Position numbers and translations under genes: made by a program. DNA of 64,000 nucleotides from Hyphomicrobiales bacterium (lineage in GTDB: Bacteria; Pseudomonadota; Alphaproteobacteria; Rhizobiales; Beijerinckiaceae), in the NCBI GenBank assembly GCA_900466745.1, contig UBNE01000008.1, positions 1 through 64,000 of the forward strand, in the 5' to 3' direction. The number at the start of each line of letters is the position of its first letter. Positions within the stretch are counted from its first letter, which is position 1. The notes under the pieces were generated by a model. It saw only the letters and a list, made by a program, of their open reading frames with translations, was not told where the DNA came from and searched no databases. Shown piece after piece: positions 1-64,000 of this stretch.

Positions 1-1
1 C

Positions 2-1075
2 GGCGCCGGCAAGACGACGCTGCTCAACCGCCTGCTGAAGGACCCTGCGCTCGCCGACACGGTGGTTCTGGTCAACGAGTTCGGCGAGGTCGGGCTCGAC
101 CATCTGATGGTCGAGGGCGTCGAGGAGAACATGATCCTCCTCGAATCCGGCTGCCTCTGCTGCACCATCCGCGACGACCTCATCGTCACGCTCGAAGACC
201 TGCTGCGCCGGCGCGACAATGGCCGCATCGGCGCCTTCTCCCGCCTCGTCATCGAGACCACCGGCCTCGCCGATCCGGCGCCGATCCTCAACGTCCTGAT
301 CAACCACCCCTATCTCGCCCTGCGCTTCCGGCTCGACGGCGTCGTCACCCTGGTCGACGCGGTCAACGGCATGGCGACGCTGGATGCCCATGAGGAGGCG
401 CGCCGGCAGGTCGTCGCCGCCGACCGGCTCGTCCTGACCAAGACCGACATCGCGGCGCCGGTCGAGGTCGCCGCACTGCGCGCGCGCCTGCAGACCCTGA
501 ATCCCGGCATCGCCCTGCTCCCGGCCGACGCGCCCGCCGCGGCCCTGCTCGGCGCCGGCCTCTACGATCTGGCCAAGCGGCCGGAGGCCTTGCGGCACTG
601 GCTGGCCGAGGACGCCCTTCCCGACCGTCATCATCATGGCCACGACCATCACCATGGCCATCATCACGGCCACGGGCACGACCACGGGCATCGTCACGAC
701 CAGGATCCGCACGACGTCAACCGCCACGACGCCTCGATCCGCGCCTTCGTCCTAACGGCCGAGCAGCCGGTGGGGCAGCAGACCTTCGACCTGTTCTGGA
801 CGCTGCTGCGCTCGATCCACGGCCCGCGCCTGCTGCGGCTCAAGGGGCTGGTCCGGCTCGCCGACCAGCCGGAGCGGCCGCTCCTGGTCCATGCCGTGCA
901 GCAGATCCTGCATCCGCCGATCCGGCTCGAGGCCTGGCCGAGCGACGATCGGCGCTCGCGCCTCGTGCTGATCGTCAAGGACGTCGCCGAGGAGACGGTG
1001 CAGCGCCTCTGGGCGGCCTTCCTCGGCCAGCAGGATGGCGAAGGCGCAGGCGAGAAGCGCCACGCCCGGGCCTGA
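2..1075 (+). CDS. CobW/P47K-family GTP-binding metallochaperone (5' truncated by window edge)
   Basis: The reading frame is already open at base 2 and starts in the Walker A motif (GAGKTTL), so only the first few residues are outside the window. The CobW signature follows: a metal-binding GCLCCT motif near residue 50, then the E-TTGLADP segment, a TKTD guanine-specificity motif, a very His-rich linker (about 30 residues of H, G and D, bases 628-720) and a CobW C-terminal domain. Family members (COG0523) are GTPases that deliver metals, mainly zinc or cobalt. The His-rich linker and CxCC fit zinc or cobalt handling, but the client protein cannot be told from this window. It converges with the acyl-CoA synthetase gene. 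Confidence 0.9.
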   Translation, partial: GAGKTTLLNRLLKDPALADTVVLVNEFGEVGLDHLMVEGVEENMILLESGCLCCTIRDDLIVTLEDLLRRRDNGRIGAFSRLVIETTGLADPAPILNVLINHPYLALRFRLDGVVTLVDAVNGMATLDAHEEARRQVVAADRLVLTKTDIAAPVEVAALRARLQTLNPGIALLPADAPAAALLGAGLYDLAKRPEALRHWLAEDALPDRHHHGHDHHHGHHHGHGHDHGHRHDQDPHDVNRHDASIRAFVLTAEQPVGQQTFDLFWTLLRSIHGPRLLRLKGLVRLADQPERPLLVHAVQQILHPPIRLEAWPSDDRRSRLVLIVKDVAEETVQRLWAAFLGQQDGEGAGEKRHARA

Positions 1076-1152
1076 GCCCGCGAGCCGGCCTGGATCTTTG
1101 ATCTTGCATCGGCTTTGTCCGAAAACGGCGCGCCGCTTTCCGGGCCGAGGCT

Positions 1153-2772
1153 CTAGGCCTGCGCGCGCAGCAGCCGGCGGACGACCTTGCCGGTGGTGGT
1201 CATCGGCAGCTCCGCGCAGAAGGCGATCTCACGTGGATATTCATGCGCCGAGAGGCGCGCGCGGACATAGCTCTGCAGCTCCGAGGCCAGCGCCGGCGAG
1301 CCGGCATGGCCGGGCTTCAGCACGACGAAGGCCTTGACGATCTCGGTGCGCAGCCTGTCGGGCTTGCCGACCGCCGCCGCCAGCGCCACCGCCGGGTGCC
1401 CGAGCAGGCAGTCCTCGATCTCGCCCGGCCCGATACGGTAGCCGGAGGAGGTGATGACGTCGTCGTCGCGGCCGACGAAGCGGACATAGCCGTCCTCGTC
1501 CTGCACGCCCTCGTCGCCGGTGGTCATCCAGTCGCCGACGAACTTCGCCGCGGTGGCGGCGGGATTGTTCCAGTAGCCGAGAAACATCACCGGGTCGGGG
1601 CGGCGCACCGCGATCTGACCCTGCTCACCGCACGCGCAGACCGAGCCGTCGGGCCGGATGATCGCGACATCGTGGCCCGGCACCGCCTTGCCGATCGTGC
1701 CCGGCCGGACGACGCCGAGCGCCGCGCTCGACGCCAGCACCAGGTTGCACTCGGTCTGGCCATAGGCCTCGTTGATGGTGAGGCCGAGCGCCTCGCGCCC
1801 CCATTCCAGCGTCTCGGCGCCGAGCGTCTCGCCGGCGGCCGCCACGGTCCGGATGTTCAGCCGGAACCGCCCTTGCGGGCTGCCGGCGCCGCGCAGCATC
1901 CTGAGCGCCGTCGGCGGCACGAAGGCGTTGCGGATCGAGAGGTCCTGCATCAGCCTGTAGGCCTCGTCCGGCACGAAGCGGGTCGCCGGCCGCGCCACCA
2001 CCGCCACGCCGAAATGCAGCGCCGGCAGCAGCATGTTGAGCAGGCCGCCGGCCCAGGCCCAGTCGGCCGGCGTCCAGGCGCGGTCGCCCGGCTGCGGCAT
2101 GAATTCATGCGGCATCTGCACGCCCGGCAGATGGCCGGGCAGCACGCGGTGGCCGTGCAGCGCCCCCTTCGGATTGCCGGTGGTGCCGGAGGTATAGATC
2201 ATCAGCGCCGGATCGTCGGGCGCGGTATCGACCGGCGTGAAATCCGGGCCGGCCCCGGCGAGGAGATCGTCCCAGCCTTCCGCGCCGTCCTCCGGCCCGT
2301 CGGTGGAGATCCGCAGAACGAGATCCGGCAGATCCTGCGCGATCTGGCGCAGCTTGGCGAGGCCGGCCGCGTCGGTCACCACGGCCCTGGCGCCCGAATC
2401 CGCCAGCCGGTAGGCCAGCGCGTCGACGCCGAACAGCGCCGCCAGCGGCACCGCGACCGCGCCGAGCTTGTAGGCGGCGAGATGGGCGGTGAGCACCGCC
2501 CGGCCCTGCGGCAGCAGGATGGCGAGCCGGTCGCCGCGCTGGAGGCCCCGCGCCCGCAAGGCGTTGGCGAGCCGGTTGGAATGCTCCCTCAGCCAGCCGA
2601 AGCTGACCGGCGAGACCTGCCAGCCCGGCGACACCTCGATGATCGCCGGCCGCTCCGGGTCGATCGCGGCCCAGCGGTCGCAGACATCGACGGCGATGTT
2701 GTAGCGTTCGGGCAGCCGCCACCGGAAGGCATCGCGGAGGCGGGCATAGTCTGGCAGGTCAGGCAGATGCAA
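1153..2772 (-). CDS. Acyl-CoA synthetase (AMP-forming), acetyl/medium-chain type
   Basis: A 539-residue adenylate-forming enzyme that should activate a carboxylate to acyl-AMP and then acyl-CoA. Visible motifs are the P-loop-like YTSGTTGNPKG, the NEAYGQTE adenine motif, the TGDEG aspartate, the GRDDDVITSSGYRIGP hinge and the C-terminal TTGKVVRR catalytic lysine. Length and motifs fit the AcsA/AcsM group of short- and medium-chain CoA ligases; substrate is unknown. The frame opens with TTG at 2772 and no strong ribosome site is seen, so the start is uncertain. It lies 99 bp downstream of an orphan periplasmic binding protein on the same strand, which may supply its substrate (inference). Confidence 0.88.
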   Translation of the reverse strand: MHLPDLPDYARLRDAFRWRLPERYNIAVDVCDRWAAIDPERPAIIEVSPGWQVSPVSFGWLREHSNRLANALRARGLQRGDRLAILLPQGRAVLTAHLAAYKLGAVAVPLAALFGVDALAYRLADSGARAVVTDAAGLAKLRQIAQDLPDLVLRISTDGPEDGAEGWDDLLAGAGPDFTPVDTAPDDPALMIYTSGTTGNPKGALHGHRVLPGHLPGVQMPHEFMPQPGDRAWTPADWAWAGGLLNMLLPALHFGVAVVARPATRFVPDEAYRLMQDLSIRNAFVPPTALRMLRGAGSPQGRFRLNIRTVAAAGETLGAETLEWGREALGLTINEAYGQTECNLVLASSAALGVVRPGTIGKAVPGHDVAIIRPDGSVCACGEQGQIAVRRPDPVMFLGYWNNPAATAAKFVGDWMTTGDEGVQDEDGYVRFVGRDDDVITSSGYRIGPGEIEDCLLGHPAVALAAAVGKPDRLRTEIVKAFVVLKPGHAGSPALASELQSYVRARLSAHEYPREIAFCAELPMTTTGKVVRRLLRAQA

Positions 2773-2871
2773 CGAACCGGAATCCGGTGAAAAGGCGCCG
2801 CACGATAGGCAGCCGGCCTCCTCCTGTCATCACCGGAAGGGAAAGGCCGGCCTGCGCCGGGCGCACCCCCC

Positions 2872-3921
2872 TCAGAACAGCCTGTCCGCCCGCGCCGGCA
2901 GATAGGCGTCGCTGAAGCTGTCCGCGGCGCGGCCCCGGTCCTTGAAGGGCTGCGCCAGGGCGATCTGGTCGAGCGCCTGCGCCCAGCGCGCCGGATCGAC
3001 ACCGCCGAGGCCATGCTGCCGGACATAGGGCGTCAGCATGTTCTGCTCCAGCGTCAGCGCCAAGCGCTCGCGCTCGACCTCCGGCTGGACGTTCTCGGCG
3101 CGCTGCGCCACGAGCTGCGTGCCGAAACCGGGATTGGCGGCGACGTCGCGGATGCCGCGCAGGATCGCCCGCAGCAGCCCGCGCACCGCGCCCGGCTCCT
3201 GCGCCGCGAGCCTGGCCGAGGCGATCACGGCGTTGCCGTAGAGCAGGAGGCCGTGCTCGGCCATGGTCATCACCACGATGTCGTCCGCCGGCACGCCGCG
3301 CGCCTTCAGGCTCGGGAGCGAGGACGGACCGAAGCCGAAGAAGGCGTCGACCTCGCCCGAGGCCAGCATAGGCTCCCGCACCGGAAAGCCGATATTCTCC
3401 AGCTTCACCTTGCCGGTATCGATCTGGTTGATCCTGCTGAAGACCGGCCATTGCGCGAAGGCGGCGTCGGCGGCCGGCGCGCCGAGCTTGCGGCCCTCGA
3501 GCCCGGCCGGCTCGGGCGTGATCCCGCGGCTGCGGCGGCCGATCACCGCGAAGGCGGGCCGGTCGTGGAGCATCATCACCGCCTGCGCGTCCTGCCCCGG
3601 ATTGGCGTCCCGGAACCGGATCAGCGCATTGACGTCGGCGAGGGCCGCGTCGAAATCGCCCGAGGCCAACTGGACGACGGCCTGGCGCGGCCCGCCCACG
3701 ACATCGAAGACGACATCCAGCCCCTCATCGCGGAAATAGCCCCTCTCCTGGGCGGCGAGCAGCGGCGCCGTCGGCCCCTCGATGCGCCAGTCCAGCAGGA
3801 AGCGGATCGGCATCGCGGCCGCCGCCGGGCGCGTCGCGGCCGCGGAAACCGCCAGAGCCCCTCCCAGCATGAAGCTGCGGCGCGAAAACGACAGGGGCGC
3901 GCGACGCGAAAGGACCCTCAT
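2872..3921 (-). CDS. ABC transporter substrate-binding protein, NMT1/THI5-like (orphan)
   Basis: A 349-residue secreted protein with a twin-arginine-like leader (SRRSFMLGG, residues 13-21) and an Ala-rich cleavage region. The mature part has the NMT1/SsuA fold pattern: an early DW motif, a GYFRDEGLDV segment, then alternating domain motifs such as GDFDAALADVNALI. Such proteins bind nitrate, taurine, sulfonates or thiamine pyrimidines for ABC import. No permease or ATPase lies next to it, so it must borrow one from elsewhere or the system is split. The downstream gene on the same strand is an acyl-CoA synthetase. The ligand cannot be inferred from sequence. Confidence 0.85.
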   Translation of the reverse strand: MRVLSRRAPLSFSRRSFMLGGALAVSAAATRPAAAAMPIRFLLDWRIEGPTAPLLAAQERGYFRDEGLDVVFDVVGGPRQAVVQLASGDFDAALADVNALIRFRDANPGQDAQAVMMLHDRPAFAVIGRRSRGITPEPAGLEGRKLGAPAADAAFAQWPVFSRINQIDTGKVKLENIGFPVREPMLASGEVDAFFGFGPSSLPSLKARGVPADDIVVMTMAEHGLLLYGNAVIASARLAAQEPGAVRGLLRAILRGIRDVAANPGFGTQLVAQRAENVQPEVERERLALTLEQNMLTPYVRQHGLGGVDPARWAQALDQIALAQPFKDRGRAADSFSDAYLPARADRLF

Positions 3922-4051
3922 CTGAACCTCGGAAACTCCCGACCGGCGCCGGCCTCAGCCCCGCCTTCCCCGCCTTTAGTGTCGACCCAAACAGATGACA
4001 CCACAACACGTTGAAATCACGTCAACATCATCGCATTTTTCTGCCGCGCCG

Positions 4052-4507
4052 TCAGAGCGGGAGCGCCCCGTCGGTCTTGACCTCCTCCATCACCGCATAG
4101 GTGCGGGTCTCGCGCACCGCCGGCAGGGCGAGCAGCACCTCGCCGAGGAAGCGGCGATAGGCGTTCATATCGGCGACGCGCGTCTTGACCAGATAGTCGA
4201 AGCCGCCTGCCACCATGTGACATTCGAGCACTTCCGGCGCGCGTTTCACCGCCGCGGCGAAGCGCTCGAAGGCGTCCGGCGTCGTCTTGTCGAGATAGAC
4301 CTCGACGAAGACGAGCAGATGGAGCCCGAGCCTCACCGGGTCGAGCGTGGCGCGATAGCCGGTGATGTAGCCGTCCCGCGAAAGCCGCTTCAGCCGCTCG
4401 CCCGTGGCCGTCGGGGACAGCCCGACCTTCTCGGCGAGCTCGACCCCCGCGATCCGGCCGTCGGCCTGAAGCAGCGAGAGGATGCGGCGGTCGGTACGGT
4501 CCAGCAT
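4052..4507 (-). CDS. putR: Lrp/AsnC-family regulator, probable PutR
   Basis: About 151 residues with an N-terminal AsnC-type helix-turn-helix (DRRILSLLQADGR, then VELAEKVGLSPT) and a C-terminal RAM ligand domain (VFVEVYL, YDYLVKTRV-like). It is divergent from putA. In rhizobia and Agrobacterium the Lrp-type PutR activates putA in response to proline, and the PutA here has no DNA-binding domain of its own, which fits. I chose ATG 4507 (MLDRTDRRIL); a TTG two codons upstream at 4513 is possible. The ribosome site overlaps one arm of a 10-bp inverted repeat, suggesting autoregulation. Confidence 0.88.
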   Translation of the reverse strand: MLDRTDRRILSLLQADGRIAGVELAEKVGLSPTATGERLKRLSRDGYITGYRATLDPVRLGLHLLVFVEVYLDKTTPDAFERFAAAVKRAPEVLECHMVAGGFDYLVKTRVADMNAYRRFLGEVLLALPAVRETRTYAVMEEVKTDGALPL

Positions 4508-4508
4508 G

Positions 4509-4577
4509 ATCAATCTCTGCCGATTGGGATTTATTTAGAGATTGATACGGTCAATCACCGTTAAATGCCAATTGATA
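4509..4577. promoter_or_regulatory. Probable PutR (Lrp) operator cluster between putR and putA
   Basis: The A/T-rich intergenic region has a perfect 10-bp inverted repeat, ATCAATCTCT (4509-4518) and AGAGATTGAT (4537-4546). It also has a 15-bp palindrome ATTGA-N5-TCAAT (4541-4555) and a further ATTGATA at 4571-4577. The two direct ATTGAT half-sites are 30 bp apart, about three helical turns, as expected for Lrp oligomers. One arm overlaps the putR ribosome-binding region. Function as a PutR site is inference from position and symmetry. Confidence 0.6.
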
Positions 4578-4636
4578 TGCGGTCAGATGGACCTCATCCT
4601 TCAGATGTTCCCGCCCGTTCCGCCCGGAGTCGTTTC

Positions 4637-7600
4637 ATGGCCCCCTCCGCCCTCCCGCCCTTCCGCGCGCCCTATGCCGAGGATGACGGCGCCATCGCCG
4701 GGCGCCTGCTCACCGGCGCCCGGCGCGACCCGGCGGCCAAGGCCCGGATCGACGCCCGCGCCACCGGGCTGATCGAGGCGATCCGCACCCGCAAGGTGGG
4801 GCTGGGCGGCATCGAGGAACTGCTGCGCGAATATTCGCTCTCGACCAAGGAGGGCCTGGCGCTGATGGTGCTGGCCGAGGCGCTGCTGCGCGTGCCCGAC
4901 GCCGTCACCGCCGACCGGCTGATCGAGGACAAGCTCGGCCAGGGCGACTTCGCCAACCATGAATCGAAATCGGACGCCTTCCTGGTCTCGGCCTCGGCCT
5001 GGGCGCTCGGCATCACCGCCCGGGTGATCCAGCCGGGCGAGACGCCGACGGGCATCGTCGGCAGCCTCGCCAAGCGCCTCGGCGTGCCGACCGTGCGCAC
5101 CGCGACGCGCCAGGCGATGCGGGTCATGGGCAATCATTTCGTCCTCGGCCAGACCATCGAGGAGGCGCTGAAGCGCGCCCGTACCGGCAGCGGCAAGCTC
5201 TACCGCTATTCCTTCGACATGCTCGGCGAAGGCGCCCGGACGCAAGGAGACGCCGAGCGCTATTTCGCCTCCTACACCGGCGCGATCGACGCGATCGGCC
5301 GCTCGGCCGGCAACGACCGGCTGCCCAACCGCCCGGGTATCTCGGTCAAGCTCTCGGCGCTGCATCCGCGCTACGAGGCGACGAGCCACGCGCGCGTCAT
5401 GGCCGAGCTGGTGCCGAAGGTGATCGCGCTCGCCCGCCAGGCCAAGGGCTACGACCTCAACTTCACCATCGACGCCGAGGAGGCCGACCGGCTCGAGCTC
5501 TCGCTCGACGTGATCGACGCCGTCTTCGCCGACCCCTCGCTCGCCGGCTGGGACGGTTTCGGCCTCGCCATCCAGGCCTATCAGAAGCGGGCCTCGGCGG
5601 TGATCGAGCATATCGGCCGGCTGGCGGAGCTGCATGACCGCCGCATGATGGTGCGGCTGGTCAAGGGCGCCTATTGGGACACCGAGCTGAAGCGCGCCCA
5701 GGAGCGCGGCCTGCCCGACTATCCGGTCTTCACCCGCAAGGCGATGACCGACCTCAACTACGAGGCCTGCGCCGCCCAGCTCCTGAAGCTGCGCCCCCGC
5801 ATCATCCCGCAATTCGCGACCCACAACGCGCTCACCGTCGCGACCGTGGCCGAGATGGCCGGCAACGCCGAGGGGTTCGAGTTCCAGCGCCTGCACGGCA
5901 TGGGCGAGGCGCTCTACGAGAAGCTGCTGCGCGAGAACGAGGGCTATGCCTGCCGGACCTATGCCCCGGTCGGCGGCCATCAGGACCTGCTCGCCTATCT
6001 GGTGCGCCGGCTGCTCGAGAACGGCGCCAATTCCTCCTTCGTCAGCGCCTCGGGCGACCCCGAGGTGCCGGTCTCGCAGCTTCTGCTGCCTCCCGCCGAC
6101 ATCATCGGCTCGGCCAGCGCCGCGCGCCATCGCCGCATCCCGCTGCCGGCCGACCTCTACGGCCCCTCGCGCAAGAACTCGGCCGGCACCGAGCTCGGCC
6201 ATGAGGAAAGCCTCGACGCGCTGCTGCGCGAGATCGCGGCCGCCGGCGCCTTCCCCGACGCTGCGCCGCTGATCGACGGCAAGCCGCAGCCGGGCAGCGC
6301 CCGCGAGGTCCGTTCCCCCATCGACGGCAAGCCGCTCGGCACGGTGATCGAGGCCGATGCGGCGACGGCCGGGCGGGCCATGGCCGCCGCGGCGAAGGGT
6401 TTCCGCGCCTGGAGCGAGACGCCCGCCCGCATCCGGGCCGCCGCCCTGCGCAAGGCCGCCGACCTCATGGAGGCGCGCCGCGGCCTGCTGATCGCGCTGC
6501 TGCAGGCCGAGGCCGGCAAGACCATCGACGACGCCATCTCCGAGGTGCGCGAGGCGGTCGATTTCTGCCGCTACTACGCGGCGCAGGCCGAGGCGCATTT
6601 CGCCGCGCCGCTCAGCCTTCCCGGCCCGACCGGCGAGGAGAACCGGCTGGTGCTGCGCGGCCGGGGCGCCTTCGTCTGCATCGCGCCCTGGAACTTCCCG
6701 CTCGCGATCTTCGCCGGGCAGGTCGTCGCCGCGCTCGTCGCCGGCAACAGCGTCGTCGCCAAGCCGGCGCCGCAGACGCCGCTGATCGCCGCCCTGGCCA
6801 TCCGGATCCTGCACGAGGCCGGCGTGCCGGTCACGGCCCTGCATCTGGTGCCGGGCGGAACCGAGCCCGGCGCCGCGCTGGTCGCGCATCCCGACGTGGC
6901 CGGCGTCGCCTTCACCGGCTCGACCGCGACCGCCCGCGGCATCAACCGCGCGCTCGCCGCCAAGGACGGGCCGATCGTGCCGCTGATCGCCGAGACCGGC
7001 GGTCTCAACGCCATGATCGTCGACGCCACCGCCCTGCCCGAGCAGGTCAGCGACGACGTCGTGATGTCGGCCTTCCGCTCGGCCGGGCAGCGCTGCTCGG
7101 CCCTGCGCCTGCTGGCGGTGCAGGACGACGTCGCCGACAAGATGATCGAGATGATCGAGGGGGCCACCAGGGAATTGAAGCTCGGCGATCCGCGCCTTCT
7201 CGACACCCATATCGGCCCGGTGATCGACGCAGCCGCCCGGCAGCGCCTCGACGCCCATATCGCCGCGATGCAGGCGCAGGGCCGCGTCGCCTGGGCCGGG
7301 CAGACGCCCGATCTCGGCGGCACCTATGTCGCGCCGCACATCGTCCGGCTCGACAAGGTGGGGGACCTCGCGGCGGAGCATTTCGGCCCGATCCTGCATG
7401 TCGTGCGCTGGAAGGCGGGCGAGCTCGACAAGGTGATCGACGCGATCGACGCCACCGGCTACGGGCTGACGCTCGGCGTGCATTCCCGCATCGAGGCCAC
7501 GGTCGAGCGCGTCGTCGAACGGCTCTCGACCGGGAATGTCTATGTCAACCGCAACATCATCGGCGCCGTGGTCGGCGTGCAGCCCTTCGGCGGTCATGGG

Positions 7601-7726
7601 CTCTCGGGCACCGGCCCGAAGGCCGGCGGCCCGCACTACCTGGCGCGCTTCGCCACCGAGCAGACGGTGACGGTCAACACCGCCGCCGCTGGCGGCAACG
7701 CCAGCCTGATCGCGATGGGCGAGTAA
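4637..7726 (+). CDS. putA: Bifunctional proline dehydrogenase / delta-1-pyrroline-5-carboxylate dehydrogenase PutA
   Basis: Oxidises proline to glutamate in two coupled steps. The N-terminal half is the FAD-dependent proline dehydrogenase barrel (RLVKGAYWDTE, QFATHN and the RRLLENGANSSF substrate motif). The C-terminal half is an aldehyde dehydrogenase with the APWNFPL cofactor motif, the AETGG glutamate and the AGQRCSALR catalytic cysteine. I start at ATG 4637, 7 bases after GGAG, giving 1029 residues; the frame is open further upstream, but that part has no good ribosome site. It lacks the ribbon-helix-helix domain of enterobacterial PutA, so control falls to the divergent Lrp-type gene. 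The length matches the short class typified by Bradyrhizobium PutA. Confidence 0.97.
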   Translation: MAPSALPPFRAPYAEDDGAIAGRLLTGARRDPAAKARIDARATGLIEAIRTRKVGLGGIEELLREYSLSTKEGLALMVLAEALLRVPDAVTADRLIEDKLGQGDFANHESKSDAFLVSASAWALGITARVIQPGETPTGIVGSLAKRLGVPTVRTATRQAMRVMGNHFVLGQTIEEALKRARTGSGKLYRYSFDMLGEGARTQGDAERYFASYTGAIDAIGRSAGNDRLPNRPGISVKLSALHPRYEATSHARVMAELVPKVIALARQAKGYDLNFTIDAEEADRLELSLDVIDAVFADPSLAGWDGFGLAIQAYQKRASAVIEHIGRLAELHDRRMMVRLVKGAYWDTELKRAQERGLPDYPVFTRKAMTDLNYEACAAQLLKLRPRIIPQFATHNALTVATVAEMAGNAEGFEFQRLHGMGEALYEKLLRENEGYACRTYAPVGGHQDLLAYLVRRLLENGANSSFVSASGDPEVPVSQLLLPPADIIGSASAARHRRIPLPADLYGPSRKNSAGTELGHEESLDALLREIAAAGAFPDAAPLIDGKPQPGSAREVRSPIDGKPLGTVIEADAATAGRAMAAAAKGFRAWSETPARIRAAALRKAADLMEARRGLLIALLQAEAGKTIDDAISEVREAVDFCRYYAAQAEAHFAAPLSLPGPTGEENRLVLRGRGAFVCIAPWNFPLAIFAGQVVAALVAGNSVVAKPAPQTPLIAALAIRILHEAGVPVTALHLVPGGTEPGAALVAHPDVAGVAFTGSTATARGINRALAAKDGPIVPLIAETGGLNAMIVDATALPEQVSDDVVMSAFRSAGQRCSALRLLAVQDDVADKMIEMIEGATRELKLGDPRLLDTHIGPVIDAAARQRLDAHIAAMQAQGRVAWAGQTPDLGGTYVAPHIVRLDKVGDLAAEHFGPILHVVRWKAGELDKVIDAIDATGYGLTLGVHSRIEATVERVVERLSTGNVYVNRNIIGAVVGVQPFGGHGLSGTGPKAGGPHYLARFATEQTVTVNTAAAGGNASLIAMGE

Positions 7727-7753
7727 GGACGAAGGGCCTCGCGGCCCTCCGCC

Positions 7754-8866
7754 TCAGGCCGCGCGATAGCGCGCCAGCCAATGGGCGTAGGGCGCCGGCA
7801 GGGTCTTCCAGGCCGGGTTCTCGACGCCGAGGGCCTGCGCGGCGGCATAGGGCCAGTGCGGGTCGGCCAGCAGCGGCCGGCCGAGCGAGACGAGGTCGAG
7901 CTTGCCCTCGCGCAGCAGCGCGTCGGCCTGCTCGGGCCGGCTGATGTACCAGCTCGTGGTGGTCGGCAGCCCGCTTTCGCGCCGCACCCGCTCCGCCACC
8001 GGCGCCAGGAAAGCCGGGCCCCACGGGATCTTCGCCTCGTTGGTCGAGAAGCCGAGGCTGACATCGATCAGGTCCAGCCCCTCGGCCTTGAAGCGCTTCA
8101 CCAGCGCGATCGCCTCGGCCAGCGTCTCCTCGTCATGGCCGTCATACTCGATGACACCGAGACGAGCCGAAAGCGGGCGATCCTCCGGCCAGACCTCGCG
8201 CACGGCCGCCAGCGTCTCGATCAGGAAGCGGCTGCGGTTCTCGAAGCTGCCGCCATAGGCATCCTCGCGCCGGTTGGCGTGGCGCGACAGGAAGCTCTGC
8301 GCCAGATAGCCATGGGCGAAATGCAGCTTCAGCCACTCGATGCCGATCTCGCGGGCGCGCTCGGCCGCCGCGACGAAATCGGCGCGGACGCGGTCGATAT
8401 CGGCCTGCGTCATCGCCCGCGGCAGCCGCGGCAGGTTGCCGCCCTGGGCGATCGCTGAGGGCGCGATCGGCTCCCAACCGCGCGGATCGCCGGCCGGGAT
8501 ATGATCGTCGCCCTCCCAGGGCCGGTTGGCGCTGGCCTTGCGCCCGGCATGGCCGATCTGGATGCCGGCGACCGCCCCGGCCTTGCGCATCCCGGCGACC
8601 ATCGGCGCCAGCGCCTCGGCCTGCGCATCGTTCCAGAGGCCGAGGCAGCCGGGCGTGATCCGCCCTTCCGGCGAGACCGCGGTGGCCTCGATGACAACGA
8701 GGCCGGAGCCGCCGCGCGCCAGCCCGGCCAGATGCGCGCCGTGCCAGGCGTTGGCGAGCCCCTCCTCGGCGGAATACTGGCACATCGGCGAGACGACGAT
8801 GCGGTTGCGCAAGGTGACGTTCTTCAGGCTGAAAGGGTCGAACAGGCCGGGCATACGGGGCTCCAT
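7754..8866 (-). CDS. NADH:flavin oxidoreductase, old yellow enzyme family (YqjM-like)
   Basis: A 370-residue FMN-dependent ene-reductase-type barrel. It has the N-terminal LFDPFSLKNVTLRNRIVVSPMCQYS segment (quoted in part; the SPMCQYS cysteine marks the thermophilic-like/YqjM subgroup), the LHFAHGYLAQSFLS His-x-x-His substrate motif and a C-terminal LVSLGRPLLADP phosphate-binding motif. These enzymes reduce activated C=C bonds and are often induced by electrophiles. The gene is divergent from a small ArsR-type regulator, with a strong palindrome between them, so expression is probably repressed by that protein. It ends 27 bp from the putA stop and converges with it. ATG 8866 is used; an ATG at 8854 is also possible. 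Confidence 0.93.
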   Translation of the reverse strand: MEPRMPGLFDPFSLKNVTLRNRIVVSPMCQYSAEEGLANAWHGAHLAGLARGGSGLVVIEATAVSPEGRITPGCLGLWNDAQAEALAPMVAGMRKAGAVAGIQIGHAGRKASANRPWEGDDHIPAGDPRGWEPIAPSAIAQGGNLPRLPRAMTQADIDRVRADFVAAAERAREIGIEWLKLHFAHGYLAQSFLSRHANRREDAYGGSFENRSRFLIETLAAVREVWPEDRPLSARLGVIEYDGHDEETLAEAIALVKRFKAEGLDLIDVSLGFSTNEAKIPWGPAFLAPVAERVRRESGLPTTTSWYISRPEQADALLREGKLDLVSLGRPLLADPHWPYAAAQALGVENPAWKTLPAPYAHWLARYRAA

Positions 8867-8882
8867 TGCCGGAATTTGATGT

Positions 8883-8906
8883 TTCGATAGTTCGATATTT
8901 ATCGAA
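8883..8906. promoter_or_regulatory. ArsR-type operator between the OYE gene and its regulator
   Basis: A perfect inverted repeat TTCGATA-TT-TATCGAA covers 8891-8906, preceded by a third direct copy TTCGATA at 8883-8889 (8-bp period). The 77-bp gap separates two divergent genes, and the site lies about 17 bp before the oxidoreductase start. Symmetry and size fit a winged-helix ArsR dimer site; the assignment is inferred. Confidence 0.65.
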
Positions 8907-8943
8907 GTTTGGCAATATCAAAACCGCGTGATAGTTTAGCCTT

Positions 8944-9249
8944 ATGCGACCTGCCCGCCTGCCCGCTCTGGACGACATCGCGCTCGAGGACGTCTTTCAC
9001 GCTCTGAGCGACCCGTTCCGCCTGGCTGTCGTCCGCCGGCTCGCGGCCGAGGGAGAAGCGAGCTGCCAGGCGCTCGAAGGCGACCGCCCGAAATCCAGCG
9101 TCTCGCATCATTTCCGCGTGCTGCGACAGGCCGGGCTGATCCGCACGCGCAACGAGGGCGCGACGCATATGAACGCCCTGCGCCGCGAGGAGATCGAGGA
9201 CCGCTTTCCCGGCCTGCTCGCCTGCGTGTTGTCGAAGCAGGACGGTTGA
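8944..9249 (+). CDS. ArsR-family winged-helix transcriptional regulator
   Basis: A 101-residue DNA-binding protein with the ArsR pattern: LSDPFRLAVVRRLAAEGE, then the recognition helix SSVSHHFRVLRQAGLIRT and a wing with ARNEGA-like residues. The classical metal site (ELCVC) is absent. The two cysteines, in ASCQAL and LLACVL, are far apart, so a redox or electrophile signal is more plausible than metal (inference). It is divergent from a YqjM-like oxidoreductase and shares a palindromic intergenic site with it, suggesting that it represses that gene and itself. The start is the first ATG after the operator. Confidence 0.88.
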   Translation: MRPARLPALDDIALEDVFHALSDPFRLAVVRRLAAEGEASCQALEGDRPKSSVSHHFRVLRQAGLIRTRNEGATHMNALRREEIEDRFPGLLACVLSKQDG

Positions 9250-9319
9250 GCCAGCCATGGTCGCGACGGGCGCCGACGAAGCGGTTCCGCGGCGCGGGAA
9301 CACGCCCTATGCTGCGCGG

Positions 9320-9817
9320 ATGAGCCTCCCCTACCGCCCCAATGTCGGCATCGCCCTGTTCAACGCCGCGGGGCTGGTCTTCGCCGGCCGCTCGCACAGC
9401 GCCGGGCCGGAGATCGTCCTGCCCGGCTTCGAATGGCAGATGCCGCAGGGCGGCATCGATCCGGACGAGGACGTCGTCGCGGCCGCACGGCGCGAGCTGG
9501 AGGAGGAGACCGGCGTCACGCAGGCCGATCTCCTCGCCGTGACCGATGAATGGTGGAGCTATGATTTCCCGCCCTATCACGGCCCCTGGCACAAGCTCGC
9601 CGCCTTCCGCGGCCAGCGCCAGCGCTGGGTCGCCTTCCGCTTCACCGGCAGCGAGGAGGCGATGGATATCGGCAGGCCCAATGGCGACGAACCGCCCGAG
9701 TTCAGCGAATGGCGCTGGCACCCGCTGGCCGGGATGCCCGGGCTGGTCGTGCCGTTCAAGCGCCCGGTCTACGAGAAGGTGGCGCAGGCCTTCGCGGCTT
9801 TCGCGGCGCCTCGCTGA
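9320..9817 (+). CDS. rppH: RNA pyrophosphohydrolase RppH (Nudix)
   Basis: Removes pyrophosphate from 5'-triphosphorylated RNA and so starts mRNA decay in the cytoplasm. The start at ATG 9320 gives MSLPYRPNVG, the usual RppH N-terminus, and 165 residues, the normal length; the frame extends 21 codons upstream without family similarity. The Nudix box is complete (GG-x5-E-x7-RELEEETGV, bases about 9450-9515). The family-typical WQMPQGGID and the C-terminal VVPFKRPVYEKV segment are both present. It converges with the atp operon and is separated from it by a palindromic repeat and a terminator. Confidence 0.94.
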   Translation: MSLPYRPNVGIALFNAAGLVFAGRSHSAGPEIVLPGFEWQMPQGGIDPDEDVVAAARRELEEETGVTQADLLAVTDEWWSYDFPPYHGPWHKLAAFRGQRQRWVAFRFTGSEEAMDIGRPNGDEPPEFSEWRWHPLAGMPGLVVPFKRPVYEKVAQAFAAFAAPR

Positions 9818-9852
9818 ACGCAGCTCCCGGACCGGCCATAAGCCGGGCGCGC

Positions 9853-9952
9853 CGTCATCGCGAGGAGCGAAGCCGGCGAAGCAATCCGGTGGGACCGGGC
9901 TGAACGCGCCTGCCCTGCCGCCTGGGATTGCTTCGCCGCGCTCGCAATGACG
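9853..9952. repeat. Palindromic intergenic repeat (GTCATTGCGAG / GAAGCAATCC type)
   Basis: Imperfect inverted repeat: the left arm CGTCATCGCGAG ... GAAGCAATCC (9853-9887) is mirrored by GGATTGCTTC ... CTCGCAATGACG (9925-9952). The left arm has about 7 extra bases. It lies between convergent rppH and atpC. A degenerate relative occurs at 13039-13124 between atpG and atpA. Confidence 0.8.
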
Positions 9953-9978
9953 CTCGATCGCCCCGGTCCCGGCCAACG

Positions 9979-10001
9979 AAAAAGGGCCGCTCGCGCGGCC
10001 C
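9979..10001 (-). terminator. Rho-independent terminator of the atp operon
   Basis: Read on the minus strand: stem GGGCCGC, loop GCGA, stem GCGGCCC, then TTTTT. It begins 28 bases after the atpC stop codon, where a terminator for atpHAGDC is expected. Confidence 0.85.
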
Positions 10002-10028
10002 CTTCGCATTCCGAAGCGGGATGGCGGC

Positions 10029-10442
10029 TCAGGCCGCCTTGCGCTGTTCGAAGACGTGCTTGAACTCGCGCAACTGCACCAGGCTCTCCTGCAGGCGCTT
10101 CTTCTCCTCGTCGTTATGCGCGCCCGCGACGCGGGTCTCGACCGTGAGAATCTCGGCGTCGAGCACGGCGGTGTCGACGTCCTCGAGGAAGCGGCCCTGC
10201 TCGGCGAGGATCGTCGTCGAAGCCTGGTTGACCTCGACGAGGCCGCCATTGACGAAGAATTCCTTGCCGTTGCTCTCCGTCGTCTGGACGAAGACGATGC
10301 CGGTCTTGAGCGTCGCGACCAGCGGCGCATGGCCGGCGAGCACCGTCATCTCGCCTTCGACCGAGGGGACGATGACGCTGATGACGTCGCCCGAGAACAG
10401 GATGCGCTCCGGCGAGACGAGTTCGAACTTGAAGGTGGCCAT
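10029..10442 (-). CDS. atpC: ATP synthase F1 epsilon subunit
   Basis: A 137-residue central-stalk subunit that couples gamma rotation to catalysis and can inhibit ATP hydrolysis. The N-terminal beta-sandwich is recognisable (FELVSPERILFSGD, VPSVEGEMTVLAGHAPLVA) and is followed by the C-terminal helical hairpin (NDEEKKRLQESLVQLREF). It is the last gene of the operon, followed by a terminator. The gap to atpD (141 bp) is filled largely by a palindromic repeat, and the gene keeps its own ribosome site (GGAGGAGAG and AAGG) just before ATG. Confidence 0.97.
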   Translation of the reverse strand: MATFKFELVSPERILFSGDVISVIVPSVEGEMTVLAGHAPLVATLKTGIVFVQTTESNGKEFFVNGGLVEVNQASTTILAEQGRFLEDVDTAVLDAEILTVETRVAGAHNDEEKKRLQESLVQLREFKHVFEQRKAA

Positions 10443-10461
10443 CGCCTTAACTCTCCTCCGA

Positions 10462-10567
10462 CGTCATCCCGGCCGCAGCGAAGCGGAGCGGCGGGATCCA
10501 TGCCAGAACCTCTAACGTTCCATGCTCAGGCATGGATCCCGGGCCGGCCTGCGGCCGCCCGGGACGA
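10462..10567. repeat. Palindromic repeat inside the atp operon (GTCATCCCGG type)
   Basis: An inverted repeat starting CGTCATCCCGG and ending CCCGGGACGAC, with inner arms GGGATCCATGCC and GGCATGGATCCC flanking an A/T-richer centre. It fills most of the gap between atpD and atpC. Similar elements lie at 17664-17753, 20462-20574 and 22410-22520. Confidence 0.8.
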
Positions 10568-10583
10568 CTGCTGACGCAGTTGC

Positions 10584-12086
<1,503 letters not shown>

Positions 12087-12150
12087 CTAGCGCATTCGGA
12101 TGTTTCGGCAGCCGGCGGAGAGCGGCCCGCCGGCCGTATAGAAGAGGCGG

Positions 12151-13020
12151 TTAGAGCGCTTCCGCCCCGGAGATGATCTCGATCAGTTCCTTCGTGATCA
12201 TCGCCTGGCGCGAGCGGTTGTAGAGCGTGGTCTGCTTCTTGATCATCTCGCCGGCGTTGCGCGTGGCGGAATCCATCGCCGACATCCGCGCGCCCTGCTC
12301 GGAAGCGGCGTTCTCCAGGAGGCCGCGCAGGATCTGGACGGTCAGGTTGCGCGGCAGCAGCGTCTCGAGGATCTCGCCCTCGTCCGGCTCGTAGTCGTAG
12401 ACCGCATCGGTCTGCTCCGTGCCTTCCGGGATCTCGGCCGGGATGATGCGCTGCGCCGTCGGGATCTGGGCGATGACCGACTTGAACTTCGAGAAGAACA
12501 GCGTCGCGACGTCGAATTCGCCATTGTCGAAACGGGTCAGCACGTTCTGGGCGATCGCCTCGGCATTGACGAAGCCGACCTGCTTGAACTCGCGCAGGTC
12601 GATGAACTCGATGATCTCGCTGGCGAACTGCCGGCGCAGGATGTCGTAGCCCTTCTTGCCGACGCAGATGATCTTGACCGTCTTGCCCTCGGCCTTCAGC
12701 GCCAGCGCCTTGTCGCGGGCCAGCCGCGCGATCGAGGAGTTGAAGGCGCCGCACAGGCCGCGCTCGGCGGTCAGCACCAGCAGCAGATGCACCTTGTCGG
12801 CGCCCGTGCCGGCGATCAGCCGCGGCGCGCTCGACCCGCTGACGCCGGAGGCGAGATTCGCCAGCACCGTCTCCATGCGTTCGGCATAGGGACGCGCGGC
12901 CTCGGCGGCCGACTGCGCGCGGCGTAGCTTGGCGGCCGCGACCATCTGCATGGCCTTGGTGATCTTCTGCGTCGCCTTCACCGAGGCGATGCGGTTGCGT
13001 AGGTCCTTGAGGGACGGCAT
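12151..13020 (-). CDS. atpG: ATP synthase F1 gamma subunit
   Basis: The central rotor shaft, 289 residues. The N-terminal helix [25 protein letters not shown] (quoted in part) and the C-terminal helix ([31 protein letters not shown]) are the diagnostic coiled-coil segments. The middle domain contains the family-typical [11 protein letters not shown]. It sits between atpA and atpD in the conserved order; the gap to atpA (104 bp) carries a degenerate palindromic repeat. Confidence 0.97.
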
Positions 13021-13038
13021 CCGATCTTGATCCCCTAC

Positions 13039-13124
13039 CCGTCAGCCGCGTTCGCCGCGGCTGCGAAGCAATCCAGAGAAGCGGCGCGGCGGAGCCTCGT
13101 GCCCGGCCGCGCCTGCAATGACGA
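13039..13124. repeat. Degenerate palindromic repeat between atpG and atpA
   Basis: Contains GAAGCAATCC and, at the far end, CAATGACGAT, the same end motifs as the repeat at 9853-9952, but with a divergent centre. It also holds an internal GCCGCG/CGCGGC palindrome. It ends immediately before the atpA stop codon. Confidence 0.6.
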
Positions 13125-14656
<1,532 letters not shown>

Positions 14657-14657
<1 letters not shown>

Positions 14658-15226
14658 CAGCCGACCTCTTTCATGGCAAGACGAATTGAATTGAGCTTGG
14701 TTTTCAGCGAGGCGTCGACCATGCGGGAGCCCATCTTGACGACGAGCCCCCCGATCAGCGCCGGATCGACCTTGATCGAAACATCGACATCCTTGCCGGC
14801 GACACCCTTCAGCGCCGCGCGGATCTCGTCGACGCGCTTGGCCGTGGGCTGCTCGGCGACCGTCACCTCGGCGGAGACGATGCCCTTGGCCTCGGCGACC
14901 AGGCGCTTATAGGCCGTGATCATGCCCGGCAGCGCGAAGAGGCGGCGCTTGCTGGCGACGAGGCCGATGAAATTGGCGGCGATGCCGGTGATGCCGGCCT
15001 TCTCGAGCACGGCCCTGACCGCGGCGACCTGCTCCTCGGCCGTGAAGGCCGGGCTCGCGATCAGGCGGGTCAGGTCGGCGCTCTCGGCGAGCAGGCCGTT
15101 GAAGGAGTCCAGAGCGGCGGCGACGGTGTCGATCGCACCGTTCTCCTCAGCCAGCTCGAACAGAGCGGTGGCGTAGCGCTGAGCCACGCCCGACACCAAT
15201 GTCCCCTGCGATCCGCCTTCAGCCAC
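14657..15226 (-). CDS. atpH: ATP synthase F1 delta subunit
   Basis: The peripheral-stalk connector between F1 and the b subunits, about 189 residues. The N-terminal helical domain ([20 protein letters not shown]) and the C-terminal segment ([25 protein letters not shown], quoted in part) are typical OSCP/delta. I prefer GTG 15226, giving MAEGGSQ as in related species, preceded by GGGAAG; a TTG at 15247 would add seven residues. It is the first gene of the operon. Upstream to 15444 there is a non-coding gap of about 200 bp that should hold the operon promoter; a TATGAT hexamer (minus strand, 15307-15312) is a weak -10 candidate. Confidence 0.95.
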
Positions 15227-15444
15227 GCTTCCCGTCTCTCGTTTCAAGGAACCGCACCGGCGACCTTCAGGACGAAGGTGGAGTGCAGGGTTCCGACGCT
15301 GCGAGTATCATAGGCGCAAAGCCGACAAGACGACTTCGCGACCGAAATGTGGCGGTGCACTAGCATGCGGCCGGAGGCCACGCAATCGCTGATTGGCCTT
15401 GGTAAGCGGCCATTTTGCCACGGCTTTCCGCAATCCGAAGGAAT

Positions 15445-17646
15445 CTAGAGAAAGCTCTGCGGATCGACGTCCACCGCGACGCGCACGGAGCCCTTGGCCC
15501 TGGGCCCGCGCTTCAGCCAGCCGCGCAGGTAATCCTGCAGGTTGACCTCCCGCGCCGTCCTGACGATCAGGCGCATGCGATGGCGCCCGCGCAGCACCGC
15601 CAGCGGCGCTTCCGCCGGCCCCAGCACGACGATTCCCTCGCCGGCCTCGGCGCAGCGCGCCAGCGCCCGGGCATGGTTCTCGGCCTCGGCCTGGCTGTTC
15701 GCCGAGACGATCAGCGCCGCCAGACGCCCGAAGGGCGGCAATCCCGCGGCCTCGCGCGAGGCCTCCTCTGCGGCATAAAACCGCTCCGGATCGCCCGAGA
15801 CCAGCGCCTTCAGCACCGGATGCTCCGGGTCATGCGTCTGAAGCAGGGCGCGGCCCGGTTTCTCGCCCCGTCCCGCGCGGCCGGTCACCTGCCGGAGCGC
15901 CTGGAAGGTCCGCTCGGCCGCGCGCGGATCGCCGGAGGTCAGGCCGAGATCGGCATCGACGACGCCGACCAGCGTCATTCCGGGGAAATTATGGCCCTTG
16001 GCGACGAGCTGCGTGCCGATGACGATGTCGAACTCGCCCTGCGCCACCGCCATCAATTCCTGCTTCAGCCGCTCGGTCCCGCCGGGAAAGTCGCTGGAGA
16101 GCACGATCGAGCGCGCCTGTGGAAAAAGCGTCGCGACCTCCTCGGCCAGCCGCTCGACGCCCGGCCCGCAGGCGACGAGGCTTTCGGGCTTGTGGCAGGC
16201 CGGGCATTCATGCGGCCGGCGCTCGACATGGCCGCAATGATGGCAGACCAGCGCCCGCCGGAAGCGGTGGTCGACCAGCCAGGCCGTACAGTTCGGGCAC
16301 TGGAAGCGGTGGCCGCAATCGCGGCAGAGCGTCAGCGGCGCATAGCCGCGCCGGTTGAGGAAGAGCAGCGACTGCTCACCAGCCTCCAGATTGGTCTCGA
16401 TCGCCTTGATCAGCGCGCCCGAGAGCCAGCGCCCGCGCTCCGGCTTGTCGCGGCGCAGATCGACCAGCCCGAGCTTCGGCAGTTCGCGCCCGCCGAAACG
16501 CTCGGGTAATTTGAGATGAGCGTAGCGGCCCCGCTCGGCATTGACGCGGGTTTCGAGCGAGGGTGTGGCGGAAGCCAAGACAACCGGCGCGTTCTCGATC
16601 CGGCCCCGCACCACGGCCATGTCGCGGGCGTGGTAGGCGACGCCGTCCTCCTGCTTGTAGGCGGGCTCGTGCTCCTCGTCGACGACGATCAGGCCGAGGT
16701 CCCTGTAGGGCAGGAACAGCGCCGAGCGGGCGCCCGCCACCACCTTGGCCTCGCCGCTGGCGATGGCCGCCTGCAAACGCTCTCGCTTTCTGCCGGTCAC
16801 GGCCGAATGCCAGAGCCCCGGACGCACCCCGAAACGGGCCTCGAAACGGTCGATGAACTGCGCCGTCAGCGCGATCTCCGGCATCAGGATCAGGCTCTGG
16901 CGGCCGAGCCGGACCGCCTCCGCCACGGCCTCGAAATAGACCTCCGTCTTGCCCGAGCCGGTGACGCCTTCGAGCAGCGAGACGCCATAGGTCTTCGCCT
17001 GCACGGAGGCGACCAGCGCCTGCGCCACCTCCGCCTGCCCGTCCGACAGCTCCGGCACCGCATGGGCGGGGTCGGGCAAGGCCGCGACGGCCTCGCGCGG
17101 CAGCGGCTCGACGACGAAGGTCCCGGCGTCGACGAGGGAATCGATCACCGCCGCGCTGACCGAGGCCGCCTCGGCCAAAGCCGATTTCGCGATCAGCAGC
17201 CCGCCTTCCGCCGCGGCGATGGCTCTTGCGCGGGCCGGCGTCATCCGGGCCGGCGGCGGGCCGGCAAGCCTGACGCCGAGCCTGGGCCGCTCGGGCGTGT
17301 CGTCCGGCTGGCGCCGCAGGGCCAGCGCCAGCACCGAGCCTTTCGCGGCGAGCGTGTACCAGGCGACCCAGTCGACGAGCTTGCGCAGCGCCGGATCGAG
17401 CGGCGGCATGTCGTATTTGCCGGTGACCTTCTTGAGATTGCCGCCCCGCCCGGAGCCGACGGACCAGACCACCCCGACCGTCTCGCGCGGCCCGAGCGGC
17501 ACCTGCACGACATCGCCCGGCGCCAGCGCGAGCCCCGGCGGCACGGCATAGCTATAGGCCTGGTCGAGCCCGAGCGGAATCAGCACGTCGACCGTGCCGC
17601 CTTGCCCCGTCTCTTCCCTGTCGTCGATCAGATCGAGCTGCGCCAT
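15445..17646 (-). CDS. priA: Primosomal protein N' (replication restart helicase PriA)
   Basis: An about 733-residue superfamily 2 DNA helicase that reloads the replisome at stalled forks. It has the N-terminal 3'BD domain (DVLIPLGLDQAYSYAVP), Walker A GVTGSGKTEVY, the DEEH box (VVDEEHEPAYKQ) and two zinc-binding cysteine clusters (CRDCGH, CPNC, CHHCGH, CPAC). The helicase motif GTQLVAKGHNFP and the VTGRAGR arginine finger are also present. ATG 17646 is preferred; a GTG two codons upstream is possible. The priA-atpH adjacency is common in Hyphomicrobiales. It is divergent from xerC across a palindromic repeat. Confidence 0.96.
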   Translation of the reverse strand: MAQLDLIDDREETGQGGTVDVLIPLGLDQAYSYAVPPGLALAPGDVVQVPLGPRETVGVVWSVGSGRGGNLKKVTGKYDMPPLDPALRKLVDWVAWYTLAAKGSVLALALRRQPDDTPERPRLGVRLAGPPPARMTPARARAIAAAEGGLLIAKSALAEAASVSAAVIDSLVDAGTFVVEPLPREAVAALPDPAHAVPELSDGQAEVAQALVASVQAKTYGVSLLEGVTGSGKTEVYFEAVAEAVRLGRQSLILMPEIALTAQFIDRFEARFGVRPGLWHSAVTGRKRERLQAAIASGEAKVVAGARSALFLPYRDLGLIVVDEEHEPAYKQEDGVAYHARDMAVVRGRIENAPVVLASATPSLETRVNAERGRYAHLKLPERFGGRELPKLGLVDLRRDKPERGRWLSGALIKAIETNLEAGEQSLLFLNRRGYAPLTLCRDCGHRFQCPNCTAWLVDHRFRRALVCHHCGHVERRPHECPACHKPESLVACGPGVERLAEEVATLFPQARSIVLSSDFPGGTERLKQELMAVAQGEFDIVIGTQLVAKGHNFPGMTLVGVVDADLGLTSGDPRAAERTFQALRQVTGRAGRGEKPGRALLQTHDPEHPVLKALVSGDPERFYAAEEASREAAGLPPFGRLAALIVSANSQAEAENHARALARCAEAGEGIVVLGPAEAPLAVLRGRHRMRLIVRTAREVNLQDYLRGWLKRGPRAKGSVRVAVDVDPQSFL

Positions 17647-17663
17647 CGCCACACATACTGCCC

Positions 17664-17753
17664 CGTCATCCCGGGCGACCGGGATCCACGCCGGAACGGC
17701 CCAGGCATGGATCCCGGATCGGCGCCGCCTGCGCGGCTTGTCCGGGATGACGG
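17664..17753. repeat. Palindromic repeat (GTCATCCCGG type) between priA and xerC
   Basis: The left end CCGTCATCCCGG and right end CCGGGATGACGG are inverted, with inner GGGATCCACGCC / GGCATGGATCCC arms. It belongs to the same family as 10462-10567. It lies in the divergent spacer, so it may separate the two promoters. Confidence 0.8.
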
Positions 17754-17821
17754 CGTGTTTCCTGCGCCCGTGTCTAGCACCGATTCGGCTGCTGTTAAGG
17801 CAGGAGCGTCATCCTACCGCC

Positions 17822-18751
17822 ATGACCGATTTCGACTCCTTCCGGCGCGACTGGCTCGGCCATCTCTCGGCCGAACGGCGGCTGTCGCCCAAGACGCTGG
17901 AAGCCTATGCCCGCGATCTCGGCCAGTTCGCCGCCTTCCTGACCGAGCATCTCGGCGGCGCCCCCACCCTCGCCGACATCGCCGGCCTGAAGCCCGTCGA
18001 CCTGCGCGCCTTCCTCGGCCGGCGCCGGCGCGACGGCGTCGGCAACCGCACGCTGATGCGCCAGCTCGCGGCCTTGCGCTCTTTCGCCCGTTTCGGCGAG
18101 CGCAACGGCAAGCTCGGCGCCGCCGCCTTCGCAGCGACGCGCGGGCCGCGCCTCGGCAAATCCCTGCCGCGCCCGCTCGAGCCCGCCTCGGCCCGCGCCG
18201 TCACCCAGGCCGGCACCCGAGCCGGCGAGGAGCGCGAACCGTGGATCCTCGCCCGCGACGCCGCCGTCCTCGGCCTGCTCTATGGCAGCGGGCTGCGCAT
18301 CTCGGAAGCGCTCTCGCTCGCCCGCGCCCAGGCACCGCGAAGCGCCGGAGAGACGCTGACGGTGATCGGCAAGGGTAGCAAGACGCGCATGGTGCCGGTG
18401 CTGCCCGTCGTGGTCGAGGCCATCGCCGAATATCTCAGGCTCTGCCCCTGGCGGCTGCCGCCCGAAGGCCCGCTCTTCGTCGGCGCCAAGGGCGGGCCGC
18501 TCTCAGCCCGCATCATCCAGCTCGCGGTGGAAGGCCTGCGCGGCGCTCTCGGCCTGCCCTCATCGGCGACGCCGCACAGCCTGCGCCATTCCTTCGCCAC
18601 GCATCTGCTCGGCCGCGGCGGCGACCTGCGCGCCATCCAGGAACTGCTCGGCCACGCCTCGCTCTCGACGACGCAGATCTACACCCGCATCGACTCGGCA
18701 AGGCTGATGGCGACCTATGACGCCGCCCATCCGCGGGCACGCGGCGCCTGA
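17822..18751 (+). CDS. xerC: Tyrosine recombinase XerC
   Basis: A 309-residue site-specific recombinase that resolves chromosome dimers at dif with its partner XerD. The N-terminal SAM-like core-binding domain is [23 protein letters not shown] (quoted in part). The catalytic residues are all visible: Arg in [10 protein letters not shown], Lys in [29 protein letters not shown] and the nucleophile in IYTRI. ATG 17822 starts the family-typical N-terminus; the frame runs upstream into repeat sequence and is not used. XerC rather than XerD is assigned from the location beside priA and overall similarity, so the partner identity is somewhat less sure than the family. Confidence 0.9.
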
Positions 18752-18760
18752 CGGCCCGGC

Positions 18761-19009
18761 TCAGTAATGGATCGCCCCGCGCGCGCCGCCGCCGCAGGCG
18801 ATGGCGTCGCCATTGATCGCGACGCTGCGCGGCGAGGCGAGGAAGGCGACGATATCCGCGACCTCGGCCGCCTCCGCCAGCTCGTCCCGGCTGCGGGCCG
18901 CGATGACGACATCGGCGCCTTCCAGCGCCAATTGCCGCGCGATGGCGCGGCCGATGCCCTTGCTGCCGCCGGTCACCAGCGCGCGCTTGCCTTCGAGCTG
19001 CAGATCCAC
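18761..19009 (-). pseudogene. Internally deleted short-chain dehydrogenase (SDR remnant)
   Basis: An in-frame 82-codon ORF joining two ends of an SDR. Residues 1-49 are the Rossmann start ([20 protein letters not shown], then [13 protein letters not shown]). Residue 50 onward is the usual C-terminal end ([22 protein letters not shown]). About 170 residues are missing, including the NNAG motif and the Ser-Tyr-Lys catalytic residues, so no dehydrogenase activity is expected. It starts with GTG 19009, 7 bases after AGGAG, and follows the amidase stop by 26 bp, so it is probably still co-transcribed. Whether the product is made is unknown. Confidence 0.8.
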
Positions 19010-19035
19010 GGCATGTCTCCTGTTCGGTCAATGCA

Positions 19036-20418
19036 TCAGGGAAGGCGCGGCCAGACGACCGGGCCGCGCATCCGTTCCCAGAAACGCGCCATCCCCAGCA
19101 CGCCGAGATCGTCGAAGCGCCGGCCGGTGATCTGGAGCCCGATCGGCAGCCCCGCCGCGGTCAGCCCGGCATGGACCGAGATCGCCGGCTGGTCCGACAT
19201 GTTCGCCGCTACCGTGAAGCAGATATGCTCGAACGGCCTCGCCGGATCGTCGACCGGGGAAGCCCATTCGGCCGGATAGCTCGGCACCGGCGAGACCGGC
19301 GAGAGGATGAAGTCGTAGGGCCCGATCGCCTTCAGCGCCGCATCGCGCATCGCCATCATCTGGCTCATGCCGCGATAGACCCGCTCGCCCGGCAGGTTCC
19401 TCCCGCCCTCCGCCCATTGGAAGATGTAAGGCAGCACCCTGGCCTGCTTCTCCGCCGGCAAGGCGCCGATATCGACCCAGGCGCGCTGGCGCCAGAAATC
19501 GTCGAGCCCGTCCAGCATGGCGCGGGTGATATGCGGCGCCACCGGCTCGACGATGGCGCCGGCATCGGCGAAGGCCTTTGCCGCCGCCTCGATCGCGGCC
19601 TTCGTCTCCGGCTCGACCGTAAGCCCGATGCCGGCGTCGAGTTGCAAGCCGATGCGCAGCCCCTTCGGGTCGAGATCGAGCGCGAGCCAGTCGATCCGCT
19701 GCGGCGGCAGGCTCATGCCGTCGCGCGGGTCGGGCTTCGACAATTCCCGCATCATCAGCGCGGCGTCCTCGACCGTGCGGGTCATCGGCCCGGCGACGCG
19801 GCCGTAATAGGTCGGGTCGATCGGCACGCGCCCGAAGCTCGGCTTCAAACCGACGAGCCCGCACCAGCCGGCCGGCAGGCGGATCGAGCCGCCGATATCG
19901 GTGCCGACATGCAAGGGGCCGTAGCCGGCCGCCCCCGCCGCTCCGGCGCCGGCCGAGGAGCCGCCGGGGTTCCTGCTCAGGTCCCAGGGGTTGCGCGCCA
20001 GCTTGTGAAAGCTCGACAGGCCGGAGGAGAGCATGCCGTAATCCGGCATGGTGGTCTTGGCGAGGATGACGAGACCCGCCTCGCGCAGCCTGGCCGCCGG
20101 CGGCGCATCGTCGGCGGCGGGAACGAGCTCGGTCGCGGCGGTGCCGAGCGGCACGGCGACGCCCTTGGTGCGGATGTTCTCCTTGATCGTGCCGGGTACG
20201 CCGTCGAGCGGCAGCGCCTCGCCCTTCCGCCAGCGCATCTCGGAGGCTTTCGCCTGCGCCAGCGCGGCCTCGGGATCGTAGGCCCAAAGTGCGTCGAGTT
20301 GCGGCTCCCAGGCGGCGATGCGGGCGATGACGGCCTCCGTCACCTCCACCGGCGAGAGCGAGCGGCCGCGATAGGCGGCGAGCAGTTCGGCCGCGCTCAG
20401 ATCGGCAAGGTCGGTCAT
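19036..20418 (-). CDS. Amidase signature family hydrolase
   Basis: A 460-residue amidase that should hydrolyse a carboxamide or similar bond. The Ser-cisSer-Lys triad is visible: Lys in GTIKENIRTKG, the central GGSSAGAGAA serine and the nucleophile region GTDIGGSIRLPA. The C-terminal half is less conserved, as usual for the family, so the substrate cannot be named. It is downstream of a peptide-type ABC importer on the same strand (171 bp away, with a palindromic repeat between), which suggests that it processes the imported amide or peptide-like compound. It is followed by a broken SDR gene. Confidence 0.9.
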   Translation of the reverse strand: MTDLADLSAAELLAAYRGRSLSPVEVTEAVIARIAAWEPQLDALWAYDPEAALAQAKASEMRWRKGEALPLDGVPGTIKENIRTKGVAVPLGTAATELVPAADDAPPAARLREAGLVILAKTTMPDYGMLSSGLSSFHKLARNPWDLSRNPGGSSAGAGAAGAAGYGPLHVGTDIGGSIRLPAGWCGLVGLKPSFGRVPIDPTYYGRVAGPMTRTVEDAALMMRELSKPDPRDGMSLPPQRIDWLALDLDPKGLRIGLQLDAGIGLTVEPETKAAIEAAAKAFADAGAIVEPVAPHITRAMLDGLDDFWRQRAWVDIGALPAEKQARVLPYIFQWAEGGRNLPGERVYRGMSQMMAMRDAALKAIGPYDFILSPVSPVPSYPAEWASPVDDPARPFEHICFTVAANMSDQPAISVHAGLTAAGLPIGLQITGRRFDDLGVLGMARFWERMRGPVVWPRLP

Positions 20419-20461
20419 CGGAAAACCCTCGTTCCCATATTCACCCTCTCCACCCGATGGC

Positions 20462-20574
20462 CGTCATCCCGGACAAGCCGCCTTGGCGGCGCCGATCCGG
20501 GATCCATGCCTGAACCTTATCCTGACGCGCTCCGGCATGGATCCCGGGTCTGCGCTTCGCTCCGCCCGGGATGA
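20462..20574. repeat. Palindromic repeat (GTCATCCCGG type)
   Basis: Left end CCGTCATCCCGGACAAGCC, right end CCGCCCGGGATGAG, inner arms GATCCGGGATCCATGCC and GGCATGGATCCCGGG. It lies between the ABC permease gene and the amidase. Very similar to 22410-22520 on the other side of the two permease genes. Confidence 0.85.
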
Positions 20575-20588
20575 GCGTGCCTCGTTCG

Positions 20589-21449
20589 TCACCGGCTCCG
20601 GCGCAGGCGCGGATCGATGGCGTCGCGCAAGCCGTCGCCGAGCAGGTTGAACCCCAGCACGGTCAGCGCGATCGCGGCACCCGGAAAGATCGCAAGCCAG
20701 GGCTGCGCCGCCATGAAGGTCTGCGCCTCGTTGAGCATCCGCCCCCAGGACGGGTTCGGCGGCTGCGTGCCCAGCCCGAGATAGGACAGCCCCGCCTCGG
20801 CCAGCACCGCGAGCGCGAACTGGATCGTCGCCTGCACCACCAAGATACCGGCGATGTTGGGCAGGACATGATGCAGCGTGATCTGCCGGCTGGTCAGCCC
20901 CGCCGCCCGCGCCGCCTGGATGAAATCCTGCGTCCAGACCTGCAGGGCCGCGCCGCGCGCAAGCCTTGCGAAATAGGGCAGGTTCAGCACGCCGATGGCG
21001 ACGACGGCGTTGAGCATGCCCGGTCCCGCGATGGCGGTCATCATGATCGCCGTCAGCACGGCCGGGAAGGCATGGGTGAAATCGGCGGTCCGCATGATGA
21101 CATGGTCGAGGAGGCCGTCGCGCCTCACCGCCGCGATCAAGCCGAGCACGGTCCCCTGCAGCATGCCGATGCCGACGGCGCCGAGCCCCACCGCCAGCGA
21201 ATTGCGCGCGCCGACCATGATCATCGAGAAGACGTCGCGCCCGAACTGGTCGGTGCCGAACCAGTTCGCCGCCGAGGGGCCTTGCAGCCGCTTCAGGATC
21301 GCCATCTGCGTCGGCGAATGCGGCGTCCAGAGATAGGAGACGAGCGCCATCGCCACGACGGCGAGGCTCAACACCGCTCCGATCGCGAAGGAGGGCGAGA
21401 GCCACCGGCGCTTCCGGCCGCCGGGCGCCTTGTCCACTGCGACGCTCAT
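20589..21449 (-). CDS. Dipeptide/oligopeptide-type ABC transporter permease, DppC-like
   Basis: A 286-residue inner-membrane protein of the DppC/OppC type. It has an N-terminal transmembrane anchor (residues about 17-40), the family motif NWFGTDQFGRDVFSMI, the EAA-loop QAARAAGLTSRQITLHHVLPN and the C-terminal LLGDGLRDAIDPRLR. It overlaps the DppB-like stop by 4 bp (ATGA), so the two are translationally coupled. The system would import peptides or similar solutes together with the binding protein at 22545. No cognate ATPase genes lie in this cluster. Confidence 0.93.
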   Translation of the reverse strand: MSVAVDKAPGGRKRRWLSPSFAIGAVLSLAVVAMALVSYLWTPHSPTQMAILKRLQGPSAANWFGTDQFGRDVFSMIMVGARNSLAVGLGAVGIGMLQGTVLGLIAAVRRDGLLDHVIMRTADFTHAFPAVLTAIMMTAIAGPGMLNAVVAIGVLNLPYFARLARGAALQVWTQDFIQAARAAGLTSRQITLHHVLPNIAGILVVQATIQFALAVLAEAGLSYLGLGTQPPNPSWGRMLNEAQTFMAAQPWLAIFPGAAIALTVLGFNLLGDGLRDAIDPRLRRSR

Positions 21450-22390
21450 GCCTGCCTCAGCCGCGGGTCGATCAGGCCGTAAAGCAGCTCGACGGCGAAA
21501 TTGACGATGATCGCGAGCCCGGCGAAAAGCATGACGAGGTCCTTGACCACGATCAGATCGTGCTGGGCGATGGCCTGGAAGACGAGCCGCCCCAGCCCCG
21601 GCAGGGCGAAGACGTTCTCGATGATGATCGCGCCGGCGATCAGCACCGAGAATTGCAGCCCCAGGATCGTCACGACCGGGATCAGCGCGTTGCGCAGCGC
21701 GTGCCGGCGCAGCGTCACGCCCTCGCTCAGCCCCTTGGCGCGGGCGGTGCGGACGAAATCCTCTTGCAGCGTGTCGAGCATGGCCGAGCGCGTCACCCGG
21801 GCGATGATCGCCGCCTGCGGCAGGGCGAGCGCCAGCGCCGGCATGGCCAGCGACTTCAGCGCCGTGCCGAACCCCGCCTGCCAGCCGGGGAAGCCGTTCG
21901 CCGGCAGCCAGCCGAGCCCGACCGCGAAGACCAGCACCAGCAGGAGCCCGAACCAGAAATTCGGGATGGCGAGCCCGGCCTGCGCGAAGGCCATCACCCC
22001 GGCATCCGCGATCCTGCCGCGCCGCGAGGCGGCGAGCACGCCGAGCGGCATGCCGATCAGGACGGCGAGCAGCATGGCGAGCACGGCAAGCGGCAGCGTC
22101 ACCGCCATGCGCTCGGCGATGAGCTGCGCCACCGGGACGCGATAGGTGTAGCTCAGGCCGAGATCGCCGCTGGCGAGCCCGCCGAGCCAGGTGAGGAAGC
22201 GCAGCCAGCCCGGCTTGTCGAGCCCCATCTCGGCATGGAGCGCGGCGAGCGCCTCGGGCGAGGCGTTGAGGCCGAGCGTCACCGCGGCGGGGTCGCCCGG
22301 CAGCACCTCCAGCACGAGGAAGATCACCAGCGCCGCCGCCAGCAGCGTCAGCACCAGCGCGACCAGGCGGCGCAGGGCGTAGCCGATCAC
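21446..22390 (-). CDS. Dipeptide/oligopeptide-type ABC transporter permease, DppB-like
   Basis: A 314-residue inner-membrane permease with the DppB layout: N-terminal helix ending in VLEVLPGDPA, a periplasmic loop with GDLGLSYTYRVPV, then five helices and the EAA motif RTARAKGLSEGVTLRRHALRN (quoted in part). The C-terminal NFAVELLYGLIDPRLRQ is also typical. It lies between the binding-protein gene and the DppC-like gene, overlapping the latter by 4 bp. A palindromic repeat separates it from the binding-protein gene. Confidence 0.93.
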   Translation of the reverse strand: MIGYALRRLVALVLTLLAAALVIFLVLEVLPGDPAAVTLGLNASPEALAALHAEMGLDKPGWLRFLTWLGGLASGDLGLSYTYRVPVAQLIAERMAVTLPLAVLAMLLAVLIGMPLGVLAASRRGRIADAGVMAFAQAGLAIPNFWFGLLLVLVFAVGLGWLPANGFPGWQAGFGTALKSLAMPALALALPQAAIIARVTRSAMLDTLQEDFVRTARAKGLSEGVTLRRHALRNALIPVVTILGLQFSVLIAGAIIIENVFALPGLGRLVFQAIAQHDLIVVKDLVMLFAGLAIIVNFAVELLYGLIDPRLRQA

Positions 22391-22409
22391 CGCCTGCCCC
22401 CCTCCGCGC

Positions 22410-22520
22410 CGTCATCCCGGACAAGCCGCGCGGCGGCGCCGATCCGGGATCCATGCCGGAACGTTCCCGATAGAGGTTCAGGCATGGATCCCGGGTCTCC
22501 CTCCGGTCGCCCGGGATGAC
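22410..22520. repeat. Palindromic repeat (GTCATCCCGG type)
   Basis: Left end CCGTCATCCCGGACAAGCCG, right end CGCCCGGGATGAC, inner arms GATCCGGGATCCATGCC / GGCATGGATCCCGGG. It lies between the binding-protein gene and the DppB-like gene, where such structures can lower downstream expression. Confidence 0.85.
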
Positions 22521-22544
22521 CCGGCTGGATCCGCGGCGATGCGC

Positions 22545-24035
22545 TCAACGCCAGCGCAGCTCCGCCAGCGGCGTCACCGGCAGCGGCCAGTCGGTCCACA
22601 TGCCTTCCAGACCGGCCTTGGCCACGGTGATCTTCGGCAGGATGAACAGGAAGCCGTTGACCGCGTCCTGAGCCAGCATGCGCTGCGCCTGCTGGTAGAG
22701 CTCGTTGCGCTCGCCCTCGTCCAGCGTGCCCGAGATCCTGGCGATCAGCGCCTTGAACGCCGGGTTCTTGTACTGGAAATAGTAGTCGTCGCGGGCATAG
22801 ATATCGATATCCAGCGGCTCGGTATGGGCGATGATGCTGAGGTCGTAATCCTTGTTGCGGAAGACGCGCTCCAGCCATTGCGGGAATTCCAGCGGCTCGA
22901 TCGCGGCCTTGATCCCGACCTGCGCCAGAAGCTCCGCGACGATCTCGCCGGCCCGCCGCGCATAGGACGGCGGCGGCAGCTTCAGCGTGCAGGTGAAGCC
23001 GTTCGGGAAGCCCGCCTCCTTGAGCAGCGCCTTGGCCTTCTCGGGATCGTAGGGATAGGTGCCGGTCAGGTCGACATAGGCCGGGTGCAGCGGCGAGAAA
23101 TGGCTGCCGATCAACTGCACGTCGAAACCGTAGACGCCGAGCGCGATGGTCTTGCGGTCGAGCGCATGCGCGATCGCCTGCCGCACCTTGAGATTGTCGA
23201 AGGGCGGCTTGGCATTGTTGGTGGCGAGCACCGTCTCGCCCTCGGTGCGGCCGATCGTGACGGTGAGTTTTGGATCGGCCTTGAGCTGCGCCACCGCCTC
23301 CGGCGCCGAGAGATTGGTGTTGGCGTCGATATCGCCGGCCTGCAGGGCCGCGACCTGCGCCTGCGGGTCGGACATGAAGCGGAAGGTCGCCCTGGCCAGC
23401 GCCGGCTTCGGGCCCCAATAACCGTCGAAGCGGGCGAGCTCGAGCCGGTCGCCCCGGTTCCAGCGCGCGAATTTATAGGGGCCGGTCCCCACCGGATTGG
23501 TCTTGTTGCCGGCGGCGCTCGCCGGCGCGACGATCACCGCATCGCCCCATGTCAGGCCGTAGAGGAAGCTCGCCGTCGGCTGCTTGAGCTTGATGACGAC
23601 GGTCGCCGGATCGGGCGTCGAAATCTCGGCGATCGGCGTGAAGAGCTGGCGCTGGGCATTGGTCGAATCCGGCGCCACCGCCCGCTCGAAGGAGAACTTC
23701 ACCTGTTCCGAGGTGAAGGGCGTGCCGTCATGGAAAGTCGCGCCGCTCCTGAGCTTGAAGCGATAGGTGACATTGTCGGGCGCGATCTCCCAGCTTTCCG
23801 CGAGGCAGGGCTGGATCCTGCCGGTCCGGTCCATCCTGACCAGCCCCTCGAAGATGTTCTGCAGCGTCACCTCGCGGATCGCCTGCGCCGCGCCGGAGGT
23901 CGGGTCGAGCGTCGGCGGCTCCAGCGTCATGCCGATTGTGACGGCGTCCTTCGCCTGGGCGAAGGCGATCGCCGGCATCTGGGTCGCGACGGCGGCGAGA
24001 CCCGCCCCCGCCAGAAGTTCACGCCGCGTCGTCAT
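22545..24035 (-). CDS. ABC transporter substrate-binding protein, family 5 (peptide type)
   Basis: A 496-residue periplasmic binding protein. ATG 24035 gives a leader with a twin Arg (MTTRRELLAGAGLAAVAT) and cleavage near AFA-QA; the frame is open further upstream, but that stretch has no family similarity. Family 5 marks are LEPPTLDPTSG, the QNIFEGLVR segment, YRFKLRSGATFHDGTPFTSEQV (quoted in part) and the late DIYARDDYYFQY region. It provides substrate to the permeases at 20589-22390. Ligand unknown: peptides, glutathione, opines and nickel are all bound in this family. The amidase downstream hints at an amide-bearing ligand. Confidence 0.9.
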   Translation of the reverse strand: MTTRRELLAGAGLAAVATQMPAIAFAQAKDAVTIGMTLEPPTLDPTSGAAQAIREVTLQNIFEGLVRMDRTGRIQPCLAESWEIAPDNVTYRFKLRSGATFHDGTPFTSEQVKFSFERAVAPDSTNAQRQLFTPIAEISTPDPATVVIKLKQPTASFLYGLTWGDAVIVAPASAAGNKTNPVGTGPYKFARWNRGDRLELARFDGYWGPKPALARATFRFMSDPQAQVAALQAGDIDANTNLSAPEAVAQLKADPKLTVTIGRTEGETVLATNNAKPPFDNLKVRQAIAHALDRKTIALGVYGFDVQLIGSHFSPLHPAYVDLTGTYPYDPEKAKALLKEAGFPNGFTCTLKLPPPSYARRAGEIVAELLAQVGIKAAIEPLEFPQWLERVFRNKDYDLSIIAHTEPLDIDIYARDDYYFQYKNPAFKALIARISGTLDEGERNELYQQAQRMLAQDAVNGFLFILPKITVAKAGLEGMWTDWPLPVTPLAELRWR

Positions 24036-24145
24036 CGTCCTCGCTCCGAACCGGTTGCGGCCGGCAGGATGGCGCGGCGGCGAAGCCGCTTGCAAGCCCG
24101 CTTCGCCCACGACCATGGGCTTACGAACAGCGCAGCGCTGGCGCA

Positions 24146-24157
24146 CTAGTATACCAG
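24146..24157. promoter_or_regulatory. GntR-type operator candidate upstream of uxaC
   Basis: CTAGTATACCAG is a 12-bp palindrome with one mismatch and resembles the TGGTATACCA core bound by FadR/UxuR-type GntR regulators of uronate genes. It lies 57 bp before uxaC and just before a possible -35 (TTGACC, 24162-24167). The divergent binding-protein gene could also be controlled from here. Regulator not in the window. Confidence 0.5.
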
Positions 24158-24214
24158 GCGATTGACCCTCGCCCTGCACGGTTCTAGAGATCGGCCAGCA
24201 TTCGGGAGATAACC

Positions 24215-25618
24215 ATGCTGCTGCACGATGATCGCCTCTTTCCCGCCGATCCGGTAACGCGCGGCATCGCGCGCCGGCTCTTCGCCACGGTCCGCGACCT
24301 GCCGATCATCTCCCCGCACGGCCATACCGATCCGCGCTGGTATGCCGAGAACAACGCCTTCCCCGATCCGGCGACCCTCTTCGTCAAGCCGGACCACTAC
24401 ATCTTCCGCATGCTCTACTCGCAGGGCGTCCGGCTGGAGCAGCTCGGCATCCCGCGCAAGGACGGCGCCGAGGTCGAAACCGATCCGCGCAAGATCTGGA
24501 AGACCTTCGCCAGCCACTGGCATCTCTTCCGCGGCACGCCGACGCGGCTCTGGTTCGAGCATGCCGCCTCGACCATCTTCGGCGTCAACGAGCGGCTGAA
24601 CCCTGAGAACGCCGACCGGATCTATGACAAAATCGCCGCCAGGCTGGACGAGCCGGAGCTGCGCCCGCGCGCCCTGTTCGAGCGCTTCAACATCGAGGCG
24701 ATCAGCACCACCGAAGGCGCGCTCGACGATCTGAAATGGCACGACATGGTCCGCGAATCCGGCTGGGGCGGCAAGGTCGTCACCGCCTACCGGCCCGACA
24801 GCGTCGTCGACCCGGAATTCGAGGGCTTCGCCGGCAATCTCGAGAAGCTCGGCGAGCTCACCGGCGAGGATATCGGCACCTGGACCGGCTATCTCGAAGC
24901 CCACCGCAAGCGCCGGGCCTATTTCAAGCAGCGCGGCGCCACCTCCTCCGACCATGGCCATGCCACGGCGCGCACCGCCAATCTCTCCGCGGCGGAGGCC
25001 GAGAAGCTCTACGCCAAGGTTCTCAAGGGCAAGGTTTCGGCCAAGGACGCCGACCTGTTCCGCGGCCAGATGCTGACCGAGATGGCCAAGATGAGCCTCG
25101 ACGACGGGCTCGTCCTGCAGATCCATCCCGGCTCCTGGCGCAATCACAATCCCTATCTCTTCGAGCATTTCGGCCGCGACATGGGAGCCGACATCCCGAC
25201 CGCGACCAATTATGTCGAGGCGTTGAAGCCGCTGCTCGACGCGGTCGGCAACGAGCCGAACCTCACCGTCATCGCCTTCACCCTCGACGAGACGGTCTAT
25301 TCGCGCGAGCTCGCCCCGCTCGCCGGCCATTACCCGGCGCTGCGGCTCGGGCCGGGCTGGTGGTTCCTCGACGCGCCCGAGGCGATGCTGCGCTTCCGCG
25401 AGCTGACCACCGAGACGGCCGGCTTCTACAACACCGTCGGCTTCAACGACGACACCCGCGCCTATCTCTCGATCCCCGCCCGGCACGACCTCGCGCGGCG
25501 CGTCGACTGCGCCTATCTCGCCAAGCTCGTCGCCGAGCACCGGCTCGACGAGGACGAGGCGGCCGAGGTCGCGCCCGACCTCGCCTATCGCCTCGCCAAG
25601 GAGGCCTACAAACTGTGA
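24215..25618 (+). CDS. uxaC: Glucuronate/galacturonate isomerase
   Basis: A 467-residue uronate isomerase that converts D-glucuronate to D-fructuronate and D-galacturonate to D-tagaturonate. The N-terminal metal-binding motif SPHGHTDPRWYAENNAF is diagnostic for the UxaC branch of the amidohydrolase superfamily. The conserved SDHGH and HPGSWRNHN motifs are also present, and length is normal. ATG 24215 follows GGGAG by 6 bases. It overlaps uxuB by 4 bp, forming a two-gene uronate unit; mannonate dehydratase (uxuA) is not in the window. Confidence 0.96.
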   Translation: MLLHDDRLFPADPVTRGIARRLFATVRDLPIISPHGHTDPRWYAENNAFPDPATLFVKPDHYIFRMLYSQGVRLEQLGIPRKDGAEVETDPRKIWKTFASHWHLFRGTPTRLWFEHAASTIFGVNERLNPENADRIYDKIAARLDEPELRPRALFERFNIEAISTTEGALDDLKWHDMVRESGWGGKVVTAYRPDSVVDPEFEGFAGNLEKLGELTGEDIGTWTGYLEAHRKRRAYFKQRGATSSDHGHATARTANLSAAEAEKLYAKVLKGKVSAKDADLFRGQMLTEMAKMSLDDGLVLQIHPGSWRNHNPYLFEHFGRDMGADIPTATNYVEALKPLLDAVGNEPNLTVIAFTLDETVYSRELAPLAGHYPALRLGPGWWFLDAPEAMLRFRELTTETAGFYNTVGFNDDTRAYLSIPARHDLARRVDCAYLAKLVAEHRLDEDEAAEVAPDLAYRLAKEAYKL

Positions 25619-27084
25619 CCCGCCTCTGCGCCGCCACCCTCGCAAGCCTGCCGGCCACCGTTCGCCGCCCGGCCTATGACCGCGCCTCCCTCCGGCCCGG
25701 CATCGTTCATCTCGGCCTCGGCGCCTTCGCCCGCGGCCACCTCGCCGAATACACCGAGGATGCGCTGGAGAAGCGCTTCGGCGCCTGGGGGATCGTGGGC
25801 GCCAGCCTCCAGCGCCCCGACCAGCGCGACCGGCTGAAGCCGCAGGACGGGCTCTACACCCTGCTCAAGCTCGCCCCCGCGGGACCGGAACTGCGCGTCA
25901 TCGGCTCGGTGCTGGATGTCCTGGTGGCGCCGGAAGGCCCCTCCGCCCTCGTCGCCCGCATCGCTTCGCCCGATACCCGGATCGTCTCGCTCACCGTGAC
26001 CGAGAAGGGCTATTGCCACGATCCCGCGACCGGCAGGCTCAGGGCCGACCATCCCGACATCCTGCACGATCTCGAAAATCCCGAGGCGCCGCGCTCGGCC
26101 GTCGGCATCCTCGTCGCCGGGCTGCGCCTGCGCCGCGCCGAGGGGCGCGGCCCCTTCACCGTGCTGTGCTGCGACAACCTCCCCTCGAACGGCCATGTGC
26201 TGCGCGGCCTCGTGCGCGATTTCGCGGCGCTCATGGATGACAAACTCGCGGCCTGGATCGAGGCCGAGGGCGCCTTCCCCGCCACCATGGTCGACCGCAT
26301 CGTCCCCGCGACCACGGAAGCGGATATTGCCGAGGTCGCGAAGCTGACCGGTCTGGACGACGCCGCGCCGGTCATCGGCGAGCCCTTCCGGCAATGGGCG
26401 ATCGAGGACACCTTCGTGGAAGGCAGACCCGATTGGCATGACGTCGGCGCGCAGATGGTCTCCGAGGTCGCGCCCTTCGAGTTCATGAAGCTCAGGATGC
26501 TGAACGGCGCGCATTCCTCGCTCGCCTATCTCGGCTATCTCGCCGGTCACGAGACCGTGTCCGAGGCGAGCGGCGATCCGGTCTTCGCCCGCTTCCTCGC
26601 CGGGCTCTGGGACGAGATCATCCCGACCGTGCCGGCGCCGCAGGGCGTCGTGCTGGCGGATTACGCCAGGGATCTGCTCGTCCGCTTCCAGAATCCTGCC
26701 ATCCGCCACCGCACCTGGCAGATCGCCATGGACGGCTCGCAGAAGCTGCCGCAGCGCCTGCTCGGCACCATCCGCGAGCGGCTGAGGGCCGGCGGCGGCA
26801 TCGACCATCTCGCGCTCGGCGTCGCGGCCTGGATGCGCTACGTCACCGGCATCGACGAGAAGGGCGGCGCCATCGAGGTGCGCGATCCGCTGGCGGCGGA
26901 GCTGAAGCGCCGCGCCGAGGCGGCCGGGCGCGATGCCGCGGCCTTGAGCGCGAGCCTGCTTGGCATCGGGGCGATCTTCGGCACCGACCTGCCGGGCGAG
27001 GAGCGCTTCACGAAGCCGGTCGCCGCCCATCTCGCCGCGCTCTTCGACAAGGGCGCGAAAGCGACGGCGGCGAGCCTGGGCTGA
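25615..27084 (+). CDS. uxuB: D-mannonate oxidoreductase (fructuronate reductase), mannitol dehydrogenase family
   Basis: A 489-residue long-chain polyol dehydrogenase that should reduce fructuronate to mannonate with NADH. The N-terminal Rossmann motif is VHLGLGAFARGHLAEY and the catalytic signature is KLRMLNGAHSSLAYLGYLAG, with the Lys, Asn and His expected in the family. The start GTG 25615 overlaps the uxaC stop (GTGA) and has AAGGAGG upstream, supporting coupling. UxuB is assigned from the neighbouring isomerase; mannitol or arabinitol dehydrogenase activity would look similar by sequence alone. Confidence 0.9.
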   Translation: MTRLCAATLASLPATVRRPAYDRASLRPGIVHLGLGAFARGHLAEYTEDALEKRFGAWGIVGASLQRPDQRDRLKPQDGLYTLLKLAPAGPELRVIGSVLDVLVAPEGPSALVARIASPDTRIVSLTVTEKGYCHDPATGRLRADHPDILHDLENPEAPRSAVGILVAGLRLRRAEGRGPFTVLCCDNLPSNGHVLRGLVRDFAALMDDKLAAWIEAEGAFPATMVDRIVPATTEADIAEVAKLTGLDDAAPVIGEPFRQWAIEDTFVEGRPDWHDVGAQMVSEVAPFEFMKLRMLNGAHSSLAYLGYLAGHETVSEASGDPVFARFLAGLWDEIIPTVPAPQGVVLADYARDLLVRFQNPAIRHRTWQIAMDGSQKLPQRLLGTIRERLRAGGGIDHLALGVAAWMRYVTGIDEKGGAIEVRDPLAAELKRRAEAAGRDAAALSASLLGIGAIFGTDLPGEERFTKPVAAHLAALFDKGAKATAASLG

Positions 27085-27167
27085 CCCGGACCTCCCTTCC
27101 CTCCGCGGGGAGACGGGAAAAGCCGCGGCTTCCCTCCCCCTTGATCCCGTCCGCCATCCGGCGCCAG

Positions 27168-28007
27168 ATGCGCGCGATGCTTCGCGCGCTCACCGCCTTC
27201 GCCTTCGCGCTCCTCGTCGCCGGCACCGCCGCCGCGCAGGAAGCCGCGCGCGTCGCCATCCCGAATTTCTGGGACCCGCGCATCCGGCTCGACCGGCCCG
27301 AGCCCGGCCCGCCGCGCGTCGTGCGCTTCCTCGCCGACGACGACTATCCGCCCTTCCATTTCGCCGGGCCGGACGGGGCGCTGACCGGCTTCTCGGTCGA
27401 GCTCGCCCGCGCCGTCTGTGAAAAACTCGGCTGGACCTGCACCATTCAGCCGCGCCGCTTCGACACCTTGCTGGATTCGCTCGGCGAGGGACGCGGCGAC
27501 GTGCTGGCCGCGGCGATGAACCTGACGCCGGCGATCCGCGAGCGCTTCGCCGCGAGCCATCTCTATTTCCGGGCGCCTGCCCGCTTCGTCACGACGCGCG
27601 GCAATGCCCGCGCCGCGCTCGACAGCGTGAGCCTCCAGGGCCGGCGCGTCGCGGTCGTCGGCGGCACGGCGCACCAGGCCTTTCTCGAGCGGCTGATGCC
27701 CTTCGTGCAGCGGCGCGAGGCCGCGAGCCTCAACGCCGCCGTCGCGGCCTTGCGCAGCGGCGATGCCGAATATGTCTTCGGCGACGGCACGGCGCTCGCC
27801 CTGCTCATCGCCGCCGGCGGCGGCGAGTTCGCCTTTTCGGGCGGCCCCTATCTCGAAAGCCGCTATTTCGGCGAGGGCGTCGCCTTCCTGCTGCGCAAGG
27901 ACGATCCCGCCCTGAAGCGCGCCATCGACTACGCGCTGCAGAGCCTCTGGGACGACGGCAGCTACAGCCGCCTCTATCTGCGCTTCTTCCCGGTCAGCCC
28001 CTATTAA
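27168..28007 (+). CDS. Periplasmic solute-binding protein, family 3 (amino-acid type)
   Basis: A 279-residue secreted protein with a leader ending in GTAAAQEA. The mature protein has the family 3 pattern: RFLADDDYPPFHFAGPDGALTGFSVELARAVCEKLGW (seen in part), then RGDVLAAAMNLTPAIRERFAAS and a GTAHQAFLE loop, and ends in SYSRLYLRFF. No permease or ATPase is adjacent, so it is an orphan or works as a sensor. It follows uxuB on the same strand after 83 bp. ATG 27168 or 27177 is preferred over an upstream TTG at 27141, because they give a compact signal peptide. Confidence 0.85.
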   Translation: MRAMLRALTAFAFALLVAGTAAAQEAARVAIPNFWDPRIRLDRPEPGPPRVVRFLADDDYPPFHFAGPDGALTGFSVELARAVCEKLGWTCTIQPRRFDTLLDSLGEGRGDVLAAAMNLTPAIRERFAASHLYFRAPARFVTTRGNARAALDSVSLQGRRVAVVGGTAHQAFLERLMPFVQRREAASLNAAVAALRSGDAEYVFGDGTALALLIAAGGGEFAFSGGPYLESRYFGEGVAFLLRKDDPALKRAIDYALQSLWDDGSYSRLYLRFFPVSPY

Positions 28008-28055
28008 GCTTCAGGCGCTGTTGACGCTTGATCACGGTGGTCTCGAATCACACGC

Positions 28056-28098
28056 CTGTCATTCCGGATTCTTCGCTGCGCGAAGCCCGGAATGACAG
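28056..28098. repeat. Short palindromic repeat (GTCATTCCGG type)
   Basis: Perfect 12-bp arms CTGTCATTCCGG and CCGGAATGACAG enclose a second hairpin CTTCG-CTGCG-CGAAG. It sits between two convergent genes and may act as a bidirectional mRNA end structure. Same class as 63575-63611. Confidence 0.8.
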
Positions 28099-28142
28099 CG
28101 GTGGTGCCGATCATACATGATCCGGCAATTGTCCACGCCGCC

Positions 28143-29294
28143 TCAGGGCGCGTTGCTGCTCAGCGCCTGCTTCGCCACCGCCGCGAGCCAGCCCGATGCC
28201 GCGGGCAGGATCGCGTCGTTGAAGTCGTAGCGGTCATTGTGCAGCTCACCGCCATCCACCGCCGGGCCGTTGCCGATCCAGATGTAGCAGCCGGGACGGC
28301 GCGCCAGGAAATAGGCGAAATCCTCGCCGGTGGTGCTGGCCTTGAGGTCGCGCCGCACGGTCAGCCCCGCGGCCGCTCCGGCGGCGGCGGCCATATCCTC
28401 CTCCGGCGCGGTGTTGATCGTGGCGAGGCCGTGCGAGGTCTCCACCGCCGCTGTCATCTCGAAGGTCGCGGCAACGTTCTCGGCGATCGCGTTGAGGCGC
28501 TGCAGCAGCCGCTCGCGCACCGCCGGCACGAAGGTGCGGAAGGTGCCCTCGATCCAGACCCGGGTCGGGATCTGGTTGGAGGCGAGGCCGCCATGCACCT
28601 GGCCGATCGAGACCACCGCCGATTCCATCGGGTCGACATTGCGCGAGACGATGGTCTGCAAGGCGACGATGAGATGGCCCATCGCGACGATCGGATCATG
28701 CGTCTGCTCGGGCAGGGCGGCGTGCCCCGCGGTGCCGGTCAGCGTGATCTTGAAGCGCCCGGGCTCGGACATCACCGGCCCGCGATGCACCGCGACGGTG
28801 CCGGCCTCGAGCCCCGGCCAGTTATGCAGGGCGAAGACCCGCTCCATCGGGAAGCGCTCGAGCACGCCGTCGGCCAGCATCGCCTGGGCGCCGCCGCCGC
28901 CCTCCTCCGCCGGCTGGAAGACGAGCTGCACCGTGCCGCTCCAGCCCTCGTCGCCCTTGAGCAGCGCCGCCGCGCCGAGCAGCGCGGTGGTGTGCCCGTC
29001 ATGGCCGCAGGCATGCATCACATTGGGCGTGCCGGATTTGTAGGGCAGGTCGTTGACCTCCTGGATCGGCAGCGCGTCCATGTCGGCGCGCAGGCCCACC
29101 GTGCGCTCCGACGAGCCGCGCCGCAGCGTCGCCACCACGCCATGGCCGCCGATGCCCGCGGTGAAGGGGATGCCCAGCTCGGTCAGCTTCTCCTGCACGA
29201 AGGCGCTCGTCATCTTCTCCTGGCGGCCGAGTTCGGGATGGGCGTGGAGATGGCGTCGCCAGGCGGTCAGCTTGTCGAGCAGTTCGCGGTCCAA
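28143..29294 (-). CDS. M20 family metal-dependent amidohydrolase (hippurate hydrolase-like)
   Basis: A 383-residue enzyme of the M20D group (HipO/IAA-amino acid hydrolase type), expected to hydrolyse N-acyl amino acids. Metal ligands are visible in GLRADMDALP, MHACGHDGHT, QPAEEGGGGA, ALHNWPG and the late TTGEDFAYFL. The lid domain lies between. It starts with TTG 29294, supported by GAAAGGA 7 bases upstream; the nearby ATG is out of frame. It is divergent from lysK across 267 bp. Substrate not determinable. Confidence 0.92.
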   Translation of the reverse strand: MDRELLDKLTAWRRHLHAHPELGRQEKMTSAFVQEKLTELGIPFTAGIGGHGVVATLRRGSSERTVGLRADMDALPIQEVNDLPYKSGTPNVMHACGHDGHTTALLGAAALLKGDEGWSGTVQLVFQPAEEGGGGAQAMLADGVLERFPMERVFALHNWPGLEAGTVAVHRGPVMSEPGRFKITLTGTAGHAALPEQTHDPIVAMGHLIVALQTIVSRNVDPMESAVVSIGQVHGGLASNQIPTRVWIEGTFRTFVPAVRERLLQRLNAIAENVAATFEMTAAVETSHGLATINTAPEEDMAAAAGAAAGLTVRRDLKASTTGEDFAYFLARRPGCYIWIGNGPAVDGGELHNDRYDFNDAILPAASGWLAAVAKQALSSNAP

Positions 29295-29487
29295 GGCGGC
29301 ATCCTTTCAAAGGAGTGGGCAGATGAGAAAGCGGCCAGACTAGCCCGCGGCGCCGGCGCGGCAACCGCCGAAAAGAGAAGGCCGTCATTCGCGGCAAGCC
29401 ACGTCGGCGCCGCCATGCCCTTCGGGGGTTGAGGGTTTCCGTTTCGCTCAGGCCCGGCATGGCGGCAGAGTTTCATTGACTGTGTCC

Positions 29488-29502
29488 TTCGCAATCTGCG
29501 AA
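29488..29502. promoter_or_regulatory. 15-bp palindrome upstream of lysK
   Basis: TTCGCA-ATC-TGCGAA is a perfect inverted repeat, with another TTCGCA at 29512-29517. It follows a TTGACT (29476-29481) that could be a -35 element. A regulatory role is only suggested by symmetry and position, 60 bp before the lysK start. Confidence 0.35.
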
Positions 29503-29561
29503 AGGCCCGTCTTCGCACGAGCGAGCCCCCTTGTTCCGTTCAGGAGAGGATACCGACCCCC

Positions 29562-31268
29562 ATGCCCGCCTTCGACGCAGCCCTTGTTGACGCCGCCCAG
29601 CGTTCGGCCGCCTGGCCGTTCGAGGAGGCGCGCAAACTGGTGGCCCGCATCGAGAAATCGGGCAAGAAAACGGTGATCTTCGAGACCGGCTACGGCCCCT
29701 CGGGCCTGCCGCATATCGGCACCTTCGGCGAGGTCGCCCGCACCTCGATGGTGCGCCACGCCTTCCGCGTGCTGACCGGCAACACGATCCCCACGCGGCT
29801 GATCGCGTTCTCCGACGACATGGACGGCCTGCGCAAGGTGCCGGACAACGTGCCGAACAAGGACGTGCTCGCGGCCAATCTCGGCAAGCCCCTGACCGAG
29901 GTGCCGGACCCGTTCGGCACGCACGATAGCTTCGGCCGCCACAACAACGCCCGCCTGCGCGCCTTCCTCGACGGCTTTGGCTTCGACTACGAGTTCAGAT
30001 CCTCGACCGACGCCTATCGCGCCGGGGAGTTCGACGCGACGCTGCTCAGGATGCTCGCCCGCTACGACGCGGTGATGAAGATCATGCTGCCGACCTTGCG
30101 CGAGGAGCGGGCGGCAACCTATTCGCCTTTCCTGCCGATCCACCCGCAGACGCGCGTCGTCATGCAGGTGCCGATCGACGAGGTCGATGTCGAGGCCGGC
30201 ACCATCGCCTGGACCGACCCCGAGACGAAGGAGCGCTTCGTCACGCCCGTCACCGGCGGCAACGTCAAGCTGCAATGGAAGCCGGACTGGGCGATGCGCT
30301 GGGTCGCGCTCGGCGTCGACTACGAGATGGCCGGCAAGGATCTGATCGACTCGGTCAAGGTCTCCTCGCAGATCGCCCGCGCGCTCGACGGCACCCCGCC
30401 GGAAGGCTTCAACTACGAGCTCTTCCTCGACGAGCAGGGCCAGAAGATCTCGAAGTCGAAGGGCAACGGCCTGACCATCGAGGAATGGCTGACCTATGGC
30501 CCGCCGGAAAGCCTGGCGCTCTACATGTTCCAGCGCCCGCGCGAGGCCAAGAAGCTCCACTTCGACGTGATCCCGCGCGCCATCGACGAATATCTCCAGT
30601 TCCTCGCCGGCTATGAGCGGCAGGACTGGAAGAACCGGCTCGGCAATCCGGTCTGGCACATCCATGCCGGCAACCCGCCGGCGCCGGAGGTCATCGCCGC
30701 GGGCGAGGGCGAGAACGCAGTGAGGACGCAGGTCACCTTCGGCCTGCTGATGAACCTCGTCGCCGTCGCCAATTCCGAGGACAAGGCCGTGCTCTGGGGC
30801 TTCCTCCAGCGCTACGCGCCGGGCATGACGCCCGAGACCCATCCCCGCCTCGACGCGCTGGCCGGCTACGCGATCGCCTATTTCCGCGACTTCGTGAAAC
30901 CGGCGAAGCGCTATCGCCCGGCCGACGAGGTCGAGCGCGACGCCTTCGCCAGGCTCGACGCGGCCCTTGCAGCCCTCCCGGCCGAGGCCACGCCCGAGAT
31001 GGTGCAGGACACGGCGCTGGACGTCGCCCGCACCATCCCGCGCTACCAGAACCTCGCCGCCAAGAACGCGACGCCGGAGCGTCCCGGCGTGTCGGGCGAC
31101 TGGTGGAAGGCGATCTATCAGGTGCTGTTCGGCGAGGACCAGGGGCCGCGCTTCGGCTCCTTCGCGGCGATCTACGGCCTGCCCAACACGCGCGCCCTGA
31201 TCGCCAAGGCGCTGGCCGGCGACCTCGTGCGCGAGCACGCGGCCTTCCTCGCCGCGCGCAAGGGCTGA
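29562..31268 (+). CDS. lysK: Lysyl-tRNA synthetase, class I
   Basis: A 568-residue class I LysRS that charges tRNA-Lys. The class I signatures are both present: the HIGH-like [11 protein letters not shown] and the KMSKS-like KISKSKGNG. This is the archaeal-type enzyme, unrelated to class II LysS, and is the usual form in many Alphaproteobacteria. ATG 29562 follows GGAGAGG. The gene is monocistronic here, with no tRNA or translation gene beside it. Confidence 0.96.
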
Positions 31269-31498
31269 CAGGCACCGGCCGACGGACGGGGAACAGACGC
31301 CCCGGCGGCAGTGCCGCCTGGGCGCTGCCATGCGTCCTCCGCCTTGCCTCGCTGCACGGGGCTCATCGCCTTTTCCAGCGCGACGGAAAGCCCGAATCGG
31401 CGCCGGCCGAGGTAAATCCGCCGCTTTGCGTGCGGGTTTCGGCAATTTCGACCAAAACAGCGATGAATTTGTTCAATAAGGCGTGGAACGCCGCCGAA

Positions 31499-31526
31499 TT
31501 GACAGGCTAAAACGAAGCTCAATAGT
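31499..31526 (+). promoter_or_regulatory. Sigma-70-type promoter for the second peptide-importer operon
   Basis: A consensus -35 TTGACA (31499-31504) is followed after 16 bases by AATAGT (31521-31526), four of six matches to the -10 box, about 55 bp before the binding-protein ATG. It lies in the 312-bp gap after lysK (31269-31580). The rest of that gap shows only GC-rich hairpins such as GGCGGCA/TGCCGCC at about 31303, with no ORF I would support. Confidence 0.6.
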
Positions 31527-31580
31527 CTCCCGGCAAAGCGGCGCGACTGAATTCACAGGCGCCGATGCCCAGGGGGAAAC

Positions 31581-33137
31581 ATGTCCGATCATCCGAAGAT
31601 GCCGAGTCGCCGGCAGTTCCAGCTCGGCCTCGGCGCCGCGGCGGCCGCCGTATCGCTCGCCCCCGGCCTCGCCCGGGCGCAGAGCGCCCGCAGCGCCAAC
31701 CTCGCCATGATCGGCGAGCCCCAATCGCTCGACCCGATGGCCTCGACCGCCGACCTCGTCAGCATCATCGTCCAGCACATCTACGAGTCGCTCTACACCT
31801 TCGACGCCGGTTGGAACGTCAAGCCGATGCTGGCGGCGGACATGCCCGCCATCAGCGCGGACGGCAAGCTCTACACCATCCCGCTGCGCAAGGGCGTGAA
31901 GCTGCATAACGGCCGCGAGATGGATTCCGAGGACGTCGTCGCCTCGCTGAAGCGCTGGCTCGCCATGACCGCGCGCGGCAAGGCCCTCTCGGCCGACATC
32001 GCCTCGCTCGCCGCCAAGGATGCGAGCACCGTCGAGATCGCGCTGAAGAGCGTTCAGCCCGCCCTGCTCGCCCATCTCGGCCTGCCCTCCGGCTTCGCCG
32101 GGATCATGGCCAAGGAGAGCATCGCCGACACCCTGACCCAGTTCATCGGCACCGGCCCCTACAAATTCGTCGAGCGCAAGCCGGACCAGTACGTCGTCCT
32201 GACCCGGTTCGACGACTACGCCGCCCGCAGCGAGGCGCCGAGCGGCTATGCCGGCAAGCGCGAGGCCAAGATCGCGGAGCTGCGCTTCATCCCGGTGCCG
32301 AACGCCAATACCCGGGTCGAGGGCGTGATCGCCGGGCAGTACCATTTCGCCGATCAGCTCCCGGTCGAGTCGAGCAAGAAGGTCACCGGCGCCGCGAATG
32401 CGCGGGCGGTCCTGACCATGCCCTATGGCTTCCCCTATTTCCCGACCAACACCAAGCAGGGCCCCTTCGCCGATCTAAAGGTGCGCCAGGCCTTCCAGAT
32501 GTGCCTCAACGACGAGGAGATCATGCTGGCCGGCTTCGGCGACCCGAAATTCTTCGCGCTCGCCGCCGAGCATTTCCCCAAGGGCTCGCCCTTCTATTCG
32601 GAGGCCGGCAAGGACTGCTACAACAAGGCCGATGCGGCCGGCGCGAAGAAGCTGCTCGCCCAGACCAAATACGACGGCACGCCGATCCGCATCCTCAACT
32701 CGAAGCAGTACGACTTCCACAACCGCATGGCCCTGGTGATGGCCGAGCAGATGAAGGAAGCCGGCTTCAAGGTGCAGCTCGACGTGGTCGACTGGGCGAC
32801 GCTGATCCAGCGCCGCGGCGACCCGGCGCTCTGGGACATCTACGTCACCCATTCCGCCTTCCTGCCGGAGCCGATGCTGACCCCGCCGCAGATGGGCGAC
32901 GGCGCGCCGGGCTGGTGGAAGACCCCGGCCAAGGACGCCGCGCTCGCCGCCTTCAACGGCGAGACCGACCCGGCCAAGCGCGGCGCGCTCTGGGGCGCGG
33001 TGCAGCAGGTGATCTATGACGAGGTGCCCTATGTGCGCCCCGGCAATTTCGCCGCGCTGCTCGGGACCTCGGCCCGGATGAAGGATTTCACGCCGATGCC
33101 CTGGCCGAGCTTCTGGAATGTCGACCTGACCGCGTAA
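31581..33137 (+). CDS. ABC transporter substrate-binding protein, family 5 (peptide type)
   Basis: A 518-residue periplasmic binding protein with a Tat-like leader (PSRRQFQLGLGAAAAAVSL) cleaved near ARAQS. Family 5 features: GEPQSLDPMASTADL, HIYESLYTFD, the YTIPLRKGVKLHNGREMDSEDV stretch (quoted in part) and IGTGPYKFVERK. ATG 31581 follows an AGGGGGAAA ribosome site. It heads an operon with two DppBC-like permeases. The ligand may be a peptide, but many family 5 proteins bind other solutes. No ATPase is encoded downstream. Confidence 0.91.
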   Translation: MSDHPKMPSRRQFQLGLGAAAAAVSLAPGLARAQSARSANLAMIGEPQSLDPMASTADLVSIIVQHIYESLYTFDAGWNVKPMLAADMPAISADGKLYTIPLRKGVKLHNGREMDSEDVVASLKRWLAMTARGKALSADIASLAAKDASTVEIALKSVQPALLAHLGLPSGFAGIMAKESIADTLTQFIGTGPYKFVERKPDQYVVLTRFDDYAARSEAPSGYAGKREAKIAELRFIPVPNANTRVEGVIAGQYHFADQLPVESSKKVTGAANARAVLTMPYGFPYFPTNTKQGPFADLKVRQAFQMCLNDEEIMLAGFGDPKFFALAAEHFPKGSPFYSEAGKDCYNKADAAGAKKLLAQTKYDGTPIRILNSKQYDFHNRMALVMAEQMKEAGFKVQLDVVDWATLIQRRGDPALWDIYVTHSAFLPEPMLTPPQMGDGAPGWWKTPAKDAALAAFNGETDPAKRGALWGAVQQVIYDEVPYVRPGNFAALLGTSARMKDFTPMPWPSFWNVDLTA

Positions 33138-33154
33138 GGCGGCGATAGCGCCGC

Positions 33155-33188
33155 GCGCCGCCCCTGCCCGCATGGGAAGGGGCGGCGC
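33155..33188 (+). other. Intercistronic stem-loop after the binding-protein gene
   Basis: A perfect 11-bp inverted repeat, GCGCCGCCCCT (33155-33165) and AGGGGCGGCGC (33178-33188), with a 12-base loop, followed by TTGAGTTTT. It lies between the binding-protein stop and the first permease. Such structures stabilise the upstream mRNA and reduce downstream transcription, so binding protein would be made in excess. Confidence 0.65.
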
Positions 33189-33249
33189 TTGAGTTTTGCA
33201 GGGGCGGCGGCGCTGGCCGTATGCGCGCCCCGGATCCGGTGAAGAGACG

Positions 33250-34191
33250 ATGTGGTTCAGCCTCGCGCGGCGCCTCGGCAGCCTGCTGATCGTGATGTTC
33301 CTGGTCGCGACCATGGTGTTCTTCCTGACCCGGCTGGCGCCGGGCGACCCCGCCGCCATCATGCTCGGCGACCAGGCGACGCCGGCCGATGTCGAGCGGC
33401 TGCGCGCCGTCTACGGGCTCGATAAGCCGGTCCTCGTCCAGTACGTGCTGTGGCTGAAGGAGGTCGTGCAGGGCAATCTCGGCCAGTCGATCTTCCTGCA
33501 GCGCCCGGTGACGACGGCTTTGGCCGAGCGCGTCGAGCCGACCTTCTTCCTCACCCTGTTTTCGATCGTCATCGCCACGCTGATCGGCGTGCCGGCCGGC
33601 ATCGCCTCGGCGGTCTGGCGCGGGCGCGCGGTCGACCAGGTGGTGAGCGCCCTCGCCATGCTGGCGGCGAACATCCCGAGCTTCTGGCTCGGCCTGATCT
33701 TCATCCAGTTCTTCGCCGTGCGGCTCGGCCTGTTCCCGGTCGCCGGCTATGGCGACCCCGGCGCCTCGCTGGCCGAGCGGCTGGCGCATCTCGTCCTGCC
33801 CGCCGCCGTGCTCGGCATCGTCAACTCGGCGCTGATCACCCGCTTCACCCGCGCCAGCATGCTCGACGTGCTCGGCGACGACTATGTCCGCACCGCCCGC
33901 TCGAAGGGCGTGCCGGAGACGGGCATCGTCCTGCGCCACGCCTTCCGCAACGCGCTGGTGCCGATCGTCACCGTGATCGGCCTGACCATCGCCCTGCTGG
34001 TCGGCGGCGCCATCGTCACCGAGACGGTGTTCGGCCTGCCCGGCATCGGCAATCTCGTCGTCTCGGCCGTGCTGCGCCGCGACTATCCGGTGATCCAGGG
34101 CGCGCTCATCGCGGTCGCGGCGCTCTATGTGCTGATCAACCTCGCGGTCGACCTGATCTACACCCTCGTCGACCCGCGCGTGAGGGCGTGA
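33250..34191 (+). CDS. ABC transporter permease, DppB-like
   Basis: A 313-residue inner-membrane permease: N-terminal helix and FFLTRLAPGDPAA, the QGNLGQSIFLQRPV periplasmic segment, the EAA motif (RTARSKGVPETGIVLRHAFRN, seen in part) and the C-terminal NLAVDLIYTLVDPRVRA. It starts at ATG 33250, after GAAGAGACG. The next gene begins 2 bp after its stop. It belongs with the binding protein at 31581. Confidence 0.93.
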   Translation: MWFSLARRLGSLLIVMFLVATMVFFLTRLAPGDPAAIMLGDQATPADVERLRAVYGLDKPVLVQYVLWLKEVVQGNLGQSIFLQRPVTTALAERVEPTFFLTLFSIVIATLIGVPAGIASAVWRGRAVDQVVSALAMLAANIPSFWLGLIFIQFFAVRLGLFPVAGYGDPGASLAERLAHLVLPAAVLGIVNSALITRFTRASMLDVLGDDYVRTARSKGVPETGIVLRHAFRNALVPIVTVIGLTIALLVGGAIVTETVFGLPGIGNLVVSAVLRRDYPVIQGALIAVAALYVLINLAVDLIYTLVDPRVRA

Positions 34192-34193
34192 CG

Positions 34194-35039
34194 ATGGCCT
34201 CCCCGACCGTCGCCTTCCTGAACCGGCTGTTCCGGCGCAAGCTCGTCCTCGCCGCCGCCTGCGTGCTGCTCGCCTTCGTCCTCGCGGCGCTGTTCGCACC
34301 CTGGGTCGCGCCCTACGATCCCGGCGCGCTGCGCGTCATCCGCCGGCTGAAGCCGCCGAGCGAGCTGAACTGGCTTGGCACCGACGAGTTCGGCCGGGAC
34401 GTGCTCTCGCGCATCATCTACGGCGCGCGCGCCTCGCTCGGCATCGGCGCGGCGGTGGTCGCGATCTCGATCGCCGCCGGCTCCGCCATCGGCCTCACCG
34501 CCGGCTATTTCCGGCGCCTCGACCCGCCGATCATGCGCATGGTCGACGCCGTCATGGCGCTGCCCGACATCCTGCTCGCGATCTTCCTGGTCGCTATCCT
34601 GGGGTCGTCGATCTTCAACGTCGTCTTCGCGCTCGCCATCGTCTACACGCCGCGCGTCGTGCGGGTGGTGCGCGCCTCGGCGCTGGTGGTGCGCGAGCAG
34701 CAATTCGTCGAGGCGGCCCGCGCCATCGGCGCCTCGACGCCGCGCATCCTGTTCCGGCACATCCTGATGAACGTCACCTCGCCGGTGCTGGTGCAGGCGA
34801 CCTTCATCTTCGCCTATGCGGTGCTGGCCGAGGCGGGCCTGTCCTTCCTCGGCGCCGGCGTGCCGCCGGAGGTGCCGACCTGGGGCGAGATGATCGCCTC
34901 GGCCCAGCAATATGCCGACCAGGCCTTCTGGGTCGTGCTCTTCCCGGGTCTGGCGATCGTGCTCGCGGCGCTGTCGCTCCAGGTGGTCGGCGACGGCCTG
35001 CGCGACCAGCTCGACCCCAGGCTGCGCAAGGCGCTGTAG
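34194..35039 (+). CDS. ABC transporter permease, DppC-like
   Basis: A 281-residue DppC-type permease with the N-terminal anchor, ELNWLGTDEFGRDVLSRI, the EAA motif (EAARAIGASTPRILFRHILMN, seen in part) and the C-terminal VVGDGLRDQLDPRLRK. ATG 34194 is preferred; a GTG at 34188 would overlap the previous stop. It is the last gene of the operon: the next gene is on the other strand, so the two ATPase subunits normally encoded after DppC are missing, as in the cluster at 20589-24035. Confidence 0.93.
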   Translation: MASPTVAFLNRLFRRKLVLAAACVLLAFVLAALFAPWVAPYDPGALRVIRRLKPPSELNWLGTDEFGRDVLSRIIYGARASLGIGAAVVAISIAAGSAIGLTAGYFRRLDPPIMRMVDAVMALPDILLAIFLVAILGSSIFNVVFALAIVYTPRVVRVVRASALVVREQQFVEAARAIGASTPRILFRHILMNVTSPVLVQATFIFAYAVLAEAGLSFLGAGVPPEVPTWGEMIASAQQYADQAFWVVLFPGLAIVLAALSLQVVGDGLRDQLDPRLRKAL

Positions 35040-35072
35040 CCTCCGGTTCCGGGCGAGGCGGCGCCGGGCGGC

Positions 35073-35840
35073 TCAGGCCATCACCAGCCCGCCATCGACA
35101 TGCAGCACCTGCCCGGTGACGAAGCCGCTCCCTTCGCCGGCGAGGAAGAGCACCGGGCCGGCGACGTCGGCCGGCGTCGCGATGCGGCGCAGCGGCGTCT
35201 GCGCGATCAGCGTCTCGCGCACCTCCTCGGGCGTCGCGGCGCTCGCATCGGTCGGATAGACCAGCCCCGGCGCGACGCAGTTCACCCGGATGCCGAGCGG
35301 GCCGAGTTCGGCCGCGAGGTTGCGGCTGAACCCGATCAGCGCCGCCTTGGCCGTGGCGTAGTCGTGATAGGCGATGCTCGGGCGCGCGACGAGGTCGCTG
35401 GCGAGATTGACGATGCTGGCGCCGCTGCGGCGCCGAAGCAGCGGCAGCATCGCCTGGCAGACCGTGTAGGTGGCCTTCACCGCGCCGTCGAACTGCCGGC
35501 CATAGGCCTCCCAGGGCGTCTCCCAGAAGCGGGCGCGCCTGTCCGGGTCGAAGCGGTAGGGCGCGAAGGCGTTGTTGACGACGGCGTCGAGCCGGCCGGC
35601 CTCCTCCGCGATGCGCTGCGCCATCGCCGCGACCGCCTCGGCCGAGGTGACGTCGGCCGCCACCGTCAGCGCCTCGCCGCCGAGCGTCCGGCATTCGGCG
35701 GCGACGGCCTCGGCGGCCGCCTCGTTCGTCCGGTAGTTGACGACGACGATCCCGCCCTCGGCGGCGAAGGCCCTGGCGATCGCCGCGCCGATGCCGCGGC
35801 TGGCGCCGGTGACGAGGATGACGCGGCCCTGGAATCTCAT
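35073..35840 (-). CDS. Short-chain dehydrogenase/reductase, last gene of the TPP-riboswitch operon
   Basis: A 255-residue classical SDR of the FabG-like type. The cofactor motif is TGASRGIGAAIA; NNAFA replaces the usual NNAG; the catalytic residues are Ser in NLASDL and Tyr/Lys in YHDYATAK; the C-terminus HVDGGLVMA is typical. ATG 35840 overlaps the binding-protein stop by 4 bp, so it is co-translated with the importer. In this operon an SDR could reduce the aldehyde made by the LuxC-like enzyme to an alcohol, or oxidise it; direction and substrate are inference. Confidence 0.88.
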   Translation of the reverse strand: MRFQGRVILVTGASRGIGAAIARAFAAEGGIVVVNYRTNEAAAEAVAAECRTLGGEALTVAADVTSAEAVAAMAQRIAEEAGRLDAVVNNAFAPYRFDPDRRARFWETPWEAYGRQFDGAVKATYTVCQAMLPLLRRRSGASIVNLASDLVARPSIAYHDYATAKAALIGFSRNLAAELGPLGIRVNCVAPGLVYPTDASAATPEEVRETLIAQTPLRRIATPADVAGPVLFLAGEGSGFVTGQVLHVDGGLVMA

Positions 35841-36892
35841 GGCGCGCCGTCCCTGGCCGGGACGAGGTCGCTCCTGACCACCGCCTTCATCGCGAGCGGG
35901 CGCGCGATCAGGCCGAGGCTGCGGAAGGTGTCGGCGCCCTTCTGCATCGCCTCGATGTCGAAATGGCCGAGGCCCTCGCGCTCCGTGACCGGCGAGACGC
36001 TGGACAGGTTGCGCAGCTTGATGATCTCGAGATTGACGGCCTCGTCGCGCCCGTTGATGGCGCGGGAAACGGCGATCCGGGCCGCCTCCTCGGGCCTGGC
36101 GATCATCCAGGCGGCGGAATCGCGATAGCCGGCGAGGAAGCGTTGCAGCAGCGGCCGGTTCCGCTCGTAATAGCTTTCCTTCACCACGAAGATGTCGCTC
36201 GACAGGTTGAGCTGGTCGCGGACCTCGATGACGTTGGCCTCGCCCAGACCCTTGGCGCGGGCGACGAGCAGGCCGGTATCGGTCGCGGCGGTGGCGTCGA
36301 CCTGGCCCTGCATCAGCGGCGCGAAGTTGAGCAGCCCCGTCGGCTGGATGGTGACGTCCTTCTCGCTCAGACCGACCTGGTGCAGCAGCACGAGCAGGTT
36401 CTGATAGGTGCCGCTCGACAGGCTGTAGACGCCGATGCGCTTGCCCCTGAGATCGGCGGCGGTGCGGATGCCGCTGCCTTTGAGCGCGACGACGTTGAAG
36501 ACGTTCTGCGGATAGATGTCGTAGATCGCGACCAGCTTCTCGCCCTTGTCGAGCGCGAGATAGAACGAGGCCGGGTCGGTGAAGGCGACATCGGCCTGGC
36601 CGGCGAGCAGCGTCTGGATCGCCGCGCCGCCGCCGGTGCCGGGCACGTAGTCGAGCGCGATGCCCCTCGCCTTGAAGAAGCCCTTGTCGGGTTCGGCCAG
36701 GAGGTTGGTGATCTCGCTGATCGGCTGGCTCCAGCCCGCGACCGTGACCTTGTCGAGCGGCTGGGCCCGGACCGAAATCCAGCCGGAAAGCAGCAGGGCG
36801 ACGCATGCCGTCAGGCTCGCCGTCATCCCGGACACGGCGAAGCGCAGACCCGGAAGGAGGAGCCTCGGAAGGCGAGCGAGGAAAGATGACAT
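35837..36892 (-). CDS. ABC transporter substrate-binding protein, NMT1/ThiY-like, in the TPP-riboswitch operon
   Basis: A 351-residue secreted protein of the NMT1/SsuA class: the GFFKARGIALDYVPGTGGGAAIQ segment (seen in part), GQADVAFTDPASF, DLRGKRIGVYSLSSGTY and a late PEEAARIAVS. The family includes ThiY, which binds thiamine pyrimidine precursors, and location under a TPP riboswitch favours such a ligand (inference). ATG 36892 has AAAGG 8 bases upstream and lies 4 bp after the permease stop. The n-region (PGLRFAVSGMTAS) is encoded by a copy of the GTCATCCCGG repeat; an internal ATG at 36826 would give a shorter signal peptide but has no ribosome site. Confidence 0.88.
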   Translation of the reverse strand: MSSFLARLPRLLLPGLRFAVSGMTASLTACVALLLSGWISVRAQPLDKVTVAGWSQPISEITNLLAEPDKGFFKARGIALDYVPGTGGGAAIQTLLAGQADVAFTDPASFYLALDKGEKLVAIYDIYPQNVFNVVALKGSGIRTAADLRGKRIGVYSLSSGTYQNLLVLLHQVGLSEKDVTIQPTGLLNFAPLMQGQVDATAATDTGLLVARAKGLGEANVIEVRDQLNLSSDIFVVKESYYERNRPLLQRFLAGYRDSAAWMIARPEEAARIAVSRAINGRDEAVNLEIIKLRNLSSVSPVTEREGLGHFDIEAMQKGADTFRSLGLIARPLAMKAVVRSDLVPARDGAP

Positions 36893-36896
36893 GGGG

Positions 36897-37646
36897 TCAG
36901 CCTTTCGAGAAGCGGTGCAGGACGCGGCGCTCGACGAGGCGAACGGCCTCGTAGAGCAGCATGCCGAGCGCGGTGATGACGATGAAGAGCGCGAAGATCA
37001 GGCTCGAATCCATCACGCTCTGGGCGGCGATGATCGAGGCGCCGAGCCCGCTGCGCCCGCCGATGAACTCGCCGACCACCGCGCCGACCAGCGCGAGCAC
37101 GACCGCGACGCGCAGGCCCGCCATGATGACGGGCAGCGCCGCCGGCAGCTTCAGGCGCAGCAGGGTCTGGAGCCGGCTCGCGCCGAGCATGCGGAAGAGG
37201 TCGCGCCGGGCGGCGTCGACCTCGCCGAGCCCCGTCAGCGTGGTCTCCATCAGCGGGAAGAAGCAGATCAGCGCGGTGATGACGATCGTCGGCGTCATGC
37301 CGAAGCCGAACCAGATGATGAAGAGCGGGCCCAGCGCGAGCTTGGGCACGAGCTGGCTCGCCAGCACATAGGGTCGCAGCAGCCGGCTGAGCGCCGGCAC
37401 CTCCGCCAGCAGGATGCCGGTGCCGAGCCCGACCAGCGCGCCGATGCCGAGGCCGAGCCCCATCTCCGCCGCGGTGACCGCGAGATGCGGCCAGAGCCTC
37501 CCGCTGGCGATCTCGCCGCCCAGCGTGGCGAGCACGGCGGAAGGCGGCGGCAGGACCAGCGGCGACAGGCCGCCGAAGCGGCACCAGCCCTCCCAGCCGG
37601 CGAGCAGGATCAGGAGCAGCAGCAGCGAGGGCAGGCGCGCCGTCAT
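36897..37646 (-). CDS. ABC transporter permease, SsuC/TauC/ThiX type
   Basis: A 249-residue inner-membrane permease with about six hydrophobic helices. It has the family's cytoplasmic EAA loop (FRMLGASRLQTLLRLKLPAALPVIM, seen in part), the preceding PLFIIWFGFG and the following GEFIGGRSGLG. It overlaps the ATPase gene by 4 bp and is followed 4 bp later by the binding protein, forming a complete importer. The TPP riboswitch upstream of the operon points to a thiamine-related solute. Confidence 0.92.
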   Translation of the reverse strand: MTARLPSLLLLLILLAGWEGWCRFGGLSPLVLPPPSAVLATLGGEIASGRLWPHLAVTAAEMGLGLGIGALVGLGTGILLAEVPALSRLLRPYVLASQLVPKLALGPLFIIWFGFGMTPTIVITALICFFPLMETTLTGLGEVDAARRDLFRMLGASRLQTLLRLKLPAALPVIMAGLRVAVVLALVGAVVGEFIGGRSGLGASIIAAQSVMDSSLIFALFIVITALGMLLYEAVRLVERRVLHRFSKG

Positions 37647-38452
37647 GCCGCCGGCCTCCGGCTGGCGGGGCCGGCCTCGCCGTCCATCGCCTCGCGCAGA
37701 GCGCGGCAGGCGGCCGCGAAGACCGGCGTGTAGCGGAGCGCTGGAGGGCGCGGGCGCGGCAAGGCGATCCGGCGGGCCTGGGTCAGCCGGCCTCCGGCCA
37801 TCACCGCGACGCGGTCGCCGAGATAGACCGCCTCGCCGATATCGTGGGTGACGAAGAGGGCGGTGGTGCCGTGCAAAGCGCAGAGCCGCAGAAGATCGTC
37901 CTGCAGCTCCTCGCGCGTCAGGGCGTCGAGCGCGGCGAAGGGCTCGTCGAGCAGGAGCAGGTCCGGCGCGCCGATCAGCGCGCGCGCCACGGCGACGCGG
38001 CTGCGCTGGCCGCCGGACAGCTCGCGGGGCCGGCGCTCCGCAAGATCCGCGAGGCCGACGCGGGCGAGAAGGTCGCGCGCCGCCGCCCGCTCGGCCGCGG
38101 TCGGGCGCCGCTTCAGCGAGACCGGCAGCAGCACGTTGTCGAGCGCGCTCAGCCAGTCGAGCAGCGTCGGCGCCTGGAAGACGAAGCCGGCGCGGGGGCT
38201 GGGGCCGCGCAGCGCCTCGCCGGCGATGCGGATCGCGCCCTCGCTCGGCAGCAGCAGGCCGGCGGCGAGCTTGAGCAGCGTGGTCTTGCCGCAGCCGCTG
38301 CGGCCGAGCAGGCAGTGGATCTCGCCGCGCGGGATCGCCCAGTCGACGCCGTCGACGACGGCCGGGCCGCCCGCCTCGTAGCGGTAGCCCGCCCGCTCGA
38401 TCGCGACGAAGCCGGGCGCGGACGGGTCGGTCGGCGGCGGATCAGTCGGCAT
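37643..38452 (-). CDS. ABC transporter ATPase, SsuB/TauB/ThiZ type
   Basis: A 269-residue ATP-binding subunit: Walker A GRSGCGKTT, Q-loop FVFQAPTLLDWLSALDNV, signature LSGGQRSR, Walker B LLLLDEPFAALD and the His switch FVTHD. The N-terminal tail is Pro-rich. It overlaps the LuxC-like gene by 11 bp and the permease gene by 4 bp, so all are on one message. It energises import by the permease and binding protein that follow. Confidence 0.93.
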   Translation of the reverse strand: MPTDPPPTDPSAPGFVAIERAGYRYEAGGPAVVDGVDWAIPRGEIHCLLGRSGCGKTTLLKLAAGLLLPSEGAIRIAGEALRGPSPRAGFVFQAPTLLDWLSALDNVLLPVSLKRRPTAAERAAARDLLARVGLADLAERRPRELSGGQRSRVAVARALIGAPDLLLLDEPFAALDALTREELQDDLLRLCALHGTTALFVTHDIGEAVYLGDRVAVMAGGRLTQARRIALPRPRPPALRYTPVFAAACRALREAMDGEAGPASRRPAA

Positions 38453-39890
38453 AGGAAGCGAACCCTTCCGCGGCGGCTTCCGCGCCCGGCTCGATCTCGG
38501 TCAGGGTGACGAGGTCGAGCAGGCTGAAGCGCCCGTCATGGTGCCAGCCGGGCTCCGGCGCGGTCATGCGGCCGAGCGGGGCGATGCGGCTGACGCCGAC
38601 CGCGGCGAGCCGTTCCGCCAGCCGCAGCAGCCTCTCCGGGGCGGCGGCGACGCCGGCCGTCTGCAGGAAGGCGCGATAGGGGCCGACCAGGGCCGGCACC
38701 GCGGCGAGATCGTCGACCGCGACCAGCTTGAGCGTGCGGTTCAGGCCGGTCGGGCTCAGGGCCTCGGCGGCCTCGACATGGACGACGCTCCAGGGATCGG
38801 CCGGCTCGCCGAACAGCTCCGCGGCGCCTTCCAGCCCGCGCAGCTCCTGCGCGCCGCGCCAGCCCGCGACGGCCGCCGCCTCGCCCGGCGAGAGCGCGCG
38901 GCGCGGATGGCGATGGGCGAGCGCCGCGAGCTCCCGCGCCAGATAGCCGGCGAACTCCGCCGGCGCGACCCGCCCGCCGCGCTCGACGAAGAGCATCTGC
39001 GGCGAATAGCAGCCCTGCTGCTCGTAGCGCGCCACGTCATGAGCGGCGAGCCGGGCCAGCGCCGGGGCCTTGCGACTGTCGAGCGCCTCGCGCGCGACGA
39101 CGCCGAAGCCGATCCTGTGGCCATGCGGCAGGAAGCGCGTCGTCACCGGCAGCTTCGCGCGCAGCGCCGCGAGCGTCTCGTTGCCGCCATAGGCCATCAC
39201 CGTGTCGGCCGCCTGCAGGAAGGGCGCCTCGGCCGCGGCATTCCCGCCCTTCCACCAGACGACCGCGAGGCATTCGCCGATCTCGGGGTCGATCCCGGCG
39301 AGGAGCCCGGCGAACCAGCCGGCCGTCAGCGGCTCGGCCGAGGCGAGCTTGCCGATGCTGCCCGCCTTGACCAGCAGCCCGCAGATCAGGCTCCAGAGCG
39401 ACAGCGCCGGCACGTTGCCGGCCCAGATGTGCAGCAGTAGATTCGGCCCCTGCGCGCGCAGCAGGCCGCCCTTGGCCGCCGGCTGGAAGCCGTCGAGCAT
39501 GGCGGGATTGGCGAAGTCCTCGGCGAGGAAGCGCAGGAGCTGCGGCCGGCGGAAAGTCCTGAGATAGCCGGTCAGGCCGAGCCGGACGCTCTCGCGGTCA
39601 TAGCCGGTGACGATCGGCAGGAGGTGCTCGGCCTTGCGGCGCAGCGGATGATCCCGGTCGAGCAGCCGCGCGACCGCGGCGTCGACCGCATCGACGATCC
39701 GGGCGACCGGCATTTGCTTCAGCCGCCCGCGGGCATTTTCGCGGACCTGCTCGCACAGCGCGGCGGCCTGCGCCGCGTCGAGTTCCGGCAGCGCCAGCAC
39801 GACGCGCTCGCCCCAGGCGCCATGCGCGACCTCGCGCCAGCGCACCGCCTCGCGGCTCAAACCCGGCAGATGGCCCGCATGCGCGATCAC
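38442..39890 (-). CDS. LuxC-like acyl-CoA/acyl-protein reductase
   Basis: A 482-residue protein of the LuxC family (NADPH-dependent reduction of an acyl thioester to an aldehyde). The catalytic cysteine is in YEQQGCYSPQ (about Cys294), matching the QQ-C-SPQ signature. The HIWAGNVPALS segment (about 154-164) and VMAYGGNETL resemble the cofactor-binding parts of this aldehyde-dehydrogenase-like fold. GTG 39890 is chosen: it lies 4 bp after the LuxE-like stop with GGAG 8 bases before it. There is no luciferase (luxAB), so light production is not expected. It would receive an acyl group from the LuxE-like partner; substrate unknown. Confidence 0.87.
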   Translation of the reverse strand: MIAHAGHLPGLSREAVRWREVAHGAWGERVVLALPELDAAQAAALCEQVRENARGRLKQMPVARIVDAVDAAVARLLDRDHPLRRKAEHLLPIVTGYDRESVRLGLTGYLRTFRRPQLLRFLAEDFANPAMLDGFQPAAKGGLLRAQGPNLLLHIWAGNVPALSLWSLICGLLVKAGSIGKLASAEPLTAGWFAGLLAGIDPEIGECLAVVWWKGGNAAAEAPFLQAADTVMAYGGNETLAALRAKLPVTTRFLPHGHRIGFGVVAREALDSRKAPALARLAAHDVARYEQQGCYSPQMLFVERGGRVAPAEFAGYLARELAALAHRHPRRALSPGEAAAVAGWRGAQELRGLEGAAELFGEPADPWSVVHVEAAEALSPTGLNRTLKLVAVDDLAAVPALVGPYRAFLQTAGVAAAPERLLRLAERLAAVGVSRIAPLGRMTAPEPGWHHDGRFSLLDLVTLTEIEPGAEAAAEGFASYAD

Positions 39891-39894
39891 GGCC

Positions 39895-40971
39895 TCAGCT
39901 CCGCGCCGCCGCCAGGAACTCCGCCACGGCGACGGAGCAGCCCTTCGAGGCCTCGCCGTCGACGCGGCCGAGCAGCAGGAAGCCGCCGGGCACGATCTCG
40001 CCGGCATCCTCGGTCAGGATCGCCGAGACGCAGTTGAAATGGGCGAGATCGTGATGGACGAGCACGCCGCGCTCGCCGTCGCGCAGATCGGCGCCGGTCA
40101 GCGGATCGACGACACGGCTGCGCACCCAGTGCGGGCCGGACTTGACCGAGGGGCAGACGGCGTTGCCGTCGTCGTAGAACTGGCTGCTCAGCTCGGTCAT
40201 GCCGTACATGTTGATGCAGGAGGCGCGCGGCACGCCGAAGGCTGCCGAGAGGGCGTCGTAGAAGGCGTCCGGCGCCAGCTCGCGCGACTGGCCCTTGAAG
40301 CCGCCGGTGTCGAGGATCAGGCTGCCCTCGGGCAGGGCGAAGCGGCGGCCCTGCGCCGCCAGCGCGTCGAGCACCGGCACAAAGGAGTAGCTGGCGCCGA
40401 GCAGGGCATAGGGCTCGCCACCGGCCTCGGCCTGAGCGAGCGCCGCCAGCAGGCCGTCGAGATCGAGGCCGTCCGCGCCGATGAAGCCCTGCGAATCCGG
40501 CGTGCCGCATGCGCGCCGGGCGAGCGACAGGTAATGCGCGAGCGAAGAATTGGGCAGCTCCCTGTCGTCGGGGAAGAGGATGCCCATGCGGATGCGCGCG
40601 CGGCCGCGCATGAAGCGCGCCCGGAAATTGTCGAGCATCGAGCGCTGCCAGACGGCGAGCGTCGGGTGGTAGCTGCGGCCGCGCACGCCCTGGGTGGTGC
40701 CGCTCGTCATGAAGACGTGGCTCGCCGCCTCCGGCGGGCAGCAGCTCAGCGTCAGGCCCTTGAAGGCGGTGATCGGCACGGCCGGAATGTCGCGCCAGCG
40801 CCTCACCGCGAGCGGGGTGCGGCCGCGCTGCAGGGCGAAGCGCCTGTAGGGCTCGTTGTTGCGGAACTGATAGGCGAAGACCTGGAGCGCCATCGCCTCG
40901 AACTCGGCTTCCGACGCGTCGGGACGTGCGATGAACGCCAGCAGCGCCTCGATGATCTCGGCTTGCGTCAC
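39895..40971 (-). CDS. LuxE-like acyl-protein synthetase, first gene of the TPP-riboswitch operon
   Basis: A 358-residue adenylate-forming enzyme of the LuxE family, which activates a carboxylate with ATP and carries it as a thioester. The ATP motif is FMTSGTTQGVRGR (about residues 88-98), followed by YHP; a second motif is NMYGMTELSSQFYDD. The near-C-terminal SKGCS holds the conserved acyl-carrying cysteine (about Cys345). GTG 40971 is preceded by GGAG at 9 bases. Upstream is a TPP riboswitch, so thiamine pyrophosphate should repress it. In bacterial luminescence LuxE works with LuxC, and here the two genes are adjacent and coupled. Confidence 0.87.
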   Translation of the reverse strand: MTQAEIIEALLAFIARPDASEAEFEAMALQVFAYQFRNNEPYRRFALQRGRTPLAVRRWRDIPAVPITAFKGLTLSCCPPEAASHVFMTSGTTQGVRGRSYHPTLAVWQRSMLDNFRARFMRGRARIRMGILFPDDRELPNSSLAHYLSLARRACGTPDSQGFIGADGLDLDGLLAALAQAEAGGEPYALLGASYSFVPVLDALAAQGRRFALPEGSLILDTGGFKGQSRELAPDAFYDALSAAFGVPRASCINMYGMTELSSQFYDDGNAVCPSVKSGPHWVRSRVVDPLTGADLRDGERGVLVHHDLAHFNCVSAILTEDAGEIVPGGFLLLGRVDGEASKGCSVAVAEFLAAARS

Positions 40972-40989
40972 TGTGGCCCACTCCGTTCG

Positions 40990-41018
40990 GACGCTCCCTC
41001 GGCCTGCCGAAGGGCGTC
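40990..41018 (-). promoter_or_regulatory. Stem-loop between the TPP aptamer and the LuxE-like start
   Basis: On the minus strand GACGC-CCTTCGG-CAGG-CCGAGGG-A-GCGTC forms a 12-bp stem with one bulge and a four-base loop. There is no T-run after it; the ribosome site follows about 9 bases later. It may be part of the riboswitch expression platform, acting on translation rather than termination (inference). Confidence 0.45.
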
Positions 41019-41076
41019 GGTCGCGACTGGACCATATGCGCAGATGGAATCGGGGCTTGAGCGCCGCCTGTCCCGC

Positions 41077-41181
41077 ATCCCTACGCCGGTATGATCCGGA
41101 TCAGGTTCGGAGGGTCACCGCGTTGCCGGAAAAAGCCCGGCCGGCGGAATCTCAGCCTCCTAGCGAGGCCCCCCTGGGAAC
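41077..41181 (-). ncRNA. TPP riboswitch (THI element)
   Basis: On the minus strand all conserved parts are in order. P1 starts with GTTCCC. The P2 strands GGGGGGCC and GGAGGC lead to CTGAGA (41150-41155). A variable P3 stem is GCCGG / CCGGC. GTGACCCTCCGAACCTGATC (20 bases) leads into CGGATCATACCGGCGTAGGGA, split here across positions 41082-41101. The final GTAGGGAT closes P1. It lies about 105 bases before the LuxE-like start and should reduce expression when thiamine pyrophosphate is abundant. Confidence 0.95.
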
Positions 41182-41187
41182 GCGGCT

Positions 41188-41216
41188 AGATGACGAGCGG
41201 CAGGGTGGGCTGTCAA
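41188..41216 (-). promoter_or_regulatory. Promoter candidate for the TPP-riboswitch operon
   Basis: A perfect -35 TTGACA (41216-41211) is followed after 17 bases by TCATCT (41193-41188), a weak -10. Transcription would start near 41181, exactly at the 5' strand of the riboswitch P1 stem. The rest of the spacer up to 41389 is GC-rich and shows no gene. Confidence 0.5.
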
Positions 41217-41389
41217 GCGGCAAGCCGGCGAAGGCGGGCCCGCGGCTGCGCCTGCGGCGAAGGGCCGCCGCGCCCGCCGCGGGCATGCAGACGCGCGAGG
41301 CGGCGACGAAAGGCGCATCCCGCCTCGCTTGACCCCTGTCGAAGCCCCGTGCCATCCGGGCCGGACAGCTTTCCGAAAGGCGGACCGAG

Positions 41390-42139
41390 ATGAGCGAAAG
41401 CGTAGTGAGCGAGACCGTCGCCGCGGGCGTCGTCCAGATCACCATGAACCGGCCGGACCGGAGGAACGCGCTCGACCGCGCGAGCTATGCCGGGCTGATC
41501 CAGGCCATCGCCGCGGCGGAAGCGGACGATGCCGCCCGCGCCGTCCTGCTGACCGGCGCCGGCGGCTGCTTCACCAGCGGCAACGACATCAAGGACTTCG
41601 CCGCGGCCGCCGCCGCGGGCGAAGGGCCGCGCGCCGCGATCGACTTCCTCGGCGCGATCTCGACCGCGAAGAAACCCATCGTCGCCGCCGTCGAGGGCTT
41701 CGCCGTCGGCATCGGCACGACGATGCTACTGCATTGCGACCTCGCCTTCGCGGGCGCCACGGCGAGCTTCCGCCTGCCCTTCGTCACGCTCGGCCTCTCG
41801 CCCGAGGGCGGCTCCAGCTATCTGCTGCCCCTCGTCGCCGGCAGCAAGAAGGCGGCCGAGCTGCTGATGCTGGGCGAGGTCTTCGACGCCGCGACGGCGG
41901 CGGAAGCCGGGCTGGTCAACGCCGTGGTGCCGGAAGGCACGGCGCTGGAGCACGGGCTCGCCAGGGCGAAGGCGCTGGCGGCCCTGCCGTCGCAATCCGT
42001 CGCCCTGACCAAGATGCTGCTGAAGCGCGGTAGCGCCGCGGCGGTGGCCGAGACCATCGCCGTGGAGGCCGACCATTTCGGCCGCCGCCTGCGCTCGCCC
42101 GAGGCCATGGCCGCCTTTGCGGCCTTCCTCAGGAAATAG
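41390..42139 (+). CDS. Enoyl-CoA hydratase/isomerase family protein
   Basis: A 249-residue crotonase-fold protein. The oxyanion-hole segments are [14 protein letters not shown] and the helix-start region [20 protein letters not shown] (20 residues). The residue pattern [19 protein letters not shown] resembles the peroxisomal-type delta3,delta2-enoyl-CoA isomerase subgroup, with the Glu in SPEGG as the likely single acid catalyst. That makes isomerase at least as likely as hydratase. It converges with tctA (14 bp gap) and is divergent from the riboswitch operon. Specific pathway unknown. Confidence 0.88.
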
Positions 42140-42153
42140 GCTGCCGCGCCGCC

Positions 42154-43671
42154 TCAGGGCGGCGCGGTTTCTCCTGCCGGAACCGGCTGGCCGTGCCGGC
42201 CGAAGGGCAGCATGCGCCACAGCATCAGGCCCCAGACGATCAGCGTGCAGACCCCGAGCACCCCCGCGATCGGCCGCTCGAAGAAGAACAGGAAAGAGCC
42301 GTCCGACTTGATCATCGAGGTCATGAAGTTCTGCTCCAGCATCTCGCCGAGGACGAGGCCGAGGATCAGCGGCGCGATCGGGATGCCATGCTCCTCGAGC
42401 ACCCAGCCGAACACGCCCATCACCACCATCAGCACGACGCCGTAGATCGAGTTGGTCATGGCGAAGGAGCCGACCATGCAGAAGATCAGGATGACCGGCA
42501 GCAGGATGTTGCGCGGCACCCGCAGGATCTGCTTGGCGGATTTGATCGCCGCCCAGCCGAGCGGGAACATCACGATATTGGCGAGGATGAAGATGATGAA
42601 GACGGCGTAGATCAGCTCCGGCGTCTGCAGGAACACGCTCGGCCCCGGATTCATGCCCTTCATGTAGAGCACGCCGATGACGATCGCCGTGATCGAATCG
42701 CCGGGGATGCCAAAGACCAGCGCCGGAATCCAGGCGCCGCCGAGCGCCGAATTATTGGCCGATGTCGAGTCGACGATGCCTTCGAGATGGCCGGTCCCGA
42801 ACTTCTCCGGCTCCTTGGAGAGCTTCTTCGAGACGGCATAGGAAACCCAGGCCGCGATATCGGCGCCGGCTCCGGGCAGAGCCCCGATGACCGTGCCGAG
42901 GATCGAGCCGCGGAAGAAGTTCTTCCAGTACTTCCGCCAGACCGCGCCGATGCCGGTCATCAGCTTGCCGACCTGCTGCTGCACCATGGTCGAGCCCTGG
43001 TCGAGCGAGACCGAGCCGCGCAGCAGTTCGGAGACCGCGAACATGCCGATCAGCGTCGGGATGAAGTTGATCCCCGAGAGCAGGTCGACATTGCCGAAGG
43101 TGAAGCGGGGCTGCCCCGCCGCCGGGTCGATGCCGACGCAGCCGATGGCGAGGCCGATGAACAGCGAGAGCAGCCCCTTGACCGGATCGCCCGTGCCGAT
43201 GAACACGGCGCAGGTCAGGCCGAGGCAGGCGAGCCAGAAATACTCGAAGGACGAGAAGTTGATCGCCACCTCGGCCAGCATGGGCGCGGCCAGGATGAGG
43301 ACGGCGACGCCGAAGATGCCGCCCAGAACCGAGAAGACCAGGTTGACGCCCATGCACAGGTCGAGCTGGCCCTTCTTGGTCATCTCGTAGCTCTCGTCGG
43401 CATAGGCCGCCGAGGCGGGCGTTCCGGGCATGCGCAGCATCGCCGCCGGAATGTCGCCGGCGAAGATCGCCATGGCCGTGGCGGTGACGATGGCGCCGAG
43501 CGCCGGCACGGGCGGCATGAAGAAGGTGACGGGCACCAGCAGCGCCGTCGCCATGGTCGCGGTCAGCCCCGGCATCGCGCCGACGAACATGCCGAACACG
43601 GCGGAAGCCAGGATCACCCCGATGACCTGGAGGTCGAAGACGAGCCCGAAGGCGGTTGCGATGGCTTGCAT
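42154..43671 (-). CDS. tctA: Tripartite tricarboxylate transporter, large membrane subunit TctA
   Basis: A 505-residue inner-membrane protein with about 12 hydrophobic segments. TctA hallmarks are the N-terminal FVGAMPGLTATMATALLVP, MLRMPGTPASAAYADESYEM (20 residues), a repeat-like GALPGAGADIAAWVSYAVSK and FGIPGDSITAIVIGVLYMKG. It carries solute across the membrane, driven by an ion gradient, with TctB and the binding protein TctC. Gene order tctC-tctB-tctA is standard. Citrate is the classical ligand but many TTT systems take other carboxylates. Confidence 0.95.
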   Translation of the reverse strand: MQAIATAFGLVFDLQVIGVILASAVFGMFVGAMPGLTATMATALLVPVTFFMPPVPALGAIVTATAMAIFAGDIPAAMLRMPGTPASAAYADESYEMTKKGQLDLCMGVNLVFSVLGGIFGVAVLILAAPMLAEVAINFSSFEYFWLACLGLTCAVFIGTGDPVKGLLSLFIGLAIGCVGIDPAAGQPRFTFGNVDLLSGINFIPTLIGMFAVSELLRGSVSLDQGSTMVQQQVGKLMTGIGAVWRKYWKNFFRGSILGTVIGALPGAGADIAAWVSYAVSKKLSKEPEKFGTGHLEGIVDSTSANNSALGGAWIPALVFGIPGDSITAIVIGVLYMKGMNPGPSVFLQTPELIYAVFIIFILANIVMFPLGWAAIKSAKQILRVPRNILLPVILIFCMVGSFAMTNSIYGVVLMVVMGVFGWVLEEHGIPIAPLILGLVLGEMLEQNFMTSMIKSDGSFLFFFERPIAGVLGVCTLIVWGLMLWRMLPFGRHGQPVPAGETAPP

Positions 43672-43681
43672 GGCCGCCTCC

Positions 43682-44152
43682 TCAGAGCACGCTGTCGAGA
43701 ATGCCGCGCGGCAGGGGCACGAGCATCATGCTGCCGAAGAACCAGTGGACGAGCAGCGTCATGCCCACCGCGACGACGAGGGCCGTCAGCGGTCTCACCC
43801 CGAACCAGAGCAGCAGCACGATCTGGACCAGGAAGGCGCTGGGGATGAAGCCGAGCCGGTCGGAAGCCAGCACGTAGAACAGCATCGCCGCGAGGGTCAG
43901 GACGAAGGACAGGACCTTGCGCGGCTCGCGCGCCCAGTCCGCCAGCACGAGCCAGGGCGCCGCGACGGCGGCCCGCCGCTCGCGCAGGATCAGCACCAGC
44001 GCGCAGAAGATTATCCCGCCGCCCAGGATGCGGGGAAACAGGCTCGGCCCATAGGCCTGTCCCGGGAACGACGGAAAGGAGAATGTCATGGCGATCATGG
44101 TCGCGGCCAGCGCAATGAACGCGAGCCCGACGACGGTATCGTTGAAACGCAT
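43682..44152 (-). CDS. tctB: Tripartite tricarboxylate transporter, small membrane subunit TctB
   Basis: About 156 residues with four predicted membrane helices, as usual for TctB: FNDTVVGLAFIALAATMIAM, SLFPRILGGGIIFCALVLI, then two C-terminal helices (SFVLTLAAMLFYVLASD and ALVVAVGMTLLVHWFFG). I use ATG 44152 (MRFNDTVVG), which has AAGG 8 bases upstream and matches the typical N-terminus. An in-frame ATG at 44188 also has a plausible ribosome site. It lies 10 bp before tctA and 68 bp after the binding-protein gene. Confidence 0.88.
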   Translation of the reverse strand: MRFNDTVVGLAFIALAATMIAMTFSFPSFPGQAYGPSLFPRILGGGIIFCALVLILRERRAAVAAPWLVLADWAREPRKVLSFVLTLAAMLFYVLASDRLGFIPSAFLVQIVLLLWFGVRPLTALVVAVGMTLLVHWFFGSMMLVPLPRGILDSVL

Positions 44153-44255
44153 CGATTCGACCTTGTCAGGAGTGACGGGCCCCGCCATCGCGCGGCCCTC
44201 GCCGAAAGGCGGCGCGCCCTGCCCGGAGCCGGCGCGCGCCGCCGTCCCTGTCGCG

Positions 44256-45257
44256 TCAGCTCGCCTTCTTGGCGAGCCCCGCCGCCGTCATCGCCGTCCC
44301 CATGGCCTTGTCGCCATCGGCCATGAAGGCCGCGTAGCCGGCCTGATCGGCGAAGGTCATGCCGAAGCCGCGGGCGTTCATGAAGTCCTTGTACTCCTGC
44401 GAGTCGTAGGCCTTCTTCAGTTCGGCCGCGAGAATCTTCTGGACGTTCTCGGGCAAGCCCTTCGGGCCGCCGATGCCGCGCCACGCCCCGACCGAGTAGT
44501 TGATGCCGAGCGTCTCGTTGAGGGTCGGCACATCCTTGAACTGCGGGTTGCGCTCCTTGGCCATGATCGCCAGCGAGCGCGCCTTGCCGGCGTCGAGCAT
44601 GGCGCGGGCCTCGGGGACCGAGCAGGTGACGATGTCGATGCCGCCGGCGGCGAGGTCCTGCATCGCCGGCGCGGCACCGTTCGAGGGCGCCCAGGCGACG
44701 TGGTCGGGCTTCAGGCCCATCGCCAGCAGCCAGCCGACCAGGGCGAGGTGCCAGATGCCGCCCTGCCCGGTGCCGGACGCTTTGAGCTTGCCGTGCGGCG
44801 CGGCCTTGATCGCCTCCGCCAGCGCCTTGATGTCCTTGTAGGGGCTGGAGGCGCTGACCTGCACGCCCGGCGGGTCCTCGTTCATCAGGGCGAGCGCGGT
44901 ATAGTCGGACGGGGTGAGCTGGGTGAGGCCCATATGGTGCATCATGCTGATCTCGACCGTCAGCATGCCGATCGTGTAGCCGTCCGGCGCGGCCGTCGCG
45001 ATGGCCGAATGGCCGACGACCCCGGAGCCGCCGGTGCGGTTCACCACATTGACCGGCTGCCCGAGGCTCTTCTCCAGCAGCGCGGCGACGATGCGCGCGG
45101 TGGCGTCCGTGCCGCCGCCGGCCCCCCAGGGGCAGATCATGGTGATCGGGCGGGCCGGCCATTTCGGCTGGGCGATCGCCGGCGCGGCGATGATCCCGGC
45201 AGCCCCCGCCGCGACCGCGCCCTTGAGGACGCCACGCCTGTCAATCGTCTTGCTCAT
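44256..45257 (-). CDS. tctC: Tripartite tricarboxylate transporter substrate-binding protein (Bug/TctC family)
   Basis: A 333-residue periplasmic protein. The leader has DRRGVLKGAVAAGAAG and cleavage near AIAQP. The Bug-family marks are WPARPITMICPWGAGGGTDA (20 residues), RTGGSGVVGHSAIATAAPDGYTIG (seen in part) and the later TCSVPEARAMLDAGKARSLA. It captures a carboxylate for TctAB. A LacI-type palindrome lies 17 bp before the start codon, so the operon is probably substrate-inducible. Ligand unknown. Confidence 0.93.
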   Translation of the reverse strand: MSKTIDRRGVLKGAVAAGAAGIIAAPAIAQPKWPARPITMICPWGAGGGTDATARIVAALLEKSLGQPVNVVNRTGGSGVVGHSAIATAAPDGYTIGMLTVEISMMHHMGLTQLTPSDYTALALMNEDPPGVQVSASSPYKDIKALAEAIKAAPHGKLKASGTGQGGIWHLALVGWLLAMGLKPDHVAWAPSNGAAPAMQDLAAGGIDIVTCSVPEARAMLDAGKARSLAIMAKERNPQFKDVPTLNETLGINYSVGAWRGIGGPKGLPENVQKILAAELKKAYDSQEYKDFMNARGFGMTFADQAGYAAFMADGDKAMGTAMTAAGLAKKAS

Positions 45258-45273
45258 TTTCTCGCTTCCTCCG

Positions 45274-45287
45274 CTAAATCGTTTTAG
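45274..45287. promoter_or_regulatory. LacI-family operator candidate upstream of tctC
   Basis: CTAAATCGTTTTAG is a 14-bp palindrome centred on CG with a single mismatch pair, the usual form of LacI/PurR-family sites. It lies directly upstream of the tctC ribosome site and overlaps TTGACT on the minus strand. No LacI gene is in the window. Confidence 0.55.
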
Positions 45288-45384
45288 TCAACGAGCGCTC
45301 CTCACCGGCGGCGGGGCGCTCTTCGGTAACCCGGTCATCACAACCGATCGCGCGAGCCGTGACAACCGCTGATTTCGACGGGCC

Positions 45385-46812
45385 CTACATTCCACAAAAG
45401 AGCGGCTGCACCGCGCCCGAGACCGCCTCGACCACCGCGCCCGTGCTCAGCGCCGCGCCGGCCGCGGCGCCCGCCGGCAGCGACAGCCCGGCCTGGCCGA
45501 GAGCCGCCTGGATCGCCGCCCCGTCCGCCAAAGCATAGGCGCGCTGCGGCGCGATGCCGGCGACGAGCTGCCTGTCGGAGGGGTTGGCGGTGACGATGCC
45601 GACGAGCCGGCCCTGCCGGTCGAAGGCCGGGCTGCCCGCCTGCCCCGGCTGCAGCGGCGCCATCACCGTGGCGCCGGAAGCGGTACGTGCGAGCTGCCCC
45701 GGCAGGGCGACGGCGGCGCGCTTGCCGGCCTCGTCGCCGAAGGCGACCAGCACCAGCCCCTCCCCCGCCTCCGGCGCTTGTCCCGCCAGCGCGGGAGGCT
45801 TGGCCGCGCCGGTTCCGTCGAGATCGAGCAGCACGAGCCCGCTGGCATCCTTCGCCCGCGGCCTGGCGGCGCGGTTGCCGACGCGCAGGCTGCGGCAGCC
45901 CTCGGCCGCGGCGGCCGCGCCGAGCGCGACCTTGTCCGAGAGCAGCACCGCGACGCCGTAGCGCTCGTTGCCGCGTGCCGCCGGCTGCGTCAGCGCCGGG
46001 GCGGAAACCGCCCCGGCAGCGCCCGCCACGGGCGTTCCGGCGGCCGGGGCCGGCCCTGTCGGGAAGGGCTCGAAGCTGGCCGCGATGGCGATGACCAGCT
46101 TGTCGACCGTCGCGGCCAGCGCCTTGTCGTAGCCGATAGAGAAGCCGCGCAGGCCCTGCGGCCCGGCCGACAGGCGGCGGTAGAAGCGGCCGCCCGGCGT
46201 CTCGCCCGTGACGACGAAGAAGTCCGGGCGGAGCAGCTTGTAGGTGATCTTGCGCGGGCTGTTCGGGCTGACGGCGATCGCCTTCTCGAACAGCGCCGCG
46301 AGGTCGTCGCCCGGCGGCGAGGCGGAGGTGTCGAGCGTGATCTTCTCGTCGGCGCTCTGCCAGCGGCTGCCGCCGGAGGGCGTCGCGGCGCGCTTCGGCA
46401 GCAGCTTCGCCGGAATGCCGATGCGCACCCCGGTCCTGTCGTCGTCGACCAGCCTGAAGCCGGCCGCGTCGCGCGCCGCCTGCGCCGCCTTGGCGAGCGC
46501 GGCGCGGTCGGCCGGCGTCAGGATGCCGTCCGCCGGCCCGCGCCCGCCCTTCAGCGCGTTGATCGCCCGGAAGGTCAGCGGGCCGAAGGAGCCGCTGACC
46601 GCGCCGTTGAACTGCCCCGCCCAGATCAGGTCGGTCTGGATCGCCTTGCGCTCGGCCTCGGGCAGCGCCTCGAACCGCGCCTGCGCCGCCGCCATCTGCG
46701 GATGGGGAGCCTGCGCTCGCGCGCCGGAGAGCGACGCCGCCAGCAGCATCAGCCCGAGCGCGGCGGCGCCGGCCAGCTTGATTCGCGGTCGTCTGTCTCG
46801 GGCAGGCAGCAT
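45385..46812 (-). CDS. Secreted protein with peptidoglycan-binding domain and degenerate trypsin-like domain
   Basis: 475 residues: a signal peptide (hydrophobic LAGAAALGLMLLAASL, cleavage near ARAQ), a peptidoglycan-binding type 1 region at about residues 50-110 (IQTDLIWAGQFNGAVSGSFG, 20 residues), a middle domain, and a C-terminal trypsin-like fold. The fold's nucleophile loop reads GQAGSPAFD, close to GNSGGP. However, the His-containing loop is replaced by KVALGAAAAAEGCRSLRVG, and the Asp position by GLVLLDLDG. Only the Ser region remains, so it is probably not an active protease and may bind or recognise a partner in the periplasm. It is divergent from the alpha-2-macroglobulin gene. Confidence 0.8.
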   Translation of the reverse strand: MLPARDRRPRIKLAGAAALGLMLLAASLSGARAQAPHPQMAAAQARFEALPEAERKAIQTDLIWAGQFNGAVSGSFGPLTFRAINALKGGRGPADGILTPADRAALAKAAQAARDAAGFRLVDDDRTGVRIGIPAKLLPKRAATPSGGSRWQSADEKITLDTSASPPGDDLAALFEKAIAVSPNSPRKITYKLLRPDFFVVTGETPGGRFYRRLSAGPQGLRGFSIGYDKALAATVDKLVIAIAASFEPFPTGPAPAAGTPVAGAAGAVSAPALTQPAARGNERYGVAVLLSDKVALGAAAAAEGCRSLRVGNRAARPRAKDASGLVLLDLDGTGAAKPPALAGQAPEAGEGLVLVAFGDEAGKRAAVALPGQLARTASGATVMAPLQPGQAGSPAFDRQGRLVGIVTANPSDRQLVAGIAPQRAYALADGAAIQAALGQAGLSLPAGAAAGAALSTGAVVEAVSGAVQPLFCGM

Positions 46813-47071
46813 GATCTCGTCCTCTCAGGCAGGCGGAGCGGCTGCATTGAGCGTCAGAACGCGCGGCGCTGCAACCGTGAGACCGCCATTGAAAGCGGCC
46901 ATTGAAAGCGGATCGAGATCCATAGGCCGGCCCCACGCGCCGGCGCATCCTTTACGCGCATGACTTGCACGCGATTCCCGCGGTGGTAGCCTGCGCGCCG
47001 TTCAGCACCGTCATCAGCCCGAAGCCTGCGCCGGCGATGCTGGAGCCTCCGGCCGACGAAGAGGATCGACG

Positions 47072-50000
47072 ATGAGCCTGCTTTCCCGCCTCCTGCTCGC
47101 GCTCTGCCTGACCTTCGCGGCGGCGCCGGCCTTCGCTCAGAAGGCCTATGTCCGCAACGATCTCGCTGCCGACGGGCTGAGGCTGGAGGAGCGGCTGAAG
47201 CGCGAGGTCACGGCTGGCAACCGTTCGGTCGTCGACCTCGTCCGCGCCGGCGACATCGTGCTCGGACGCGGCGATGCCCGCGGCGCCCTGCCGCTGGCCA
47301 ATGCCGCCGTCGTCGCGGATTCGAGCAATGCCGCCGCCTGGCGCCTGATGGCGCGCGCCGCCATCGGCATCGAGCCGCGCGACTATCGCGAGCGTTGGGA
47401 ACTGCGCGAGCGTGCCATCACAGCCGCCTATCTCGCCTACCAGCGCGCCGCCAACCGCACGGAGGAAGCCGCCTCCCTGGGCGTGCTCGCCCAGACCTTC
47501 GAGAAATACGAGCTCTGGCGCCCTGCGCTGACGACCTATCGCCTCAGCCTCGATCTCGCCGCCAACGCCTCGCTGCAGAAAAGCTATGAGGAGCTGCGCG
47601 AGAAGCGCGGCTTCCGCCTGCTGGCGAACCAGGTCGATTCCGACGCGGCGAGCCCGCGCGCCTGCTTCGAATTCTCCGAGCCGCTCGCCCGCGGCAATCT
47701 CGATTTCGCCCCTTACGTCGCGATCTCGGGCGGGTCAGGCGATTTCGCCGTCAGCGGCGAGGAGCGCCAGATCTGCGTCGACGGCCTGCGCCATGGCGAG
47801 CGCTACGCCATCGTCATCCGCCAGGGCGTGCCCTCCGCCATCCCCGACGAGACGCTGCAGAAATCCGCCGATTACGAAATCTATGTCCGCGACCGCACGC
47901 CCTCCGTGCGCTTCACCGGCAAGAACTATGTCCTGCCGCGCACCGGCCAGCAGGGCATTCCGGTCGTCTCGGTCAACACCGGCAAGCTCGATCTCGAGGT
48001 GATGCGGATCGGCGACCGCAACCTGATCAACTCGGTCCAGTCCGAGGACTTCCTGAGCCAGCTCGGCTCCTGGTCGGCCCGGCAGATCGCCTCCGACAAG
48101 GGCCAGCGCGTCTGGACCGGAACGATGGAGGTGAAGCCCGAGCTCAACAAGGACGTCGTCACCGCCTTCCCGGTGGTCGAGGCCGTCGGTTCCCTGAAGC
48201 CCGGTGTCTATGTGATGTTCGCCAAGCCTTCGGGCGGCCCCGCCCCGGCGCCGAACGACGACGCCAGCGATTCCTATGACGACGGCACCACCCGCGCGAC
48301 GCAATGGTTCGTCGTCTCCGATCTTGGCCTGACCTCCTTCTCGGGGCCGGACGGCGTGCATGTGCTCGCCCGCTCGCTCGCCGACGCCAAGCCGATCCCG
48401 AATGCCGAGCTGCGCCTGATCGCCCGCAACAACGAGGTGCTCGGCACGGCGAAGACCGACGCCAACGGCTATGCCCGCTTCGACGCCGGCCTCGCCAAGG
48501 GCGAAGGCGGCAATTCGCCGGGCCTCGTCACTGCGGCGCTGGGGGAGGATTACGGCTTCCTCGACCTGAAGCAGACGGCCTTCGACCTCTCCGACCGTGG
48601 GGTGAAGGGTCGCGTCGCCCCCGCAGGGCTCGACGCCTATCTCTACACCGAGCGCGGCGTCTACCGCTCGGGCGAGACGGTCTATCTCACGAGCCTGCTG
48701 CGCGACGCCAAGGGCGCCGCCGTCACCGGCCTCCCCCTGACCATCGTGGTCAAGCGCCCCGACGGCGTCGAATATCGCCGTCGTCAGGTCGAGGATCAGG
48801 GCGCGGGCGGGCGCGCCCATTCGATCCCGCTGATCTCCGGCGCCGCCACCGGCACCTGGCGCGTGCTCGCCTATGCCGACCCGAAGGGGCAGGCCATCGG
48901 CGAGACCTCCTTCCTTGTCGAGGACTACGTCCCCGAACGTCTCGAACTCACCCTGACGCCCAAGGCGCCGGTGCTGCAGGCCGGCGAGCCGGCCGAGCTC
49001 GACGTCAACGCCCGCTATCTCTACGGCGCGCCGGGCTCCGCCCTCGACGTCACCGGCTCGATGACGCTGCGGGCCGCGAGCGCCAGCGCCATCCCCGGCT
49101 TCAAGGATTATCAGGTCGGTCTCACCGACGAATCCTTCGATCCCGTCCAGACCGAGTTCGAGGAGAGCGCCACCACCGACGCCGCCGGCAAGGCGACGAT
49201 CTCGAATCCCGTCCAGCAGGCCGAGACCAACCGGCCGCTCGAAGTCGAGATGACCGTGCGCGTCGGCGAGCCGGGCGGGCGCGCCATCGCCCGTTCCGTC
49301 ACCGTGCCGATCGTGCCCAAGGGCGCCGCCATCGGCGTGAAACAGACCTTCAAGGACGGCGAGCTCGGCAACAACCAGACCGCGACCTTCGACGTCATCA
49401 TGGCGACCGGCGACGGCAAGCGCATCGCGCGGCCGCACGTCAAATGGGTGCTGTCGAAGGTGCGGCGCAACTATCAGTGGTTCTTCAAGGACGGCCGCTG
49501 GAACTATGAGGGTGTCACCACCACGCGGCGCGTCTCGGACGGAGAGGTCGCGGTCTCCGCGACCGAGCCGGCGAAGATCGCCGCCCCCGTCGACTGGGGC
49601 AATTACCGCCTCGACGTGACCTCCGACGGCGCCGAGGAAGCCGCTACCGCCGTCTCCTTCAGCGTCGGCTACGAGAGCGACAAGACGGCGGATACGCCCG
49701 ATGTGCTCGACGTCGCGCTCGACAAGGCCTCCTACGCCAATGGCGAGACCATGCAGGTCCGCCTGTCGCCGCGCTTCTCCGGCAAGGCGACGCTCGCGGT
49801 GATCAGCGACAAGCTCGCCGATATCCGCACGATCGACATCGCCGAGGGCGGCACCACCGCCTCGATTCCGGTGAAGTCGGAATGGGGCGCGAGCGCCTAT
49901 CTCGTCGTGCTCGCGCACCGGCCGATGGACACCGCCGCCAAGCGCCTGCCCGGCCGCGCGATCGGTCTGGCATGGTTCCAGATCGGTAAGGACGAGCGCA

Positions 50001-52330
50001 CGCTCACCGTCGATCTCGGCGCGCCAAAACTGGTGCGGCCGCAATCGACGCTGTCGCTGCCGGTGAAGCTCAGCGGTCTCAAGGCCGGGGAGGACGCCTT
50101 CGTCACGGTCGCCGCCGTCGATGTCGGCATCCTCAACCTCACCCGCTACGAAAGCCCGGACCCGAGCCAGTTCTTCTTCGGCCAGCGCCAGCTCGGCCAC
50201 GACCTGCGCGACCTTTACGGCTACCTGATCGATGGCATGCAGGGCACCCGCGGCACCATCCGCACCGGCGGCGACGCCGCGCCCCAGCTCGATGGCGAGA
50301 AGCCGACGCAGGAGCCGCTCGCCCGCTATTCCGGCGTGGTCAAGGTCGGGGCCGACGGCACGGCGAAGATCGACTTCGACCTGCCCGCCTTCAACGGCAC
50401 GGTGCGCGTCATGGGCGTCGCCTGGTCGGCCGGGCGCACCGGCCAGGCCAGCGCCGACGTGATCGTGCGCGACCAGATCGTGGCGCAGGCGACGCTGCCG
50501 CGCTTCCTCGCCATCGGCGACCAGTCGCGCTTCCACCTCCAGATCGACAATGTCGAGGGGCCGGCCGGCGCCTATACCGTCGATCTCGACGTCAAGGGCC
50601 CGGTCCTCGTCGCCGCCGACGCGACCCACCGCACCGTGCAGCTCGCGGCCGGCGCCAAGACGCAGATGACGATCCCCGTCACCGCCGCCGGCCTCGGCCG
50701 CGCCGAGTTCGATGTGCGCGTCTCCGGGCCGAACGGCATCGGCACGGTGCAGAACCTCGCGGTCAAGGTGCAGCCCTCGGCCGCGACGCTGGCCCGCCGC
50801 ATCGTCCGGGCGATCCCCGGCAATGGCGGCGCGATCACCGTCTCCTCCGACCTCATGGCCGATCTCGTGCCGGGCTCGGGGCAGGTCTCGGTTTCGGTCT
50901 CGCCCTTCGGCTCGCTCGACGTGCCGGCCCTGCTCAAGGCGCTCGACCGCTACCCCTATGGCTGCACCGAGCAGACCGTCTCGCGCGCCCTGCCGCTGCT
51001 GGCGGTCAACCAGCTCGCCTCGATGGAGAACCTCGCCCTCGACGACAATGCCGACGAGCGCGTGCAGAAGGCGATCGAGCGCGTGCTCGCCCGCCAGGGC
51101 GGCAACGGCTCCTTCGGCCTGTGGAGCGTCGGCGGCGACGATCTCTGGCTCGACGCCTTCGTCGCAGACTTCCTGACGCGGGCCCGCGAGCGCCAGTTCG
51201 ACGTGCCGCAGACCGCCTTCAACATGGCGCTGGACCGGCTGCGCAACCAGGTCGTCAACACCGGCGACATCAACAGGGAGGAGGCCGCCGGCATCGCCTA
51301 TGCGCTCTATGTGCTCGCCCGCAACGGCCGGCCGGTGATGGGCGATCTGCGCTATCTCGCCGACAACAAGCTCGGCGATTTCGGCACCCCGCTCGCCCGC
51401 GCCCAGATCGGCGCCGCGCTCTCGGCGCTCGGCGACAGGGCGCGGGGCCGGGCCGCCTTCGGCAGCGCGCTCGGCCTGTTGCAGCAGGCGAGCGATGACG
51501 GGCTCTCGCGCCCCGATTACGGCTCGCGCCTGCGCGACGGCGCCGGCGTGCTCGCCCTGATCGCGGAATCGAACGGCGAGCGCGCCGATATCGGCCGCGC
51601 CGTCTCGATCCTCGACGCCACCCGCAACAGCGCCCGCTACAGCTACACCTCGACGCAGGAGCAGATGTGGATGGTGCTGGCGGCGCAGGCCATGTCCAAG
51701 GAAGCCGAGGGCATGTCGCTGACGGTCGACGGCACGGCCCGCAAGGGCGCCTTCTACCGCACGGTCACGGCCGAGGCGCTGGAGGGCAAGCCGCTGACCA
51801 TCGCCAATCCCGGCGCGGCCAATGCGCAGGCGGTGATCACCGTCGCCGGCATCCCGACCACGCCGGAGCCGGCGCTGAACCAGGGTTTTGGCCTGGAGCG
51901 CGTCATCTACACGATGAAGGGCGAGCGGGCCGATCCGGCGCGCCTGCGCCAGAACGAGCGCTATGTCGTGACCCTCACCGTGACGGAGGGCGCGCCGCGC
52001 TTCGGCCGGCTGCTGCTGGTTGATCCGGTGCCGGCGGGGCTAGAGATCGAGAACGCCAACCTGACCGAGGGCGCCTCGACCGCCGGCCTCGACTGGCTGA
52101 AGCAGGAGGTCTCGCCGGTCCATACCGAGGCGCGCGACGATCGCTTCGTCGCGGCCTTCGAGCGCGCGGGCGCGAAGAGCGACAAGCTCTCCTACACCGT
52201 CGCTTATATCGCGCGGGCCGTCTCGCCCGGCCGCTATGTCGCGCCGGCCGCCGTGATCGAGGACATGTATCGGCCGGATCGCTTCGGCAGGACGGGCTTC
52301 GGCGCGGTGGAGATCAACGCGGCGCGGTAA
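47072..52330 (+). CDS. Bacterial alpha-2-macroglobulin family protein (thioester-containing)
   Basis: A 1752-residue periplasmic protease-trap protein. The signal peptide ends near AFAQK and has no lipobox, unlike E. coli YfhM, which is a lipoprotein. Several MG domains follow, e.g. LDAYLYTERGVYRSGETVYL (20 residues). The thioester site is intact: YPYGCTEQ, Cys near residue 1298, at the start of the helical thioester domain. The protein should trap attacking proteases in the envelope, while PBP1C, encoded 4 bp downstream, repairs peptidoglycan. This gene pair is widespread in Gram-negative bacteria. It starts at ATG 47072, shortly after GAAGAGGA. Confidence 0.94.
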   Translation: MSLLSRLLLALCLTFAAAPAFAQKAYVRNDLAADGLRLEERLKREVTAGNRSVVDLVRAGDIVLGRGDARGALPLANAAVVADSSNAAAWRLMARAAIGIEPRDYRERWELRERAITAAYLAYQRAANRTEEAASLGVLAQTFEKYELWRPALTTYRLSLDLAANASLQKSYEELREKRGFRLLANQVDSDAASPRACFEFSEPLARGNLDFAPYVAISGGSGDFAVSGEERQICVDGLRHGERYAIVIRQGVPSAIPDETLQKSADYEIYVRDRTPSVRFTGKNYVLPRTGQQGIPVVSVNTGKLDLEVMRIGDRNLINSVQSEDFLSQLGSWSARQIASDKGQRVWTGTMEVKPELNKDVVTAFPVVEAVGSLKPGVYVMFAKPSGGPAPAPNDDASDSYDDGTTRATQWFVVSDLGLTSFSGPDGVHVLARSLADAKPIPNAELRLIARNNEVLGTAKTDANGYARFDAGLAKGEGGNSPGLVTAALGEDYGFLDLKQTAFDLSDRGVKGRVAPAGLDAYLYTERGVYRSGETVYLTSLLRDAKGAAVTGLPLTIVVKRPDGVEYRRRQVEDQGAGGRAHSIPLISGAATGTWRVLAYADPKGQAIGETSFLVEDYVPERLELTLTPKAPVLQAGEPAELDVNARYLYGAPGSALDVTGSMTLRAASASAIPGFKDYQVGLTDESFDPVQTEFEESATTDAAGKATISNPVQQAETNRPLEVEMTVRVGEPGGRAIARSVTVPIVPKGAAIGVKQTFKDGELGNNQTATFDVIMATGDGKRIARPHVKWVLSKVRRNYQWFFKDGRWNYEGVTTTRRVSDGEVAVSATEPAKIAAPVDWGNYRLDVTSDGAEEAATAVSFSVGYESDKTADTPDVLDVALDKASYANGETMQVRLSPRFSGKATLAVISDKLADIRTIDIAEGGTTASIPVKSEWGASAYLVVLAHRPMDTAAKRLPGRAIGLAWFQIGKDERTLTVDLGAPKLVRPQSTLSLPVKLSGLKAGEDAFVTVAAVDVGILNLTRYESPDPSQFFFGQRQLGHDLRDLYGYLIDGMQGTRGTIRTGGDAAPQLDGEKPTQEPLARYSGVVKVGADGTAKIDFDLPAFNGTVRVMGVAWSAGRTGQASADVIVRDQIVAQATLPRFLAIGDQSRFHLQIDNVEGPAGAYTVDLDVKGPVLVAADATHRTVQLAAGAKTQMTIPVTAAGLGRAEFDVRVSGPNGIGTVQNLAVKVQPSAATLARRIVRAIPGNGGAITVSSDLMADLVPGSGQVSVSVSPFGSLDVPALLKALDRYPYGCTEQTVSRALPLLAVNQLASMENLALDDNADERVQKAIERVLARQGGNGSFGLWSVGGDDLWLDAFVADFLTRARERQFDVPQTAFNMALDRLRNQVVNTGDINREEAAGIAYALYVLARNGRPVMGDLRYLADNKLGDFGTPLARAQIGAALSALGDRARGRAAFGSALGLLQQASDDGLSRPDYGSRLRDGAGVLALIAESNGERADIGRAVSILDATRNSARYSYTSTQEQMWMVLAAQAMSKEAEGMSLTVDGTARKGAFYRTVTAEALEGKPLTIANPGAANAQAVITVAGIPTTPEPALNQGFGLERVIYTMKGERADPARLRQNERYVVTLTVTEGAPRFGRLLLVDPVPAGLEIENANLTEGASTAGLDWLKQEVSPVHTEARDDRFVAAFERAGAKSDKLSYTVAYIARAVSPGRYVAPAAVIEDMYRPDRFGRTGFGAVEINAAR

Positions 52331-52334
52331 GATT

Positions 52335-54653
52335 GTGAGTGCGCAGGGCGAAAAGACGGGCGCTACGGAACCCCCTCTCCCACCCATCTCGGGCTCGCCC
52401 GAGATGGGCACTTCAGAGTGTCAAAGTCGGCAACAGCCGACTTTGACTGGGGAGAGGGTTGGGGTGAGGCCCGGCGCGACGTGCGTTCGTTTCTCCGCTC
52501 GCCTGACAGCCCTCATTCGTCAGCGCTTCGCGCTGCCACCTTCTCCCCCGAGGGGAGAAGGAGAGCCGCGGCCACGTTTTCGCAAGCTGAAAATCGCCAG
52601 CGGTATCTGCGCGCTCACGCTCGCCGCAGCCACCACCGCCCTCGCCCTCTACATCCACGCCCTCCCCCCGCTCGACCTTTCGGCCGCAGCCGACCGCTCG
52701 ACCGTGGTGCTCGACCGCGAAGGCAGGCTGCTGCGCCCCTTCCTCACCGCCGATGGCCGCTGGAAGCTTCCCGTCACCAGCGACGATGTCGACCCACGCT
52801 ACCTCGCCATGCTCAAGGCCTATGAGGACAAGCGCTTCGATACGCATTCCGGCATCGACCCGCTCGGCCTGGCCCGCGCCGCCGCCCAGATGCTGCGGCA
52901 TGGCCGCGTCGTCTCGGGCGGCTCGACATTGACCATGCAGGTCGCCCGCCTGCTCGAGCCGCAGGACAATCGCACGCTCGCCGCCAAGCTCCGGCAGGCC
53001 GTGCGCGCCGTCGAGCTGGAACATCGCTTCGGCAAGAAGGAGATCCTCGACCTCTATCTCAACCTCGCCCCCTTCGGCGGCAATCTCGAAGGCGTGCGCG
53101 CCGCGAGCTTCGCCTATTTCGGCAAGGAGCCGAAGCGGCTCTCCACCGCCGAGGCGGCGCTGCTCGTCGCCCTGCCGCAATCGCCCGAGACGCGCCGGCC
53201 CGACCGCTTCGCGGAAGCCGTGCGAAAAGCCCGCGCCCGCGTGCTCGCTCGCGTCGAGCGCGCCGGGATCGCCACGGCCGGCGAGGTCATGGCGGCAGGC
53301 GAGGAGGAGATTCCGACCGCGCGCCGCCCCTTCCCGAACCTCAGCCCGCATGTCGCGGAACAGATCGTGGCGGAAGCGCCGGCGCAGCGCGTCCATCGCC
53401 TCAGCCTCGATGCGCGCCTGCAAAAGAGCCTGGAGTCCCTCGCCCGCGAGCGCAGCATGGGGCTCAGCCCCCAGGTCTCCATCGCGATCCTCGCCGTCGA
53501 CAACGACACCGGCGCGGTCCGCGCCTCGGTCGGCGGCGTCGACTACTTCGCCGCCGAGCGCGCCGGCTCGCTCGATCTGACCCGCGCTCTGCGCTCGCCC
53601 GGCTCGGCGCTAAAACCCTTCATCTACGCGCTCGCCTTCGACAACGGCATCGCCCATCCCGAGACGATGCTGGAGGACCGGCCGGCGCGCTACGGCGCCT
53701 ATGTGCCGGAAAATTTCGACATGACCTTCCAGGGCATGGTCAGTGCCCGCAAGGCCTTGCAGCTCTCGCTCAACGTGCCGGCGGTGGAGCTGCTGTCGGC
53801 GCTCGGGCCGCAGCGCTTCCTGTCGCGGCTGCGCGATGCCGGCATCAGCATCGCCATGCCGAAGGAAGGCGGCGCGCCCGGCCTCGCGGTCGGGCTCGGC
53901 GGCCTCGGCATCACGCTTCAGGACCTGACCCGCGCCTATGTCGGGCTGGCACGCGGCGGGCAGATGCTGCCGCTACGCTTTCGGGAGGAGCCACCGGCCG
54001 CCAACGCACCGCCGATCCGTCTCGTCGAGCCGGTCGCGGCCTGGTATGTCGCCGACACGCTGCTCGGCGCGCCGCCGCCGCTCAACGCCGTGCCGGGACG
54101 GATCGCCTACAAGACCGGCACCTCCTATGGCTACCGCGATGCCTGGGCGGTCGGCTTCGACCGCAAGCACACCATCGGCGTCTGGGTCGGCCGGGCCGAT
54201 AACGGCGCGGTGCCGGGCCTCGTGGGCCGCGTAGTGGCGGCACCGATCCTGTTCGACGCCTTCGCCCGCCTCGGCATCGATCCGCGCCCCTTCCCGCAGC
54301 CGCCGGACGCCATCGTCGCGAGCACGAACCACCTGCCGCCGCCATTGCGGCATCTGCGGCAGGACGTGCCCAAGACGGTTGCGGCGATCGCGACCCCCGC
54401 GCTCAAGCTCGCCTTCCCGCCCGACGGCGCCCGCATCGACCTCGCGGCCGACAGCCTCGACGGCCGGGGCCAGCTCAACCTCAAGGCCGCGGGCGGCTCG
54501 CCGCCCTTCACCTGGCTGGTCGACGGCGCCCCGGTGACCGGCCCGCTGCGCCGGCGCGAGGCCGCCTGGCAGCCGCCGGGCAAGGGCTTCATGCGGATTT
54601 CCGTGGTCGATGGGACGGGAGCGAGCGAGAGCGTTTCTGTCCGGCTGCAGTAG
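52335..54653 (+). CDS. pbpC: Penicillin-binding protein 1C (peptidoglycan glycosyltransferase/transpeptidase)
   Basis: A bifunctional murein synthase anchored in the inner membrane. Positions from GTG 52335 (772 residues): membrane helix about 87-107, glycosyltransferase glutamate in AYEDKRFDTHSG (Glu164), transpeptidase SALK (424-427), SLN (478-480), KTGT (593-596) and the C-terminal PBP1C domain (LKLAFPPDGARIDL). The first 80 or so residues are encoded by intergenic-type palindromic repeats and have no family similarity. The frame is open throughout and GTG 52335 lies 4 bp after the alpha-2-macroglobulin stop. No convincing start is seen closer to the helix, so the true N-terminus is uncertain. 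Confidence 0.92.
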   Translation: MSAQGEKTGATEPPLPPISGSPEMGTSECQSRQQPTLTGERVGVRPGATCVRFSARLTALIRQRFALPPSPPRGEGEPRPRFRKLKIASGICALTLAAATTALALYIHALPPLDLSAAADRSTVVLDREGRLLRPFLTADGRWKLPVTSDDVDPRYLAMLKAYEDKRFDTHSGIDPLGLARAAAQMLRHGRVVSGGSTLTMQVARLLEPQDNRTLAAKLRQAVRAVELEHRFGKKEILDLYLNLAPFGGNLEGVRAASFAYFGKEPKRLSTAEAALLVALPQSPETRRPDRFAEAVRKARARVLARVERAGIATAGEVMAAGEEEIPTARRPFPNLSPHVAEQIVAEAPAQRVHRLSLDARLQKSLESLARERSMGLSPQVSIAILAVDNDTGAVRASVGGVDYFAAERAGSLDLTRALRSPGSALKPFIYALAFDNGIAHPETMLEDRPARYGAYVPENFDMTFQGMVSARKALQLSLNVPAVELLSALGPQRFLSRLRDAGISIAMPKEGGAPGLAVGLGGLGITLQDLTRAYVGLARGGQMLPLRFREEPPAANAPPIRLVEPVAAWYVADTLLGAPPPLNAVPGRIAYKTGTSYGYRDAWAVGFDRKHTIGVWVGRADNGAVPGLVGRVVAAPILFDAFARLGIDPRPFPQPPDAIVASTNHLPPPLRHLRQDVPKTVAAIATPALKLAFPPDGARIDLAADSLDGRGQLNLKAAGGSPPFTWLVDGAPVTGPLRRREAAWQPPGKGFMRISVVDGTGASESVSVRLQ
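52372..52457. repeat. Nested palindromic repeat within the 5' part of the pbpC frame
   Basis: Outer arms CCCTCTCCC (52372-52380) and GGGAGAGGG (52449-52457) enclose two perfect hairpins. They are CCCATCTCGGGC/GCCCGAGATGGG (52382-52407) and CAAAGTCGGC/GCCGACTTTG (52421-52444). Together they would fold as a three-way junction. This is the form of a dispersed intergenic repeat. Confidence 0.8.
52539..52561. repeat. Second palindrome in the 5' part of the pbpC frame
   Basis: Perfect 10-bp arms CCTTCTCCCC and GGGGAGAAGG with a 3-base loop. It follows the nested repeat by about 80 bp and lies just before the codons for the membrane anchor. Confidence 0.75.
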
Positions 54654-54667
54654 CAGCGCGCTCGCAG

Positions 54668-54774
54668 CGTCATCCCGCACGCGGTGCTGCTGAGCAGATG
54701 CGGGACCGTACTCGCATAGGGCGCCCTCTCGGCACGCGGTCCCGTGTTTGCGCAGCAGCGCGCACGGGATGACG
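54668..54774. repeat. Palindromic repeat between convergent pbpC and the RND pump
   Basis: Left arm GCGTCATCCCGCACGCGG and GCGGGACCG; right arm CGGTCCCGTG and CGCACGGGATGACGG. It has the same GTCATCCCG ends as the other intergenic elements but a different centre. It may end both transcripts. Confidence 0.75.
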
Positions 54775-54783
54775 GCGGGTATC

Positions 54784-57700
54784 CTACTCCGCCGGCTGCG
54801 GATGGGCGCCGTGCGCCTCCTCATGCCCGCCATGGCGCGAGGCATGGACCTTGCGCGCCAGATAGCTGTAGGCGACCGGCACCACATAGAGCGTCAGCAG
54901 CGTGCCGAAGGTCATGCCGCCGACGATGACCCAGCCGATCTGCGAGCGGCTTTCCGCTCCCGCGCCATGGGCGATGGCGAGCGGCACGGCGCCGAGCACC
55001 ATCGCGCCGGTGGTCATCAGGATCGGGCGCAGGCGCAGCTCCGCGGCTTCGACCAGGGCATCGATCGTCTCCTTGCCCTCCTCGCGGAGCTGGTTGGTGA
55101 ACTCCAGGATCAGGATGCCGTGCTTGGTGATGAGGCCGACCAGCGTGATCAGGCCGATCTGGCTATAGACGTTCATCGTGCCGCCGGAGAGGTAGAGCGC
55201 CGCCAACGCGCCGGTCAGCGAGAGCGGCACCGAGACCATGATGACGACCGGATCGACGAAGCTCTCGAACTGCGCCGCCAGCACCAGATAGATGAAGCCG
55301 AGCGCCAGCAGGAAGACGATGAAGATGCTCGCGCCCGACTGCTTGAACTCGCGGCTCTGGCCGGAATAGTCGACCTGCACCGAGGAGGGCAGCACGCGGG
55401 CCGCGCCGTCCTCCAGCACCTTGAGCGCGTCGCCGAGCGAATAGCCCGGCGCCGGGATCGCGGTGATCGTCGCCGAGCGGAGCTGGTTGAAGCGCACCAG
55501 CTCCTTCGGCGCGACATTCTCCTCGATCTTGACCAGGCTGGAGAGCTGCACCACCGTCCCGCCCCGGCCCATCAGATAGATCGACTGCAGCGCCTGCGGC
55601 GTGTTGCGCTCCGTGCCCTCGACCTGCAGCACGACGTCGTATTGCTTGCTGTTCATGTTGAAGCGCGTCACCTGCCGGCCGCCGAGCAGCGTCTCCATGG
55701 TGCGCCCGACGATGTCGACGCCGACGCCGAGATCGGCGGCGCGCTGCCGGTCGATCGAAACCTTGATCTGCGGCTTGTCGAGGATGAGGTTGGTCTCGAC
55801 ATTGGTCAGGGCCGGCGAGCCGGCGACCTCGGCCATCAGCCGGTCGACATAGCCCCTGATCTGCGTATAGGGCTCCGACGAGCGCAGCACGAACTCGACC
55901 GGCTTGCTGTTGGCGTTGCCCTGGCCGAGCGAGGGCGGATTGGTCGCAAACATGCGGATGCCGGGAATCTGCGACAGCCCCTTGTTGATCTCGGCGACGA
56001 TGTCCTGCTGCTTGCGCTCGCGCTGCTCCCAGGGCTTGAGCCGGGCGAAGCCGATGGCCCGCGTCACGTCGGGGAAGCCGACGATGACGAGATAGGTTTC
56101 GACCTCCTGGATGTTCTTGAAGTAGTTTTCGACCTGCCGGGCGTAGTCGGCGGTGAAGGACAAGGTCGCGCCTTCCGGCGCCACGCCGACGGCGGTGATG
56201 GTGCCGCGATCCTCGACCGGCGCCAGTTCCGAGCGCAGATGCGTGAAGAAGAAATAACCGGCCCCGGCGACGCCGACCGCCAGCAGGACGACGAGCGGGC
56301 GGACGCTGAGCGCACCGCGCAGCGAGGCCTTGTAGCCGCGCGACAGCGCCTCGAAGCCGCGCTCCAGCAGGTTGAACAGCCAGCTATGCTTGTCGTGATG
56401 GCGCAGCAGCTTGGCGCACATCATCGGCGTCAGCGTCAGCGCGACGAAGCCGGAGACCAGCACCGCGCCCGCCAGCGTCAGCGCGAACTCGATGAAGAGC
56501 TTGCCGGTGCGCCCGGTCGAGAAGGCCATCGGCGCATAGACCGCCACCAGCGTCAGCGTCATCGCCACCACGGCGAAGGCGATCTCGTTGATGCCGCGGA
56601 TCGCCGCGGCGGTCGGCTTCATGCCGTCCTCGATATGGCGGTGGACGTTCTCCAGCACCACGATGGCATCGTCGACGACGAGGCCGATGGCGAGCACCAT
56701 CGAAAGCAGCGTCAGCGTGTTCACGGTGAAGCCGAGCGCATACATCAGCGCGAAGGAGCCGATCAGCGAGACGGGGATCGTCACCAGCGGGATCAGCGTC
56801 GCCCGGATCGAGCGCAGGAAGACGAAGATGATCAGCACCACCAGCACGATCGCCTCGAGGATCGTCTGGAAGACCGCCTTGATCGAGCGGTCGATGAAGA
56901 CCGAGGTGTCGTAGGATTTGGCGATCGACATGCCCTGCGGCAGGTCGTCGATGATGCCGGGCAGCGCCTCCTCGATGCCGGCCGAGACGTCGAGCGGATT
57001 GGCCGTCGCCTGCTTGACGATGCCGATCGTCACCGAGGGCGTGCCCTTGAACCAGGCGGCGTTGCGCTCCTCGCGCGCGCCGAGCTCGACCTTGGCGATG
57101 TCCTTCAGCTTGACCGGGAAGCCGTTGGCGTCCTTGACGACGATCTCGCGGAACTCCGCCGGCGCGGTCATGCCGGTCTGCGAGAGCACGGTGAATTCGC
57201 GGTCGTTGCTTTCGATGCGGCCCGACGGGATCTCGATGTTCTGGGCCCTGACCGCGGCCTCCACATCCTGCACGCTGATGTTGTAGGCCGACATGCGGGC
57301 GCGATCGAGCCAGATCCGCATGGCGTATTGGCGCTGGCCGAGAATCCGGACCTCGGCGACGCCGGTGACGTTCTGCACGCGGTCGGAGATGAAGCGGTCG
57401 GCGAAGTCGGTGAGCTCGAGCGGCCCGTGCCGCGAACTGGTCAGCGAGAGATAGAGAATCGGCTGCGCGTCGGCCTCGACCTTGGCGATGACCGGCTCGT
57501 CGATCTCGTCGGGCATGCGGCTGCGCACGCGGCTGACGCGGTCGCGCACGTCGGAGGCCGCGACGTCGGGATCGACGTCCGGCCGGAAACGGACCTGGAT
57601 GAAGCTGCGCTCCTGGCGGCTCGTCGAGGAGATGATCTCGATGCCCTCGATGCCGGCGATCGAGTTCTCCAGGATCTGCGTCACCTGCGTCTCGATGATC

Positions 57701-57870
57701 TCGGCCGAGGCGCCGCGATAGTCGGTCCGCACCGAGACGATCGGCTCGTCGATGTTCGGATATTCGCGGACCGTCAGGCGGCCATAGGAGACGATGCCGA
57801 TCAGGATGACGAGCAGGCTCATCACCGTCGAGAGGACGGGCCTGCGGACGAAGAGCTCGAACAGGCTCAT
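54784..57870 (-). CDS. RND multidrug efflux pump, inner-membrane transporter (HAE1/MexF-like)
   Basis: A 1028-residue AcrB-type proton antiporter. It has the usual two-fold layout: TM1 (FELFVRRPVLSTVMSLLVIL, 20 residues), a large periplasmic loop, six helices, then a second loop and helices. The proton-relay motif GLVVDDAIVVLENV holds the two conserved aspartates in helix 4. The C-terminal half shows GLITKHGILILEF and the LRPILMTTGAMVLGAVPLA segment. The tail is His-rich (HASRHGGHEEAHGAH). It overlaps the fusion-protein gene by one base. No outer-membrane channel gene is adjacent. Substrates unknown. Confidence 0.95.
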   Translation of the reverse strand: MSLFELFVRRPVLSTVMSLLVILIGIVSYGRLTVREYPNIDEPIVSVRTDYRGASAEIIETQVTQILENSIAGIEGIEIISSTSRQERSFIQVRFRPDVDPDVAASDVRDRVSRVRSRMPDEIDEPVIAKVEADAQPILYLSLTSSRHGPLELTDFADRFISDRVQNVTGVAEVRILGQRQYAMRIWLDRARMSAYNISVQDVEAAVRAQNIEIPSGRIESNDREFTVLSQTGMTAPAEFREIVVKDANGFPVKLKDIAKVELGAREERNAAWFKGTPSVTIGIVKQATANPLDVSAGIEEALPGIIDDLPQGMSIAKSYDTSVFIDRSIKAVFQTILEAIVLVVLIIFVFLRSIRATLIPLVTIPVSLIGSFALMYALGFTVNTLTLLSMVLAIGLVVDDAIVVLENVHRHIEDGMKPTAAAIRGINEIAFAVVAMTLTLVAVYAPMAFSTGRTGKLFIEFALTLAGAVLVSGFVALTLTPMMCAKLLRHHDKHSWLFNLLERGFEALSRGYKASLRGALSVRPLVVLLAVGVAGAGYFFFTHLRSELAPVEDRGTITAVGVAPEGATLSFTADYARQVENYFKNIQEVETYLVIVGFPDVTRAIGFARLKPWEQRERKQQDIVAEINKGLSQIPGIRMFATNPPSLGQGNANSKPVEFVLRSSEPYTQIRGYVDRLMAEVAGSPALTNVETNLILDKPQIKVSIDRQRAADLGVGVDIVGRTMETLLGGRQVTRFNMNSKQYDVVLQVEGTERNTPQALQSIYLMGRGGTVVQLSSLVKIEENVAPKELVRFNQLRSATITAIPAPGYSLGDALKVLEDGAARVLPSSVQVDYSGQSREFKQSGASIFIVFLLALGFIYLVLAAQFESFVDPVVIMVSVPLSLTGALAALYLSGGTMNVYSQIGLITLVGLITKHGILILEFTNQLREEGKETIDALVEAAELRLRPILMTTGAMVLGAVPLAIAHGAGAESRSQIGWVIVGGMTFGTLLTLYVVPVAYSYLARKVHASRHGGHEEAHGAHPQPAE

Positions 57871-58952
57871 CAGAGCTGACTCGTCTGGACGACTTTGTCC
57901 TTGATCGCGATCGCACTGCCGTCACGCAGCCGCATCTGGCCGGCGGTGATGATCTGCATGTCGGGCTTCAGCCCGCTGACGATCTCGACCTTGCCCGGCA
58001 GGCGCTTGCCCAGTTCGACGCTGACGCGCCGCGCCTTGCCGTTGTCGACGACATAGACCATCTTGCCGACCGCGTCGGGCACCACCGCCATCTCCGGCAC
58101 GACGATCGCGTTCGGGCGCTGGTCGACGGTGATGGCGAGGCGGGCGAAGAGGCCCGGCTTCAGCGCGAGATCGGCGTTCGGGATGTTGGCGCGCAGGCGG
58201 ATGGCGCGGCCATTGACGTCGACCACCGGATCGATGGCGAAGATCTGCCCGGTGAACTTGCGGTCCGGCACGGCATCGACCCGCATCTGCACCGGCTGGC
58301 CGACCTTGAGGCGGCTCAGATAGATCTCGGGCACGCGGAAGTCGATCTTGATCGGGTCGATGCTGGTCAGCGTGATCAGTTGCTTGCCGACCGGGACATA
58401 GTCGCCGACGCCGACGGAGCGCAAACCGACCACGCCGTTGAACGGCGCCAGGATGGTCGACTGCGCCAGCTTGGCCTTGGCGAGCTGCACCCGCGCCTCG
58501 CTGGAGGCGAGCTTGGCGACGGCCTCGTCGAGCGCGACCTGCGTGCCGGAGCCGCGCTGCACCAGCGCGCGCAGCCGTTCGGCCGTGTCGCGCGCCAGGC
58601 CGAGATCGGCCTGGGCCTGCTTGAGCTCGGCGTCGAGGATGGCGGTGTCGAGCCTGACCAGCGCCTGCCCGGCCCTGACCGGCTCGCCTTCGCGGAAGCC
58701 GAGCGCGACGACGCGGCCTGCGATCTCGGGGGCGATCACCACGGATTCGTCGGCCGCCAGCGTGCCGAGCGCCTCGACCTCCTCGCTCACCGCCATGACC
58801 TCGACGGCGGCGACCTCGACCGGCACGGCCACGCGCGCGGCCGGCGCCGCGCTGGCCTGCGCCTGCTCGCCGCTGGCATGGAGATGGCGATAGCCGTAAT
58901 AGCCGCCGGCGGCGAGGCCTGCGATCAGGAGAAGGAGGACTAACCGCTTCAT
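57870..58952 (-). CDS. RND efflux periplasmic adaptor (membrane fusion protein)
   Basis: A 360-residue adaptor with an N-terminal membrane anchor (LVLLLLIAGLAAGGYYGY). It has a lipoyl half-motif EIAGRVVALGFREGEPVRAG (20 residues), a short alpha-hairpin (ELKQAQADLGLARDTAERL), the second lipoyl half (ILAPFNGVVGLRSVGVGDYV) and a beta-barrel domain. It links the inner-membrane pump to an outer-membrane channel. ATG 58952 lies next to two TetR-type half-sites. It is the first gene of the pump operon. Confidence 0.94.
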   Translation of the reverse strand: MKRLVLLLLIAGLAAGGYYGYRHLHASGEQAQASAAPAARVAVPVEVAAVEVMAVSEEVEALGTLAADESVVIAPEIAGRVVALGFREGEPVRAGQALVRLDTAILDAELKQAQADLGLARDTAERLRALVQRGSGTQVALDEAVAKLASSEARVQLAKAKLAQSTILAPFNGVVGLRSVGVGDYVPVGKQLITLTSIDPIKIDFRVPEIYLSRLKVGQPVQMRVDAVPDRKFTGQIFAIDPVVDVNGRAIRLRANIPNADLALKPGLFARLAITVDQRPNAIVVPEMAVVPDAVGKMVYVVDNGKARRVSVELGKRLPGKVEIVSGLKPDMQIITAGQMRLRDGSAIAIKDKVVQTSQL

Positions 58953-58955
58953 AGG

Positions 58956-59003
58956 ACTGGACGCTCCGATACCGCCCGACTATCTTAGACTGGACGGTCC
59001 AGT
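58956..59003. promoter_or_regulatory. TetR operator between the RND operon and its regulator
   Basis: ACTGGAC-G-GTCCAGT (58989-59003) is a perfect 15-bp palindrome. A second ACTGGAC half-site lies at 58956-58962, directly upstream of the adaptor start. The 78-bp spacer separates two divergent genes, the standard arrangement for a local TetR repressor. Confidence 0.7.
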
Positions 59004-59030
59004 TTGATAAGAGGTCTGGTGGGCGCAGCC

Positions 59031-59750
59031 ATGGCTGAAACCCCCACATTCCGGCACCACCCCGCAGCGCGGAACGGCTCGCCCGAACTCCAAGCAAAAG
59101 GCTTGCCGAAGCCCTCGCCGCGAAACGGAGCCGGGTCGCATCCGGCCGAACGCTCCCGCCCCGACAAGCACGACGCCATCACCCGCGCCGCCTCCGAAAT
59201 GTTCCTCGCCGAAGGTTTCGAGCGGGCCAGCCTCGACCAGATCGCGCACCGGGCCGGCGTCTCCAAGCAGACGATCTACAGTCATTTTGCCGATAAGGAA
59301 GCGCTCTTCAAGGCGATTTGTACCGAATTGACCGAGAAGCTGACGATTCCGCTGCGGCAGCCATCCGCCGATATCGACCTGCGCGGCGCTTTGACCCGGC
59401 TCGGCGAGGATACGCTCGCGATGATGCTGCGCCCGGCCTCGCTCGACCTGCACCGCCTCGTGACCAGCGCCGCCCATCGCTTTCCCGAACTCGGCCGCGT
59501 CGCCTATGAGGCCGGCGGGAAGCGGATGATCGCCGACGTGGCGGCGCTGCTGCTCGCGCGTTCACGAATCGGTGATGGCCTGCCGCGTCCGCTGACCCCG
59601 CCGCAGGCCGAGACGCTCGCCGAGCAGTTCGTCGGCATGCTGCGCGGCTTCCACCAGTTGCGCGGGCTGCTGGCGGTGCGGCCGCTCCCCTCGGCCCGGC
59701 GCAAGGCCTATGTCGCCGCCTGCGTCGACCTGCTCCTGCGCGGCGCCTGA
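59031..59750 (+). CDS. TetR/AcrR-family transcriptional repressor of the RND pump
   Basis: A 239-residue regulator. The helix-turn-helix is IAHRAGVSKQTIYSHFADKE (20 residues), preceded by ITRAASEMFLAEGFERASLD (20 residues). It has an unusually long Pro-rich N-terminal tail of about 45 residues before that domain. The C-terminal part is the variable ligand-binding region and ends in CVDLLLRG. ATG 59031 is used; a TTG at 59004 would overlap the operator. It is divergent from the efflux operon with a perfect palindrome between them, so it very likely represses the pump. Confidence 0.92.
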   Translation: MAETPTFRHHPAARNGSPELQAKGLPKPSPRNGAGSHPAERSRPDKHDAITRAASEMFLAEGFERASLDQIAHRAGVSKQTIYSHFADKEALFKAICTELTEKLTIPLRQPSADIDLRGALTRLGEDTLAMMLRPASLDLHRLVTSAAHRFPELGRVAYEAGGKRMIADVAALLLARSRIGDGLPRPLTPPQAETLAEQFVGMLRGFHQLRGLLAVRPLPSARRKAYVAACVDLLLRGA

Positions 59751-59891
59751 ACCGGCCATCCTGGCGGCCGGGCGGCGTCACGCCCCTGTCATCTGCGGCC
59801 GATAGCGCTCTTTCTCGTGCGTGCCCCATGGCTCCGGCGGCTTCGGCCACCGGCGCCAGCTCATGCGACCCGTCATGTGCGAGAACCTTTC

Positions 59892-60710
59892 ATGTTGCGC
59901 ATCGAAGGCCTGACCAAGCGTTTCGGCGACAGGAACGCCGTCGATACCGTCTCGCTGTCGATCCCCCATGGCGAGATGGTCGGCATCATCGGCCGGTCCG
60001 GAGCCGGCAAATCGACGCTGCTGCGCATGCTCAACCGCCTGGCCGAGCCCAGCAGCGGGCGCATCCTCTGCGAGGAGCGCGACGTCACCGCGCTGAAGGG
60101 CACGGCGCTGCGGCGCTGGCGCCGCGACACGGCGATGATCTTCCAGCAGTTCAACCTCGTCGGCCGGCTCGACGTGCTCACCAACGTGCTGCTCGGCCGG
60201 CTCAACCACCGCTCGGCCGCGCTGACCCTGGTGAAGAGCTTCTCCGAGGACGACAAGATCCGCGCCATCGCGGCGCTGGAGCGGCTCGACATGGGCCATC
60301 TCCTCGCCCAGCGCACCGAGACGCTCTCGGGCGGGCAGCAGCAGCGCGTCGCCATCGCCCGCGCGCTGGTGCAGGAGCCGCGCATCATCCTCGCCGACGA
60401 GCCGATCGCCTCGCTCGACCCGCGCAACACCCAGGTCGTGATGGATGCGCTGTTCCGCATCAACCGCGAGCACGGCATCACCGTGATCTGCAACCTGCAC
60501 GACCTCGATATCGCGGCGAAATACTGCGACCGGCTGATCGGCATGGCCGCCGGCAAGGTCGTCTTCGACGACACCCCGCAGGCGCTGACCCGCGAGGTCG
60601 CGGCCGATCTCTACGGCATCGAGGCCAAGGACGCCGGGGCCGAGGCCCTGGACGCGCTCGACGCCATCGCGGCCTCGGAAGCCCGGCGCGCCAAGCAGAA
60701 GATCGCCTGA
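59892..60710 (+). CDS. phnC: Phosphonate ABC transporter ATPase
   Basis: A 272-residue ATPase: Walker [10 protein letters not shown] (residues 34-42), signature LSGGQQQR, Walker B IILADEP followed by IASLDP, and His switch CNLHDLDIA. PhnC-type features are the [18 protein letters not shown] segment and the C-terminal [16 protein letters not shown] 59892 ([11 protein letters not shown]) is chosen; the open frame upstream has no family similarity. It heads phnC-phnD-phnE-phnE, an importer for phosphonates or similar phosphorus compounds. The C-P lyase genes are not in the window. Confidence 0.94.
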
Positions 60711-60770
60711 GCGGCACCCCGCCGCCGGACGAGCCCGACCCTGAGACGATCCACAGAAGGAGCAACCCGA

Positions 60771-61685
60771 ATGCTGACCCGTCGTCATACCCTGAAGCTG
60801 GCGGCCGCCGGCCTCGCCGCCGCCGCTGCCCCGGCCTTCGCGCAGGACTGGAAGGCGAAGTATCCCGAGCTGGTCTTCGCCATCATCCCGGCCGAGAACG
60901 CCTCGGGCGTCGTCGAGCGCTACACCCCCTTCGTGCAGTATCTGCAGAAGGAGCTCGGCACCAAGGTCACGCTGCGCGTCGCCAACGACTACGCCGCGAT
61001 CATCGAGGGCCAGCGCGCTGGCAACATCCACATCGCCTCGTACGGCCCGGCCTCCTTCGCCCGCGCCCGCATGACCGGCGTCAAGACCGACGCCTTCGCG
61101 ATCGAGACCAATCTCGACGGCACCAAGGGCTATTATTCCGTCTTCTACGTGAAGAAGGATTCGCCCTACCAGAAGATCGAGGATCTGAAGGGCAAGAATC
61201 TCGGCCTCGTCGACCCCAACTCGACCTCGGGCAACAACGTGCCGCGCTTCGCGCTGAACGGCATGAAGATCGACCCCGAGAGCTTCTTCTCCAAGGTCGT
61301 CTACACCGGCAGCCACGAGAACGCGATCATCGCCCTGCAGCAGGGCACGGTCGACATCGCCGCCAACTGGTGGAACGACGAGCAGGAATCCAACCTGCAG
61401 CGCATGGCCCGCAAGAACATGGTCAAGGCCGACGACTTCCGCATCATCTACAAGTCGGCCCAGATCGTGAACTCGCCGCTGGCCTATCTCACCGACCTGC
61501 CGGAGGATCTGAAGGCCAAGGTCCGCGACGCGGTGCTCAACCTCGCCACCAAGGACAAGGCCGCCTTCGACAAGATCTACGAAGGCAAGGCCGGCCCGCT
61601 CGTCGCCGTCGACAACGCCGCCTACGACCCGATCATCGACCTGAACAAGTTCGTCGACGACCTGCGCAAGAAGAAGTCGTCGTAA
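60771..61685 (+). CDS. phnD: Phosphonate ABC transporter substrate-binding protein
   Basis: A 304-residue periplasmic protein with leader TRRHTLKLAAAGLAAAAAPA (20 residues) cleaved near AFAQD. The PhnD pattern is clear: AIIPAENASGVVERYTPFVQ (20 residues), HIASYGPASFARAR, and GLVDPNSTSGNNVPRFAL, which forms the phosphonate-binding Ser/Thr loop, then the QQGTVDIAANWW segment. It has its own ribosome site (AGAAGGAG) before ATG 60771. It delivers substrate to the two permeases downstream. Confidence 0.95.
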   Translation: MLTRRHTLKLAAAGLAAAAAPAFAQDWKAKYPELVFAIIPAENASGVVERYTPFVQYLQKELGTKVTLRVANDYAAIIEGQRAGNIHIASYGPASFARARMTGVKTDAFAIETNLDGTKGYYSVFYVKKDSPYQKIEDLKGKNLGLVDPNSTSGNNVPRFALNGMKIDPESFFSKVVYTGSHENAIIALQQGTVDIAANWWNDEQESNLQRMARKNMVKADDFRIIYKSAQIVNSPLAYLTDLPEDLKAKVRDAVLNLATKDKAAFDKIYEGKAGPLVAVDNAAYDPIIDLNKFVDDLRKKKSS

Positions 61686-61694
61686 GCCAGCACG

Positions 61695-61772
61695 CCGTCA
61701 TGCCCGGGCCTGCCCCGGGCATCTCCAGCCGGAGATTCCCGGGCCTGCGCTTCGCCTCGCCCGGGAACGGCG
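61695..61772. repeat. Palindromic repeat between phnD and phnE
   Basis: Left end GCCGTCATGCCCGGGC, right end GCCCGGGAACGGCG, inner pair ATCTCCAGCCGGAGAT. It is related in position and ends to the other intergenic elements and lies after the binding-protein gene within the transport operon. Confidence 0.65.
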
Positions 61773-61827
61773 TCCTTGTCCGGAGCCGGCATCGGCCGGT
61801 CCCGCGACCTCCCGGAAGCGCGTCTCC

Positions 61828-62709
61828 ATGACCCTCGCGATCGACCGCAACGACCCGGCCATCCGCGCCTATGCCGAAAGCTACCGGCAGGCCGCGGCGG
61901 GCAAGCGCCGGCAGACGCTGATCGGCATCGCCGTCTTCGCCGCCTGCATCTGGCTTTCCGCCCTCGGCGCCGAGGTCGATCTCGGCAGGTTGTTCGAGAA
62001 TATCGGCCGCTTCCCCAACTATCTCTGGCAGACCCTGCCGACCTTGCGCCTTTCCAGCCTCGGCGCCGACTTCGCCGAATGGTACTGGGGCCTGTTCCGC
62101 TGGCTGAGGCTGCTCTGGCAGACCGTGCTGATCGCCTATGTCGGCACCATTCTCGGAGCGACCGGCGCCTTCCTGCTCTGCTTCGCCGCCGCCGCCAATC
62201 TCGGCCGCGCCCCCTGGCTGCGCTTCGCCGTGCGCCGCTTCCTCGAATTCTGCCGCACCGTCCCCGAGATCGTCTTCGCGCTGATCTTCGTCATCGCCTT
62301 CGGGCTGGGCCCGCTGCCCGGCGTCCTCGCCATCGCGATCCACACCATGGGCGCGCTCGGCAAGCTCTTCTCCGAAGTGGTCGAGAACATCGACCTCAAG
62401 CCGGTCGACGGCGTCACCGCCACCGGCGGCAATTGGTGGCAGGTGGTGCGCTTCGCCGTCGTGCCGCAGGTGCTCTCCAATTTCGCCAGCTACGCGCTGC
62501 TGCGCTTCGAGATCAATGTGCGCGGCGCCTCGATCATGGGCTTCGTCGGCGCCGGCGGCATCGGCCAGGACCTGATCGAGGCGATCCGCAAATTCTACTA
62601 CACCGACGTCAGCGCCATCATGCTCCTCGTGATCCTGGCCGTGATGCTGATCGATCTCGGCACGGAGCGGCTGCGCCACGCCCTCCTCAGCCTGGAGAGC
62701 CGTTCGTGA
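61828..62709 (+). CDS. phnE: Phosphonate ABC transporter permease PhnE (first copy)
   Basis: A 293-residue inner-membrane permease. The first hydrophobic helix is TLIGIAVFAACIWLSALGA; the permease core carries FCRTVPEIVFALIFVIAFGL (20 residues) and the EAA-like loop DGVTATGGNWWQVVRFAVVP (20 residues). The GFVGAGGIGQDLIEAI motif is typical of PhnE. It overlaps the second PhnE-like gene by 4 bp, so the two probably form a heterodimeric pore. Confidence 0.94.
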   Translation: MTLAIDRNDPAIRAYAESYRQAAAGKRRQTLIGIAVFAACIWLSALGAEVDLGRLFENIGRFPNYLWQTLPTLRLSSLGADFAEWYWGLFRWLRLLWQTVLIAYVGTILGATGAFLLCFAAAANLGRAPWLRFAVRRFLEFCRTVPEIVFALIFVIAFGLGPLPGVLAIAIHTMGALGKLFSEVVENIDLKPVDGVTATGGNWWQVVRFAVVPQVLSNFASYALLRFEINVRGASIMGFVGAGGIGQDLIEAIRKFYYTDVSAIMLLVILAVMLIDLGTERLRHALLSLESRS

Positions 62710-63560
62710 GCTTCGCCATTCCCGCCGCCGAGCGCGACGATATCCTGCAGCGCCACGCCGCCGCCATCCGCGGCTCGCTCGGGACCAGGCTCGCGACGAT
62801 CGGCGCCGTCGCCGCCGTCCTCGGCCTGCTCGTCTACGGGCTGACCACGCTGGAGACGACGCTGTGGCGCGTGCTCGCCGGGCTCGGCAATCTCGGCAGC
62901 TTCGTCGTGCTGATGCTGCCGCCCGATCCGGGCTCCTGGGCCCGCGCCGGCATCTTCGTCCATGCGCTGTTCGAGACGATCGCCATCGCCTTCCTCGGCA
63001 CCGTGCTGGCGGCCTTCCTCGCCCTGCCCTTCGGCTTCCTGGCCGCGCGCAACGTCGTCGCCAACCGCATCGTCCATTTCCTCGCGCGCCGCTCGCTCGA
63101 CACGGTGCGCGGCGTCGATGCGCTGATCTGGGCGCTGATCTGGATCAACGTCGTGGGGCTCGGCCCCTTCGCCGGCATGCTCGCCATCATGACCAGCGAT
63201 TTCGGCGCCTTCGGCAAGCTCTATTCCGAGGCGATCGAGGCCGCCGACCGCAAGGCGGTCGAGGGCGTCGCCTCGGTCGGCGGCAGCAAGGCCCATCAGA
63301 TCCGCTTCGGCCTGCTGCCGCAGGTGCTGCCGGTGATCGCCAGCCAGGTGCTCTACTTCATCGAATCCAACACCCGCTCCTCAACGATCATCGGCATCGT
63401 CGGCGCCGGTGGCATCGGCCTCTACCTCGCCGAGACGATCCGAACGCTGGAATGGCAGCAGACCTCCTTCCTGATCCTGCTGATCCTCGTCGCGGTCTCC
63501 GCCATCGACTTCCTGTCGGGGAAACTGCGCTTCGCGATCATCGGCAGGCGCGCGGTCTGA
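62706..63560 (+). CDS. phnE: Phosphonate ABC transporter permease PhnE (second copy)
   Basis: A 284-residue homologue of the preceding gene. GTG 62706 overlaps the upstream stop (GTGA). Key parts are RSLDTVRGVDALIWALIWIN (20 residues), the EAA-like EGVASVGGSKAHQIRFGLLP (20 residues) and GIVGAGGIGLYLAETIRTL. Tandem phnE genes are common in Alphaproteobacteria, where each makes one half of the channel. The operon ends with a palindrome before the convergent regulator gene. Confidence 0.94.
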   Translation: MSFAIPAAERDDILQRHAAAIRGSLGTRLATIGAVAAVLGLLVYGLTTLETTLWRVLAGLGNLGSFVVLMLPPDPGSWARAGIFVHALFETIAIAFLGTVLAAFLALPFGFLAARNVVANRIVHFLARRSLDTVRGVDALIWALIWINVVGLGPFAGMLAIMTSDFGAFGKLYSEAIEAADRKAVEGVASVGGSKAHQIRFGLLPQVLPVIASQVLYFIESNTRSSTIIGIVGAGGIGLYLAETIRTLEWQQTSFLILLILVAVSAIDFLSGKLRFAIIGRRAV

Positions 63561-63574
63561 GGACGGGGCCGCAT

Positions 63575-63611
63575 CGTCATTCCGGCTCGCCCCGCGCGCG
63601 CCGGAATGACG
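63575..63611. repeat. Short palindromic repeat (GTCATTCCGG type) between phnE and phnF
   Basis: Perfect 11-bp arms CGTCATTCCGG and CCGGAATGACG with a GC-rich loop, between convergent genes. Same class as 28056-28098. Confidence 0.8.
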
Positions 63612-63633
63612 GGATGGTTCCTCGTCTCCGGCC

Positions 63634-64000
63634 TCAATCCCCGAACGGCTCGATCACCATCTCCATGCGCTCGCCGGCGAAGACGCTCGAGACGAGGTGG
63701 ATCGGCGTCAGATCCGGCAGCGCGTCAATGGCCGTCGAGATCATCACCGCGGAGTCCGGCGCGATCTGGAGCAATTCGGCTTCGGCCTCGTCGGCCAGCC
63801 TCGCGGCGAGGCGTGTCGACAGGCGCACATAATCGGCGATGCCGTAGCTCCTGAACGCCGCCGTGATCGAGCCGGCCGCCTCGCGATAGGCCCTGTCGAA
63901 TTCCGGGAAGCGCTCGACCGCGAGCCAATGCGTGCCGGTGCCCATCGGCACGCCGTCGGCCAGGCTTACGCCGCGCACGCGCCAGAGCGGCGTCCCGGCC
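63634..64000 (-). CDS. phnF: GntR/HutC-family regulator, PhnF-like (N-terminal part outside window)
   Basis: Only the C-terminal 120 or so residues are in the window, and the frame is open to base 64000. The visible part is a UTRA effector domain: GTPLWRVRGVSLADGVPMG (19 residues), the THWLAVERFP segment, ADYVRLSTRLAARLADEAEA (20 residues) and the C-terminal HLVSSVFAGERMEMVIEP (18 residues). This matches PhnF proteins that control phosphonate genes, and it is encoded next to phnCDEE, convergently. The DNA-binding domain must lie beyond the window edge. Confidence 0.88.
   Translation of the reverse strand, partial: AGTPLWRVRGVSLADGVPMGTGTHWLAVERFPEFDRAYREAAGSITAAFRSYGIADYVRLSTRLAARLADEAEAELLQIAPDSAVMISTAIDALPDLTPIHLVSSVFAGERMEMVIEPFGD

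Follow-up and report, generated by a model that had tools for sequence, protein, structure and literature searches.

A TPP riboswitch in the genome of a Hyphomicrobiales bacterium precedes a six-gene operon that probably serves the TPP-controlled salvage of thiamine's pyrimidine moiety after its oxidation to a carboxylic acid, most likely 4-amino-2-methylpyrimidine-5-carboxylate, with a close relative of this compound as another candidate substrate. The window analysed comprises positions 1 to 64,000 of contig UBNE01000008.1 (GCA_900466745.1). Profile searches and the sequence itself place luxE-like, luxC-like, ABC ATPase, ABC permease, NMT1-type periplasmic binding protein (SBP) and SDR genes, in this order, on the minus strand after the riboswitch (Table 1). 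This arrangement, proposed earlier from the sequence alone, is confirmed by the RF00059 and Pfam matches.

Operon layout and leader

Table 1. Coordinates in the window of the riboswitch, leader and genes of the operon.
Feature	Position	Strand	Evidence
TPP riboswitch aptamer (RF00059)	41058..41185	-	cmscan 64.0 bits, full-length 1-105
Leader hairpin, candidate expression platform	40964..41042	-	fold prediction and base pairing
luxE-like acyl-protein synthetase, 358 aa, GTG start	39895..40971	-	PF04443, 46.6 bits
luxC-like acyl-thioester reductase, 482 aa, GTG start read from sequence	38442..39890	-	PF05893, 285 bits
ABC importer ATPase	37643..38452	-	PF00005, 110 bits
ABC importer permease	36897..37646	-	PF00528, 102.3 bits
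NMT1/ThiY-type periplasmic binding protein (SBP)	35837..36892	-	PF09084, 154.3 bits
SDR, proposed aldehyde-to-alcohol reductase	35073..35840	-	PF13561, 198.4 bits; PF13561/PF00106

The five gene junctions from luxE to the SDR are, in turn, a 4 nt gap, an 11 nt overlap, a 4 nt overlap, a 4 nt gap and a 4 nt overlap. The limit of 4 bp given in the earlier note thus holds for four of them but not for the junction between the luxC-like and ATPase genes, if the ATPase does start at 38452. The absence of a luciferase, also stated there, holds for the six genes of the operon itself.

The aptamer exceeds the Rfam gathering score (64.0 against 54.3 bits) and is the sole Rfam match at gathering in the whole window. 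Folding of positions 40945-41065 gives -54.2 kcal/mol (z -2.62), with 3 of 200 shuffled sequences equally low. The luxE ribosome-binding site (GGAG, 40984) and start codon (GTG, 40971) are mostly base-paired in the predicted leader hairpin, a candidate for an expression platform that would act on translation; scanning near the riboswitch found neither a terminator-like site nor an intrinsic terminator. The suggestion of a fitting promoter could not be confirmed, as TTGACA at 41216-41211 stands alone and the scan near the riboswitch returned 0 sigma-70-type promoter pairs.

Recurrence of the operon and its constituent proteins

The arrangement was found in 80 loci of Alpha-, Beta- and Gammaproteobacteria and Bacillota, and the module is also present on plasmids, including those of lactobacilli. 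The association of riboswitch, LuxE, LuxC and SDR is strong and wide: in 79 of the 80 loci the genes are preceded by a TPP match, which rules out chance association, and the same holds for 23 of another 26 distinct loci; none was found at L058, L135 and L136. Across loci the luxE-luxC-SDR core is constant and the cysteines are kept. The importer, described earlier as part of the operon, is more variable, being an NMT1-type ABC system, an NCS2 nucleobase-family symporter or absent; it is common, with an ABC importer in 64 of the 80 loci, but not obligatory, since 14 have no importer between luxC and the SDR. One of these 14 is L079 of the ThiC-less genome G397, as might be expected if the acid were made in the cell rather than imported and the module contributed one step to de novo HMP synthesis without ThiC; the prevalence of the ABC importer argues against this, and such a route seems very unlikely.

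Both enzymes carry the Pfam domains of their families (PF04443 and PF05893). The C-terminal Cys345 of the LuxE-like protein is invariant across all 35 aligned rows, which include a real LuxE, while Cys294 of the LuxC-like protein is kept in all 110 loci compared (105 distinct), a real LuxC among them; from the lux literature, we take these to be the catalytic acyl-accepting cysteines. Tyr161 and Lys165 of the SDR are likewise retained in every one of the 106 loci covered (101 distinct). Current annotations of the group read 'long-chain fatty acid--CoA ligase', 'acyl-CoA synthetase' and 'acyl-CoA reductase'.

These are the Pfam families of fatty-acid reductases, and the SDR and SBP family names are generic, which would also accord with the production of some other aldehyde or alcohol, for example a fatty or plant-derived one, with TPP control being indirect. 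This is highly improbable in view of the low identity to one real lux pair (23% for LuxE, 26% for LuxC) and of scores far under the NCBIfam equivalog cut-offs for the long-chain-fatty-acid enzymes (58.2 of 550 and 67.8 of 750 bits). Furthermore, TPP matches are kept across Alpha-, Beta- and Gammaproteobacteria, Bacillota and plasmids, and the neighbours seen at single loci are thiC, thiOSGF, thiM, thiW and a YkoE-type gene.

The importer genes form a complete set of the ThiXYZ type, comprising an NMT1-type SBP (PF09084), an ATPase (PF00005) and a permease (PF00528). Searching the SBP sequence against the PDB returned distant matches only, and the fold search is more telling. With the predicted SBP model (pLDDT 87.2) as query, VIA-align ranks first the FAMP-binding ThiY 3ix1 (Z 31.9, rmsd 2.9, 294 aligned), second the thiamin-bound 4nmy (Z 30.8, rmsd 3.0, 291 aligned) and third Thi5; Foldseek also places 3ix1 first (1.8e-21), with SsuA ahead of Thi5. 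The model thus favours a pyrimidine-type binder nearest to ThiY, an assignment based on fold and not on pocket residues. The fold is common to ThiY, SsuA and others, and the resemblance of the model to 4nmy and to the sulfonate binder SsuA (Z 27.9 in VIA-align) counts against the pyrimidine-acid reading.

In L151/L152, L153, L167 and L168 an NCS2 nucleobase-family symporter takes the importer's place, in each case with a TPP riboswitch over threshold. On the LuxE tree these four fall into a single clade, which implies one replacement event, and the symporters score best to a xanthine-permease subfamily, below its cut-off; both points weaken the case that they make for a pyrimidine. Several single loci tie the module to other thiamine genes. 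In L171, tenI-thiO-thiS-thiG-thiF-luxE-luxC-ABC-SDR (tenI and thiS being named by eye) all lie on the same strand behind one TPP riboswitch, so that thiazole synthesis is joined to the luxE-luxC-SDR module, and in L074/L134 thiC lies directly upstream of the module. The divergent neighbour at L176 is a PF09819 gene, presumably encoding a YkoE-type importer, under its own TPP riboswitch. In L172 the SDR is followed by ThiM (NF006830, 357 bits, above cut-off), and in L153, a Niallia operon, ThiW (TIGR02359, 175.2 bits) leads, ahead of the NCS2 gene; ThiW is a thiamine-precursor S component usually taken to serve thiazole. The 4,149,033-base contig of G397, which accounts for almost all of that genome, has two TPP matches, one with thiO-thiG-thiE (51.2 bits, just below threshold) and the other with luxE-luxC-SDR (69.6 bits).

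Thiamine genes of the carriers and the substrate

Under the pyrimidine-acid reading, low TPP would free the riboswitch and allow expression of the operon, as inferred from the aptamer. The acid would be imported by the ABC importer, or elsewhere by the NCS2 symporter. Judging from their families, LuxE would then adenylate it with ATP and pass it to its own C-terminal cysteine, LuxC would take the acyl group onto its own cysteine and reduce it with NADPH to the aldehyde, and the SDR would convert the aldehyde to HMP, which ThiD would phosphorylate and ThiE would join to the thiazole. The earlier note had proposed import and LuxE/LuxC/SDR reduction of a carboxylated thiamine fragment under TPP control; this fits the data and is partly supported overall, and the lack of co-occurrence in other genomes that the note had named as a refutation was not seen.

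Thiamine genes were profiled in 41 luxE-bearing genomes, hereafter carriers. ThiD is over its cut-off in all 41, as in 13 of 14 further carriers of the alphaproteobacterial order of G397, and ThiG is full-length in 40. ThiC is present in 36, where the salvage route is therefore not needed and might supplement synthesis; carriers that lack ThiC may draw their pyrimidine mainly from it. The ThiC of G386 looks broken. Among 27 genomes of the G397 order, for which completeness figures are not given, ThiC is present in one and absent from 26, luxE is found in 18, and 17 of these 18 lack ThiC. Loss of ThiC proved not to be strictly tied to the module: the remaining nine genomes of this order lack both, hence ThiC can be lost without it. 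ThiC is also absent from the LuxE-negative G276 and G202.

The ThiM of L172 and the ThiW of L153 would also suit a thiazole acid, and to this extent count against the pyrimidine-acid reading. LuxE, LuxC and the SDR would in that case turn 4-methylthiazole-5-acetic acid into hydroxyethylthiazole for phosphorylation by ThiM, some form of which is found in 20 of the 41 carriers (12 over cut-off, eight as split matches below it); the window's own genome has one (thiC-thiM). However, such a route needs ThiM, which is missing from the other 21 carriers (17 without a match, four with matches of 20-23 bits). ThiG is present in 40 carriers; thiazole salvage would be of no help to the 17 ThiC-less carriers of the G397 order, and it sits poorly both with the nucleobase-family importer of L151, L153, L167 and L168 and with the position of the module in L171, after a thiazole-synthesis operon. 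Thiazole-acid salvage is therefore unlikely.

The second rank of 4nmy among the matches to the SBP model could instead point to repair of the whole vitamin, with imported thiamine acetic acid being reduced to thiamine. This would need a thiamine kinase or pyrophosphokinase, and 38 of the 41 carriers lack TPK_catalytic (PF04263); the three that have it do not include G000. PF04263 was the only thiamine kinase family covered by the search and had no match in the control E. coli either; E. coli uses thiamine through another kinase, so the absence of PF04263 does not exclude thiamine use. Even so, a nucleobase-family symporter would be an odd importer for thiamine acetic acid, and there would be no particular reason for carriers to lack ThiC and bear ThiG. 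We consider whole-vitamin repair decidedly unlikely.

Among the three example substrates named in the earlier note, a pyrimidine carboxylate is thus favoured, while thiazole acetic acid and thiamine acetic acid are disfavoured. The ThiC-less order, the presence of ThiD and ThiG, the NCS2 importer and the ThiY-like SBP all point to the pyrimidine acid. A broader proposal can be made only tentatively: that the environment offers an unrecognised B1 vitamer in the form of a pyrimidine carboxylic acid, that the portable LuxE-LuxC-SDR module replaces ThiC as a pyrimidine source, and that lineages scored as HMP auxotrophs are users, or makers, of the acid.

Significance and relation to known systems

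If true, this would be an unrecognised way for bacteria to obtain vitamin B1. Reuse of a carboxylated pyrimidine would add one more vitamer to measure to the HMP, AmMP and FAMP named in a recent B1 survey (PMC10881298), and would change auxotrophy calls based on the absence of thiC. The route would also explain what the many proteins with the ligase, synthetase and reductase annotations quoted above do, and would show a bioluminescence-type reductase pair working in vitamin metabolism. In line with the earlier note, which knew of no thiamine salvage by LuxC/LuxE homologues, titles and abstract openings in the open-access literature yielded no paper tying LuxE/LuxC to thiamine or TPP riboswitches; PMC3219970 describes a luxCDE reporter and, unrelated to it, a thiC riboswitch.

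The LuxC-LuxE fatty-acid reductase of bioluminescence (PDB 7xc6) is alike in Pfam families, gene adjacency and invariant cysteines. By contrast, the order here is E then C, an SDR is added, control is by TPP, identity to the real lux pair is 23-26%, and luxD, luxA and luxB are absent from the operon. The ThiXYZ/ThiY-YlmB-TenA salvage of FAMP and AmMP, also under a TPP riboswitch, shares the NMT1-family ABC importer, with ThiY as the nearest structure, and would share HMP as its end product; it differs in that neither an amidohydrolase nor TenA is among the six genes here, with acid reduction proposed instead of hydrolysis. An early THI-regulon survey by Rodionov in 2002 reportedly lists ThiXYZ and an oxidoreductase, oarX, a name not found in the open-access literature search. 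In the metagenome THI regulon, thiXYZ is a TPP-controlled ABC transporter of the nitrate/sulfonate/bicarbonate family and twelve TPP-linked genes are left without assignment; LuxE and LuxC are not named in the parts of that source on which this comparison draws (PMC2211319). ThiM salvage of hydroxyethylthiazole is likewise a TPP-controlled reuse of one half of thiamine, but about half of the carriers (21 of 41) have no ThiM. HMP uptake by ThiV, CytX or YkoEDC resembles the present system in supplying pyrimidine under TPP control to ThiC-less bacteria, as described for the ThiV of SAR11 (PMC11452348); however, those systems perform uptake only, whereas here three enzymes would remake the alcohol.

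Organisation of the operon and its leader

A TPP aptamer ahead of six genes on one strand, as the earlier note described, is borne out by the Rfam match and the gene coordinates listed below. The same note put all junctions at 4 bp or less, which holds (gaps or overlaps of 4 nt) except where luxC and the ATPase gene overlap by 11 nt; the promoter that it named was not confirmed. The leader following the aptamer has a more stable fold than shuffled sequences (z -2.62), within which the GGAG and GTG of luxE are mostly paired, and the leader scan found no terminator-like site near the riboswitch. This suggests control at the level of translation.

Features of the operon in the window
Feature	Coordinates	Strand	Remarks
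TPP riboswitch	41185..41058	minus	64.0 bits, sole Rfam match at gathering within the window
luxE-like	40971..39895	minus	GTG start
luxC-like	39890..38442	minus	
ABC ATPase	38452..37643	minus	
permease	37646..36897	minus	
NMT1 binding protein	36892..35837	minus	
SDR	35840..35073	minus	

Convergent with the operon lies a peptide/nickel-type ABC transporter (31581-35039, plus strand; binding protein and two permeases, by eye). Divergent from it is an enoyl-CoA hydratase-like gene (41390-42139, plus strand), beyond which stand TctA/TctB-like tricarboxylate transporter genes (42154-44188, minus strand), both assigned by eye.

G000, the genome to which the window belongs (73 contigs, 4.49 Mb), has TPP riboswitches at three places: ahead of thiC-thiM, ahead of thiO-thiS-thiG-thiE and ahead of this operon. 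The luxE operon thus adds a third unit to the TPP regulon of a bacterium also able to make HMP. The LuxE gene is patchily distributed, being found in 4 of 8 genomes listed under the same genus, 7 of 169 in a draw from the family and, among 199 genomes drawn evenly across the order, in G000 alone.

Conservation and spread of the module

A LuxE protein scan of named genomes gave 340 confirmed relatives, and the best 80 of these were analysed. They span Bosea, Methylobacterium, Azospirillum, Azorhizobium, Pantoea, Erwinia, Enterobacter, Curvibacter and relatives, and include Geobacillus, Desulforamulus and others. At these best 80 loci luxC always follows luxE, and an SDR gene follows the pair in 78, the two others (L070, L083) being cut by the contig end. 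A covariance model of 12 leaders, 11 of them from the 80 loci and so matching by construction, found a TPP element at 79. The expectation that LuxE-LuxC pairs would recur downstream of TPP riboswitches together with an SDR is thus upheld, and that of an accompanying ThiXYZ-type importer in part: a complete ABC importer is present at 64 loci, absent between luxC and SDR at 14 and cut off at 2.

Nine of the covariance-model matches, all from Bacillota and Burkholderiales, score low (28.6-37.4 bits), that of L021 (29.2 bits) is cut at the contig end, and the element lies about 0.7-1 kb upstream at L073 and L075. Rfam's own threshold confirms L057, L066, L067, L082 and L137, and is not reached at L021, L058, L069, L070, L073, L075, L078, L081, L083, L135 and L136. 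L058 is the sole locus among the 80 with no covariance-model match; in its genome ThiC appears only in the form of several short frames (L148, 4106-5933), which may reflect assembly error or decay. The same model found the element in 28 of 31 further stretches, or 22 of 25 once five repeats of the 80 loci and one of two identical lactobacillus modules are removed (23 of 26 if L151 and L152 count as separate plasmids); the misses are L135, L136 and L139, the last with luxE cut by the contig end.

LuxE carriers made up 11 of 398 genomes in a draw of Bacilli, and stretches from ten of them were examined. The riboswitch exceeds the Rfam threshold in eight of the ten; L172 has a 42.2-bit match, and L169, a 3.5-kb contig, matches only the covariance model built here. 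The importer is a symporter of the NCS2 nucleobase family in L167 and L168 and of the ABC type in L170, L171, L172, L173 and L175, and is missing from L174 and L176. Several neighbourhoods contain thiamine genes: on a single strand L171 carries a TPP riboswitch, tenI-thiO-thiS-thiG-thiF (tenI and thiS by eye) and then the entire luxE operon; thiM lies downstream of the SDR gene in L172; and a divergent PF09819 gene in L176, which we take to be of the YkoE family, a component of an HMP importer, has its own TPP riboswitch. Directly upstream of the luxE operon in L074/L134, from an alphaproteobacterium, stands a thiC gene headed by a TPP riboswitch of its own. At four other alphaproteobacterial loci (L079, L124, L127, L133) the module has, by eye, a hydrolase/CoA-binding protein cluster on one side and methionine synthase genes on the other, and in L124 and L127 a small secreted-looking protein follows the SDR (by eye).

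The order TPP-NCS2-LuxE-LuxC-SDR, with identical protein accessions, is also found on plasmids of two different lactobacilli, Lactiplantibacillus plantarum and Levilactobacillus brevis (L151, 1390-6321; L152, 2947-7878). One is typed as mobilizable; here a putative vitamin module is moving among food bacteria. In Niallia, tandem TPP riboswitches (L153, 4697-4993; 85 and 72.9 bits) precede a single operon, ThiW-NCS2-LuxE-LuxC-SDR. A LuxE tree of 35 rows was made by a quick method that left open 13 of its 32 inner branches. On it the rows with NCS2 group as a single clade (support 99), which implies a single exchange of importer, and the importer-less state is scattered. Enteric rows are nested among alphaproteobacterial ones (support 96), which suggests lateral transfer.

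The half of thiamine concerned

Thiamine genes were profiled in 41 luxE-bearing genomes (G000, G302 and the genomes behind 39 of the 80 loci). ThiD is present in all, full-length ThiG in all but G396, where the sole match is partial (25.5 bits), giving 40, and ThiC in 36 (one in pieces, one partial). ThiM exceeds the cut-off in 12, and in 8 others its match is split and falls below that score (Bosea-type, including that of G000); it is absent from 17 and reaches only 20-23 bits in 4, giving 21 of 41. The thiamine pyrophosphokinase domain TPK_catalytic (PF04263) was matched in three, all Bacillota. Among 27 genomes searched from the order of G397, whose completeness is not given, luxE occurs in 18 and ThiC in one; G395 alone has both, 17 have luxE but no ThiC, and nine have neither. 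In G397, where one contig of 4,149,033 bases amounts to almost all of the genome, this contig has two TPP matches, ahead of thiO-thiG-thiE (51.2 bits, below the 54.3 threshold) and of luxE-luxC-SDR (69.6 bits).

For a cell with thiazole synthesis and ThiD but without ThiC, the pyrimidine is the sole missing piece, and thiazole alcohol without ThiM has no entry into the known pathway. Taken together, the ThiC, ThiG, ThiD, ThiM and pyrophosphokinase profiles point to the pyrimidine half as the substrate of the module. The pyrophosphokinase argument is the weaker, because the control, E. coli, also has no PF04263 match and uses thiamine through another kinase. The profiles are correlative, as nine ThiC-less genomes of the G397 order manage without the module; the LuxE-negative G276 and G202 also do without it. 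G276, from the window's genus (3.8 Mb, scored 100% complete), has no ThiC, ThiG or ThiM match and no ThiD over the cut-off, as if thiamine synthesis had been lost whole.

The modelled binding protein of the window (19 rows, mean pLDDT 87.2) is nearest in fold to Bacillus halodurans ThiY with FAMP (3ix1; Foldseek 1.8e-21; VIA Z 31.9, rmsd 2.9, 294 aligned). By VIA there follow thiamin-bound 4nmy (Z 30.8, rmsd 3.0, 291 aligned), Thi5 (Z 28.2, rmsd 3.0, 291 aligned) and SsuA, a sulfonate-binding protein (Z 27.9, rmsd 2.6, 279 aligned), which Foldseek places ahead of Thi5. As this fold is common to the whole family, the likeness supports a pyrimidine ligand without showing it.

A proposed salvage route and its relation to lux

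The LuxE C-terminal cysteine is kept in 35 of 35 aligned rows and the LuxC cysteine at 110 of 110 loci (105 distinct), the real LuxE and LuxC included; from the lux literature we take both to be carriers of the acyl group. SDR Tyr161 and Lys165 are kept at all 106 covered loci (101 distinct). With these residues conserved, activating the acid, reducing the thioester and reducing the aldehyde would all be chemically possible.

From the observed gene set, TPP element, conserved residues and genome profile we infer a route, including its reactions, substrate and direction of control. Low TPP would open the leader and the acid would be imported; LuxE with ATP would form acyl-AMP and then acyl-S-LuxE, LuxC with NADPH would release the aldehyde, and the SDR with NAD(P)H would yield HMP, leaving ThiD and ThiE to complete the pathway. 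Both 2-methyl-4-amino-5-pyrimidinecarboxylic acid and 4-methylthiazole-5-acetic acid are animal thiamine metabolites, and searches of the open-access literature with terms related to these acids returned nothing useful.

The open-access literature searched likewise gave no tie of LuxE or LuxC to thiamine or a TPP riboswitch. PMC2211319 describes thiXYZ as TPP-controlled and reports twelve TPP-linked genes that resembled no database gene. In passages of PMC10470507, PMC10881298 and PMC11452348 the pyrimidine vitamers listed are HMP, FAMP and AmMP, with no pyrimidine acid among them.

Among solved structures, sequence searches at E <= 0.01 matched only LuxE and LuxC of 7xc6. Compared with the real lux pair of a reporter plasmid, the window's LuxE and LuxC are only 23% and 26% identical, and they fall far short of the NCBIfam long-chain equivalog cut-offs. 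The module is a new assembly of known enzyme families for a known purpose, proposed here to be thiamine salvage.
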